Origin: Microbotryomycetes sp. JL201
Taxonomy: Eukaryota; Basidiomycota; Microbotryomycetes
NCBI GenBank assembly: GCA_033819885.1
Contig: JAQYUZ010000037.1
Coordinates: 106,707 to 170,706, forward strand
Direction of reading: 5' to 3'
DNA: 64,000 bases
This document shows positions 1-64,000 of this stretch, in pieces (position 1 is the first letter of the stretch; each line of letters begins with the position of its first letter). Below the pieces are notes generated by a model. The model had not been told where the DNA came from, ran no database searches, and saw only the letters and a program-made list of their open reading frames with translations. The translations under genes and the position numbers were made by a program.

Positions 1-1371
1 CCTCTGGAATACGACCGCTGTCGCTTCACCTCGATAACATCGAGCTCATGGATGAAGAGATTCTGAGACCGCAACTGAGGTCGCACTTTTCGTACATCTC
101 GGAGCAGTCCAGAGGCTCTCTAAATTCTGGCGGTGTGGAAGGCAGTGTTATGCGCGCTGGGTCTTTTGATGCAGCTGCAGCTGGCATCACCGGGGACCGC
201 ACAGGTGGCGGACCGATCGTCACCGTCCAGAAACCGTCTCCTCCGTCGTCGGTTGGCAGCACGCCACGTGTTCATCAAGGGGGATTCTCTGGCTTGACGA
301 CACCTGCGTTGACGGATGAACGCCCCGAATCTGTGTTGACACTCGGCGACAGACCATCGGTTGCCGATGTGAGGTACGCCCACACGCTCGAGTTGGCGCA
401 AGGTGTGATCTCGCGCCGTCGTCTGTCTGAACAGCTGCTGCAAGAAAGTGAGTCCCATTCAATACTCTTCGCCACCAAAGAGAAGGGGCTGTCTGACATG
501 GTTCGTCTTAGTCAAGCGATTAGGAGAGGCTGAAGAAGCCGTTCGTCGTGAAGAACGGCGACTTGCGGCGCTGAGACGAGCGTCGGAGCAGACTGAACGC
601 GGCGGCGCCTCCGATTTGGTCCAGCCCGCGCACCGGCCCATATCTCACATCACGTCCAAGACTGAGCTGACTGCGCCAAAGTCTGACAACGCGCGCGTGT
701 CGTCGCAATGGAGTCAAGGCGAAGATCATTATACGAGCGCAAGGTCTTCTTTAGCATCTTTGAATCCTCCTCCTCAAGCGCAAGCAGATGATGGACATGG
801 ACATGGACCTGGCTTGCTTTTGCCACCGTTTAAATTGACGCAAGGCGGTGACGAGCCGACGTACGAACTGTCTTCGCCAACGCTCAACGACGGCGCGTTT
901 GCAAATGTCGACATGGGAGATATCAGCTCAGCCAGGCTGAGTCCGACTCGGGCGCCTTCTCAGGACGAGGTTGGAGGAATTGGGCCAGCTTCTGCGACGG
1001 CTGGGTTCCTGGATGACGACAAGACATCCGTCAGCGATGACGGAGAGGCTGATCATACCGGACCTACCTCTGTCGGTCACACGCCTGCGAGCGTATCTCG
1101 AGCGACGTTTGAGAACGATTCGGAGCAACCGGACGACGTCCAATCGACGCCTGCCAGGGCTAGATCATCATCATCTGGTGGCAATCGTCCGGCTCCGTTG
1201 ATGGCGACACCAACCGCTGGTATCGCTCTAGGCAACGCTAAACCAATGCCAAGTCCGTCAGCCAACACGTTCGGCGGCAAAAAATCCAGAGAATCAAGAA
1301 TGCCAGCGTCTCCCGCTGCGGTCGCTTCTATCGTCAGAGACAACCAGAGTCCCCAAGAATTCCCGTTTTAG
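1..1371 (+). CDS. Unknown Ser-rich protein with coiled coil (5' partial)
   Basis: The 3' part of a gene that enters the window from the left. The reading frame is open from the first bases. Exons are 1-447 and 512-1371, joined across a 64-nt GT-AG intron in phase 1. Around the junction the protein is charged and heptad-like (SEQLLQEIKRLGEAEEA), which suggests a short coiled coil. The remaining 280 residues are low complexity, rich in Ser, Pro, Thr and Asp. They end in EFPF just before the TAG stop. I do not recognise a family. Such tails are common in fungal signalling or cytoskeletal scaffold proteins, but that is only an inference. The true start lies outside the window. Confidence 0.6.
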
Positions 1372-1583
1372 AGTTATGTGTTTTGAATTTGATACCCCCG
1401 GCACATTCATGCTCACCCTTTTTCGATGTTGTAACCATCTCCATTCGCGCGTCTTTGCTCGTGACCGACTAAGGTCTCAGCTCGAATGCGCCTTGCCGAT
1501 ATGATACGACAACTTTTCTAGATTTTCAATACAAAAGATCATGAAGCATGCCGATCAAGGCAGTCTACTGTACACAACTTCGC

Positions 1584-3499
<1,916 letters not shown>

Positions 3500-3865
3500 T
3501 AGGTTTGATCAAGACAAAGCCAGCAAGCGCGCACTCCTCCGCGCCAGACGCCGCCGGTTGTTTAGAATGCTGAGCGAGGCTACCCCAGCAAAAGGGAAAA
3601 AAAACTCCGAAAAGATGCAATGTCTCATCGATAGGAGCCTTGACAGGAGCGCGCTTCTTGCCAATATAGAGTCACACAGGAAGCGGCATTCCTCGTCACT
3701 TGCAACAAGAGGAGCATGAACGATCAACGCACGGGATTAGCCCAGCGACTTTTGTCAAAGGTCACGTGCGCGACCAACAAACGCTCTGCATGACCGGTGC
3801 GAGATCAGAGGAACCCGAGCTTGAAGCTTTTCGTGCAAGTGTACTAGCGAGCCGTAGTCGTCAAA

Positions 3866-4200
3866 ATGTTTCACGACCCGTACAGGGATGGAGAAAGCTG
3901 GCCAGACTGGCTTGAGCCTCTCGCGCTCGAGCCACAAAGAACGTCACGACGCCGCCCAGGTCTATCCAGCCCGCGCGAGCCGTTCTTGCGTGTGCCTGCT
4001 TGCTATTGTTGTGCCTGATTGTCGTCTGGCCTCGCGGCATCTCGTACACTCGCCCAGCGCGACTGTCCGAGTCCGACTCGGAGCACGTCACCACACCACG
4101 CGTAGTTTCCTACCCTCAAGACGGCATCAAGGGCTCGTTACCTCGCAGGCCAGCTTTCAAACACTTCTTGTCCTACGCCGAAGAGTCCCAAGTGCGCAAG
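3866..4200 (+). other. Upstream open frames with a possible membrane anchor
   Basis: Region just upstream of the thioesterase gene. An ATG at 3866 opens a 50-codon frame (MFHDPYRDGESWPDWLE at its start) that stops near 4018. A second frame, open from 3916 and continuous with the thioesterase start at 4201, contains a hydrophobic run (AVLACACLLLLCLIVVW) typical of a membrane anchor, but it has no ATG. No GT-AG intron of normal size joins the two. It could be an uORF plus chance frame, a sequencing frameshift, or an N-terminal anchor of the enzyme. From 3500 to 3865 I see only promoter-like sequence of the ALT gene. Confidence 0.3.
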
Positions 4201-5267
4201 ATGAGCAAGACTTTGGTCGTCGACGCAGCCACAAAGTGAGCGAACCACACAATCCTCGTCTTCCTCTGGAATTTGTTTGCCGAATCTACGAGAGCTCACC
4301 TCTGCGCAAAGGCATACGGCTAGCGTCATCTTTATGCACGGTCTCGGCGACTCTGGCGCGGGCTGGTACCCGATGGCGAAAATGATGGCAGACAGCCCGA
4401 GACTTCGACACGTCAAATGGGTCTTGCCAACCGCACCCATGCAGCCTGTGACAATGAACCATGGCTACAAAATGAAGTGAGTTGGTATGCTCAGGCCAGG
4501 GGGGCAAGAACGTGACAGAGCCAGAACACCTGACATTCCGTCTGATTGCTCGCATCGAAAAAGCTCCTGGTTCGACATTTACGATCTTCGACCCAGCACG
4601 AAAGAGGACGAAAAGGGTTTGCTCCAGAGCGTGTCGACGATTCAGTCTCTGATTCAGCAGGAAATCGACGCCGGCATTGACCCGAGCAGAATCATCGTCG
4701 GAGGTTTTTCGCAAGGCGCAGTCATTGCACTCTTGACGGCAGTCACGTCAGAGCGAAAACTCGGTGGCGTCGTTGCCTTGTCCGGATTCTTGGCCTTGAG
4801 CGACAAGGTAAAGTGGCAGTGGAAACCTCTGTTGAGCGCGAAACACAAGTCAATCGTTAATTGGATGCCTTCTGCCCACCTTTATCTCGTCCTGCTATAC
4901 AGATCAAGGCGATGAGTGTTGATCACGCTCGCAACTATCACACATTCTGGGGCCACGGAACCGATGACCCCGTTGTGGTGTATGCAACATTGCTCTCGCC
5001 GACTACTCTGACGCGAGTACTGACTCTGCCCCATTGCCAGTTACGAGTGGGGCAAACGCAGCGTAGAAAAACTTCGAGAACTCGGCTGGAAGAACATCCA
5101 ATTCGAGACGTACAAAGGTCGGCGATACATGCCCTTTTGAAAATCAATCTCTGCTCAAGCCATGTAGCTCATACTTGTGCGTTCTTTTCACAGGCCTACC
5201 TCACTCGTTTTGCGAGCCTGAGCGCATTGACCTAGAGGCATGGATTCATGCTCGAATCCCAGAGTAA
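4201..5267 (+). CDS. Acyl-protein thioesterase / lysophospholipase-like hydrolase
   Basis: Alpha/beta hydrolase of the APT1/LYPLA family, which removes palmitate from proteins such as Ras and G-alpha subunits. Exons: 4201-4235, 4312-4476, 4564-4807, 4903-4979, 5041-5117, 5194-5267, giving 223 aa, the usual family length. Seen in order: FMHGLGDSGAGW (oxyanion loop), SWFDIYDL, the nucleophile motif GGFSQGA, the acid in GHGTDDPVV, and the catalytic histidine in GLPHSFC. All three catalytic residues are intact. The start at 4201 gives a standard cytosolic enzyme; an upstream extension with a hydrophobic segment is in frame but has no ATG. Confidence 0.9.
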
Positions 5268-5749
5268 TGGGCACAAAAGTGCATCAACACGTTTTGAGGC
5301 TACTTGTCATCCGTGGCATATTTGTATTTCGGATTCGTGGGAGATTTGCATTTCAAAGACAGGCCTCCGTCTCGGAGGTTGTGCTGCTGCAACGACAGTA
5401 CTTCTGCAAGCGTTTGTATAATACGATACTGGAACTAATTCTTGTTACTGGAAGACTGGTGACTTGGCCCGACGCGAGTGATCTACATGCCTTCATTTTG
5501 GTGGCCTATCGCTATTTTTGGAGAGAGGAAAGCAGGCGCGCGCGCGTCGGCGTTGACAAGCGCTTCTCGCCAACACACTACGTTCCTCGCTTCTCTCTTT
5601 CGTCTCGGAACTCAAAGCAGGGCACTGGTTGCTCTTTGACACACTCTCGTTTTCCCTTGTGACGCTCGTTTCATCGCCTTTTTCTCTGTCTGTGCGCGTG
5701 CACGGACCCTTTGACCCGCATCAACCAACCGGCGCACCAAGAACTCGCC
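5268..5749 (+). other. Intergenic region upstream of secreted protein 1
   Basis: About 480 bases without a supportable gene. It holds the 3' flank of the thioesterase gene and the presumed promoter of the first secreted-protein gene. A T/C-rich stretch lies in its last 150 bases, as is usual upstream of highly expressed fungal genes. No other element is evident. Confidence 0.4.
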
Positions 5750-7184
5750 ATGTTGACGACCAGGCGAACGATCACGGTTGCAGCTTTTGCAGCGACACTT
5801 GTATCTGCAGGTGGCTCAATTGACAACTCCCAAGAAGCCAATGCTGTGATTGTGAGTATCTAAAAGCTCTCATTTGACCGACTGCGCGCCTCTCAAAACA
5901 ACCTCGAAAGAGGCCGAACGGCCAGGCATGCGACGCGCAATTTGCGACATGCCAACACAATGAGGGAGAATGTTTGGTACAGCAAGCTGACATACACTTT
6001 CTCCCATCTCCACACGTGAACCTCAAAACTGGTAAAAATCCTCAGGCTGCAGCGAGCCAATTGTCGGGCTCGGGTACCTACGTGTTTGAAAACGCGGCGA
6101 CGGGTCAAGTCTTGAGCTTTTCACGTCAAGGAGGCACTACAAACTTTTATCCAAACGACGACGGCTCGTCTGTGGACGTTCAGGTAAGCAAAAGAAACGT
6201 GCTGTGACCAATATTTGGGCTAGGGTGGAGAACGCTCGACACATTGGCACAGATCGCCCATGCCCTCTTCCCATGTGCTCTGCTATAGTTGCAAAATGCT
6301 TGTTGACGAGGTGGGACTGACCTGCTCCCGCTTGCGGCCGACTGCAGTTTGCGGACGGTGCTGCGCGTATCTCTGGTGGCAACAACAAGTGCGCAAGCGC
6401 CCAATGGAGCTACGACGTAGAGGGTGGTGTCGATCACGCTGCGGTGTCTTACGCTTGCGCAGTCGGAGAGGGTGAAAAAACGGGCACCGACACGCTTGAA
6501 AAGACAAAGCAGTGGTGGTACCTCGTTGCCGTCGACGGCGGAGACAGCGGAGGCGACAACAACAACAGCGGTAGCGATGCCCCTGATACCCAAGATGATT
6601 CGGCTGCGTCGACGCATGTCATGCTCGCGGCTCAACCCGCCAAGAACGACAACAAGGACGATTCGACATCGTCTGGCTATCTGTCGCATGCCAAGGGCTA
6701 CTACGAGTATCCCGAGTCGACCATTCCGCTCGATAAAGTTGACACGAGCGGTGTCAACAAGAAGGACCGCGCCTCTTGGATCTGCCGACACCCGGGATGG
6801 TGGCTCAACAACCACCCGGGATACGTCGATGCAGGTCACCCTGAGTGTGCTAGCGACCTCAAAGCGTACCGGTCTGCCAACAAGCGCTTGGTCAAGCGTT
6901 CCAAGTCTGCTCATCACGATATGGCCGAAGCTCTCAAGTTGCGCAAGCGTGGCGACGGCCAGAAGTTTTACATTATCGCTCAGGACCACTTGTGGGACAT
7001 GGCTACTCGTGCTGTTGGTTCGGATGCCATTGGCACATATGGTGGCTACACGAGCACCATTCTGTCATTGTGGGACAAGGTACGTCCATCGTGTGTTGTT
7101 TGCCTGATCAGACGCGACAAACTGAATCTGCGTGATTCCTTGCAGTCTGACCCCAGCCAGATGTGGACCATCACGTCGGCTTGA
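5750..7184 (+). CDS. Secreted protein, tandem paralog 1
   Basis: 336 aa from exons 5750-5851, 6046-6183, 6348-7079 and 7146-7184. A clear signal peptide (MLTTRRTITVAAFAATLVSAG) precedes a domain with YVFENAATGQVLSFSR, KCASAQWSYDV and VSYACAVG, then a Gly/Asn/Asp-rich linker. A second conserved part has WICRHPGWWLNNHPGYV, CASDLKAYR, YIIAQDHLWDMATRAVGS and YGGYTSTI, ending DPSQMWTI. Six Cys in the mature part and dibasic KR sites fit an exported, possibly processed protein. The pattern of aromatic blocks recalls ricin-type beta-trefoil proteins, but that is an inference. The next gene is a diverged copy with the signal-peptide intron in the same place and phase. Confidence 0.8.
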
Positions 7185-8155
7185 GTAACGGTCCATTGCT
7201 CGAAGCTGCCTCGACGCGTTCACGTCTCTCGAAACCCTCATCTCTACTGTTCATACGCCTACTTTTCTCTTGATCTGCCTTCGGCCTGTTTTATTTTTTT
7301 CTCCCTCGAGTCGGTCCATACGATATCATCTGGACGCAAGTCGACTCCCTAAGCTTTGCGAGGGCTATGCAGCTTCGTCATCGCTAAGGTACAAAGCTTC
7401 GACCGCCTGGCGCGGTGTCTCCCCTTAGCATTCTTGTATTCGCCTTACTTTCTTCGACTCTTCAAGCAGCTATGAACTGCCAGCTAGTCTTTCGCCATAC
7501 ATTCACTATCCCACTCTCTCGGCGGCTGTAGACAGCTCGGCAAGCTGGCCTGCCCGGCGTGCCAGTGCCAACCTCCCTTCTCTTTGTTCCAGCATGCTAT
7601 CGACGTTCCTTCGGACTTGCTTGTTTATTTCTCTTTGTCCTCTTTCACTTGATTATGCATTCAACTTGCTCAACATGACACCAAGTTTCGCGGGCAAGGA
7701 CTTTGTTTGATCGCAGTCAGTCTCTCGGTTGTGCACATTGCACATGGCAGAGCGTGCTGCTTGCAACTTGTCAATATGGTCTTGTCATTGACAGGATGCA
7801 CCACGATGGTTCACGACACGCGCATCGTATAAGCGCGCGCCTGCCAAGCCCCGAGCCCAAGCCCGGACTTTGCAAGGAGCGCGCTTTGGCCCTCGTCGGC
7901 GCCTTTTGTTTGCTCGTCACTCACGCCAGAGCTGGACTCTCCCCTCATCTTTGCCAAGTCACGCGCCGACTAGTCGTGGTTGCCTTTCGCCTGTCTTTTC
8001 TGCAGCTTGACGCTTGCTCCAACTGCTTCGACACTCGTTCGTCTCTCGCTCACGCCCTTCGTTTCTTGCAAGTCGTCGCCTCGTCGTGAATTCGTGTGCA
8101 CATCAACGGGTCTTTTCTTGCTTTGAACATCATCGTTCGTTCCCATCACTCCAAG
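7185..8155 (+). other. Long intergenic region between the two secreted-protein genes
   Basis: About 970 bases without a convincing gene. It is T/C-rich on the plus strand, with many CTT and TCT runs, and has a TATA-like gtataagc near 7827. It probably contains the 3' UTR of paralog 1 and a long promoter and 5' UTR of paralog 2. The open frames seen (for example 7703-8089) are Leu/Ser/His rich translations of pyrimidine tracts and were not accepted. Confidence 0.4.
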
Positions 8156-9711
8156 ATGCGCACAAGCACAAAAGTGTCATGCGTCGCAATGGCCGCCCTC
8201 GCCGCTTGCTCAGTGTCGGCCCAAGGTATCATTGACAACAGCGCCGATCGCAACCGCATTCTCGTCAGTCAATCGACCAAACAAGTTTGAATCGTCTTTT
8301 TCGCTGACCATCAGTCTACCTTCTCTCCCTGTCCTTGTGTCGACCGTGTTGTATGCGTCGCGACGCGCTCGGACGGATCGTGCGCGACTGGTTTTCCTTG
8401 GCATCCGGACTGCGGGGACCGCTTACGCGCGTCATCGGACCGGCCATCGCGTCTTTGTTAAACAACAGTCTGCGGCTGTCGAATTTGACAGTGGTGACTA
8501 TGTCGTTCAAAATGTAGCCACAAAAGAGTACTTGCGCTTCTCTCGACCGGCCGACACGACAAACGTTCACGGCCATTCCGACTATGGTACCGTGCATCTT
8601 GAACATGGAGGAGAGTATGGTGTGTCTGGACGCAAAACGGGTGACTGGTCAGGTACAATCATCTCTGGCGACGGCAAATGTGGTTCGGCACAATGGGGTC
8701 TGCCAGGATTGGACATTGCCTTTGTCAGTTATGCTTGCAAGACGGGCAAGGACGGTCATTTGGGAACAGACTCGCTCGAGGTCGCCAAACAATTCTGGAG
8801 AAGTGAGCGGATCTTGATAACTGGACCGACCGCGCGTTCTGACTTTGTTGGCACGGTACGCGACGTTCAGTTGTTCCGTGTGGCAATCAGGGCCAGAATG
8901 AAGGAGACGACGATGATGATGACGAGACTCGACCGAACGTTAAACTCAATGTTGTCAAAGGCGGCTCAAAGGATAACAATGGCGTCGAGTTCTCTGGCAA
9001 GAAGGACGACAAACAGTCGGACGAGAACGAATCCAAGCCTAAGCCGACTCCGGCCCCAACAGCCAATAAAAAGGGCAACGGCAAATACGGCGACTGGGTT
9101 CCTCAGACGACAAAATCCGTCAATCCGTACGACCGCTCAAGTTGGGTCTGTCGACACCCCGGGTGAGCTTGATTTGACCGGGAAAGCAAAGAAAAGGTCC
9201 TGACAGACTTTGCGACAGCTACTGGCTCCACCGTCATCCTGCGTACGTGACTGAAGCCGGACACGTCGAATGCAAAGACGACCTTGAAGACTATCGAGCT
9301 TCTCTCAAGTCGAAACGATCTGTCGGTACTGTGACTCACTCGACAATGGCCCGTCGCACCAGACGCAGACGCAACCTCGTTCGTTCTTCTGGTCCGGCAA
9401 AGAGTTTGTCGAAGCGTGCGCCTTCGAGTGGCAGGTACTGCATCATCGCAGAGGACCATCTGACTGTGAGTGGCCGTTCCGCGGGGACGACGAGAAAGAC
9501 AATTGACAGTTTGGTTTTGTAGGACATGCGCACTCGCGCTGTCGGATCAAAGCGTATCTCGACTTTTGGTGGTTATACGTCGCAAGAACTTGTGCATTGG
9601 GACGAGGTCAGTTCGAATCCATGGCTCAAGCGCTGTGGCCCGTTAAGCTTACAAAGATGGGGTAACATGCAGAACGACCCAGCTCAACAGTGGGACATTT
9701 ACCAAGTGTAG
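8156..9711 (+). CDS. Secreted protein, tandem paralog 2
   Basis: 367 aa from exons 8156-8263, 8469-8802, 8871-9162, 9219-9465, 9523-9606 and 9673-9711. Signal peptide MRTSTKVSCVAMAALAACS ends near SAQ/G. It matches its upstream neighbour through YVVQNVATKEYLRFSR, KCGSAQWGL, VSYACKTG, TDSLEVAKQFW, WVCRHPGYWLHRHPAYV, YCIIAEDHLTDMRTRAVGS and FGGYTSQELVHWD, ending DPAQQWDIY. Between the two conserved blocks lies an acidic Asp-run and a Lys/Pro-rich linker. The first and last introns are shared with paralog 1; the second intron of paralog 1 is absent, and three others are unique here. A long unspliced frame (8232-9203) leaves the family pattern after 8802, which supports the splicing used. Function unknown. 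Confidence 0.78.
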
Positions 9712-9985
9712 GCTCGGGTCGAGGCGATTCGGATTCTGCGCACCTTTTTCCCCCATTTGTATGCACTGCCTACGAAGCTTGAGCAACAGAGGCTGGTCCT
9801 CTGAGCCCCATTCTTTTTCTCCGTCGAGATATCCAACGATTTGTGTATAGGATTGCGCTTTCTGATCGGTAATCCTGCGTTCGACATTGCTTTTATGGAA
9901 TCGCACTTTTTCGTTTCCCGTCAACTGGTCATGATCGAAAAGACGGAAAGCTATGCTCTCAACGGAGGGCCTGAAATTGTTGCTC

Positions 9986-11113
9986 TTACAATTTGAACAG
10001 GACGATCAGAATTACCAACAAGATGACTAGACCGACGATCAATCCAGTGCTACCTGTTTGTTTCGCTCTCCTGGTGAACCTGTCCAATTGATTGTTTGCC
10101 CTTCTCAAACTCGAGTCTGTCCTGTCCAAGGCTTGGTCCGTATCGTCCAACAAGTTTGATTGCATCTCGAGTTCGGACGAGATGTGTAGTGACAATGAAT
10201 GTTGACGAGCGATAGCCGAAGACAAAGAATCGAGAGTTTCATCTTGATCTGGGTTGTTTTCCCCCCCGGGAGCGCGAGCAGCAACAAAAGGTAAGTACCG
10301 AAAATTCGGTCATCGAAACGGAAACGACTGACCATCCATGATTCGTCTTTGCATTTGCATGACTTGATGATTTGCTTGATTGAGCGTGTCTTCGTCTTGC
10401 TCTAACCGGTCAAGCTCTCGTTGTGTCGTCAAATTCGCTGCAGGCTTGACGTTGATTGTCGTGTGATCCGGTTTATTGTCTTTGTATGCAATCAAGTCGT
10501 CGTCGTCGTCATCATCATTGTCACTGCATGGTCGATCAATCAAACCCGTTCACAGGGAGCCGCCAGGGTTGGAGTCTGATCGAGCTCGTGTCTGTCATAA
10601 TACTCACTACTCGTCTATCCGTCTTTTCGTCTTGCCACTCCTCAACGGGTCCATCTCTTGCTTCTGAGCTACATTGTCGTCATCATCGTCGTCAACTTGC
10701 TCGCCCGTATCGACCAGCTTTGCCGCCACTTGGTTGCGCGTTGTCCTCCTCTCCAGTTCGACACCCAACGGTTCACTTAAATCACACAACCTGTCGTATT
10801 GCGTTTCTAGTCCTCTCAAAGTCTCGTCATCGACGCTACCCGCGCCTCGACCGCCTCGTCCTTGTAGTCCTTCGTTGTCATCGTTCAAGACGTCCAAACC
10901 TTTCTTGAGTGCCGTCAAATTCTTAGAGATGGATTGTTGGAGAGAAGGGGACGGCAGACTGAGTTGGTGAGCTCGAGTGAGTTCGAGGATCTGAGACAAC
11001 GTCGTCGTCGACAAGGATGACAACCGAGCCGCAGAGATTGGAGCTGTAGAAGATGCTGATGAAGACGAGTTTGGTTGCATAGGGTGATTGCGCGCTGATT
11101 GACGAGGTGGCAT
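9986..11113 (-). CDS. SYN8: Syntaxin-8-type Qc-SNARE
   Basis: Membrane fusion protein of the endosome/vacuole pathway. Exons 11113-10608, 10523-10333 and 10248-9986 give 319 aa. The C-terminal exon holds a SNARE helix (ETLDSLSSAIARQHSLSLHI, then SSELEMQSNLLDDTD with the zero-layer Gln) followed by a tail anchor GLIVGLVILLVILIVLF and only two final residues. The N-terminal half is helical and Ser-rich, with an Asp run in the middle. The order SNARE motif, about 15 residues, then a terminal membrane span is that of syntaxin 8, yeast Syn8 and S. pombe Fsv1. Tlg1-type Qc-SNAREs are the main alternative. Confidence 0.85.
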
Positions 11114-11301
11114 GGTTTGTGGGGGGAAAAAGGAGCGATCGATTCGATGGCTGACGCTCAATGTGGGGGGCGGGGTTGTGCCAGGTAAGCGTGCACGTAC
11201 GATAAACAATCATCTCGAGAACAATGTTTAGAAAATGCAAACGAAACGCAAGATTGGCCCCCCTGGCGTCAACAAACAAAAGACGAGATCAGACGAAGCG
11301 T

Positions 11302-12741
11302 CTACACTCTGACGAGAATGGCCATGCTGAGTCCTTGAGCGAACGCAATCATGAACAAGAACTGGATCCGTCTAGATCTGGCCGCGTGAGAATGAGTATT
11401 TGCGCCCGTGTTGGCAGTCGTGGACTGATCGAGCGGCGTCATGGCCGGGTCGGGCAGTATAATGTGGCGCAGGGAGCGCAACTGGTCGAAAGCACGAACA
11501 AGTGCCGTCAGCGCACTGAACAGCAACCTTGAAAGGACAGTCTCATACCTGGAAGAAAAAGTTGGCAAAGAGTGTATAGGCGAAAACGAGCCAGAATGAC
11601 CACCCTCCGATACCGACGAGCCCCGCGAGCAACGTGACGATGACGCTACCGAACAAGGACGACATATTGTTAGCGTCATCTCGCCATTGCTGACCGTTGA
11701 CGAGTGTACTGACCCGACAAATTTGTAGCCTTCGTAAGAAAGCAAGTCGACCATCGTGCCTTCTTCGCCGATCCCAAGCAAGTAGCACCCAAGTTTGATG
11801 CAGCAGAATTCAAGGAACAAGATACCGAATGCCTTGGACGCGGTCTGTCCCAAGATTTGCGGATCAAACTGGCCTTGCTTGCCCGCGTATATTGCGGCGA
11901 GAAGGATATAAGTGACGAGCGACATGACTGGTCCGAGAGGAAAACAGAGGGGTCAATGGGAGCGAGTGACAGCGGCAAAATAGTGGTTTGCAAACTTACC
12001 CGGTATGTACAAGTCTGGGCAGTTAATGTCCTCTCTTGGCGGCTTGTAAGACTGCTGAACGCCACCGGACTCGCTCCGTTTGAGTGACCTGGACCAAGGC
12101 CTGTGTCGCCATGGGAACAGAACGAGTCTGAGTTTTGTTAGAACGTAGCCGTTTGATACGTTAAAGCTGTGTTTGAGATGAGCGAGTGGGACCATGCGTG
12201 TAATGTTCTTGTCGATGTAAGCCGAGCCTGCGTCGAACGCGTGTTTGCCGAATTGCATGCCCATCTGTGCCGTCGCGTCGTTCATGCCTGGCCATGCTCC
12301 GCCTTCGCCTGAGCCCGACGCCGTCGCTGCGCCAAATCCTGCCATCCATGGCTGCGACGGCGGGACAAATGCTGTGGCTTGAGGCGCTGGTTGCTGGTGG
12401 CCGAACGACGCTGCTGATGACGACGATGACGAGTACGGGTCCTCGTACGCGTGGAAAGACCTCATATTTGCTTGCTGATCGTGTGCATTATTGCTGTTGT
12501 GGCTGTTTGCCATCATAGTCGCGCCGGGACTCGAGAAGCGCTCGTATCCGCCGTCACCAACGACGTGGCTCGCAGCGGCGGCGTTGCGGTTGTGCAAATG
12601 GCTGTGTGAGGTTCCATACGCTTGCTGCTGGTATTGTGATGGGTGAAACTCTGGTGGGGGCGGTGACGTGGACGGGATCTGCGACGGCGGATGCTGCGGG
12701 CGCGGATGCTGCAGCGGAGGAGGACTGCGCGCGCCGTACAT
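11302..12741 (-). CDS. YIF1: Yif1 family Golgi/ER membrane protein
   Basis: Partner of Yip1 in ER-to-Golgi vesicle transport. Exons 12741-12000, 11927-11714, 11645-11549 and 11481-11302 give 410 aa from the first in-frame ATG. The N-terminal 150 residues are Pro/His/Ser rich and disordered. The conserved core follows: MQFGKHAFDAGSAYIDKNI, then FNVSNGYVLTKLRLVLFPW, then DLYIPVMSLVTYILLAA and four further hydrophobic segments, including YKFVGVIVTLLAGLVG and a last one ending in VRV. This order is diagnostic of YIF1. The frame stays open to a GTG at 12846, so an extra 35 residues or an upstream exon cannot be excluded. Confidence 0.88.
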
Positions 12742-13007
12742 GTCGCCGAATGCCGCGTCCACCACTGAACGTCTGTTTTGGGTAGGGGGCCCGTGTAACG
12801 CTTGCCGATGCGCGTGAGGATGTTCAAGCTCTGGGCTGGCGCTCACGAATCCAAAGTTGCAAAATACCTCGCGAATGTCATGACATATCAGTACCTATTT
12901 TGATTTGTTAATGTGACGTGTCTACTGCTGATCTATTTTCTGACGACGTCACAAGCAAGTTGGCAACGCGCGCTCGAGTCGACTCGGCGTTGATCGACCC
13001 TGGACGC

Positions 13008-16000
13008 ATGCCACCGCGTCAAGCGAGCCATGGCCGCACGCCATCCTCGTTCGAGGATGTGGAAGAGCACCAAGGCCGGCTGTTGCTGCCATTTCAGCGC
13101 AACGTGCTTGCGCAGCTCATGCCCGCACCCGAGCACTCGAGCACGGGCGACGCACTGCTACTGATGGCTAGAGGGTTGGGCATGAGGTCAATCGTATCAA
13201 CAGTTGTCAGTCATGATGGTCACCAATACTCGTCCGGCGGCTGTGCCTCGAAGCGGGGCACCACCGCTCACAGTTGATCTGACCTTGTCCTCCTCCAGCT
13301 GCGGGTGTATGACAGCTCAGACTACCTCGTCATCATCGTCAATGCAACTCCAGACGAGGAACGCAGCTTTGCAGAAGAACTCGGAATGCGCGTCAAAGTC
13401 GTTGGCTTTGAACTGTCCGCCGCCACCCGGTCAGCACGCTTGCGCATTTGCAGCCTACACGAGCACTCCTCTGACGTACAGTCCTGTATACAACTACAGT
13501 GAGGTCATGTATAAACAAGGAGGCATCTTTTCAGTCACATCCAGAATCTTGACAGTCGACATGCTCAACAAGAAACTGCCCATCGAACTCGTCACCGGTC
13601 TCATCGTCATGCATGCCGAATCGTCAGTCATTGACACGCACCGCAGCGGCCATCTCTGCCCCCACAGCTAACCATGTGCATTCACAGAGTTACGCCAGAG
13701 TCATCCGAAGCATTCGTCGTGCGCATCTATCGCCAGTGGAACAAGGTCAGACATGTCGAAAAACTACGAGAACGCATGCAGGTACTCACAAACGGCACTT
13801 TTTCGCCACAGGATGGATTCCTCAAAGCATTCTCCGATAGGCCAGAGCAGTTTACGTTTGGCATCTCACCCTTGCAAACTGTTCTCCAACAGCTGAAACT
13901 GCGTCAGGTCATCATCGTGCCACGGTCGGTCACACCTGCGCTCTCGATATTTTTGTCTCTGGTTCATCAAGCTGATCCCGTCCTGTGCCATCTCGTGCAG
14001 GTTCCATTCGGAGGTGGATCTGGATTTGCAAAAACGCAAGGCTGACGTTGTCGAACTGTACCAGCCTCTGTCAACGTCAATGAAAGAGATACAAACTGCC
14101 ATCTTGGAGTGCATGGAGGCAACATTGTCCGAGATCAAGCGAAGCAATACCTACGTCTGTCACGGTTGGGTTTTCATCATGGGGTCAATCGAGCTGACCG
14201 TACATTGGCTTGCGTTTCTCCTTTTTCAAGCTCGAGATTGAAGACTTCACAGTCGAGAATGCCTTGTTCAAATCATTTGACGTCTTGGTTCGGAAACAAC
14301 TCGAGCCAGTGTGGCACAAAGTCGGTCCGCGCACGCGTGGCTACGTTGCAGACCTCGCGACACTGCGCAATCTGCAAAGGTCCGTCCCCGGCGTGATGGC
14401 ATTCATGAAACGTTCTGAGCATGGGCTTTGCAGGCTCTTGCTATCTCTCGATAGCGTCACGTTCTTGAGGTATCTAGAGACCCTCTTGTCGTCTCAAAGT
14501 GACAAGAAGGAACAAGCTGCTTGGCTGTTCACGTCTGCCGCCGATACCATAATCTCTAGCGCCAAGAAAAGAGTTTACATCCAGAATCGAATCGAAAAAG
14601 CTACGCCTGGTTCAGCTTCTGCGAGCAATGGATCGAACGGTCACACCAACGCCTCAGGTGTCAGATCAAGTAGGGAAATGACAATCGATGGATTCGAACT
14701 GCCTCACGATCTTGAAGACGACGAGTTTGAGTTGGACGGTCCGACAGAGGAAGAGGAAGAAATGCTCCGACAATTGGAGCAGGAAGAGGAAGACAGGCGT
14801 CAGAGGATGGGTCTTCCGCCTTTGAACCCTACACCCATCTTGTCGGCCCCAGACAAAGGCAAGATGAAGGTGCCAGACAAGGAGAGAGAAAAATCGAGGC
14901 ACGAGAGGAAACGTCCAAAGTGGTTGCCACCAGGAGTAGAAGTCGTTCTGGAGGAACAACCAAAGTGGTTGCTGCTGGCCGATGTTTTAGCAGAAGTTGA
15001 GAACGAGATGCAGTGGGGAAATGTCGATTTGCGTCAGTCCTCGCGATATCTTGTCAGTTTGTGTGCCCTCAAAAAAACTGACTCAACGTTCGTATCTCGG
15101 GGATTGCAGAAGGCTACTCGAACGACACGATCCTCATCATGTGTAGCTCGACGGAGACCTGCTCCACTCTCGGAGAGTATCTGTCCAGCAGGACAGACGA
15201 CGAAGGGGGCCGCACAATGTTGATGAGCAAGCTGCAAAGCTACTTCTATTGGAAAGGGTCGATGGGCAAGATGCAACGTGCGCTGAAAAGTAGTGACGCA
15301 AAAAAGCCGATGACGGCCACAACAGGGTCGTCGTCTACTGCAGCGGGTGTGGCGAGCACGTTCAAAGCCGGCTCTGCTGCAGGACCTACAAAGCAACACG
15401 GCACAGAAAGCGTAGCCTTGAAGCGTAAACAAGAATGGCAAAGAGGTCAAGCTCCGAGCACGAAACGGAGAAGAGTCCGAGGCGGTGGTAATGTTGGTTC
15501 CAGCGGAGCAACCGGCGGTCCTCACGTACCGCAAGTCAAGACGGAAGCGAATCCAGTGACGATCAACGAAGAAGCTGGTCAGATTGCGGATTTGTAAGCA
15601 GAGTCTCTTGAGACCGTTTGAGCGAGGTTGCTACAGAGGCTGAGTACGACGGTCGCCACGCAACCAGCTTCGAGTCCACCGAGGTCGGTGAAGACTTGCT
15701 CGCCAAAATCTATGCCATTCAACACAACGAAGACATGTTTGACGAGACAGAGTTTCAAGACTTTTTCGGTATCGTCTCTAACGAGGACCTCGTCATCATT
15801 CGACCCTACTCGGATGACGACGACGATCGCATGTTGGAAGAGATCAGACCGAAATACGTCATAATGTACGACCCGGATCCCTCTTTTGTTAGGCGATTAG
15901 AGGTGAGCTGCCGACGTGATATATCGTCAAGCTGGCGAGCGATACTCAAGCGGCTCGACAGGCTTATCGGGCGGCTCACGGCAATTGCGCATTGCGTGTC

Positions 16001-17220
16001 TATTTCTTGGTGTACAAGGACTCTGTCGAAGAGCAAAAGTACCTGAGCAGTATTCGCAAGGAAAAGGACGCGTTCGAGCGACTGATTCGCGAACGTGGAG
16101 TAAGTTTATGGCGAGGTGGATGTCCGAGCAAACAATTTTGCTGATGATGCTGGACAGAATATGGCAATCACCCTCGAGGCTGAATACAGGCCAGGCGAGG
16201 ACGAGTCGAATCTGCTGAGATCAGTCAATACTCGACGTGCAGGCGGTCGCACGGTCGAGACGGAGCCGCCGAGAGTGAGCATCCAAATCAGGTTGTGTAT
16301 TTGATCGCTACTGCTGACTGAGCTGAGCTCGTTGTCAGATCATTGTGGATGTGCGCGAGCTACGCTCGTCCCTGCCTGGCCTGCTTCACCTCGGAGGGTT
16401 CGAGATTCTGCCGTTGACGATTGGGGTGGGAGATTATGTCATCACTCCCGATATGGCAGTTGAGCGAAAGGCTTTGCCGGATCTGATTCAATCTTTCAAT
16501 TCTGGTCGCTTGTGCGTTGAAACGGCCTTGACGAACTCATGCGCTTTCATGCTGACAAGGTCGGAGGACGAAACAGATTCCAACAATGCGAGATTATGAC
16601 GGCGCACTACCAACAACCCATTTTGCTGATTGAATTTGACGAAAAGCGCTCTTTCAATCTCGAGGTGCGCTGTGGAATGATCTTTTCGACGACCGGTTTA
16701 TTGACTCGTTCGAGTACAGGGATACGCCGAATTGAAACCTACGAGCGCAGGCACGGCGATGACCGAGATTGATCTACGTTCGAAAATCGTCATGTTGACG
16801 ATCGCTTTCCCTCGGCTCAAAATCATTTGGTCATCTTCGCCTTACGAGACTGTTTTGATCTTTACGGATCTGAAAAAAGATCGCAAGGAGCCTGATCCGG
16901 AACGGGCTTTGCTTGTCGGCGTTCCTGACGAAGACGTTCAATCTGTCGTCAATGCTGCCGGTACGATCCCTCAGTCTACCTCGTCAAACACGTTCGCCGC
17001 TCCGATCGGTGAATCTGGCTTGAACACGGTATCTCAAGAAGTATTGAGAAACTTGCCAGGCATCTCTACCAAAAATTACAGATACGTCATGAACAAGACT
17101 GAATCGATTGAAACGTTGGTCGATTTGGGTTTGAACCAGGTTCAAGCGATCGTCGGCAACGAGTTTGGCGGACAATTGTACAGGTTCATCAACCATGACG
17201 TTCGGTCGGAACTGGATTAA
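13008..17220 (+). CDS. RAD1: XPF/Rad1 structure-specific endonuclease subunit
   Basis: Catalytic subunit of the XPF-ERCC1 (Rad1-Rad10) nuclease for nucleotide excision repair and recombination. 1091 aa from 15 exons: 13008-13205, 13299-13429, 13500-13622, 13688-13745, 13812-13924, 14001-14154, 14231-14379, 14434-15032, 15110-15577, 15637-15902, 15962-16099, 16158-16274, 16339-16511, 16577-16664, 16720-17220. The degenerate helicase-like part has GGIFSVTSRILTVDML and NHFNM-like blocks diverged. The nuclease core is intact: IIVDVRELRSSLPGLL, GDYVITPDMAVERKALPDLI (the GDxnERKx3D motif) and PILLIEFD. A helix-hairpin-helix pair follows at the C terminus (LPGISTKNYRYVM, NEFGGQLYRFI). A 54-nt and a 66-nt intron are in frame and stop-free, so their removal rests on alignment length. 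Confidence 0.93.
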
Positions 17221-17409
17221 AATTCATGCTGTTTACGGAGCCTCCCTTCCGATGCTTTTCTCCTGTGTTTCCCCACAAATGTTGTGTTTGCGTTTCTGAG
17301 GTTGCCCTCGGTTGTTGTAACTCTGGAGATACGACAACATTCTTGTATTGCATGCAAGTCAGGGACAACAAAGGAAGCACAAAAAATTGGAAATTGTTCG
17401 ATCGGGTGG

Positions 17410-18487
17410 TCATGGTGGCATTTGCACTTCGAAATTTGGTTTCGCCGGCAACCCAGCCTTTTGAGCGTCGACAACAATCTTGTTGCTGTGACCGTCTGAG
17501 GATGTTGACATGGATGCCGCATCAATGTTTACTTGCAAGTTGGACAAGAACTCTTCCGTCCTTGTCGACTCGTTCGCGGATGAAACTTTTCGAGATGTCG
17601 ATTGACCGCCGGAAGCCGAGTCTGCCCCGTCGTCATTTGTCGGTTTTGACCGTTTGATAGCTGCCAGCTTTGCTTCAAGCGCTGCTATTTTGCGGTCTGT
17701 GGACCTGTAAAAGCCGCAGAGGTTCAGCTAGAGCGTAAACCTGGGTTGGCAAAACCAAGGAAGAATAAGAAGGACTGACGCGTGTGCGACACCTTGACCT
17801 TTGAGCAAGCTGATTGTCGTCGGTCTCAACGGTTCCGAATGTCTGCCATGATATCCGCCTCCACTTGATCTGTTGGGTCCTCCTGACCCACTGCTGTACG
17901 TCCGTTCGTCCGTTTGCTGCTTCAAGAGAATGACGCGATCGGTCAAGGCATTGCAGTGCGATATCAAGTGCAGTTGTTGACTGACTTGTTCTGATGCCTG
18001 CATTACGTTAATCTTGCGCCCTCTGACGAGTTTGTCATGCAAGTTGTTTCTCGCTTGTTGAGCTTCCTGAAACGGACGAGTTCATGAGCCAAAACCGGAG
18101 CGTCAGTCTCTGTCACCAACAGGAGAGCCACAGAAGCAAGCCAAAAAGCAAAGAGGCACTGACCTGCACTGATTCAAATTCTACAAACGCGTAACCTCTC
18201 GGTTTGCCCTTTAACGGACCAGTCTTGTGAAACAAAAAGTCGAGTTTTGTAATCTTGCCATGTCGAGAGCACAATTGCATCAACGAGTACCTGTGTGGCG
18301 TGGCGCGAGGAGGGCGGGGGCAACGGTCGTCAGCAGAAGCAGCGGCGCGTGAGCCATGACATCTCGGAACAACGACGACGGCGACTGACTCGTCAACAGA
18401 TGGAGACAAATTTCCAATGTACAGTCGAGTAGACGTTAGAGCGCTCTTGCTCGTTGATGCAGATGCAGGCTTGCGATTCGCGCTCAT
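17410..18487 (-). CDS. RBM18-like single-RRM RNA-binding protein
   Basis: 245 aa. Exons 18487-18390, 18290-18164, 18066-17986, 17916-17780 and 17704-17410. One RNA recognition motif at about residues 22-100: RNP2 is RLYIGNLSPSV and RNP1 is KPRGYAFVEFE, with LDFLFHKTGPLKGKPRG between them. The FDFLFHK/SG..G.PRG signature is that of RBM18. The C-terminal part is Gly/Ser rich and ends in a helical segment (STDRKIAALEAKLAAIK). The 69-nt intron 17917-17985 has a length divisible by three and no stop, so retention would add 23 residues; I removed it because donor and acceptor match the local consensus. Likely role: pre-mRNA processing; substrate unknown. Confidence 0.82.
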
Positions 18488-18746
18488 GGATCGTCACAGG
18501 CCCGAGCGGCCTGAGCGCAAAAGAAAGCAACAGTCGATCCCTTCCTTTTGCTTGTTTGCAAAGGCGAGTCCTTTTTAATCTTGAGAGACAGTACAATCAA
18601 GTGAATAAAGTCTCTACCCAGATATATCAACGATCCCAGACTGCTACTGCTTCCGCCTGCCAGCCTGCCCACCCGGCGAGAGAAAAACACACGTTTCACT
18701 CGAGTCGGTATTGGGATTTTTGCAACTGATCAATTTTGACAACATC

Positions 18747-19946
18747 CTAGTTCTGTAAAGGGAAACAAAGTGAGCGACGAGTTTGACTAAACGATCGACC
18801 CCGCCTCTATGAGCTGCATCGACTTACCACGTCATCGAGCTTCGAGTTCTATTTACGATGGGACATCATGGCAAAACAGGCGTCAGCGATTGGGTTTCCT
18901 CCGGGAATGAGCAGTACCAGGCTTCAACTGTCCAAGCGCCCCCAAACTCACGTCAGCATCGACAAGCTCTGGCACCTCGTCCTCGTCCGCTTCTTGAATC
19001 GTTTGCGTCTGGCCGTCAGGTCCTGATGCACCCGCTGCGGCTTGTTGAGCTTGGTAGCTCTCTGCGATCCTGCGCAAGCCGGCGACATGTTCGGGGCCGA
19101 GTTGGGGCAAGATGCCCGGCACGAGCTCTGTCAACTCCTTTTCTTGTCCTCGGCCGTAGATGGCAAACGTGTTGGCGCCCATAGCGGCGTGAACTGAGAG
19201 TACAAGTGTAATGTCAGTCAGGTGCCCATTGCAGCTGGATCCGAGACGAGACTTGCCCTTTGGTGCGGTAAAGTTGAGCACGTTCTGGTTCTCGAGGAAC
19301 ATGTTGACTTCTTCGACACTGTTTGCGACGGGAACAAGTAAAGTGGGTCAATGTCGTCTCGGTCGTGTGCGTGTGCGCATGCGCGCGCGGGCCGGTCGCG
19401 CGTTCCACGCGCCTCTTGGTCTACTGACCCTGTCATGGCCTGAACGTTGAGCTTCTTGAGCGCCGTCTGGAGTTTGGTGTCGTTGCCCGAGACGCCCGAC
19501 TTTGGTACGACCTTTCGTCGTGCGCTGCCCTTGCCGCCTGGCGTTGCGACATGTGCATAGCATGTTCCATCAGAGCAAGATACGGGAGGGAGTTGAACAA
19601 ACGTCAGCTTCAATCTGTCCACAGGCGCCGTACCCGTGTGTGCGCGAGTGTTGGCTCAAGCCTGGGCGAGGCAAAACGACCCGAGTGGATGCATGCACCT
19701 CGAGGGACTCGCATGCCGGTGACAGCAGTGAGGCGGGAATAGTCTCGAGGAAACAAACCCGCTGGGTACGAAGCTGATCGCAGCCAGCATTAAGTGGGCA
19801 ATGCGAGTCGGCGGGCGTGCACGCGCGCGTGCGTGCGTGTGTGTTTGCCGCTGTATCAACACGATCGCCGGAAACTGACCGATGCGCAAGTTGGCCGTCT
19901 TTGCTTGCAGCTTCTTGAGCGCTTCCGGGTCGAATGACGACGTCAT
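18747..19946 (-). CDS. EGD1: Nascent polypeptide-associated complex beta subunit
   Basis: Ribosome-bound chaperone subunit (NAC beta). 168 aa from exons 19946-19880, 19537-19429, 19318-19257, 19193-18952, 18848-18828 and 18752-18747. Seen: [20 protein letters not shown] (ribosome-binding RRK-like loop continues RRKVV), [37 protein letters not shown] and [19 protein letters not shown], the NAC domain. The C terminus is acidic ([12 protein letters not shown]) and is completed by a 21-nt and a 6-nt exon (NSKLDDVN). The third intron (19194-19256) must start with GC for the frame to be kept. The first intron is 342 nt, several times the local norm. Identification is firm; the two last mini-exons are less so. 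Confidence 0.92.
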
Positions 19947-20020
19947 GGTGGCGGGGAAAAAGACAAGGTTGTGGGGGACGCGAGTCGGCGGTTTCCCTTG
20001 TTGCGAACCAGGCGGCATCC
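19947..20020. promoter_or_regulatory. Short head-to-head intergenic region, NAC beta / mRF1
   Basis: Only 74 bases separate the divergent start codons of the NAC beta gene and the mitochondrial release factor gene, so the two must share a bidirectional promoter or overlap at their 5' ends. An in-frame ATG of the release factor at 19934 lies inside the NAC beta coding start. No clear TATA box is present. Confidence 0.5.
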
Positions 20021-21591
20021 ATGGCATGTCGCATCCCGAGTCGACCATGCTATACCCAACTCGCGTATTCAATGGCTCCGCGACCCGCACCATGGCGCTC
20101 GCTTAGCCAGACGGCAATGCGTTCGAAGGCTTCGCAGCCGCCAACCAACCCACCTTCAAAGCTCGTCAGAGCAGCTCTCAGACTCGTTCAGGCGCATACA
20201 CAACAACGTCAAGCCATCAATGGGTCTGAACAGCCATCTCGTGGCGACACAGACGGGCTACCGGCAGCGACAACAGGCTCTGGTTTGCACAGGCGAGCAA
20301 AAGAAGTCGAAGCCATCAAACGAGCCCTCGAAGACGTACAAGACGGACAAGAGGCGAGCTAGAGTCTTGCGATCGCTTCAGGGCTGCCGGGACTGACATC
20401 TCATGCCTTGCGTGTGACGGCCATAGTTGATCGCCACGCTCGAGCAACTGGCTCAATCTGAACCAGACGAGGAACTGCGTCAACTCGCAGCCCAAGACCT
20501 GCCACAAGCTATCGCATCTCAACAGTCATTACAAAATCACCTCGCCTCACTCGTTTGCCCTCCGAATCCAACATCGTCCTTGTCGGCCATTCTCGAAGTC
20601 AAGGCAGGCGTTGGAGGGTCAGAATCCGCCTTGTTTGCCGCACAACTCGTCAGAATGTACCAGAAATGGGCAGTCAGACGAGGTTGGAAACCCGTCCTGA
20701 CAGAAGTTGTCGGTCAAGCGGGCGTAGGACAATCGGGCAGCGCGTCTGGCGGTGACGCCTTTCGAGAAGCTATTCTAGAGGTACAAGGCGAAGGTGCATT
20801 CGGAACACTGAAGAGAGAAGCTGGAGTACATCGAGTACAGAGAGTGCCGGCGACCGAGAGCCAAGGGAGAGTACACACGAGTACAGTCAGCATCATTGTA
20901 CTGCCGTCAGAGTCAGACACGAGTATGCCAGAGGACGACGGCCTGTTTGACCAGAAAGACGTCAAGGTCGAAGTTATGCGTTCAAGAGGCGCAGGAGGAC
21001 AGGTGGGCCCAACATGGCTATTGGTCATCTCCTCGTCGTCGCTGACAAGCACAACTTTGACATCAAATAGCACGTCAATCGCACAGAGTCAGCCGTCAGG
21101 TTGACGCACGTCCCCACCGGCATCACAGTTTCAATGCAAGATTCACGATCACAGCACGAGGCGAGTTGCGAACCCCTACGGTCCTCGTGCGCCAGCGTAA
21201 GCTGACGCTCTCGCTTGGTTCGACAGAACCGAGCCAAGGCTTATCGCGTACTGCGAGCCCGCTTGATGGATCGCAAACTTCAAGCAGAGATCGAGGCCCG
21301 ACGATCAGTCAGACGAAGTCAAGTTCGCGGTGCAGACCGTAGCGAAAAAGTCAGGACGTACAACTTTCCTCAGGTCCGTTTAAGTTGTGCGAGAATCTGT
21401 GACAGTCCATTCGTACTCAGCTGCGTCCATCTGTTTCCCTTTGACAGGATCGTGTCACAGATCATCGTATTCCTTTGACGGTCTCCGGACTGAGCGACGC
21501 GATCGATGGCGGCGAGACGCTGGACATGATCAGTCGAGAACTCGAAATCATGGAGCAAGAAGATGCATTAGACGAATTGCTAGAGTCATAG
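20021..21591 (+). CDS. MRF1: Mitochondrial peptide chain release factor 1
   Basis: Class I release factor that reads UAA/UAG in mitochondria and triggers peptide release. 423 aa from exons 20021-20335, 20427-21002, 21071-21160, 21227-21373 and 21448-21591. The N terminus is basic and Ser/Thr/Pro rich, a probable mitochondrial presequence. Seen: [57 protein letters not shown], the catalytic RSRGAGGQ split from [11 protein letters not shown] by an intron exactly after the GGQ, and the C-terminal [15 protein letters not shown]. The intron 21161-21226 has a GC donor; no GT choice keeps the frame. An earlier ATG at 19934 is also in frame. Confidence 0.93.
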
Positions 21592-21744
21592 ATACTCGTC
21601 TCTACGAGAACAATGAATCTTGTTGTTGTATCTGTAAATGAGGGATTCATTTCGCCGCTTGTGTTTAAGGAGTTGTCGAGCTAGCAACAGTCCGAGGACT
21701 TTGCGCGACGGTCGGTCGCGCCGGCACTCTCGCTTTCGCTTGTA

Positions 21745-22899
21745 ATGTTGAGCACGGCAGCGTCGAGGACAAGGGACCTCTACGTTGAGCAGGATGCGCA
21801 CCCAGCTAGTGACAAAAGCGACCTCGAAGGACAGAGACCGTTCTTGCAACGCGCGCGAACACTACAAACTCTGGAACCGTATACAGAGCAAGACGGCCGT
21901 CGACCTCCAAAGAGCGTCTACTTGTGGATGGCTAGAATTAGTCCGATTATTGCAACACTGTCCCTTGTAAGCCGATCCGTTCTCCAGAAGTTTTCTTTGC
22001 GAACCGACAAATTCAAAACCATCTCTCTTGCAGCTGGTCATGCTGTGCTCTATGCTGATCTTGCATCTCGTCGATCCGACCTTGTACTTTTTCGCTCCTT
22101 TACCAATCCCGCATTCTTTACGAGCTTCAAGGTCGGCAGTCATACCGTTTCTCACGTCTTTGGTAGCTGCTCGCTCGGGAGGACGACGAGCGTACTGGCG
22201 CGTCATGACTTTCATCATTGGTTCTTCCTACGGATTGAGCGTTGGCATCGAAAGATATGATAGGAGTTGGACTCGCAAGTCTGGCCCAAAACAATATCCT
22301 CTAACGTATAGAGAGAAGGGGAATGAGGGTCCTGGAGGGAGTAGAAAAATTGAGACGCTCTGGAGATGCGTTGAAGGCTTGGACGGTGTTTGTGCAGCTT
22401 GGGCTGTCGCAGCGCTCATAGCCAGTGGGTGAGTTTGCATTCCGACTCTGCTTGCTCTTTGTATGTACTCAAGCTTCTTACCTGCGCGCAAAATCTACTC
22501 GACAACAACAAGCTTTGTTGACTTCGACACGCAGTCCGACATTCATCAAACGCTCGTAGCCGCGTTCGTCATATGTGTCTGCATTTCTGGAGTTTTACAA
22601 GTCTGCGAAGTCGAACACCTCTTTGCACGAGAGTCAGTCCTGGAGCGTTTCAAGGCCCTCTGCTCAAAGTGGTCTCAATCATCAAAGCATGCAGATCACA
22701 CCACGACGCCGCTTCGATCGATTTGCACAACGCTGTCGGATTCAAATTGACATTGCTCTCACTCGCGTTCGTCTCCATCTGGACTAATCAAATCATGTTG
22801 TACTTGTGTCACGACTTCACGACCGAAATCATTATCGATTTCAATTTGCTCAGTCAGTCTCTAGCGCTGTTGATTCAAACGTTTTCCGAGCTCACGTGA
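21745..22899 (+). CDS. Multi-pass membrane protein of unknown function
   Basis: 313 aa from exons 21745-21966, 22034-22428, 22513-22632 and 22695-22899; all junctions use GT-AG introns of 62 to 84 nt and the total is in frame. A polar N-terminal stretch of 55 residues precedes about six hydrophobic segments: IIATLSLLVMLCSMLILHLV, VMTFIIGSSYGLSVGI, VCAAWAVAALIASG, TLVAAFVICVCISGVLQV, LTLLSLAFVSIWTNQIMLYL and NLLSQSLALLIQTF. A charged loop lies between segments two and three. I recognise no family. Homology search with the spliced product would decide. Confidence 0.6.
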
Positions 22900-23486
22900 A
22901 ATAATGTACGGGAACGAAAAATGCCATTACTCGGATGAAAGCGATGTCATCGGCTTTCCAGTGGTTTGCTCTTTTTTTGTACGTTCGCACGTTTTCATTT
23001 TCGCTTTCGATTCGTCCCGTCGGCCAAGCCTTCTAATCCGTCTCGTTGGTTCGAATCAAACTAGGGTCACGGCGTACTTTGCAACACTGGTACTCGACCT
23101 CTGGTCAGTCTATTCAATAACCACTCGCCAAGACTCAACCTCTATCGAGCTTGACACGCGACCGTTTTGACAGGCCCGTATCGAGACACAACGGTTCTCG
23201 ACTCGTTCAACAGCATTCCTCCGTCGTTCCGTCTCGGAACGTTTCAACAAACGTCACAAAACGTCAGAGCATATTGACAGTTCAAGATCGTATCAAAGCG
23301 AGAGACGCTTGGTTGGCTTCAAGGTTACAAAAAACCATCACTCCACGCACGGGAATCGATATAATGCATGAGGACCAACATGCTTGAGAAGCGTTGTGAC
23401 TGGGATTGTGGTACAAGTGAAGGTATGCAACGGTAAAGCCAATGCAATCAGTGTCTAAAAAATGGTACGCCTTGTCGCGTGCGCGT
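22900..23486 (+). other. Intergenic region between convergent genes
   Basis: About 590 bases between the 3' ends of the membrane-protein gene and the minus-strand nuclear-protein gene. It should hold both 3' UTRs and terminators. A T-run near 22975 is compatible with transcription end signals. Frames such as 22904-23170 have no homology signal or codon pattern I trust. Confidence 0.4.
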
Positions 23487-24682
23487 CTATCGCCTGAGCA
23501 CTCGTTTTGGGGGCGAATCCCCGAGTTTGAGCTTCTTGCTAAATCGGCTCTGCTGTTGTTCGGCATCTCGTGATTGAACGTGCCGTCGTTTGCCGGTGAC
23601 TGGCGTCGGTGGCAGTCCATCTCCTGAGCCCTGTTTGATTGGCGAAGCTGGAATGATGGCTGTCTTTGGAACTGTGATTGGACCTGGACCATTACGAAGG
23701 GCGTCGACGAAGGAAGCGCTCGTCAAGTTCGACATGAGAGACGGTGGCGTTATTGGCGGCTCCACGGCCGGCGGGAACAACAAACGCGGTTTCGTTTCGG
23801 GGAATGGATCGTCGTCTGGATCTTCTGCAGCGACGAGTGAGTCGAAAGGAATATCGTATGTCACGCGCTTGCCTCGGCTGCGTTTCGAAAGCATCGCAAT
23901 CAGTTCCGGTCACATTTACGGCATGGGAAGTCGCAGACTAACAAGACGTAGGTCAGGCGATCCGGCTTGACGGCTCGACCTGGCGTCCAAGTCTCTCGGT
24001 CTCGCTCGTTCTCGGACTGTTGTTGCGATCCCGCTGCTGCTGTCGCACGCGTTGGCCTTTCGATGAACGGGTTGCCCGGACTGTCCCACCCTTTGCCCAT
24101 GCTTCTCGGACCAAAATGGTTTTTGCCCGAGTCGATCGGTCCGTCGAGCATGATGCGTTCTCTGTCCTGCTTCTTTCTGCGTGCTCTATCTGTCGGTGAC
24201 ATGTGAATCGGCGATGCCGAGGACGAGGATGCGGCCGGTGCTGCTGCGCACACCTGAGCACGCGCCGCGACGCGTAAATGGCCTCTGTTGATGCTGTCGA
24301 CCTGCGTGTCCGAGACGCGTCGAGCCGGCGCCAAGAATGGATCAGACTCGTACAATTGTTGTGCGGTCGGTCTTGTCGTGTAATGTGGGCGTTGTGGTGC
24401 AGGACACGGCTCGTCGTCGCTCTCGAGCTCGTCAATTTGGTCGTCGAAGTCGCCGTCGACTGTCGCCATATCATAGTCACCGGCAGAGTCACGCGAAAGC
24501 AAGAGCGAAGGACTGATGTCGTCTGGTGGCGATGGCAAAGACAGTGCCGAGCTTGAGCGCTTCAAAGTGTGACGGTGCGGTGACGCGTTCGTCGTCGCAG
24601 GTGCGCCTCGTTGCTGTTGCTCGTGGATCTCGTCGTCGTGAAAGCAGAAGCGAGAGTCGAATGGGGGTGCTAGGCGCGCCAT
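23487..24682 (-). CDS. Predicted nuclear protein with TYVFRGKRV motif
   Basis: 376 aa from exons 24682-23943 and 23877-23487, intron 65 nt with a GTTAGT donor. The protein is mostly disordered, Ser/Pro and acidic (GDFDDQIDELESDDEPC). Short blocks look conserved in style: SPGNPFIERP, then LTYVFRGKRVTYDIPFDSL created exactly at the exon junction, then PRLLFPPAVEPPITPPS. The C terminus is basic (TGKRRHVQSRDAEQQ, SKKLKLGDSPPKRVLRR) and could be a nuclear localisation signal. I think fungal regulatory proteins carry a similar YVFRGK block, but I cannot name the family. Function is not assigned. Confidence 0.6.
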
Positions 24683-25180
24683 GACGGTATGCACAGGCCG
24701 GGCGACGCGGGGCCAGGCGGGCGGGCTGGTGATGCACTGGCTCGGCAGAGCAAGACAACAATAGAAGAAAGCGGCACACGCACGCACGAGACAGCAAAGA
24801 CAAGAGGGAGGCGCGCACGAGGGACGTCCGAGGCGATTCGAGCGGACAGAGCACAAAGAGCTGCGAGGCCCGAGCGCAGAGGCTCCGATCGAGAGGAGGC
24901 TGGGTACTCGTATCGTCGCTCAGTCGTCAATCAATTTCATATTTTGTGTTGAACAGCAGTTTGGTAGCCCGACCCGCGGAATGAGGTCGTTTCTCACGCG
25001 AGTGGCGCGCCTCCAACGGGGCCCGTGCTTGTTTCTTGACAGGAGCCTCGGCTCCTACCGGGTCCTCGGACTTCTACAGCGCGTGCCGTTTGACTGACTC
25101 CGGACCCGTCACGAGAGTCGAGCCTCCGTCGTTGGCGTTCCGAGTTTAGGCCGCGGCCAAAGCACAGCTGCGCCACTGCC
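24683..25180. other. Divergent promoter region
   Basis: About 500 bases between two divergent start codons, 24682 (minus) and 25181 (plus). The frames that cross it are Arg/Ala rich and show no family features. No defined element is evident. Confidence 0.35.
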
Positions 25181-28100
25181 ATGCAGCCGACATCCCCTTA
25201 CCAGACGCGACGGAGGCTATCGGAAGACGGAGACGCAGTCCAGTCTCGAGCCTCTCCGACTGCCGCGGCGACAGCAAACAAGATGCCTGCTCCAGCGACC
25301 GAACACCAGGACGACCCAAGTTTGAGTTCGTCGCTGTCGTCATCAGAATCCGACTCTGACACGCACAACGACCGAGATTTTCGACCGTCAGGCACACTGT
25401 CGAAACGATCGAAACGAGATGCAGACCTGACCGAGGCCCAGCAAGTCGAAGACAGTCTCGTCAAAAGGTCAACCCGGGGACGAGGCAAGGTCGGCAGACC
25501 AAGAGGTCGGGCAAGAGCAAGACGCGGCAGGGGACGAGCCGCAGCAGCAAGCATTAACACACCCGAAGATGTCGGAGACGACCCCGCCCGAGCGGATCGG
25601 ACGCTGTCGGTGCGCGGCGCTCGAGGAGGACGCGGTCGAGGCGGCAGAAATTTACGGAGCCGAGGTCGAGGTGCGAGAGGCGGCTATACAATCTCTCGCA
25701 AGCGCATGAGTCATGAAATGACGTCAGATTCTACCTCTGACTCGAAGCTATCCGACGTCGAGGACGACTATGAAACCTCCGCGAGGGAAGAAACAAACCG
25801 AGCTCAAGTTCCAGGCCCCGAGGAACATGTCGACGACAGCGCAATGGACCAAGACGAAGCTACTGCTGAAGAGTACCTTCAACTCAGTCGAGACAACGAG
25901 TCATGGCCTGCCGCTGCGGAATTGCTGCAATCGCAACAGACGCAGGCGCCAACGCCAGACTCGAGCTCGGTCAACATAAATCCTCGCTTTCCTACTGTCG
26001 AGCAAGTCCAGACATTCCCATTGTTGGACGCTCTCCTGTCAACCGTGGACACTGAGGTACTGCTTGCACGAGTGCAGGCAACCAGGGGCAAGTTTGGTCT
26101 GACCTCGGCACCCAAGCCTCTCGCTGACAATGAGTACGCTCAGACTCACACCGTCAGGAAGCATCACACGCTATGATTGGGCAAGGCTTACAAAATTTAC
26201 CGACAGAACAACACAAGACATTGCTGGCCGTTACCTTCAAGTGCGCTACTGCCTACCAAAATCGAGAGCCTGCCTGATAAACTTTAATTGCAGCCGCTTC
26301 AATGCCTTTTGCGCGAGCGACCCCGTTGACCTGCCGATATATCCGATCACAATACCGAAAGTCGCAATCTTTCTCGCCCGGTCAACACCGACGGCTGCAG
26401 GAAAATTCTTGCGTCAACGCTATCCTCAGCCTGTAGAGTATCCACTGCCGGTCGCCAAGGCTGTGTCCGACTGGCCACAAGTACCTCTTGAGTCGCAAGA
26501 AGGTCCCTCTTTGACACCCTCATTAATGCGCTGCTGGATCGACGCCCTCGCGTACGCTCAATCTTGCATCAGCCACCTTTGGACAGATATTTGCACAACG
26601 GCAGAATTGGCAACCTTGTCGCATGCTCCAATCTTGGACGAGATTGCTTTGAGCTTGGAGCCACCGCGAAGAATGATGTCTGTCGTGTCGGTATTGATAC
26701 CAAAGTCGTCCTCAAAGACCGACGAGCTGACAACAAAAATGGCCAAAACGAGCGGCGACGGCAAGGCGAAATGTACAAAGGGTGGCCAGCAAGAGGGAGG
26801 AGGACAGTCTCAAAAACAGCAGCAAGTCTCTATGACCACAGCCGCGTGTCAAAATGCTGACATTCTAGATTCCGCTAGGCCATCTCCATCTGACTCGTCG
26901 GCTCTCGAAGCAACTTGCTCTCGTACCAACGAGAATGACGTCGCCGCCCAGTCGCCACAGCTGCGGACTGACAGCAACAATGTACCTGAAAGGCAACTCG
27001 ACGATCTGGTCAACACTGGCATCCCAATCCCGCCGAGGATAGCGCCCGAACTGACGCAACCAACAACGACCCTTGATGCTGATCAAGCCATTCTCAACGT
27101 CAGCACTAGCAATGATCAGGTGGACATTGAAATGACGGCGGCTGGCGGGGCGCCCGCCCAAGTGGAATCAAGCTTCTCGCAAGGGAACTCGTCCAATCCA
27201 AAGCAGAGCGATCTCAGCATGAATGATGGCAGAAGCACGACATTCGAGTCTACTCTACGTACTGGTCCTGCCCTGAAGCGGCGCAAGACGCAGACGAGGC
27301 GCGCTGATGCAAGCAACTCGATGTCGGCTCTTCACGATGCAGACCCGGTCGGCATCGCGTTCGGAACTGGAGGTTTCGGTGCGTCCTATAGATCCGAGAA
27401 TGTGCATTCGCAGCTGACATACGAAAACAGTCGGCTCTGGCTTTGACAGGCGCCATTCGCTCGCCGGCTCTGAAATCATTCGACCGATCCCACAATATCC
27501 GCCTGCACAGTTCGTGCCCGCAGTGTCGACTGTCGAAACAATGTTTGCGCAAAAGCCTCGATCCCGCAAATCGCTACCAGACTTGTGGACGTCCAATCAG
27601 CAACTGGGCCGTTTCGTCTCACCGAATTTTCATGCGGAATTTGAAGCGATGAAGGCTGCCAAGAAAAAGGAGAAAGAGCTGCTTGAGCTGTTGACAGTCG
27701 AAACGGCACAAAGTGTACCAAGCTTACCCTCGGGAATTGATTCACTTGCGCTGCCCAGCAGCATGAGGGCTAGCGATGCTCAATCGACGGGTCCGCTTTC
27801 GAGTCTCGCGGCAGAGCCCGCACCGCTTCTCGTCGAATCAATGGCGCCACATATGCAAGTGCCAAACTTGGGAGATACACCGACCGGCCAGCTCAGCGTG
27901 CCGTTCTGCAGCTCAATGTCGGTTCCGGGGACTATTTCCAACAGCCTGTTGGATCCTCACGCACAAAAATCTGTCGAACAAGAGTTGAGCGAGTTGGCCG
28001 CTGGCGTCGGTTGGACGCCACATTTGCACGATGCGATCGTGGCAGAGCCGCAGGCCTCTCCTCTTTCTCAACACCCAGAAACAACGAAACACCAAGCGCG

Positions 28101-28464
28101 CAGACAATTTTCGACTTTGCTTTCGGACGGCGACGCTTCGGCATTGTCTTCGCCACCTGTCTGGTTCGATCAACCTGCGTCGACGCCTGCTATGCCAACC
28201 GCGTCGCGAGATGGCGGACAAACGAATAATTCGCCTGTGTACCGATACCCGCCTGCTTCTACCGGTGCAACCCCGATATTGACTGCGACTCCAGCCATCT
28301 CGATGGGATCGACTCCTTCGCAAGCTGCCGTCGAGCAAACGAGATCAATTCCAACGATGATGAACAGAAGTCCCGCAGCTTCAATCTCTATCGACGCACT
28401 CAGAGAGTTGATCGGCTTGGGAGTGGATTTGAGGTTGTTGTTCGGTCCTCCAACGAGTCAGTAA
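25181..28464 (+). CDS. Large AT-hook/RG-rich nuclear protein, unknown
   Basis: 1025 aa from exons 25181-26056, 26158-26240, 26294-27378 and 27431-28464. The N-terminal third has an acidic-Ser stretch, then GRGKVGRPRGRARARRGRGR with an AT-hook-like GRPRGR core, followed by RG-rich repeats. A more ordered block is formed across the second and third exons: LPTEQHKTLLAVTF, FNRFNAFCASDPVDLP and YPITIPKVAIFLAR, then YAQSCISHLWTDI. The rest is Gln/Ser/Pro rich with one basic helix (EFEAMKAAKKKEKELLELL). This suggests a DNA- or RNA-binding regulator, but no family is assigned. The first intron boundaries (26057-26157) are the least certain. Confidence 0.6.
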
Positions 28465-28786
28465 ACGTCAGGATGGCGTAAACCGACTGTTTGTAATTGC
28501 AGAGGGCGATTCGAGTCACGGCGTATCCTATCTATCGAAACGAGTTCGTACTTCACTTCTACGCCACCAAGAAGAATGATTGCTCAAGTGAGGCTGGCTA
28601 GGCGTTGGCGTTGCCAAGCTTTGTTCTGAATGCCATAGATCAGAGTCTGGCGCTTGGAAAGGGAAGGTGCCTCGTGATGAGGTTGATGAGCTTTGAGCGA
28701 TGCCTGAAGCGAGCAGTGATGAGCAAGCAAGCAGACCTCTTTCTGTCGACCGATCTATCTCACGTTTGCTACGATGACGAGCTGAT
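28465..28786 (+). other. Intergenic region between convergent genes
   Basis: About 320 bases between the stop of the AT-hook-like gene and the stop of the next minus-strand gene. A plus frame (28605-28871) begins with TTG and overlaps the minus-strand gene; I see nothing else in it. Confidence 0.35.
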
Positions 28787-30184
28787 TCAAAATGGAATCC
28801 CTCTGTACTTTGAGAATGGGGTCACTTCCGAGAAGGTCTTGAAAAGCTTTGTGAGCTGGCCCTGCAGTTGAAATCCGTAGTCGGTCACCGTCACCGTCAT
28901 GGACGAAGGTCGGGCGCAGGGCCTGCTTACGCACCCGGTCTGCCGATTGCCGTTGTACCGGACAATTCCTTCCGATAAACAGTCAAATGCGATCCTGCAC
29001 ACGCTCACTTGACTCACATCAAACAAGATGCGACCGACAAGATCAGGTTCAAGCAGAACGGTCCACAAGGATGGCACGAGCTCGTCACAGACGGCTTCGA
29101 GCAGCTTTGCGTGCAGCATCCGACTTCTGGATGGGGTCAAACCTCGATGACGTTCTCCTTGAAGTGAGTTTTGCAGATGCGCGTTCTCGTCAACAATTCC
29201 GAGACTGATCTGAAGAAGCTCGTATATTTGCTGTAGAACCTCACGCTCACGCGACGTGTTTGGCACAGATTCAACAACTTTGCCGAGACCGCGTGTGATG
29301 CTTCGAACACGACTTTGGCTTCTGCGTGTTAGCATGGAATGAGGCACTTCACGCTCCCCAAGTTTTACATGTTTGATCACTCTCCACGATTTGCCATGCG
29401 CCAAGGTGAAGCACGCAAGGAGGACATTGCCAGTGAAGGTCGTGTCGGGTGAACGATAAGAGGTTCTCAGTGTCTTGGCAACGTCCACCTTCTCCAACAA
29501 TTTCGCTGTTGAAAACCAGCTCATCTAAATTGATGTACGATCTGCCTTTCGCTCGGCGACGACTCACGCACAGTTTGCTTGAAGAACTACATCTTGTCGT
29601 CAGCGCAGCTTGCCCCAAATCTTGTGGCTTTGTGAACTCACGTTACTATTACATACAGCAAAGGAGGACCAAAAATTGCGCCATTTAGTCCGCATCGCGT
29701 AAGCATGGAGAGGTTCCCCTCTTCGACCCAGATCAACTTTCTGAAGAAAGCTGATCAATCCATCAACAAATCCTTCAAACGAGTCTTCTTCTCCCATTGC
29801 TGAGGTGAAACCTGATGCATCGAATCCAAGTGTGCGCCAAATCTCAGTCGACCAGCAAACTTGGATCACCACAAGGATGACGGGCACGAGCTCTGCGCGT
29901 ACAAACAACGCGCTAACCCGTTTCATCTCGGAGACTGTGTGATCATCATATGCCGTTGACATGATGTGGTCAACGAAGGACACGACTGTTCAGCGTATCG
30001 CCTGTGATCGAAACTTTGTCTTCAAAGTCCGCTCCAGCTCCGATGAAGACTCCTGAGCAGAACCGGCGTGCACCGCCCAGCGGAGTCAAGCGTCTCTAAA
30101 GAAACGACAAAGCACGACATTGTCGCACAAGATGATTCGCGATCTCAGCAAAGGATTCCGTGGAAGGTCAGGCGAATACTGCAT
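28787..30184 (-). CDS. Unknown protein, six exons
   Basis: 368 aa if exons 30184-30106, 30052-29987, 29934-29657, 29586-29572, 29524-28931 and 28861-28787 are joined; all phases agree. Readable blocks are RVFIGAGADFEDKVSITGD, EMKRVSALFVRAELVPVIL, GEEDSFEGFVDGLISFLQ, TFTGNVLLACFTLAHGKSW and HAKLLEAVCDELVPSLWTV. The overall look is an all-helical soluble protein without signal peptide or convincing membrane span. I do not recognise the family. The 15-nt exon, the start codon and the first intron are uncertain. The gene lies tail to tail with the AT-hook-like gene and in line with the VWA8 gene. Confidence 0.5.
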
Positions 30185-30331
30185 TGCAGCCCGCCCCAGA
30201 AGGCCTGGCAGGTCTCCGCTACAGAGGTGTGATCGCCGGGATGGCAGAGCACGCGAAAAGCTCACGCGGTCGCTCGAGCAAATCTGCCTTCAATGATGTA
30301 TACTTCATTTCAATTGTTCCACGCAACGCTT

Positions 30332-33300
30332 CTACAGTTCACCGCCAAGCATTGACGACAATATCGTCCTCAGGGTTGTCGCAATATCACTAGTATTCTG
30401 CACCCGGTGCGCTTGACCGGGCAACACCTTTGGAAGCCACGTCACCTCGGCTCCCTCTCCAATAGCGACAAGAGCCGTCTTGACTTTGGAGTTGCCGTTC
30501 ATGACTCGTTTCAAATCGGCCGCCGTGATGCCGTACCTCGAAAAGTTGGCATCTGTGATCGCAATCACGAACCAATCATCCGCGTCGTCCTGTGCGACCG
30601 TCTCGACTGCTTTTTCAATAGCTTCGAGCGTGTGATCACCGGCCCAGCAATATTGCGAAACGAGTGCCATTTTCTGCACAACCTTGAAGCGATCACCTTC
30701 GTGCATCTTGGTGTGAGTGTCGATGGGCACGAGCGGAATGACGACTTCTTCACCGCTGTGACCGACCAGGTCGAGGCGGTATTTGTCTTTGCGGGTGATA
30801 CGTGAGCCAAAAGCCTCGAGAATGAGGACGGCCGACTCTAGCGAACGGGCTAATCTACCGTCATACTGGTTGCGATACATTGACGCCGACAAGTCCAAAA
30901 CGAAACGGATGCGCTTTGGCTTCATCTGCGGACGACCAAGTTCGGCTGCAGGCAGCAAGCATTAGTTGATGCCCACAGTGCAAGAGGCAAACTGACGCTT
31001 CTCTAGACCTCGCCGCTTGTAAATTGTCGCCTCGCCGGTCAAGCCCTCCGCCAATCTTGACTCATCCAAATCACCGTCTCCTTGCCGTTTGAGCCACACT
31101 CGCTCCTCTTCATTCGCTTCAAGGTTGTCCAAAAAGTTGACCAATTGCTGAATGTGAGCCGAGACAGAGTCGTAATAGCTCGAGTAAATTCCAGACTGCG
31201 CCGTCGTCATGTCGAGCTCTTGCAACTTTTTGGCCAATTCCTTCCTTGCCATTTCTCGCGCCTGAGCCTTGATCTCTTCTGGAACGTTGGCCTTGAGCGC
31301 GTCTGGGATCTGATTAATGTCGGTCCCGGGCTTGTACAAGCGCATGTATCCACCTCGTCCCCCGAGACCGGCCGTAGACCTGCCACCCGTTCCGCCGGCC
31401 CAAGTGTTGCCGCCGGTGTGTTGCTTGTCGTCGACTTTGCCAAACTTTGGTTGGTCCTTCTCCGGATCTAAATCGGACTGATCTTTTGGTGTGAAATCAA
31501 TAACCTTCGGCTTGACTTCCCCGTTCTGTCGGTCGTTAGCCTTTGCTCGAACGGCTTCGAGGCCAACACGCTGAACGTTGAGCTTGTGTTTGCGAAGAAC
31601 GTTATATAGCATCTCATTGACTTCCGGCTTGAGGGCATCAAAGTCGAACACGTTGCGTAATGTTGATTCGAGTGGATCATCGGGGAACGACTTCATGTGA
31701 CGTACGAGTGCGAGAAGCTCTCGCAGTGAGAAAGGGTACGAAAGCGAGCCGGTCTGAGCAGTGTCGCGTCAGGCTACCTTTCAAAGTCTTAAGGCTTCTC
31801 AGACTCACCTCGAATGCAGCCCGCAAATCAGAGAAAGCGCCAACAAGAGACCTCAGAATACTCTCATCCAAGTCTGGCGCAAGCTGCGAGAGAACTCGCT
31901 GCTCCGAAGCGGCGTCCGGATTGCCAACAGCGTAGGGGGCAAAGCAATCTCCAAGCACACGCAGGAAGGCATTGCCCATGAAGGGCACACCTGGCCTGTT
32001 GGCTAACAAAACGAGGCGGAAATTGTCGTGGACGATGATGTCGGGTTTGCCGACCTGAGACTTTCGATCCGCCTGAGACTTTGGCCTAATTTTTCGGCCG
32101 TCTGCTAGAGACATTTCACCTCTGCTAGCGAGGGATGCTAACGCGGCGACGACAGGCGTTGGTGCCTTGTCGACTTCGTCAATCACAAGGACCCGGCCCA
32201 GCTGGACGGCTCGGAGGAGTGGCGAATCGATATAGCGGATAACTCCACCTTCCAACGTCGTTTGAAACATCAGAGACTGCAACGTCACTAGTCAGTCTGA
32301 GAATTCAGCCGGCAGAAGCAGGTCAATGTGCGCGCACCTGAGTCGTCGTATCGCGATGCAACTGTATGAATTCACGCGGTCGATTAAGCAGTTGCATCAA
32401 TCGATCGATGATCTTGTTCTTGCCGACACCTTGGTTGCCCAAGAGCAGGACATGTTCGCCTAGGACTTCTAGATCAATAGCAATATCGCGAAGCAGCGCA
32501 GTTTGCTGCGAGTTGTCGAGGTAATTGTTCATGAAAGGCACGTGAGACGCGCCTACGGAGTCTTGCTGCATGTTGAATAACGGGATGACCGTTTCCACTG
32601 TCTTGGTGTCGTCGTTAGGCGCGCTTGGTGGCGGGAAAATCAGTCGACCATTGTCGACTATCGCAGGTGGGTTCCACTGCGAGACAATTTAGCAAAGGGC
32701 GATGGCGGGCCCCGAAATTGGTCTGCTTACAAATGCTCCTTTTGGCTGAATCCCAGTTTCTTTGAACAGCGACGCCAGCTCTAGCTTGTTTGTCTGCGGC
32801 AAGAAGTCGGACAAAACCGTGCGATGGAGCAAAGTATGAAGGTCGTCATCTGGGAATTTAGCGAGTCGCTTCGCTATCCTGACCAAACTTGCAGTACCCA
32901 GTCGACGCGATTTACTGCCAGGCACAGCATTCATCCGTCGATATGCACGAGCAAATGTCTCTATCTGGTCGACGAGCTGCGGAGCGCAGCCTGTTGCCAA
33001 CAGAATATTCTTCTCCTCCTCAAGAGGCATTGCGACGGAGGGCAAGGCCAGGAAGCCAGAAGCGAGCTCCTCAGTCAGCCACAATTTGGGTTCTTGCGAT
33101 TTTGAGGGTGTGGCGATGATCTTGAACGACGGGTGAACGTAGGACAGAATCCCATCAGCTGTGTCGTCTGGTCCGGGAGCGCGCACAAGTCGTTTGCCTT
33201 CCCAGAGTTCTGCTTCGCGGTCATTGAACAATCGTCCTATCGAGTTCGCAGTCGGGCCAAGAGTGTCGATACTCTCGAGGTGTACGAGACTGCCTTGGGT

Positions 33301-35067
33301 AGCCGCCATTGTCAGAAGCGAGGGTTCCCACCTCGTCACGCCCTTGCCGACACCATGCTCATCTGTTTCGATGACGCGTCGCATGAGCAACTCCCGCCCA
33401 CCGAGCTCCTTGTACAGGTGAAAGGTCTCGAGTTCATAGCCAAGCAAGGACGCGAACACGCCGATCAACAGCGACGTCGAGCCAGACGAGTTTTGCAATG
33501 ACGACGAAGGCGGAACGAATGCGATATCGTTATCACCGAGCGCATGTAGCTGGAACAATGATGTCAAGAGATGATTGAAGCGAGGCGTTTGGTGCAACCC
33601 AGGATAGTCAATGTCATTGAGCGGGTACGGCGAGAACGGTAGAGGACCAGCGGCAACCTCGACCTCGACTCGTTCTACGCCGCCTCGGCTGAATGACAGC
33701 TTTGCCTTTCTCTCGCTCACACGAGCGATTGCGTCAAGGCGCCAGCCCATGATGCCTTCGCCCGAAGCTGCAACCCCGGCAGGATCAACTTCCGCCAGTT
33801 CATTGAACCAGTCTCCAGCGTGAGCAGACTCGAATGCCGAGTCAAGTGAACGCCACGTCGCTCTGTCCATGTAGGCGAGAGAAGGATGCAAAGACAACAG
33901 CAGGTTGATGGCTTGCTCAGACGATACCAGTGACGGATCAACTGGAGGCGGGAACACGCTCAAAAATTTTGTCATTTTGGATAGAGCGGTCTGTGGGAAG
34001 GTCGGCACCTCGTCGGAGCTCGTGATGCCCGATGCCATGATGCCTTTCATCTCTCGACTGATCTGAACGGTCGAAATGGCCGAGGACAGTTTACCGACAA
34101 TCTCGAGGGCATTATTGTCAATGCCGCCGATCTGGCTGGCCAAGATCTTGCTCGTTGACAACGGGTCGAGGTAACGCGCTTGGAAGCGAGAACGGAAAGG
34201 CGGGTCGAGAGGGTAACCAGGGTACGGGGGAGTTGGTGTGCCAATCGCAATGACCCGAAAGTCCCGGTGAGCGGGGATGAAGTTTGTGGTGTCTTCGCCT
34301 TGCTGGATCATCTTGTCGTAGCGGTCTGCCGATACGACATGCGTTCCATCCTCTAAGTTCTGCAGGCGTTGGGCTGATCAGACCAAGTGATTTGCTGTCT
34401 GCGCGCAACGACTTACAATCTCCCGGTTCTCGAGCAAGTTGTTGAGCGTTGGCAGCACGCCACGCTCACACCGCTCAATACCGTCGAGCACGAGAATCGA
34501 GCCTGCTTTCGCAGCTCTGACTGCAGCCGAGTCAACATACTCCAGACTACCTCCGGCTCGAATCTCTCGCCCCTGTTTGAGGTCTGCTTCGCCGACGTCG
34601 CGGTGCAGTGCGACAAACTCGACCGGCTTGTTAAGCAGACGCGCGAATGTATTTGCCAGTCGTCGAGCGTAGGGTCCAGGTGCACCGATCAAGAACATGT
34701 CTTGGCCTGTTTGCCGCGTGACATGGATGCGCGCCTAATCAGCACTTGCGGATCGGTGGCACAAAGCGCGAGTTGCGCGCTCAGGCCGCTACGACCTACC
34801 CAACTGGTATTTCTGTAGCATCCATTCTAAGTCGTCGACGACCTCTTGTGACTTTGACCAATCGAGCGTGCTGTGGTCTCGCGGCAGCCTCTCTTTGTCT
34901 GTGGTGTCGTACACAGGCACTTGCAACGCGCCCAGGCGCAACGTGCCGAGCTGAGGCTGCTGCACAGCATGGTGGCGGCTAGTCACCGTCGACAAGACTC
35001 GTTCAAGCCGGTGCTGTGCTGAAGACGTCGCCGATTTTGTCATTATGCCGAGCAGGCACCGGCGCAT
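30332..35067 (-). CDS. VWA8: VWA8-type AAA+ ATPase with von Willebrand A domain
   Basis: 1452 aa from exons 35067-34800, 34700-34417, 34359-32731, 32676-32338, 32276-31809, 31753-30997 and 30945-30332. Dynein/midasin-like MoxR ATPase modules followed by a VWA domain; mammalian VWA8 is mitochondrial. Seen: MFLIGAPGPYARRLANTF, LKQGREIRAGGSLEYVD, LPTLNNLLENREI, DPPFRSRFQARYLDP; a second module with VLLLGNQGVGKNKIIDRL (Walker A) and VLVIDEVDKAPTPVVAAL (Walker B). Near the C terminus: GGNTWAGGTGGRSTAGLGG, YKRRG and the metal-site motif FVLDLSASMYRNQ. The N terminus is Arg/Leu rich, a likely mitochondrial presequence. The long middle region of animal VWA8 is missing, so the ATPase modules join the VWA part almost directly. 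Confidence 0.92.
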
Positions 35068-35830
35068 CCGCTACGAAAGCGCCAAAGTAGGTTGGTGAGG
35101 CCGCCTGTAAGCCTTAGCGCCCGGGCCCCGGCTTCCGCATGAACCGGTTGCACACAACCTGGAAAGAGGCATCCGTCCCTTGTCTACCATGGGATCGTTC
35201 TCCGAGAACATGGGAGATTTGTAACATTGTCTGTTTACTTGTGTCTCAAGCTGCATTCGCCAAGAACCTTCGGAAATCGCCACCGCCGCTTTCCTTGACG
35301 ACATGCATCGGAACTGTTTCATTTCGTTGTGAAAATCAGCGAGCAGAAAATCGCACACCTGGCTCGATATTGATTTCAACTCGGTAAGGACCTCTTGTAA
35401 ATGGCTCATTGCCAGCATTAATGTGATGCCGAGCTGTGTTCGAGAGTTTGACAGTATCAGACACGCCGTTAGACGCCGATTCGGACGTTGTCTTGATCAA
35501 GGACGTCTGCTCAAAGCCGAGCTGGCGCTATCCTTCAGCCGATCCATGAGTGGCAGAACTAGCACAGCAGTGCGGGACGGGTGAAAAGTCAATGTGCATC
35601 GCTGGTGTGCTCTGTGCTTGAGCGCCAATTTTCAATCTTGACGCCAAGGAGAAAGAACGAGTCGATTCACTCGGGATGTGCATCGCAATCGAACCCTTGG
35701 ACACCGGTCGAGACAACTCTTCACATGATCATGTCCCACGATCAGTCGGTGCCTGAAGCCTAGCGATGAGGTGCAAGAAATGCTGTACAAACATTGCCGA
35801 AACAGACTGCAATACTTCGATCCAGATCGC
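35068..35830 (-). other. Intergenic region with a possible small unresolved gene
   Basis: About 760 bases between the VWA8 start and the VMA4 stop. On the minus strand two protein-like fragments appear: LGFEQTSLIKTTSESASNG (about 35515-35460) and, in another frame, SHLQEVLTELKSISSQ (ending near 35358 at a GTGTGC donor). They could be exons of a small helical protein, but no joining keeps a frame that I trust. The remainder must contain the VWA8 promoter. Confidence 0.25.
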
Positions 35831-36883
35831 TCAAGTATAGAACTAGTATCGAAAGATCAGACCACTTCCAGCAAGGTGTAATGTCAAGGCTCACTTTGCG
35901 GTTCTCATTCTTGCCGAATAACTTTTCTCTGATCTCTGGCAACATCTGCAAAGCGCTGTCGATGAGCAGAGCTGGACTCGGCGCAACTCTGGGAACACAC
36001 CTTCTCCTCCAGCAACCTCAGACGTTCGTCAAGCGTGTTGTTGACGACAATCCGCGAGCCGTAGCCCTTGATCAGAACGCCGCCTGCCGACTTGTCCGAT
36101 AACTCCTCGTCAACGCCGACCTTGACAGCCCATCCCGCGTTTTCTTCAAATTCTTTTGCCGCGTCCTCTGCTGCCTTTTTAAGCAGCTTCGAGTCTTGCT
36201 TGCGTCCAGAGACTTTGATATCCTTCTCCATGATGGTATACAATGCTTGCAGGATCAGATCCTTGAGCAGCGCAGCGTACTTGGACTCGTCTTTTGTGAC
36301 TTGGCCAATCTTGCCTCGCGCATCCTCAAACACTTTTTCGAGGAGTTCCTCCCGCTTCTCAAGCAGTTGTAATCGAGCCTTGTTGTTCTGAGTCGAAATG
36401 GCACTGCGATGGGAGAAGGTGAGAGGGTTCTTCTTTGGTCTCTGATCTGAAACGGATGCCTCACATCTTGCGCTCGATCTCGACCTGCTTCTTTTTGCGC
36501 TCAAGGTTGGCATCGATGTTGGCGCTCTCTTGTCGGACGATCTTGCCCTGCATTTGGCCCATGCTGGTGGGTCAGCGGCCGAGCCCGACTCGATTCATTA
36601 TGGCGAGCTCCTACCTTTTCGATCGCGAATTCTTCGTCAGCCTTGACTTTGATCTCTCGTGCTTTCTCGAGAGCCTCTTGTTTGATGAACGCAGTCTGCG
36701 AGCGGAGGGATTGTTAGCTTAGTGTGAGCGCACGTGACGATGGAATCAGAGTAGAATCTACTGACCATCTTACGCATCTCTGACACGACTTCATCATCCG
36801 TAAGACCTGGCACTGCATGCGAAACGTGACAAACAGCCCTTGATGTCAGTACACGTACAGGCACACGCAGCGGTGACGACACT
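35831..36883 (-). CDS. VMA4: V-type ATPase subunit E
   Basis: Peripheral stalk subunit of the vacuolar proton pump. Exons 36812-36766, 36695-36615, 36547-36465, 36403-36001, 35945-35895 and 35842-35831. Seen: LTDDEVVSEMRKM, FIKQEALEKAREIKVKADEE, EFAIEKGKIVRQES, YAALLKDLILQALYTIMEKD, SAGGVLIKGYGSRIVVNNTL and LPEIREKLFGKNENRKFYT, the last three residues from a 12-nt exon. The family starts right before this first block, yet no ATG stands there: the exon begins TG after an acceptor. A 70-nt intron (36813-36882) whose upstream exon ends in A would build ATG across the splice site, giving 225 aa, the expected size. The rest of the gene is certain; that start is a proposal. Confidence 0.88.
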
Positions 36884-37674
36884 TGGTTCAACGAGGCAGC
36901 AGACAGCATTATGCACGGTACAAACGAGCACCGAAACGGCTTGATCGTTGTCATAGATGGGTTGGCGCAGTATGTACGGACCCAAAGCCCTGTGCAGGCC
37001 CGTGCTCCTGCAAGCGCAACGTGCCTGGACGTCGACCTAAACAGCCAGGGCGCTTTCGCATCGCGTAACATCCGCATAGTACGTATCATTCGTGATGTAA
37101 TAACGAGCTCACTCACTGGTGATGCGGCCGAGTCGTGGTTTGAGCGCAAGGCGAGTTGGCCAAGCTGCGCGAAACGGTTGCGCTCTTGCACCACCCATCG
37201 TCCGCACTCCTTTTCTGGCACGACAGTCCGGTATTTCGTAGGAATATCTAATCAGGTGGAACTTTTCTACGCTTGGACAACAGTAGGCTGGCAGCCAAAG
37301 TTGTCTCGGCTCGGCGATCGACTGTCTGATTGACCACAGCAGCATCCACCTGGGCCAGACCAGGGCAGAACGTATCACTGTGGTCTTTCAACGGTGAGCG
37401 CCCTCAAGACCTACATTCTGAACCGCACGTCATTGCGCCTCGGGTTTTTTGTTCGACTAGTCCGACTCGGACGGCCTTTGACTGGCCTTGAACTTTGCAC
37501 AGTCGTAAACAAGACATCTTCAGCACGAATACTTGTGAAATATTTGGAAAACGTACCGCAATAGGCGCAAGACTGGCTCTGTTTCGGTCTCGGCAGGCTG
37601 CCTGTGCCACCGTTCTCGCCTCGCTCAAACACGGCCTGTCGGGAAACATACAACCGAAAGGAGCGCTCAGAATC
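36884..37674. other. Divergent promoter region, VMA4 / TRZ1
   Basis: About 790 bases between divergent genes. It should include the non-coding first exon of VMA4 and the tRNase Z promoter. Open frames here (for example 36911-37333 plus, and the 5' part of 36637-37221 minus) have no recognisable features. Confidence 0.4.
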
Positions 37675-40600
37675 ATGGCAAGACACAACACAGCCGTCTC
37701 GAATGGCACCGAAGCAGTCAAGACACGATACACGATCCAAGTCTTGTCCGTCGATTCGTCAGACTCGAAACCTGCGTTGCTCGTCACGTTTCCCGACAAG
37801 CGTTACTTGTTCAACACGCCAGAGTCAATCGGACGTATCTGCGTACAGAACAAAACGGGACTCAAAAAGGTCGGGCAGGCCTTTGTCGGGGACTTGCAGG
37901 CTAGCACTGGCTTGCCGGGATTCATCCTGTCTGCAGTAGAGGCTGGCGCGCACAAGCTGCAAGTCTACGGCCCGAGGGGCTTGAAGCATTATCTTGCGTC
38001 CTGTCGTTACTTCACACGCAGGTGAGCGTTGCGTTCCGTGAGTCCATAATCGGGTTTGACGATTTCTGCTGCAGAGATCAGCTTTCTCTCGAGGCAAACG
38101 AGGTTGCGCCAAGCCTCTCGGAATCCTCGGCGCCTTCGTTCGAGCAGGTCTTTTCCGACTCGAATCTGTCTGTCCATGCATTGTCTCTGACCGCGTCGCC
38201 ATCGTCCAAGCCATCGCTCAAGCGGCGAAGATCGCAAACTTCGCTCTCGCCCTCGCCTGAGCCTCGAACGGGCCAATTGCCCGTCTCAAGGTTGGATGTC
38301 TCATCACCGTCGTTCCGACCAGCAAGTTTGAGAGGCGACGCTGCAGCAGAGTGGCGAGCACACGTTCTTAACGACATGTTTCGAGGAAAAGCGTTTGGCA
38401 CGCTTGAGTTTCCTGCAAAATCTTTGCCGGAGCACGGATCGCACCTCTTTGCCAAAAGTATGGTTCACCGAGGTCGAACACCAGCGTATTTGCCTCAACC
38501 TCTTCCGCCCGCTTTCGATGAGCCAGTCGACCGGGTCGCCGCCAGCTACTTGGTCGTCGGACCGGCCATTCGGGGCAAATTCCAGCCACAGAAAGCGATG
38601 GATCGTGGTGTCAAACCAGGAGCGGCATTCAAGAGATTAATTGCAGGCGAGCGAGTGTGGGTGCCGAAAGACAACGGAAAGGAGACTCAGGTCAAGGGAA
38701 GCACCAAAGAGACAAAAAAAGAGCGGAGCGAAAGGATGAAGAGGGAGCGAGAGGCCGAAGCGAGCGGGTCAAACACGGACGGCGTAGGCGAAGGGCATTG
38801 GGTTGAGCCAGCAGATTGCCTGGAACAGGGCGAGGATGCCAGCGTGAGTATTTATCGCCTCTCGCCCTTCGGCGTTCCTCATGACATTTGTGTGCAGGCC
38901 TTTGTCACTCTCAACATCCCTTCGCCAGACTATCTCGATTCGCTGTGTCGGCTGCAGCCAGAGAAAATTACCAAAGCGGCGAATGGATCGTCTATCCGCG
39001 CTTTTTACTATTTTCTAGGTCCGAACGTGCTCCAAGATGCCCGTCTTCACGATTACATGCGCCTGTTGGACTGTGCATTGCCGCATCCGCTCGAGCATCG
39101 CATTTCATCCTCAGATATGGCCGACCTCAACGGAGTCACGTTCGTGCACTCTGCACTGTTGACGCTAAGACTTGGCTTGCTTGCGCCAGACGTCTTCACT
39201 CTGCCAGTCTACTCACCGCCGGGAAGCATCGAAAGTCCTCTTACCAAGTTTGAGGCATTCTTGCCACCGACTGCTCGCCTCTTGTCGACAAACGAAAGGT
39301 TTTCTCAAGTGCACCAACCTGTTCGACCTGAACCTGGTGTCGAGTACCGTCATTTTGACTTTGACGTTCCGTCGGCAGAAGCAAACGAGGAAATGGCCAA
39401 GCTGAAAATTGGATCTGTGACCAAAGAGACCCAGAAGCTGGCCAGCGACGCATGGAGAAAGTACGTCGAAGCTGCCGATCAAATAAAGCGAGAGATAGAG
39501 AACATTGAAAGCGAGCAAGCCCTGGTATCGGATGGTTTGCAAGTTACGCCGTTGGGCACAGGCAGCGCCATTCCGAGCAAGTACCGCAATGTCTCGAGTA
39601 CTCTCATTCATATGCCTCAAGACGATGGATCGGATGAGCGAGCGTACATGCTGTTTGATGCTGGCGAAGGAACTTGGGGCCAGATAACACGACGGTTTGG
39701 AATCGAAGACGCGCAGACGGTTCTCGCTGGCATCAAGGTCATTTCCATAAGCCATCTTCACCAGGACCATCACGCCGGTTTGACGACAATCATGAGAGAA
39801 CGTAGCCTCGTGGGTTTTCCCGTGACCGAAGCATTCGAACTTGTTGCTGACTAATGCACACCGTCAGTTGTCTCCGCCACCGAAAGATCCGCTAGTGATC
39901 ATCGGACCGCCTGGTGTTCGAGCCTATTTGCACGAACAGCAAGAATTATTCGACTTGGGTTTGGACCGCAACAGCGAGCCTGGACAAGTAGTCAAGTTTA
40001 TTGATTGCAGCGCCATCGAGTTTGACGGCGCTTCGCTGCAGGCCGACAGTTGGAAGCAAGTCCATATGCTACGCTTTTTGCGAATGTAGCTAATCACTGA
40101 CAATGTGCTACAGGGCGGACGCCATGAACGAGTTGAAGACTCGTTTGAATTTGACACAAATTGCCACTGTTCCGGTTCAGCATCGGTGTCGATGCTGGGG
40201 CATTGTCGTTGAATCCAGGGCTGGTTGGAAAGTTTCGTAAGCTGTCAGAAATCGTGCAAACGGCGCGTCGTTCACGGTTGACGTTCGCATACGATCACAG
40301 CTTTTCTGGTGACACGATGCCGTGCGAAGCTCTTGTCAAAGCAGGACGCGGTTCAACTTTGTTGATTCACGAAGCAACGATCCAAGATGATATGCCAGAG
40401 GTTGCGTACGCCAAGGGTCACAGCACTTTTGGTCAGGCAATCGACATTGCCAAGAGGTTTGTCAGGACAGTCACTCACCTGGACTACGTTCATGCTGACA
40501 TGTTGGAGACGCAGGATGGGAGCTCAGTACTTGCTGCTCACCCACTTTTCGGCCCGCTATCCAAAACTACCTCCACTCATTCAGGAGCCTGTCAACCCAC

Positions 40601-40824
40601 CAACGAATGGCGTCTTGGGACAGACGGAGCGAAAGGATCCCGTTGTAGCAATCGCTTTCGACATGGCAACTCTCAAATTGACAGATTTTTGGAAAACAAG
40701 CAGATGGTCGAAAGCGATGGACATTCTGTTCTCTTGGGACGAAGTGGACGAAGACAAGGAAACAAACGTGCTCTCTGTTTCAACCGAAACGAACGATGTA
40801 GAGGAAGGGGTTGACATGAAATGA
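37675..40824 (+). CDS. TRZ1: tRNase Z, long form (ELAC2/Trz1)
   Basis: Endonuclease that removes 3' trailers from pre-tRNA in nucleus and mitochondria. 929 aa from exons 37675-38021, 38075-38843, 38898-39809, 39868-40059, 40133-40236, 40301-40456 and 40515-40824. The N-terminal half is the degenerate metallo-lactamase of long tRNase Z (PALLVTFPDKRYLFNTPE, LPGFILSAVEAGAHKLQVYG). The catalytic half has VTPLGTGSAIPSKYRNVSST, YMLFDAGEGTWGQITRRFG, the zinc motif SHLHQDHHAG, VPVQHRCRCWG, WKVSFSGDTMPC, LLIHEATIQDDM, AKGHSTFGQA and LTHFSARYPKLP. All zinc ligands are present. Intron 38844-38897 is in frame without stops. Exon 5 starts after a GAG acceptor; homology in length decides this over an upstream CAG. 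Confidence 0.94.
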
Positions 40825-40906
40825 TGAGCTACAATGCAACATGTGTCTTGTATTTAGATAGAAAGAAAGCTACTTTGGCAAATTTCAAGCTAGTCAGGCG
40901 GAGCTT

Positions 40907-43900
40907 TCACGCCTCATTGTCATCGTCAGACTCGTCTGGCCTGCTCGATCGCATGGGAGGGAAGGTCTGGTCTTTCGATGGTCGATGATGCCAATAAGTC
41001 GAGTATCTGTGGTCACACGGTCTCAGCACGGTTCCTTATGGGGAGAAGTACTTGTGGTTGGCTTTGTCTACTAACCTTGTCATTGACCTCCCTTGCTCAT
41101 CTTCCAGGTTCTCTTCGTCCTCGAACTCGTCAGAATCACCCTCTTCATGCCCGATCGGACTTGTGATTTCTTCTACCTCCCTTCTCTCTTCCCTCCAGGC
41201 TCTTGCAGGATGGTCCTCGTCCATGGACCTCTCGCTTCTACTTCTCGGCATAGTCGAAACAGCTTTGGCACCTTTTCTGACCGCTTTTTTAGCTAAACTC
41301 CATCTTCGACGCAAGTTGACGACGACGGCATTGCCCCCGGTCATGGCGGATTTGACCGCTTCCGGCACCTCTGCTCTCAAATCTGGTTCGGCCAGCACAG
41401 GCAACCACGGTTCGGGTAAAGGGCCAGACAATGCCGGATGGTTGTACAAGCGTGATCCAGTGTTCAAGACGCCTGGATAAGATTCTGACATGGGAGGTTG
41501 AGAGTAATCTGTTCTCGAGTTCTAAATCGTGAGAAGCAAAAGTCAGTCGACAGAAACTCAATCGCATAGAAGGGGTGCATGAATGTTACCTTTCCAACGA
41601 CGTAGATTCCTTCTCCGTTGTGCTTGTACCGTCCTCTGTTCAGACTCGTCTGTTTGCTCGTAACTGGATGACCTCGTCTCAACCTGACAACGTCGCCGGC
41701 TGCGCCTGTCGTAACTTCACAAGCCTGAGACAAATTAACGTATTTCGACAAGGCCGAGTAAGAGTCTCCGATGCTCCAAGTCGTGTAAGCCGTTCCGATG
41801 AACAGTGGGATGAGCGATCCCGACAGCAAGAACGCTTTGCGAACAGTGAACAAGGCTGCGAACCAAGTCATTCAGCTTCGCACGAATTCACTCGTAACCG
41901 GTTGTTGAGAACGTACCAAACATGAAAAGCTGCATGATAAGCAGAGCCCAGCCCATCCGGTTGAAAGCCAAAGGCCAAGCTTGACCACGACTCTCGTACG
42001 GCCGATCTGCCGGCGAGCGTTCAGCTACTATCCGGAGCACCTTCCACAACGCCAACTCACAGTACACAAACAAAAACTTGTACTTGTAGACTAGGTAGGC
42101 CATGCCAAAGTACAGGGTTGTGAACGGCAACACGAGGGGCGAAATGATAGAGTATGTCATGCCGATGGTGAACATGAGCAGCGCCTGACGCGATTCAAGT
42201 TAGCCTCGAAGAATTTTGCGTGGGATTCCGATTACACATACTTGCGGGTATACGGTGCCCAGATTCACCATGGAAGGCCGGTTTAGTTCTGCGTGATCTG
42301 CATCGAGATGATGTCAGTCGACCGGCGTGCAGCCTGCTAGGCGAGAGATCACTCGCCTCTCGGTGTTCGAGTGATGAAAGCGACATAGAACCAGCGAGGT
42401 ATGACTGTTGCGAGCTCTAACAATTGCAGTGGCATGAACGCCAATCCTGCAATAAAGTCTGTGTCAGCCGCTCGTATGCACTTTCATCTCGTTGAAATGT
42501 ACCACTGAGCATGACATAAGACACGAAGAAATTACGGCCGCCTGGCAAAGTCGTCGCCAATTTGTCCAACACTTTTTGAGGGCTTTGCGACAGTTCACGC
42601 AAAAGTCCGAGCGTCGACGATGTGACCTGACAGGATGTCATTTAGTAATGCTCCCTCGTTGAGCATGTCAAGAACGCACAAAAGCAAACAATGTCGTAAA
42701 CAGCAACGTCAGATGGTACTTTTTGAGCATCGAATATTCGATCCAGGATCGTGCTTGCAAGCCTTGGAAAATGGAGAGGCCTGCGGACGGACATGAGCCA
42801 GGGCCAATCATCCTCTAGACGGTTCAACTTGCCATCAAGAAAGAAAGGTAAAACGTTGTTGAAAGCCACCATAGCGAGGGACGGCAGGGATGTTTGGACA
42901 AACCCGCGCAGCCTCGGACTACGAAGGTCGTTAGCACGAGCGAAAAGGAAGGATATCGCAAAGGCCTGACTGACCTTTTCCCGATAAAATCAGCCAATCT
43001 GGGCGCCGTATCCTTGATAGTCTTCCAGCTGAGCAGTTGTGACAAGAACAAGACCGGCACCAACCAGACCGAGAGCAGCACGAGAAGCGTGATGGTGACG
43101 AGCACTTTACGAATAAATCGAGCGCTGCGTGACAAGCTGAGATTTGCCCAATTGATATCTCGTGGCTCCGGAGCTGCGCAAATACAATGTCAGCATTCAA
43201 CCTTGCATTGTGAGAGCACATCGATTCACCCAGCTCTGTGACAAAGACGCTAGCATGCGGGTAGTGCACTGTTTGCGCTGCAATTTGGGCTGCAGCGAGC
43301 GTTTGAAACGTCACAAAGGCGACACCCGTCGGCCTAAATCTGCCTTGTCGCCGCCTGACGACGGCATCGTCGGCCCTGCGAAATTGCTCGGCATAATAAT
43401 CGAGCGCATCAACTTTCTTTTTGAACCATCCTGGTCTGAGGGTCGGCCTCTTCTTGCGTGGATTGTCGATGGTCGACGTTTGAGGCGTCAACAACCGCGC
43501 CTCGAGGTCAATCTCGTCGTCGTCGAGCTCTCTTGGGTCGTTCGAGCCGTCTCCTTCGCCACTCAAATCTATCAAGCGCGCTTGGCTCCTTCTCATTCTC
43601 GTCGCATTATCTTGATCTGGCGGTGAAGCACTCGTCGCCGAAGCATCATCTTCTGGCTCGACAATCTTCGCAGCTTCGAGTTGGGGATCATAGTCTTTCA
43701 CGGCTGTTTTCCCGCTGATAGGGACAGGGTTGCCAAGCCATTTGGTCCAAGCCAGCTCGAGTTGTCTAAGCGCCTTTGTCCTCCTGTCGAGTAACTCTCG
43801 CATGCCTCCAACGGCTCTTGTAACAGTGACGCTGTCGACGCCCAAACTCGTAGTGTCTGTCTCCCCCATTCTAATCCCCTCGAAATATTCTGCCAGAGCC

Positions 43901-44897
43901 CGTTCAGACCTCAAGTGAGGTGGCAGGTTTGTGCACATGATCGTCCTCGCCGGGATGGAGTGGGCCAGTTCGAGAGAAAACAGTTGACGCAAGGGAATGT
44001 AGCGACGCCAGTTGCGTTGGAGAAACAAGAATGCCAGGATCGTGAAAACGTAGGTGAAAACGAGGTGGGACGTCAGGTAGACTGTCGAGCCGTGTTTGAC
44101 TTTGGTGGCTGTAAAGTCGGTGGCGGCGAGCAAGAGAGGAGATCCGTTTGGCCACAGACTGTCGAGCGATGTGTGGTTCTTGCTCGGATGAGACGGCTGG
44201 GGTACGCCTTCTGATGAACCATTCTCGCGATAGTTGATTGGAACCAGAACGGCCCAAGCCAAAACGGAGCACGTGAGGAAAAACAAGAAGCAGGTTCTGA
44301 AGAACGACAAAAGCTGCCGGCGAGAGTAACGATCAGGTTCAGACACAGTGCCTTTCTTCGGGACTGAATCAGCCCAGATGTGCTTACGACTGCCGCGTCA
44401 AGTCCGACGATTTGCAAGACTGTGAATTCGGACGTTCGCAGCGTCGGAAGAATCCACCCGAACAGAGAAGACGTGTCGTGAACCTCGTGTGGTGAGAACC
44501 CTAGAGATTAGGAGAAACGGACAGCAGCGGTCAACTTGGATGCAGCGTGAACTGTCGTCATTGACGACGACAAAGCCGTCCTATATGCAGAGTGCACGTG
44601 GGCACCACGTACCTTTGAGCAGAGTTCTTGGCGCGTACAAGACTCTACACCTGTCTAGTTTGCGCAAGATGCAAAACAGCAGGAACGAAAAGAGGCCAAT
44701 ACCGACAGACAGCTCGAGCTGCGTCTGCAGCCACGGTCCCCTGTTTGCACAAGCACCAATAACGAACTTTGGTCAGTTTGAATGTAGGGTGGTGGCTAGA
44801 TCTGCGCGACAGACTCGTAGCTTTGGCCGTAGCCTGGCGGCAGGGACGCTGCACGATTGTACACGCACGCGGGCGCGCGTATCAGCTTGCTTCTCAT
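40907..44897 (-). CDS. CSC1/OSCA/TMEM63-family membrane channel
   Basis: Putative calcium-permeable stress-gated channel (RSN1/DUF221 type). 14 exons: 44897-44869, 44740-44613, 44500-44388, 44313-43230, 43173-42975, 42912-42833, 42762-42680, 42626-42503, 42446-42357, 42297-42242, 42184-41917, 41855-41590, 41521-41076, 41006-40907; 1021 aa. N-terminal part: TQLELSVGIGLFSFLLFCIL, YAPRTLLKGFSPHE, GWILPTLRTSEFTVLQIVGL. A large cytosolic loop has the RNP-like GRFRPTGVAFVTFQTLAAAQ. Then the channel core: DINWANLSLSRSARFIRKVL, SSTLGLLRELSQ, RNFFVSYVMLSGLAFMPLQL and TYSIISPLVLPFTTLYFG. The tail is acidic and Arg/Ser rich. Two introns (42763-42832, 42298-42356) need GC donors. The first exon is a best guess; the last exon depends on a GTTAGT intron. 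Confidence 0.87.
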
Positions 44898-45162
44898 GCG
44901 CGATCACTCTCCTAATCAGCTCACGTCCATCATGACCGTCCGAGTCGGTCAACATTGGCGACGGACGCGCAAACGCGACGGAAACCGTTCGCCTTAGCAA
45001 TGACGGGCGCCTTTCTGTACCGACCAAGCTATCTCGACACGCGCCACACAGTAAACACAGGGAACATGATGATACCGTCATACAGACCATCGACTCGACG
45101 TTTTGAACGATATCTGGCAGTTGACTAGTCTTGGCGTATGGTCAAATCACGTGACTTTTATT

Positions 45163-48100
45163 TCACCTCACGTTCAGCCCAGTCCATTCTGCCCTCATCC
45201 AACTCCTCCTGCTTGCACCACCGAGACCCAACCCACTGCCTCCTGCACCACCTCTTGCCGAGACGCCAAACTCTTCCAATTCGTTCGCGACCGTACCGGC
45301 TGCGAGTTGCAGGAACCATTGGGCGACAGAAGCCTTGACATAGTTGGACAACATTTCAACGTCCATAGAATCTCCTCTGGCACTTGCTTCTTGAACTTGT
45401 TGCCAAAATGATTTTTGAACCGGGAACCGTTTCAATCGTACTGCAAGAACGAATTCGGCACCAGATCGTTTCAGTTTTACCGCCCTACACGTGCACGCAA
45501 GCAAGTGAGCGTGAGTTGAAGCTTACCATCCATTTGCATAGTCAGAGCTCCGTTCTCATCAAGTTGCCAATTCGACTCTGGCATCAAAGCTCGAATCGCT
45601 TCAATGTCGGACATTTCAGGGTGATCCTGTTTGAAACCGGCAATCCCGTTCGAAATCTGTTCCATTGAATGAGAATAAGAGTCAACAGCGAGAAATTACA
45701 TATGGACATTGGAGCTCTGTTGAAGCGGAAATTTTCCGACAACTCACAAATATCTCACAAGCGTACACGGCAGCGTCTCGAATTCCTCCGATGCCGTCAA
45801 TCAACCCACGACCGAAAGGTCCGAGTTTGATCTCATAAACTCCACTCGAAGCGCCAGCAGGTTTCGCAATGGCGTCAGCCAGCGTGCCCGTGCCAGCGTC
45901 CGATTGCTCCCTTTCGCCTTGATCACTCTCAGTCAAAGACGGCGCAGCTGTCGCCGCACTATCAACGACATTCGTCGAGTCCGCCGCAAATACAGCAGAA
46001 ACATCTTTCTGCTTCTTTTGGACGACGCCCGTTCCACCAGGCTTGTTCTTCCGTTGAACGGACGACGACCCCGGTCTAGCAAGTTCTTCGTCTGTCGCAG
46101 TCGCCAAAGCCTGTTGAGCATGTTGTTCGGCCGAGTCAGGCAAGACATCGGCAGCTGTGACAGGTGCCACTGGCGAGACTGGCAGGTTCTTGCTCGCGAC
46201 ATCATTCAAATTCGAGTCGTTGGTTTCTGGCGGTGCGTATGGCGACGTCTCTTGGTCCGGCGACATGGCAACGGTCGCATTGCTCTCCGAAGGCGATTGC
46301 TGAAGCGTATTCAGCGTCGCGTTTGAACCAACGCCTTTCACATCGTCCTCCAATCCTTTGATCTGTTGAATGAGTTCTGGCGGCGCTGTCAACTCGAACG
46401 CTTTCAATCCGGTCATGACGCGTCCCCCGGCGACCAGATCCATTAAATCTTGGTGAATACCCCTCCCGTCCATGACTCTGCCTTTAAAGTCCTCGTACAT
46501 CTCGTCTACATGACGCCGGTGTCGTTCAAGGTCGGCTCCGGTCAGCTTATGAGTTACGTCTTGGGAGCGAGAACCCGTAAAGTACGAGTCGAGAGTAATG
46601 TGCAGACGATCAAAGAATGATTGAAGCAAAGTCGGACGGATTGCGGCAACGCCAATGCTGCAAAAAACCATAGTAAGTAAATCGCGCTCCTGCGACTCTG
46701 AAAATCTCCTCGCTTGGCGCTCACGATCCAGTAACTGTGGAAGGCGCGGCAATGATGGCATCGGCATCTTGATTGTGATAAAGTCAGCGCTAGGGCCTTG
46801 GACTGATTCGATCAGACACTCACGAGTAGAAACCAAGTAACCGCCCGAAGCGCTCGCATTGCCAAAGCTTGCAACGACCGTCTTGCCGTGCTTTTCTCTT
46901 AAATCTCTGATGGCTCCCCAAATCGTATCCGATTCAATCACACCTCCTCCTCCAGAGTCGATGCGCAATACGACGGCCCCGATCGTGTCGTCTTCTCCGG
47001 CTTCTTTTAGACCTTTGACGACAGCAGCCGTGCCGAACCTAAACCACATGAATGAGCGAGAATTGCAACGACAGAAAAGAATTGCTTGTCAGTGTTTCTC
47101 GTGTCGATGACATATGTACGGTGCGCACTCACTCTCCAGCGTCACCAATGGTTCCCATCAGGTAGACAACTCCAATCTCCATAGCGTCCTTGATATGCTT
47201 TTCGACTGCTTTTTCCATCACTTTCGAATAGTGGTACAAGCCCATCAGTTTTCTGTCGCTCTGTGGTTGCTGACTTCGTTCCGTCTGGTAGGCAACAGGA
47301 GACGACGGCGTGACCAAAGCGGGTTCAACGTCCAAAACTGAATCAACGACGTCTTGTCTATAGCACGTTCCGTCAATCAAACCATTTTCAATGGCCTCCG
47401 TCGCCGTAAAAGGACCTCGTTTCGTCAAATTCTTGACCCGTTCAAGAGATTCGGAAGTCGTAGACGAGGGGAAACGGTTCCGAGCAATGTATGTGAGCAA
47501 GTTGTTGTTGAGGTCATTGATGAGCTCGACTTGGTTATCTTTTTGGGGTTGCTGTCGAGCGGAAGAAGGAGGTTGAGAACACAAAGACTCGAATCAGACG
47601 GAACAAGCTTGGGGCCTACCGTGAACGCCTCGTCAATGTACTGCGTACGATCGAAGGAGAAAGATAGGATGTCAGAGAGACAGACTAGGGGCCGGATAAA
47701 GAAAATGACACTCAAACGGGCTGAACGAACGACTTGTACTCATTCCTCGCTTCGGCATGAACGTCAATGCCTAACCATTTCGCCAGTTTGCCAAAGAAAG
47801 GCGTCGTCGATCCCATACCAACGAGTGGGACTTCTCCTGTCGGTTGGGTGTACACCTCGTCAAACACTATCGAAGTCTCTTTGATCAGCACTGTTTGTTG
47901 GTTGGCAAAGGCACGCTAAGAGACTGACTCGAAGCAAATAGGTACTGTCCTTGACTATGGAACGAGTCTGTCCAGGCGACTGTCCTGAATCCGTCAGGGC
48001 CTAACCGCTCTTGCTTTACTCTCCTCAGTTCTAGGAGAGCGTCTTGGATTTCTTCGAGCTGAGCCAGGCCGAGATGGTACGAAGGGACCGATGGCACGTG

Positions 48101-48921
48101 CAAGTTTGAAAAATCTGCAATGATCCCATGCTATTGACGTGGATAGGTCAGGTAAGGACGCAATCGCATGTGGCTGCTAGCGAGCGAGGCACTGACGATT
48201 CGATCGTCTTGCTCGATGAATTTAAGCGTCCTGACGACTTCGAACAAGGTCATGACGCGAGGCGGCTCTTCTGGAGATCCACCTTGCGACGAATTGAGCA
48301 AGTAGTTGAGACTGGATAGCGATCAAGGATGTCGTCAAAGGCCGAGCCAAAGTAGAAGTGATTCCAAGGCTGTGGCTGCTGACCTTGAGCCCGTCGACTT
48401 TGCCTCGACAATACCTCCATCGTACAGCTTCCAATACAAATAAGTCTGTTTATGATTGGAACGAATAGCGCAAGGTGCGAAATGAGTGTCGAGCTGCAGA
48501 GACACAGTGGGCAGACAGTCGAACCTTGTCGTGAATGCGGTCGCGCTTCCTGGCCTGAGACTTTGCTCTCGAGTAGCTGCGAGTGCGAGCGATACAGACG
48601 ATTTGACAGCGCACAGGAACGCAATTGCACAGGTTGGATGCGGAGAAAGTCAGCTCATTCGAGCCTCTGACGCGTGACAGCTGCTCCAAATGACGGCTCG
48701 ACTGACTTTATGATGGCATATGAAATACCAAAGCCGAACAGGATTGACCTGCGCCAGTGCCACAATGTTGTCGCGCGCTGTCCGAACTTTGACTGCTGAA
48801 ACTGCTGGACCCGACGGCCGACGACGCCTGGAGTTGCCAGACGAGGCTGACTGATAGGGTGAGAGGTTGAGCTAGCTTGAGATGGGTGCACGTCCGGCGG
48901 TGGCGGCGGCGACGACGCCAT
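45163..48921 (-). CDS. SppA-like signal peptide peptidase, family S49
   Basis: Serine protease of the SppA/protease IV type with two S49 domains in one chain; about 946 aa. Exons: 48921-48679, about 48554-48525, 48445-48384, 48311-48197, 48130-47929, 47890-47718, 47640-47620, 47551-47133, 47038-46824, 46767-46725, 46657-45748, 45656-45527, 45440-45163. After a Pro-rich start there is one hydrophobic segment (RSILFGFGISYAIIKSV). Domain 1: TYLYWKLYDGGIVEAKS, TLFEVVRTLKFIEQDDRI, FDEVYTQPTGEVPLVGMG. Domain 2: AVVLRIDSGGGGVIESD and the nucleophile region FGNASASGGYLVST, then APSTVTGSIGV. A 170-residue Ser/Ala/Asn-rich insert follows the catalytic domain. A 21-nt exon lies in the middle. Exon 2 borders are uncertain. 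Target and location in the cell are unknown. Confidence 0.85.
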
Positions 48922-49056
48922 GGCCGGTGAATGAACAACCATCGGAAGCCACAAGACTAGATACAACAAAACAGAGACAAAGAAATAATCGCATGGGCAG
49001 AAGAGTATGTAGAATCGGCGAATCGCTTGCTGATTCACTGCAACAATGATCACCTG

Positions 49057-50820
49057 TCAATTTCGACTCGCTCTTGGATCAGTCGGATCTGCACTCACGA
49101 TCGAGCCAGTAGCATCCACTTCAATCGTGGGCACTGCAACGGCGTTCACAGGTAAACACGAGTGTATCTGAAGAATTCCAATTTCGAAATTGACTGACCG
49201 ATCGTGCTCATAAACTTGAGAAAGACGACCAAGTATTGGTCGACCCTCAATCCTTCCGGACCATCTTCTCCAGCAGAGCCGACCTCATCCACGTGCTCTT
49301 GACCCAAGGCAAGCGTGTTCGGACTCGCCCTAGTTGGTTGCCCACCGTCCTTCTTGTTCTTGCCGAGACCAGGCAAACCCCATCGACTGCCACCGCCACC
49401 CGACGGTTTTCTTTCTTGCGAAACAGACTTTGCATTTCTTTGCACCTGAACGACCTTTTCGTCCATTCGTTCTATGACTTTTTTCATAACGTTCGAATGC
49501 TTGCAAGGGTGAACGCTGGCGATGGACAAGGCCGTCGTCGAGTGCGGAAACGGTTCGATCGTGACCGTCTTGTGCGCGTGGTCGGCAGAGACGTCCTCAA
49601 AAACGGCTTGAGGCGACAGTGGTCGCTTGTTCTATCAACGGTGATCCGGAAAAGAAAGCAAGTGTAAGAGGGTAACAGGTGAGTTGCGGAGCAAAGAGCA
49701 GAGCACCGACTTACCTCGTCGTATCCGAGTAGCCAAAATCGGGGCGTTTGGTAGTATTTGTCGTACGTAATAAAGCAGTCGTATGTGCGAACAGACAAGA
49801 GCTTGTCTGATCTGCACAACGGACAAGGCGCAGTCGGTGGAATGTACTTTTGACCCCGATTCGAGAACATGCTCTGTTACTGACCTTGATTCAGCGCCTG
49901 CTACACGGCGATGGCCATCTGCACTTGATTTCGTTGCACGTGCGGGCTCGACGACTGCCGCTTCGTCCTCCTCTTCGACAACGCCACCGTCACCAAGGTT
50001 ATCATCATCCATGTCCGGAATGTCATCCATGTCTGGGATCGAGTCCATTGAAGGGATATGTCCGTAATCTTGGGTTCTGGTAGAATCAGCTAAATTCGTG
50101 TCTGCGAGCTGTCTAGACAAGTCTTGTGCTTCGTCGTTGTCCTCATCGTCGTCGTCTGGGATGTCGCCGATTTCGGATGATTGAGTTCTTTTGGTTGCGC
50201 CGAGATCTGTCATCAAGTTTGCATTGTCAAGCGAACGTTGTGACGTTTGATGCGTGATTGCTACGACTGACCGCCCGAATGCGTTGCCACCCAGTCATCA
50301 TCGCCGCCATTCCCCTGCCCTTCCATTGGGAACGACAAGAGCATCTCATCGTCCTTGTCCATGTGTGCGCCATATTTAAGTTGCGACACGCGTCTCAAGC
50401 ATGGCACTGTTCGCGTTGAGTGAACCGATTCGGCACGGACCGAGTCAGCGTATTGCATCGCGTCATGCACGGACAATCAAGCGCCAAGGACTGACCGTTT
50501 CTGTTGATGAGGTATTGCTTGTCCTTTGGCAAAAAGTCTCTGGTCTTTACGTGCACGTGCTGCGACGAATCGGCCCCACCGGCGGCGGTTGTCCCCTGCC
50601 ATTGCCACGTTGGGAACTTGTAGCACAGGTAGTCGCCTGCCGCAACAAACTCTTCTGGCGTGATCCGTCCGGTCTCTTTGAATTTAGAGTCGCGCAAGAC
50701 GGGCGAGAGATAGTCGCGCACAGCCCAGAACTGCGTCTGCGAGCGGGTTGTTGAACGTGAGCATACAGCAAGAGTGCAAGGAGCATGCTTGTCCGTACTC
50801 ACCTGGATCGATCCGAGCAT
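49057..50820 (-). CDS. ATG3: Autophagy E2-like enzyme Atg3
   Basis: Transfers Atg8 to phosphatidylethanolamine. 438 aa from exons 50820-50803 (18 nt, MLGSIQ), 50736-50496, 50406-50272, 50206-49885, 49811-49715, 49625-49199 and 49133-49057. Seen: [68 protein letters not shown], an acidic flexible region with repeated IPDMDD, then [46 protein letters not shown] and the active-site HPCKHSNVM with its cysteine. A Gly-rich insert separates the active site from [20 protein letters not shown]. The end is either at 49057 or, with one more intron, at 49035. Confidence 0.94.
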
Positions 50821-50913
50821 TGATGCAGAGCAAGAGGGAAGGAGAGGAAAGGGAGGAACACGCGCGAGGGCGCGCTCGGACCTCTTTGCCTTTGACCGTC
50901 CAGGGCGACCATC

Positions 50914-51653
50914 ATGTCGACTAGTCACCCGCTCGTCAGTCAGCATGCAGACACGTTCAATGTCTTCTTTCATGACAAGCGATCGCTAATGGCTGGCAAA
51001 CTGTGCCGTGCACGCAGGGCCCTCGAGTTCGAGACTTGTGCCGGCTGTACCCTCTTCAGAGCTCGGCCATCTTTCAAACGTTCCTTGACCTCACTCTAGG
51101 TTAGTACAACTCGTCACCACCAATCGCATAACACATGAGAGCTCACCCTCATTTCTTTTCTCGCCGTCCTCTCTGGAGCACAGCTCAAGCCTGGCAAGAC
51201 ATTGAACCGGTGCAATTGGAACGTATCGACGACGACAACCACGAAAATAACTTGAGAGCAGTTTTGTTCAGAGGAACGAAACCTAGTTCCGTCAGTTTCA
51301 CATCTCGACTCTTTTCACGTTGGGCTTCCTCATCGAAAATCTCTCGTCTCAGCCTTCATCAACGATAGAATACGTCTTGCCCGTACCTCTACATCAACCT
51401 CTTTCTCTTGACTAGTTCAGTCTGCCCGAATTGCCTCTCAATCCCGAGCGAACACAAGAGAGCCCTAACGAACCTTTGCCCCATACCCAGCCTGTCCAGA
51501 ACGTTTTCTCTCCTCGACTCATTCCTATCAACGAACGACCAAAAACCTAAACCCAAAGAAACGATCTACCTCGGAATCGTAGATAAAGACGCGAGCGTAG
51601 TCTACTACGTTCTCAAAAGAGGTATCGTAAGTCCGAAAGAAGTTCGAGATTGA
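50914..51653 (+). CDS. SEN15: tRNA-splicing endonuclease subunit Sen15
   Basis: Small structural subunit of the tRNA splicing endonuclease. 144 aa from five exons: 50914-50934, 51018-51099, 51184-51290, 51353-51414 and 51491-51653. The chain reads MSTSHPLGPRVRDL at the start, then [44 protein letters not shown] and [19 protein letters not shown], which ends [10 protein letters not shown]. This matches the Sen15 order: LTLAQ.W near residue 35, a strand ending in PLS, and IYLGIV..D.SVVYY at the C terminus. Single-frame reading fails, since each exon uses a different frame, so the splicing is supported by this motif order. It is divergent from ATG3 with 93 bases between starts. Confidence 0.82.
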
Positions 51654-52035
51654 GCACAAGTTTTCGACTTTTCGGCGGGCATCCTTGTCTTTTACCTTTC
51701 TGTAGCGATATTGGAGAATGTGTTGTGTGTGTATTCGGGTATACCAAGTCTTCGCAAGATTGTTGTATCACACTTGAGAAAAGCATGACGCCGGAAAAGG
51801 CATTGACACCGGGCAAGATGTGCACTCGAGGCCTAAACGAGTCATACTGGCATGATGTTTTCTCTTTTCGTTTGCAATATCGAGTATTGTCAATCCTACA
51901 GAACGAGCAAGGTCGTTACCAGTCCATCTTTTGAGCTTCTGCCGTCTTTGCCCTGAAAGGAATTCGAACCGCGTTCGTCAGCTGTCCATCTACATCAAGA
52001 CCGCGTGGAAGCACACAAGAAAAACAAAAACAAAC
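51654..52035. other. Intergenic region between convergent SEN15 and LEU1
   Basis: About 380 bases between two stop codons. It must hold both 3' ends. A tRNA-like GGTTCGAATTCC string occurs on the minus strand near 51967, but no stem or cloverleaf forms around it. No gene is seen. Confidence 0.4.
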
Positions 52036-55000
52036 TCACAGGGTCATTTTACCCCTGTACCCAATTCCATCCAACCAAGGTGTCACCTCACTCCTCTTTT
52101 CCTCAAACTTTTTAATCTCTTGCTCGTGCTCCAGAGTCAAACTAATCTCGTCCAAACCGTTGATCAAACAATGTTTCCTAAACGGGTCAACTTGGAATGA
52201 AAACTCTTGACCGTTGTGTCGACGGACGACTTGGTTTGGCAAATCAATCTCGAGAGGGATCGCCTCTCGTGCGTCTTGCAACAAGACACTGATTTCGTCT
52301 TCGGAAAGGATCACGGGCAAAGAACCGTTTTTGTACATGTTGTTGTTGAAACTGTTGGGTTCGTACGCACGAATTACAATATGCTCAGTCATGGCCTCTC
52401 TTTTTGTCAATCAAGACAGAATAACTTACATGTCTGCGAACGAAGAAGCAATGACCGTCCGGATGCCAAAGTCCAACAAAGCCCAAGGTGCGTGTTCGCG
52501 TGATGAGCCACAACCAAAGTTGCCGCCGCTAACAACCAAGATTTCGGCCTTGCGGTAAGGCTCCTTGTTCAGAACAAAGTCTGGATTCTCGTTGCCTGAA
52601 CTGTCGTAACGCAACGACGAGAACAACGAAACGCCCAAGCCTGTTCGCTTGATTGTCTTGAGGAATCTGTTCAAGCCAGTCAGGAATCGATCAGCGAAAG
52701 GACGTCGCGATGGCAGCGCGCCCACGAGTGACTGACCGCGCGGGAATGATCAAATCGGTATCGACGTTAGCTCGTTCCATGGGTGCCGCAATGCCCTTGA
52801 TGACGCCAAACTTGGGCATGCCGGCAGGAGTGCCACTCGTTGGTGCAGACACGTCAGGTGCGGCTGCTGATTGAGCGACTCCGTCATCGGCAGCGTCAGC
52901 CGTCTGAGCCTGAGTTGGTGGCGGAGCAGGTTGTTCCTCAGCAGCGACGGCGACCGGTTGAGGTGCAGACGAGGTCGTTGTGGCTTGCGCGTACTTTCGT
53001 GCGTCGGCAAGGTGTCCAGCAATAGCCGCAGCCGCCGCCATGGCAGGAGACATCAAGTGAGTCCGTCCACCAGGACCTTGACGTCCTTCAAAGTTACGAT
53101 TCGAAGTAGAAGCGCAACGTTGTCCAGGGCTCAGCATGTCAGGGTTCATGCCGAGGCACATTGAGCAGCCTGCCTCTCGCCAGTCAAAGCCGGCGTCGAT
53201 AAAGATACGATCAAGGCCTTCCTTTTCAGCCTGAGATTTGACGAGACCAGAGCCGGGAACAACCATGGCATACACGCCTTCTGCAACCTTGCGGCCCTTG
53301 ACGATGTTGGCAGCCGCTCGCAAGTCCTCGATGCGAGAATTTGTGCACGATCCGATGAAAGCCTGCAAAATTAGATGCTAGTCAGTTCACCGGACAGCTC
53401 ATGGGAAAAATGCAGCGACTGACATTTGTGATTTTGATGTCTTCGAGCTTCATACCCGGTTCAAGATCCATGTACTTCAACGCACGTTCGATTTGTCCAC
53501 GCTTTTCGGCATTCTCGGCGTCTTCAGGCCGTGGCACCGAGCCGGTAATTGGAGCTGTGTCCTGAGGCGAAGTTCCCCATGTGACAGTAGGTGCAATGTC
53601 CGCTGACGAGATCTTGACGACCTTGTCAAAGTGTGCTCCGGGATCAGATTTGAGGGTCTGGTGGGCGAGAGCTCAGCATGGACAGCATGGAAGCAAAAGC
53701 TCGTCATGGCCTCACCTTCCAGTACGCAACAGCTCTGTCCCAATCTTCGCCCTTGGGAGCGAGCGGTCGGCCCTTGAGATATTCGAACGTGACTTCGTCC
53801 GGCGCGACCATGCCAGCGCGTGCACCTCCCTCGATACTCATGTTTGACAGAGACATGCTGTGACCAGGATTCGCATTCAGGGGAAGGCTGCTCGCGTCGT
53901 GAGATGTGCTCCTGGGACTGACCGGCCTTCCATTGACAACGACTCGATTGTGGTGCCGCAAAACTCCATGACAGCGCCCGTTCCTCCGGCTGTGCCAATT
54001 GTGCCGATGATGTGCAAAGCAACGTCCTTTGCGGTGACGCCTTCAGCCAAGGGACCGTCGACTTGGATCTTCATGTTCTTGGACTTTTTTTGGCCGACCG
54101 TCTGGGTGGCGAGGACGTGTTCGACTTCAGATGTTCCGATGCCGAACGCGAGGGCGCCAAATGCACCGTGAGTGGAAGTGTGCGAGTCGCCGCAGACGAT
54201 TGTGGCACCTGGCAGTGTAAAGCCTTGCTCGGGACCGATGACCTGTGGGATACGTTGATCACCATCATCAGCTTGGCGAGACCGCTTCGACAATCGCAGC
54301 AGCTCACATGAACAATGCCCTGAAGAACACAATGATGCAGAGTGAGCCAGTGAAGCGAAGAACTGGCCGAAAATGAGCTCACCTGGCGCTTGTCAGTCAT
54401 GCTGTGCAAGTCGAGCGTAAGCTGACGTCAGTCGCCGATGGTGCCGCATGTCCATATTGAGCACTCTTACCCGAAAAAGTTCAGACCAAACTTTTGTACA
54501 TTGTCCTCGAGCGTCAAGACTTGGACTCGCGAGTCTGCCCTGTGCGACCGAAAGCCAACGTTGCCAGTCTCAGCACGCGATATATTTTGCAGTGAGCGAT
54601 GGGTACTGACTCTTTGATGAAGGATGCCGAGTCCTTGTACGTCTTTCGGTTCGAGGTGGGCACGTTGTGGTCGACAGTCGCGAGCGTGCAATCGATCCGG
54701 CGCACCTTGCGGTTGGCGTTGCGCAGACCTTCGAATGCTTGCGGCGACGTCACCTCATGGACAATATGACTGCGTGCGAGTGCAGACGACCTTGTGTCAG
54801 CCTAACAAGTCCGCAAACGAGCAGGTAGAGGGCGTGTGACTCAGGCGTAGCTCGACTGACCGATCAATGTACAGGATGGACGTGCCGTCGTCACCAGTGT
54901 GGACGACATGACTTTCAAACACCTGTAAACAGCCCTGTCAGAGGTGTGCACGGCGCTGAGGCCGACAACGACCGAGGCGCACCTTGTCGTAGAGCGTCTT

Positions 55001-55096
55001 GGGCTGCGTCTGCTCCGAAGCAAAGCGTATCGTCAGCACATGTAACCTCGTACAGCAAAATGTTCAACGCAAGAGCGCGCTTACGGCTGCAGACAT
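52036..55096 (-). CDS. LEU1: 3-isopropylmalate dehydratase (LeuC-LeuD fusion)
   Basis: Iron-sulfur isomerase of leucine synthesis. 744 aa, 13 exons: 55096-55085, 55009-54983, 54922-54861, 54769-54611, 54539-54471, 54401-54383, 54319-54308, 54242-53923, 53857-53716, 53657-53424, 53362-52737, 52666-52430 and 52351-52036. Large-subunit part: [77 protein letters not shown] and [19 protein letters not shown]; the three cluster cysteines are present. Small-subunit part after an Ala/Pro/Gln linker: [35 protein letters not shown] and [17 protein letters not shown]. Two exons are only 12 nt long (MSAA and GIVH). All phases close. Confidence 0.96.
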
Positions 55097-55529
55097 GGTG
55101 GAGTAGCTGGGCAAAGGTCCGCGAGTCGCAGCTTGCGAAAGTGAGCGGGCGCGTGCCGGCGCTTTAAATCCGCCGCGCTCCGCCGAACGACTCGCGCGCA
55201 TTTGATTGGCTGCCATCAAGACGATCAGCAAAGTCTGAGCCAGCAGCTGTGAGAAATACAGTGACTCAAAGTAGCGCAGGGCTTCCCAGTAGAGGCAAAA
55301 TTGCTGAGCTGGCATCTCGACGCGTCAAGTCTCGCGAATGAGAAAGCCGCTTGCGACGCACAATGCGATCATTGCTTGGAAATATCACTCGACGATTGAT
55401 CAAGCGCAATGAAATATGGGTCCGGATTTGTCCCGGCACCGTCAAGCGCATGCCTTGACGATTACAAAGTGGAATAACCCGAAGATTTCGTCGCAGGTAC
55501 GGCTCTCGCTGCCGCCACAGCTCACAACA
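55097..55529. other. Divergent promoter region, LEU1 / REC8
   Basis: About 430 bases between two divergent starts. I found no clear Leu3-type CCG-N4-CGG site and no TATA box. No gene is seen. Confidence 0.35.
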
Positions 55530-58500
55530 ATGTTCTTTTCTCCGGTTCGCTTCCCCCAATGCAACTATCTGTCGTTCAAATGTAGGCTTACACGTGATTG
55601 TCGCGTCCAGGACATCCTCACGCGCCGCCAGTCGGGCTTTGGAATCTTTTGGCTGGCCGCGACGCTGTCACCGGCATCAGGCAACGTCAAGTCGACCATC
55701 AAGCGTATCAGTCGGAAAGAAATTCTCGGATGCGATCTCGTTCAAGCATGGTCAGCAGCTGACCATCCCGCCCGAGTCATCTTTCGTTCGCTAACGGGCT
55801 GGCCCACAACGCTGTAGCGAACACTTGATCAATCCAGAAGAGCCCTTGGCACTCCGTTTAAGCTCAAATTTGCTATGCGGCATCGCTCGCGTGTTTCAAC
55901 ACCAGGCAAGTCTCGATCACATCCTTCAGGAGTCAAGGCGCGCTCGCAGCTCGCGCACGCAGTGCGCCTCAGCGAAAGAATATGAATCACAAAAAGCAAG
56001 ATAAAATGCAAAAGCCAAAACTGATACAAGAGGTCGTTGCGGATTTTCAGTACTCGATCTACTACACTGAAGTAACTCACGTGCATCAAGCCCTCAAGAA
56101 GGCATTCTCGAACGCCTTTCTTGGTTTTCAACCCGACTTGACGTTGCAGAAACAAAACACAGACGAGCGCGATCGAGAGGTGACGGACAATAGCAATGCT
56201 GTGGTGTTGCAAAGACGTCATCATGCCAACATTGATCTACCACGTGGAGCTTCAATCGATTTGGACAATGACCTCATCGTCAGCAGCATCAACTGGAACG
56301 AATTAGTTCCTGCTAGAGATGAGGATCTGCACATGGACGTAGACGGAGTCAGTCTCATCAACAGCATCGAACTGGGAGAAGGTGCGACCCATTTGATATG
56401 CCCAAAGGATTACCCAAAACTGATATTGCCGCGATCAGTCACACCAAACTCGCCACAGCTTGGTCGCCATCCACTAGGATCTCACCAAGCTTCAGATCTT
56501 GAGGCAATCACGTTGAACGAACCTCACATATATGATTACAACAGTCTCGGTCAGCAAGGAGAACCGATGGGCAACTTTTACGATAGAAATCAACCTGGGT
56601 TCGATCAAGGGCTGTTTGAGTTTGGCCATGACGAAGCTGTGAGACCTCTCTGGGCTCTTTCGTGACGGAAAAAGGAAGCCCGACTGACACCCGCGTCCAT
56701 CAGGGTCTGTTGGAAGGTCACGCGCCGGAGCTTGACGATGTGATCCGACGAGCAGCGTCCAGTAACCAAGGTCAAAGCCGCACGGGTCAACACTCGGGAC
56801 GCGCGAGCTCTGCTTTCGGTCAAGCAGGTTTCGGTGGACCTGTCTCGTCCTCTGTCGTCGGCTTCGACAACCCTTTTGGGAATGATTTAGGTGGCGAAAT
56901 GCTGTGAGTTGCAAGCCTCCCCAAGATGTAGAGAGACATTGACCAGGCCTCCAGACCGGTGTATGATATCGACGAGCCTTTCATTGTCCCTGACCGGCAG
57001 TCCGTGCCCTTCGGTGGGCCGCAGCTCGCGTACCAGCGAGACAAGGTGAGCGAGCGCGAATGGCAGACGCTCACATCGCCCGAGTTATTGCATCTAACAT
57101 CGTATCAAGGGATTGGAACATGGCATTTCTGCCAGCGCAGCCGAATCCCAGCCTTTACCAGAACAAGACGTGAACAGAGCCGAGTCTGAACAAGCACAAA
57201 TAACAGCGGGACGACCTCGAAAGAAGCTTCGTGCAAGTTTCCGCAAGGCAAGCGCAGTGATTCCTGCTGACTTTCAGGATTTGTCGCTCAATAGACTGTC
57301 GCGATCGATCAAGACACCGCTTTGACCGACGATCAAGTTCGAGAGATGAGACGCGCTTACGCCAACAGAGTCCAAAATGAACGTCAATTGCAAGAATCTG
57401 TTCGTTCAAGTCGGACGCAAATAGCCGAGGCGGACGCTTTCATCTTGAACCCGCCCGTGCAATGTGAGTTTCACCTTTGGCAATCGTCCAAAATCGAGTT
57501 GTGCGTACTAATTGAGTTTTCATGTCGTGTAATAGACGGACCAGCACTGTCTGAATGCGAGTGAAACCTCATTGTGTGTCGCTTGTAGCTGACACATTCC
57601 TCTAGTCTGGAAGGAGCATGTTTCAAAACAACTTGCTCGCCTCGGTTCAGGCAAAGCCAAAGGCAAGCTCTGCATTTGGCTTCCGTCTCATGAGGCTGAT
57701 TGATGTCTCTCAACCTAGGGGACAAGAAGCGTGCCCCATCAAGCGCTCGACACGAAGGCCCGGACAAGGTCAAACGTGCTCGAGCGGACGAAGGAGGCGC
57801 TTTGCCTTTCGAACCCCTTCCAGATTACGACCCGAATCTCAACCTCGGATATGGAGGAGGTGACGACTTTTGTAAGCTTTTTGCTGGAGCTAAAGGATGT
57901 TCTGCCTCGACTTCCAACCGTCGACCGCGGGATGAAAAGTGAAGCTGGCCGCTGACTTGCTCTGTCTATGGTAGACGGCATGCATGTGAGGTCCAGTCTC
58001 TCATACTATCCCTCAAATTAAACGGTATACGATACAAATCAAGCTCAACACATTCTTCACAGGGGTTTGACGAGCCTGAACTCGGTCGAGCGGCCGGAAG
58101 TGCGACCCAACGTACGGCCGACTCTCGAGCAGCTGCTCGAGAGCAGTTCCCGTGGCACGCTGAAGTCGTTTCATCCGACGTGGGAGGCGATCTCATGGGT
58201 TTCAGTTTTGGTGGTGTCGCTTCAAGTCAAGTCGGACCCGGTCGAGTTTCCCTTGATATGCCATTGAGGTCGCAGTGAGCATGACCTCCTCCCTTCCAAG
58301 TCTTGAATTTTGAGGTATTGATGTATCTCTGCTCAGAGCCCAACGGCGCAGTCGAACCGTTTCCTTGGTACCGTCGACTCTCCATGAAGGATCAGCTCGA
58401 GATGGTTCTGTTGGCTTGCTCGGAGACGATGTCGAGCGCTTGCAAGGGTTTGAAGGTAGTTTAATCAGTCGCAGATTTCTGTGACATAACGTTGATGGTG

Positions 58501-58986
58501 CCGAGTTCGCAGAGCAAGAACCATTGCAACTCGCATCTCCCGAACGCCAGGACGAAGGGATTGTCGGGACGTCGACTCTTCTTGCCCAAGAAGTCGCTCA
58601 ACTCGAGCTAGAGTCTCTCAAGTTTCTTTCGTCAGTCTTTACCACACTTGAAAGAATTCCGAAAAGGGGTCTTCGGAGCTGATGTAGAATGTTTTGCAGA
58701 TTCATCACTCGCCAAGCGCCAGTTCAGCCCGATCAGGACTTGAACTTTTCCGACATTGTTCCGGTTGCAAAATCAACCGCTCAAATCGCTTCAGCCGCTT
58801 TCTATCACACTTTGAATCTCACGAGCAAACGTCACCTGAAAGTTTACCAACGAGAACCCTACGGCGAGGTGAGTCGTTTTCGAACATTGACGTGTGTGCG
58901 TGTTATCGAGATAAAGTTGATCGGTTCAAACACGTCTCGAAAAGATTCGCATCAAAGTTTTGGCACAGGCGTCGACTGCTGCTTGA
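55530..58986 (+). CDS. REC8: Rec8/Rad21-family kleisin, probably meiotic Rec8
   Basis: Alpha-kleisin that closes the cohesin ring. Exons: 55530-55544, 55611-55750, 55818-55905, 56051-56638, 56704-56903, 56955-57045, 57110-57247, 57295-57463, 57606-57644, 57719-57871, 57975-57985, 58063-58274, 58337-58455, 58513-58630, 58700-58868, 58945-58986. N-terminal domain: MFFSPDILTRRQSGFGIFWL, then RISRKEILGCDL and PEEPLALRLSSNLLCGIARV. The middle is disordered with VAIDQDTALTDDQVREMRR. C-terminal winged helix: LNFSDIVPVAKSTAQIASAA, YHTLNLTSKRHLKVYQREPY, GEIRIKVLAQAS. The MFFSPD start and the RRxSGFG block favour Rec8 over mitotic Rad21. Intron 55906-56050 has a GC donor; intron 57248-57294 may have one too. 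An 11-nt exon is needed for phase. Confidence 0.85.
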
Positions 58987-59020
58987 TCGTTTTCGTCGGT
59001 TTGTGGTTCGAATATTCGCG
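58987..59020 (+). other. Short 3' flank of the kleisin gene
   Basis: Thirty-four bases between the kleisin stop codon and a minisatellite. Together with 59105-59263 this is the space between two convergent genes; nothing else is seen in it. Confidence 0.3.
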
Positions 59021-59104
59021 GTTGCTTGTGCTGTTGCATGTGCTGTTGCTTGTGCTGTTGCTTGTGCTGTTGCTTGTGCTGTTGCTTGTGCTGTTGCTTG
59101 TGCT
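59021..59104 (+). repeat. 12-bp minisatellite, seven units
   Basis: Seven consecutive copies of gttgcttgtgct; the second copy has one change (cttg to catg). It starts 35 bases after the kleisin stop codon, so it is probably in the 3' UTR. The unit length keeps all frames open, which is why long Val-Ala-Cys or Gln-His-Lys frames appear here; these are not genes. Confidence 0.95.
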
Positions 59105-59263
59105 GCATTAAATAGTTCACTGCGTCAAAATGTGTACATAATCACCGCCGAAAACAATCATGGCCACAATTCTCGCACGCTGCTCGGAAACCGAACTAAT
59201 GATTGCACTCGACCGAACAAAGGAAGAAAGTACACAGAGAAAAAGACCAGAGAACGTTAACCT

Positions 59264-60625
59264 TTAGAGCTTTGATCCATCATCACCAATCTTGACAATC
59301 ATCTTTCCAGTGTTGATACCCTTGAACAAGCCCAACAGACCCTCGACGCACTTGTCCAAACCGACCAACCGGTGTTCTCTGACTTTTAATTTTCCTTCGT
59401 TGACCCATTGTTGAAGGTCCTTGTCTGCAATGTGATACTTGTCTGCATAGTTGAAGACGATGAAACCTTGCATAAGAGCCGATTGAGAGACGAGGTTCAG
59501 GACGCCAGACAAGCCCTTTGGGTTCTTGTCGTTGTAGACACTGATTCCACCAGACACTGTGCATCGCGAACGCAAATTGAGAAAGCAGAATCAGATCTCG
59601 CGTGCAAGCAGGCGAGCGAACAGCGGTCAACTTACGAGCGATTCTGGCACCCTTTTTCAATCTGCCGAGAGCATAGTCCAAAATGTCGCCTCCAACGTTG
59701 TCAAACATGCAGTCGAGGTACCCGACATGAGTCTTGAAGTCTTGTTTGAACGTAGGAGACTTGTAATCGATGGCCTTGTCTACGCCCAACTCTTGCTCGA
59801 GCCACTTGCATTTTTCAGGTCCTCCGGCGACGGCGATGACTCGCAAACCTTTGATTTTGCAAATTTGGCAAGCGACAGAACCGACCGCTCCTGCCGCGCC
59901 CGTGATGACGATTGTTTCTCCTTTTTTGATCTTGAGAACGTCAAACAAGCCCCAGTACGCTGTTTGTCCAGGCATGCCCAAAGCGCCTAGGTAGTAACTA
60001 GGCTGGACCTTGTCATTTGGCGGGGGAATCTTTTGAATCTCCTTGATCTGCACTTTGGCATATTCTTGCCAGCCACCCAACACGCTGACCCAATCACCGA
60101 CGGCGAGTTGTTTTTGACGTGCGAGTTCGGACGAAGCGGGCAACGAGGCGATTCGACCTACTGCACCGGCTCGCATGACGGCACCGATGGCGACAGGGGC
60201 GATATAAGATCGAGTGGCGTTGAGCCAGCCTCTCATGGCCGGATCAAGCGACACGTATTCGACCTTGACGAGACATTCGGCTGGAAACAGACATGACGAA
60301 ACCGTCAGGCCGAGCGCAACGTAAAGCGACAGAGTACAAGCACGCGGGACCATGACAGCTTACTGTCTTTCAAGTCCTTGTCAATGGGAACGTTCGTCTC
60401 CAACAAAAAGTGGCCGTTGCCGGTCAAGTCTGGCGACACTTCGGCCTCTGGCCTTTTTTGCAGGGTGATGCGAGATTGCGTTGCGGGAACGGGTGCCATT
60501 GGTGCCATTCTGTCTATCAGTTCAATCGTTACGAGGGATGTGGTCGCGGCCGGCGGTGTCGGAGGAGGCGAAGCGAGCACAGTGTCCGGGTTCCAGTCCG
60601 GTAACGGTATCCAAGGGAGCGACAT
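59264..60625 (-). CDS. NADP-dependent MDR oxidoreductase (leukotriene/alkenal reductase type)
   Basis: Zinc-free medium-chain reductase of the PTGR/AER family, which reduces double bonds of enones. 399 aa from exons 60625-60364, 60280-59636 and 59556-59264. Seen: VEYVSLDPAMRGWLNATRSY, a stretch ending VGDWVSVLGGWQEYA, LGALGMPGQTAYWGLFDVLK, the nucleotide-binding VITGAAGAVGSVACQICKIK, then AVAGGPEKCKWLEQELGVDK and FDNVGGDILDYALGRLKKGA. The C terminus has LVGLDKCVEGLLGLFKGINT followed by GKMIVKI. The first 75 residues include an Ala/Pro-rich insert. Substrate is not predictable from sequence. Confidence 0.92.
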
Positions 60626-61879
60626 TGTGCAAGTCGAGAGGTAAGAGGACAAGTTTAGGGTGGTATGCGTCGATTGATGAGTATTCAATAAGGTGGGGAG
60701 GGAAGAAGGAGAGAGTTAGCACAATGATTTAAAGTTTACTATTTTCGTGTGACGAGCACGATGCTGCCTCGCGCATGTTCGTTCTCGGGATTGATTGGAA
60801 GGTTCCGCTTAGGCAAAGTGCCGGTCTGCGCCCAATCTGATCAACATCTGGGACGACCTGCGCCTTCCCGACGATTGTCGATCACCTTGAGTGCGCGCGG
60901 GAAGCGGCAGATCGGGTTATTCCCATGATTTGAGAGAGAGGGGCCGCCAGTGCGATAGACCAAAAGTGAACACATTGTGATCATCTTTGTTGACCAATGG
61001 ACATAGGTCATATGGGACGAAAGCGTGGGTCTAGGAGTGGCGACCTGTCTGTCTCACGAAGAACGTATGCATGCCCAAGGTGTCTTGGCTCGCATCACGA
61101 CGGGGTGTTATATTTTTGAAACAACGGCAGCTTGCGCGCCTTGGCGGGAACAGAGCCAGGCACCAGTGTCGAATTACCCGCAGGCGCCAGAGTCGTAACT
61201 CCGGGAGGTGCGCGCGCACGCCAGAGTGGCTAAATGTGCCGGCCTCGCTTGCGAAGCTCGACGCCAGGCGAAACGAGAGGGGCGCAAGCGGGTCGTGTGT
61301 GCTCTCGAAAGCAGTGCCAGCGACTGAATGCGGTCCCTCTGTGCCCTCGACGAGGCAAGACAGCCCAGCGCAGGCGACGACGGCCGAGTGTGGGCCAAGA
61401 CGAAAGGCGAAATATCTTGAAAAAGGGACGCGACTTACATGGACGGGACCTTGTTGAATGTGACGATGGAGCCAAGCGAGAGAACAGCGCTGGCGACGGC
61501 TGGGTGATGTCTGAACCGCGCGTCGCTTCGTTTGCTGGTGGCTTCCGGCTATGACGCCGACCGGACCTGGTGCACACCTCGTCGGTCTGGGGCCGCGACA
61601 CCAGCACATGTACATGACACTTCGAAAACAAAAGATTACCCCTACCAAGCGCGAAAACTCTTGCCCGTTCGTTGGCAGCCCGGTATTCTTTTTCCTTTTC
61701 CCGTAAAGCGTCACGTGACAAGCTCGCACTTGCTCTTGTGTGTCATGCTCGGCGGTCGAGTAGCTTGGCAGGGCAGCGTCGGCGCCGTGGGTGCTCAGGT
61801 AGGCTGGTGTCTGCGTCCAAGGCGACGGGGTTGCGCTCGGGCCGCGCGCGTTCGTTTCGATCCTGCGCTCCTCTGACGC
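60626..61879. other. Long region without a confident gene
   Basis: About 1250 GC-rich bases. Long frames occur on both strands (for example 61031-61729 minus) but are Arg/Ser/Cys rich and lack family features. One minus-strand fragment between a TAG acceptor near 61552 and a GTAAGT donor near 61441 reads as a hydrophobic segment (AVASAVLSLGSIVTFNKVPS). It may be an exon of a small membrane protein whose other exons I could not place. The right part should be the promoter of the ligase gene. Confidence 0.3.
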
Positions 61880-63955
61880 ATGGCGACGCGTGCGTACTAT
61901 CGCCCTCCGAACCGGGCAAACTGGATAGTTTCCAGCCGTACTGGCCCGCGGCCTGCCATGCGCATGTCTCTGCTATTGTGCACGAGCCCGCGCCCGCTCG
62001 CGCCGACACCGACGCCGTGTCGCTCGTTCACCTCGACTCGCACCGCCACGTTTGAGCTCTCCTTCAGTCCTCAAGCTCTGCTCTGGCCTTGCGACTTGTC
62101 CGTGTGGCCGACCATGCTCGGCCAACTGTCAGTGACGTCGTTGCTCCCAAATTGGCCAGTTGGCGCGTCCATCACTGTAGACTCTGCACGAGGCACGGGT
62201 CAATACACTTGTACAAGAACGGACGAAACAAGCTACAAGTGCACTTGCGGCAGTTGGAAGTTTCAGACGAGAACAAAGTCAGGCAAAGGCAAGAGTTGCA
62301 AGCATCTGAGAAAGCTGTTGGGACACGAGTGCGTATTCTTTTTCCGTGTTTCAAGTCGCGATCAAGCTGCCGGGAACGGCACTGACCTAGACGAAGCACA
62401 GGCACGAAATGGAAAGAACAGGGATTGATTCGACCGTCAAGACGCTCAAATCGCATCGACCTTCAGCATACTCGATCATGGCCGCAAAAATCGATGCAGC
62501 TCTACTCGATGATGGTTTGTCGGGGGCAGTCGAAAACCACGAGGGCACAGTTAAGCCAGCAGCCGTAGACAGCAGCGACGGCACACCGCCTCCCAAAAAG
62601 CAGTCAAAGAAATTGACGACAAGCCCGGATACCAAGCGTCCCGTCATTTTAGACAAAAATCTCTCGATCAAGCAATCAACTCTCCAACCCGGCCCAGTGC
62701 AGCTCCTCATGGCATACAAATACGACGCCTCTCGATTGAATCCCACGGGTTACTGGGTCAGCGAAAAGCGTGAGATCCAAAACTTATTTTCGCCAAGGGG
62801 TGGGCTCACGTGGGATGTGGTCAACAGTGGATGGCGTTCGCGCTTATTGGGACGGCCATGGCACGCTCTGGACTCGTATCGGCCGGCCGTTTGCAGCTCC
62901 CAAAGCGTTTCTCGAGCGTGAGCTTCTTTTGGGCTACCCTTATCGAGAACTGTGGCTGAACTATTGATGCTGATGCAGAATTACCACGCGGTCACGCTTT
63001 GGACGGAGAATTGTTTATTGATCGAGGTCGGTTCGATGAAACATCGGGTATTGTTCGAACGACGGTCCCCGGAGCAGTCAACGATGCTCGATGGGAGCAA
63101 ATTCATTACATGGTGAGTTTAATCCTGTTTATTGCTACCGGCTCTGGCTTGTGCGTTGACGCACGCCTTATTTCAGGTGTTTGACGTTCCGTCACTGGGT
63201 CATCTGCCTTTTGAGCAAAGACAATACGAGCTGCAGCAAATCGTCACGGGGATCAAGTCTGGCACGTTGAAGGTGGTCGATCAAATTCAATGCAAAGATG
63301 TCGAGCATTTGACCGAACTCGTTGCTCGAGTTGCCGAACAAGGAGGTGAAGGGTCAGCCGTCTGTTTCGTTCTGGAGAACCCGAAAGTCTTGACTGACGT
63401 AGGTTGTCCTCTATTTGCAGGGTCATGCTTAGACAGCCGGGCTCGCTCTATGCCAATAAACGAGACAGGTCGCTTCTCAAAGTCAAATCGTTCTATGATG
63501 CCGAGGCCAGAGTTGTCGGGTACGAACCTGGCAAGGTGAGATCTCTTTTCTACGTTTTCTGTGCTGGGTATTTGCTTGCGGTACGGCAAAAGCTGAAAAA
63601 AGGGCCTATCTTTCGTAATTTCTTGTTTGCACCGCAGGGCAAGTACAAGGGCATGGTCGGTTCATTAATCTGTCAGATGGAATCTGGTCAATCGTTTAGC
63701 GTAGGAAGTGGTCTGAGTGACCAACGTCGATCAGATCCACCAAAGGTGCGTGTCAAAGCCGAGACGCTCTGTTCGCTCGCCTCAACCGCCAAGTAATTTC
63801 GCCCTCGCTGATCGACGCATGCTCGATTCCAACAACAGGTTGGCTCGATTGTCACGTACAGGTTTCAAGAGTTGACAAAATCTGGAGTACCAAGGTTTCC
63901 GGTGTTTGTCGGTGAGAGAATAGACGCGGAAACACCCAAGGATGCGATCGTTTGA
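61880..63955 (+). CDS. ATP-dependent DNA ligase with N-terminal SWIM zinc finger
   Basis: 518 aa if started at 61880, 440 aa from the ATG at 62114. Exons: 61880-62328, 62402-62769, 62828-62917, 62979-63112, 63177-63352, 63421-63535, 63638-63745, 63839-63955. The SWIM motif CxC...CxH is seen in YKCTCGSWKFQTRTKSGKG followed by SCKHLRKLLGHE. The ligase nucleotidyltransferase core has NPTGYWVSEKLDGVRAYWDG, where the catalytic Lys is joined to LDGVR exactly across an intron, LDGELFIDRGRFDETSGIVR, HYMVFDVPSLGHLPFEQRQY, EGVMLRQPGSLYANKRDRSL (motif IV) and LLKVKSF (motif V). An OB fold follows: GMVGSLICQMESG, GSIVTYRFQELTKSGVPRFP. The 78 residues before 62114 are basic and could target mitochondria. 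This layout resembles bacterial SWIM-ligases more than eukaryotic ligases I, III or IV. Confidence 0.85.
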
Positions 63956-64000
63956 TAGAGTGACAAGAAGCAGTGATGTTGTTGTTGATTTGGGGGGGGG

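Follow-up and report, generated by a model that had tools for sequence, protein, structure and literature searches.

How does a fungal genome come to hold a compact DNA ligase of bacterial type with a zinc finger joined to its front, and what might such an enzyme do? The question arises from a gene at the end of the stretch of DNA analysed here (64,000 nucleotides, referred to as the window), which belongs to a genome taken to be fungal from its intron structure and gene content, e.g., PHM7_cyt/RSN1_TM. On balance, the gene is likely to encode a ligase of the Lig E class with a SWIM finger, which would serve in the repair of DNA breaks and would descend from a fused ancestor of prokaryotic or phage origin.

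Gene structure

In the spliced model of the window, the SWIM-Lig E gene occupies 61880-63955 on the forward strand, counted from its earliest ATG (61880) to the end of its stop codon (63955), and comprises 523 codons plus the stop codon in eight exons (Table 1). The seven introns that had been counted in a preliminary description of this DNA were recovered by the model; all of them are GT-AG introns of 58-102 bases, and the exon joins within the core are gap-free in alignments to two solved Lig E proteins. The window ends where its contig (C31, 170,706 bases) ends, and the gene stops 45 bases before that point, so that its downstream context is missing. A run of nine G's closes the contig, in the stretch after the gene (63956-64000).

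Table 1. Position and content of the features of the SWIM-Lig E gene (window coordinates).
Feature	Position	Strand	Description
Exon 1	61880..62332	+	Residues 1-151, N-terminal extension and SWIM finger; spliced model and profile match
Intron 1	62333..62390	+	Phase 0; separates the SWIM finger from the linker of the ligase
Exon 2	62391..62769	+	Low-complexity linker, then start of adenylation domain up to predicted catalytic lysine K277 (62766-62768)
Exon 3	62828..62917	+	Spliced model
Exon 4	62979..63112	+	Spliced model
Exon 5	63177..63352	+	Spliced model
Exon 6	63421..63535	+	Spliced model
Exon 7	63638..63745	+	Spliced model
Exon 8, including stop codon	63839..63955	+	Spliced model
N-terminal extension	61880..62113	+	Residues 1-78; 9 K+R, 2 D+E; candidate starts ATG 61880, 61958, 61964, 62114
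SWIM-type zinc finger	62162..62332	+	Residues ~95-151; sequence, alignment, profile and predicted fold
Expected zinc ligands	C121, C123 (62240-62248); C140, H142 (62297-62305)	+	Sequence
NLS-like basic patch KKQSKKLTTSPDTKR	62595..62639	+	Residues 220-234; pattern only
Adenylation (nucleotidyltransferase) domain PF01068	62730..63487	+	Residues 265-433, exons 2-6; motifs KLDGVR, LDGEL, EGVM, LLKVK
OB domain PF14743 (DNA_ligase_OB_2)	63527..63919	+	Residues 447-512, exons 6-8

Class of the ligase core

The catalytic part of the window protein matches PF01068 (54.2 bits, cut-off 26.2) and PF14743 (105.5 bits, cut-off 28), and the NCBIfam Lig E profile PRK09125 scores 316.6 bits against a cut-off of 200, whereas the Lig1-type model dnl1 reaches 45.9 bits against a cut-off of 217.8. 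The best three solved relatives, 4d05 (E 2.9e-64), 8u6x and 6gdr, are titled as Lig E or minimal-type ligases. The same three are the best fold matches of the predicted structure of L101, a SWIM-Lig E from a phage-like contig (mean pLDDT 90; TM 0.84 for 6gdr, normalised to 6gdr). With these minimal bacterial ATP-dependent ligases the fungal protein shares the adenylation and OB_2 core, its motifs and the lack of a helical DNA-binding domain, but canonical proteobacterial Lig E consists of the core alone, while the fungal protein places a SWIM finger and a basic linker ahead of it.

The genome (17.15 Mb) yielded one Lig E gene in an OB_2 profile search and a protein search, and a fragment on C37 came up in the former with a score of 17.4 bits, which does not reach the cut-off. 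PF04675 is carried by three further ligases, which were named by ORF reading, two as Lig1-like (C26:157500-162000 and C4:38500-42500) and one as Lig4-like (C12). They share the nucleotidyltransferase chemistry with the window protein; unlike it, they possess PF04675, as well as a BRCT-like stretch in the Lig4-like gene (ORF reading), and they occupy a separate branch. Neither PF04675 nor BRCT was found by Pfam search in the window protein, in agreement with the preliminary claim that the DNA-binding domain and BRCT parts of nuclear ligases are absent. The same search gave no WGR, and no PBZ model was among the four families that matched the window protein at E 1.

A phylogeny against bacterial and fungal ligases had been proposed as a check. 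In a tree rooted with five distant ligases as outgroup, a 55-row Lig E group that includes the window protein is supported at 100/97, and the genome's own Lig1 and Lig4 stand apart at 98/89, with long branches present. A relative of Lig1, Lig3 or Lig4 is ruled out by the PRK09125 and dnl1 scores, by the best solved matches being Lig E, and by this tree position. The gene probably encodes a Lig E (Lig K) enzyme that serves as an accessory ATP-dependent ligase and begins with a SWIM zinc finger; the domain order, the core catalytic motifs and the occurrence of a like SWIM-ligase arrangement in bacteria and large phage-like contigs are seen in the sequences themselves.

The SWIM finger and its union with the ligase

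The finger motif C-x-C-xn-C-x-H is present in exon 1, with C121/C123/C140/H142 as predicted zinc ligands. The Pfam SWIM family PF04434 scores 11.1 bits on the whole protein and 14.7 bits on residues 79-151 alone, both below the gathering cut-off of 19.6, and Pfam alone is therefore insufficient proof of a finger. The same family gives a hit at E 0.01 in one relative out of 80 (a set that includes L036, whose ORF lacks a finger), which makes it a poor judge for the SWIM subtype of Lig E. An independent profile was built from 74 finger regions of other bacterial and phage-like Lig E loci (six of 80 finger regions being left out), with the window protein excluded. Against the 1,895 ORFs of the window, exon 1 was its sole significant match (27.5 bits, E 1.9e-7), while the next best ORF scored 7.3 bits and the best of 20 shuffles 12.9 bits. 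A chance motif is ruled out, since a profile built without the window protein picks exon 1 alone. Domain order and this match confirm the initial description of a CxC...CxH SWIM finger fused to a compact ligase.

The window finger is 15-33% identical to the other 74 aligned finger regions, and eight columns are invariant in the alignment of all 75. The invariance of C, C, W, C and H among the relatives is due to selection, because these residues were required by the pattern that selected them, whereas the window protein was not so selected; G95, Y109 and K141, which the pattern did not demand, are also invariant among the 75. In the predicted model of residues 79-151 (mean pLDDT 72), strands at 30-35 and 41-43 are followed by a helix at 46-51, and this order would, with modest confidence, be that expected of a SWIM finger. 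Compared by sequence with solved structures, the finger profile gave Zinc finger protein 568 as its best match (E 0.011), which is not informative. A plasmid search with the finger region alone returned no match at E 1, and the best plasmid and phage rows of the whole-protein search cover mainly the ligase part.

Exon 1 could instead encode a separate SWIM protein, with the ligase starting at an internal ATG (residue 157 or 180), given that the linker between finger and core is long and unconserved and that the unspliced exon 1 frame continues for 31 codons to a stop. This arrangement of two genes is highly improbable: finger and core lie within one ORF in 80 relatives, the exon 1 finger matches the Lig E finger profile, and a (G/N)-x6-R spacing that follows the finger in 70 of 81 SWIM ORFs crosses the boundary between exons 1 and 2 in this gene, in support of the splice.

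Relatives in bacteria and phage-like contigs

Bacterial genomes were scanned with patterns of the core only (KGKYKGM, EKLDGVRA), and the best 80 of 514 confirmed stretches were taken by similarity to the window protein; as similarity was measured over the whole protein, SWIM-bearing stretches may have been slightly favoured, although most rows matched over the core alone. The finger is carried by 60 of these best 80, which belong to Planctomycetota, Myxococcota, Verrucomicrobiota, Acidobacteriota, Bacteroidota, Melainabacteria and others. The 20 finger-less stretches comprise 18 from Pseudomonadota (17 by their tabulated taxonomy and L051, which has a broken ORF, by its title), L036, and L062, which is cut by its contig start. 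Over all 113 related loci (matches among the 114 loci L009-L122, with none in L017 and identical values for L099 and L100), 81 have the SWIM motif, and in 80 of the 81 a single ORF has it ahead of the ligase core. With the finger before the core in 80 of 113 loci, the SWIM-Lig E fusion is a widespread architecture, and the fungal protein shows the same order in one protein, with a homologous finger. The kinship with bacterial SWIM-ligases that was proposed at the outset is supported by the relatives with finger and core and by the finger profile; kinship with the Lig E/Lig K class is likewise supported.

Matches at E 1e-30 occurred in 26 of 117 sampled Myxococcota genomes and 4 of 119 sampled Planctomycetota genomes, each count including a centre genome (G001, G002) picked for having the gene; in all 30 the match starts within profile positions 4-11, ahead of the finger. 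A SWIM pattern was part of two of the three viral scans, which are biased accordingly, and the contigs are up to 485 kb long. The phage collection yielded a single record at E 1e-20: LR745208 (485 kb), whose match extends across 98% of a SWIM-Lig E.

Some relatives carry more than finger and core. WGR is present in 41 of 80 relative ORFs and BRCT in one of 80. An Obscuribacterales locus (L065:2737-6405) encodes, in an ORF of 1,223 aa, a SWIM-Lig E with five WGR stretches behind it. In an Acidobacteriota ORF (L040:2674-5598), a ligase is fused to a PARP: the ORF combines SWIM and Lig E with WGR and with the regulatory and catalytic domains of PARP. This ORF is from a metagenome-assembled genome, and the fusion could be an assembly error. 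The extra domains of these relatives (WGR, BRCT, PARP) point to break repair.

Two phage-like contigs were inspected by eye. At L099:1428-4710, a complete SWIM-Lig E adjoins pieces of a second one, namely a SWIM stretch upstream and an OB piece downstream, the latter behind a stretch resembling an HNH-type endonuclease, which suggests that the second copy was broken by a mobile gene. At L122:3001-3309, an ORF of 102 aa encodes a SWIM finger with WKFQ in common with the fungal finger (CSCPAWKFQ vs. CTCGSWKFQ), and no ligase was seen within 6.2 kb.

Phylogenetic placement and descent

The window protein has a long end branch, and its place within Lig E shifts with the rows used. It stood beside the phage-like L102 in a tree with 60 SWIM-bearing and 19 SWIM-less bacterial rows plus 19 phage-like ones (support 91), and again in one with 25 SWIM-bearing and 10 SWIM-less bacterial rows plus 19 phage-like ones (87/90). 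Beside proteobacterial Lig E it was found in a tree of 17 SWIM and 8 SWIM-less bacteria with 20 SWIM and 15 SWIM-less phage-like rows (99/92), and likewise in the rooted tree (92/98). Left out of the trees were the distant ligases L011-L016 and L116-L121 (five of which returned as the outgroup), L100, L051 for its broken ORF and L122 for want of a ligase. An AU test, whose groups were named after sight of the first tree, rejected union of the window protein with the bacterial SWIM group (p 0.037) and did not reject union with SWIM-less bacteria (p 0.198) or with phage-like rows (p 0.432). Because the placement is unstable, no donor or direction of transfer is named; naming a donor was set aside in view of the disagreement among the four trees and of an AU test that rejects the bacterial SWIM union only.

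Core profiles were also compared, with L036 and L062 left out in addition to the loci omitted from the trees. The profile of SWIM-bearing phage-like rows scored the window protein highest of four groups (325-332 bits), the two SWIM-less profiles gave 302-314 bits, and that of bacterial SWIM-Lig E was lowest (289-303 bits).

These results bear on the possibility that the gene stems from a SWIM-less Lig E and gained its finger on its own. Such a separate gain would agree with the position next to SWIM-less proteobacterial Lig E in two of the four trees, with the AU test, and with the bacterial SWIM profile scoring no higher than the SWIM-less ones. Nevertheless, we think it improbable, as the finger matches those of SWIM-Lig E at the same place, the 12 best BLAST relatives of the window protein all have SWIM, and the SWIM phage-like core profile scores highest (against 289-314 bits for the others). 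The homology of the fungal finger to the bacterial and phage-like finger would point to inheritance of the fused form. Probably, a prokaryote or phage with the fused form was the source of the ancestral gene, which would have gained its introns later. An old lateral origin would fit the published accounts of eukaryotic Lig E (PMC10665377, PMC8455567).

A bolder proposal would have Lig E start out in the SWIM-fused form, as a repair ligase recruited to breaks that is common to Myxococcota, Planctomycetota, large phages and fungi and is linked to break sensing of WGR/PARP type in several lineages, with the "minimal" leader-bearing proteobacterial Lig E as a stripped derivative. We regard this as speculative and rather unlikely. 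The SWIM-less phage-like rows branch first in the rooted tree with weak support (80/70), which is mildly against SWIM being ancestral for Lig E.

N terminus and cellular location

A periplasmic leader peptide is not expected in a fungal protein. The preliminary description had proposed that a basic N-terminal extension could direct the ligase to mitochondria and that it may serve organelle repair. The residues of this extension are indeed present as letters, but whether its beginning is coding is doubtful. In a codon-usage test, which is weak on such short stretches, codons 1-26 (-0.20 bits per codon) and codons 27-78 (0.01) each scored below two other frames, while codons 79-151 (0.11) were in the best frame. 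Moreover, ATG79 (62114) has an A at -3, and a start there would drop the whole extension.

A mitochondrial repair ligase would use the upstream ATG, giving an import signal and access to organelle DNA, and alternative starts could give both forms. It would suit the first-ATG form, which is free of acidic residues ahead of position 59, has 7 R+K among its first 40 residues and reaches 0.47 as its best 18-residue hydrophobic moment; its CRSFTS stretch resembles an R-3 type cleavage site. The codon-usage scores, the context of ATG79 and the NLS-like patch KKQSKKLTTSPDTKR at residue 220 speak against it, and we consider a mitochondrial form possible but doubtful. With the first start codon in doubt and an NLS-like patch present, the proposed organelle role is not supported, and nuclear repair would be at least as likely.

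Published record and proposed function

Previous studies showed that Lig E adenylates itself, transfers AMP and seals nicks without encircling DNA, and that it can also seal cohesive ends and mismatches (PMC6144786). In published descriptions it often bears a periplasmic leader and lacks any attached domain (PMC8455567, PMC6144786). Lig K is said to occur in "many fungi" (PMC6264785), a small number of sequences, most of them fungal, cluster with leaderless Lig E of Myxococcales (PMC8455567), and Lig E is held to have been horizontally acquired by bdelloids and plausibly by other eukaryotes (PMC10665377). Fungal Lig E as such is not unusual, and the literature already covers both its occurrence and its clustering with leaderless Lig E of Myxococcales. 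Fission yeast Adl1, an initial guess as a Lig E, was dismissed, as no relevant paper was found and Lig K is described as not occurring in Schizosaccharomycetes in the text of PMC6264785.

The window protein shares its core class, and its presence beside other ligases, with the Lig E/Lig K of bdelloid rotifers, Mortierella and other fungi. However, the extra domain discussed for these eukaryotic proteins is PBZ, which the window protein lacks, while it has SWIM, a word absent from the main text (figures aside) of PMC10665377 and PMC6264785. The leaderless Myxococcales cluster resembles the matches in 26 of 117 Myxococcota genomes here, all of which start before the finger; that cluster is bacterial, the network of PMC8455567 is composed of ligases of 250-370 aa, and "SWIM" does not appear in the text of that paper. 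A literature search joining SWIM with DNA ligase returned no description of a SWIM-Lig E fusion, and databases may well list the architecture.

By analogy with the solved Lig E enzymes, the core would adenylate itself on K277 and pass the AMP to a 5' phosphate at a nick or cohesive end, which would then be sealed. The SWIM finger may supply the DNA or partner binding missing from the minimal core and so bring the enzyme to breaks. The protein would have its place next to Lig1 and Lig4 in repairing DNA breaks under stress, most likely as a nuclear enzyme, and such breaks are probably sealed with its help. A connection with poly(ADP-ribose) signalling may exist; the window protein has no WGR, BRCT or PBZ, so this link is by association only. 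On contig C24 of the fungal genome, a PARP match is separated from a WGR match by 0.7 kb.

Lig E stands as the example of a ligase able to act without additional domains, while its biological role is not yet settled. That bacteria, phage-like contigs and a fungus all keep the finger in one position, and that relatives have gained WGR, BRCT and PARP parts, suggests a branch of Lig E built for finding breaks. Lig E of A. vaga and Mortierella is X-ray-induced, and that of A. vaga gave human cell lines a higher radio-tolerance (PMC10665377). The gene may offer a testable role for fungal Lig E, an enzyme that other work has tied to radiation tolerance.
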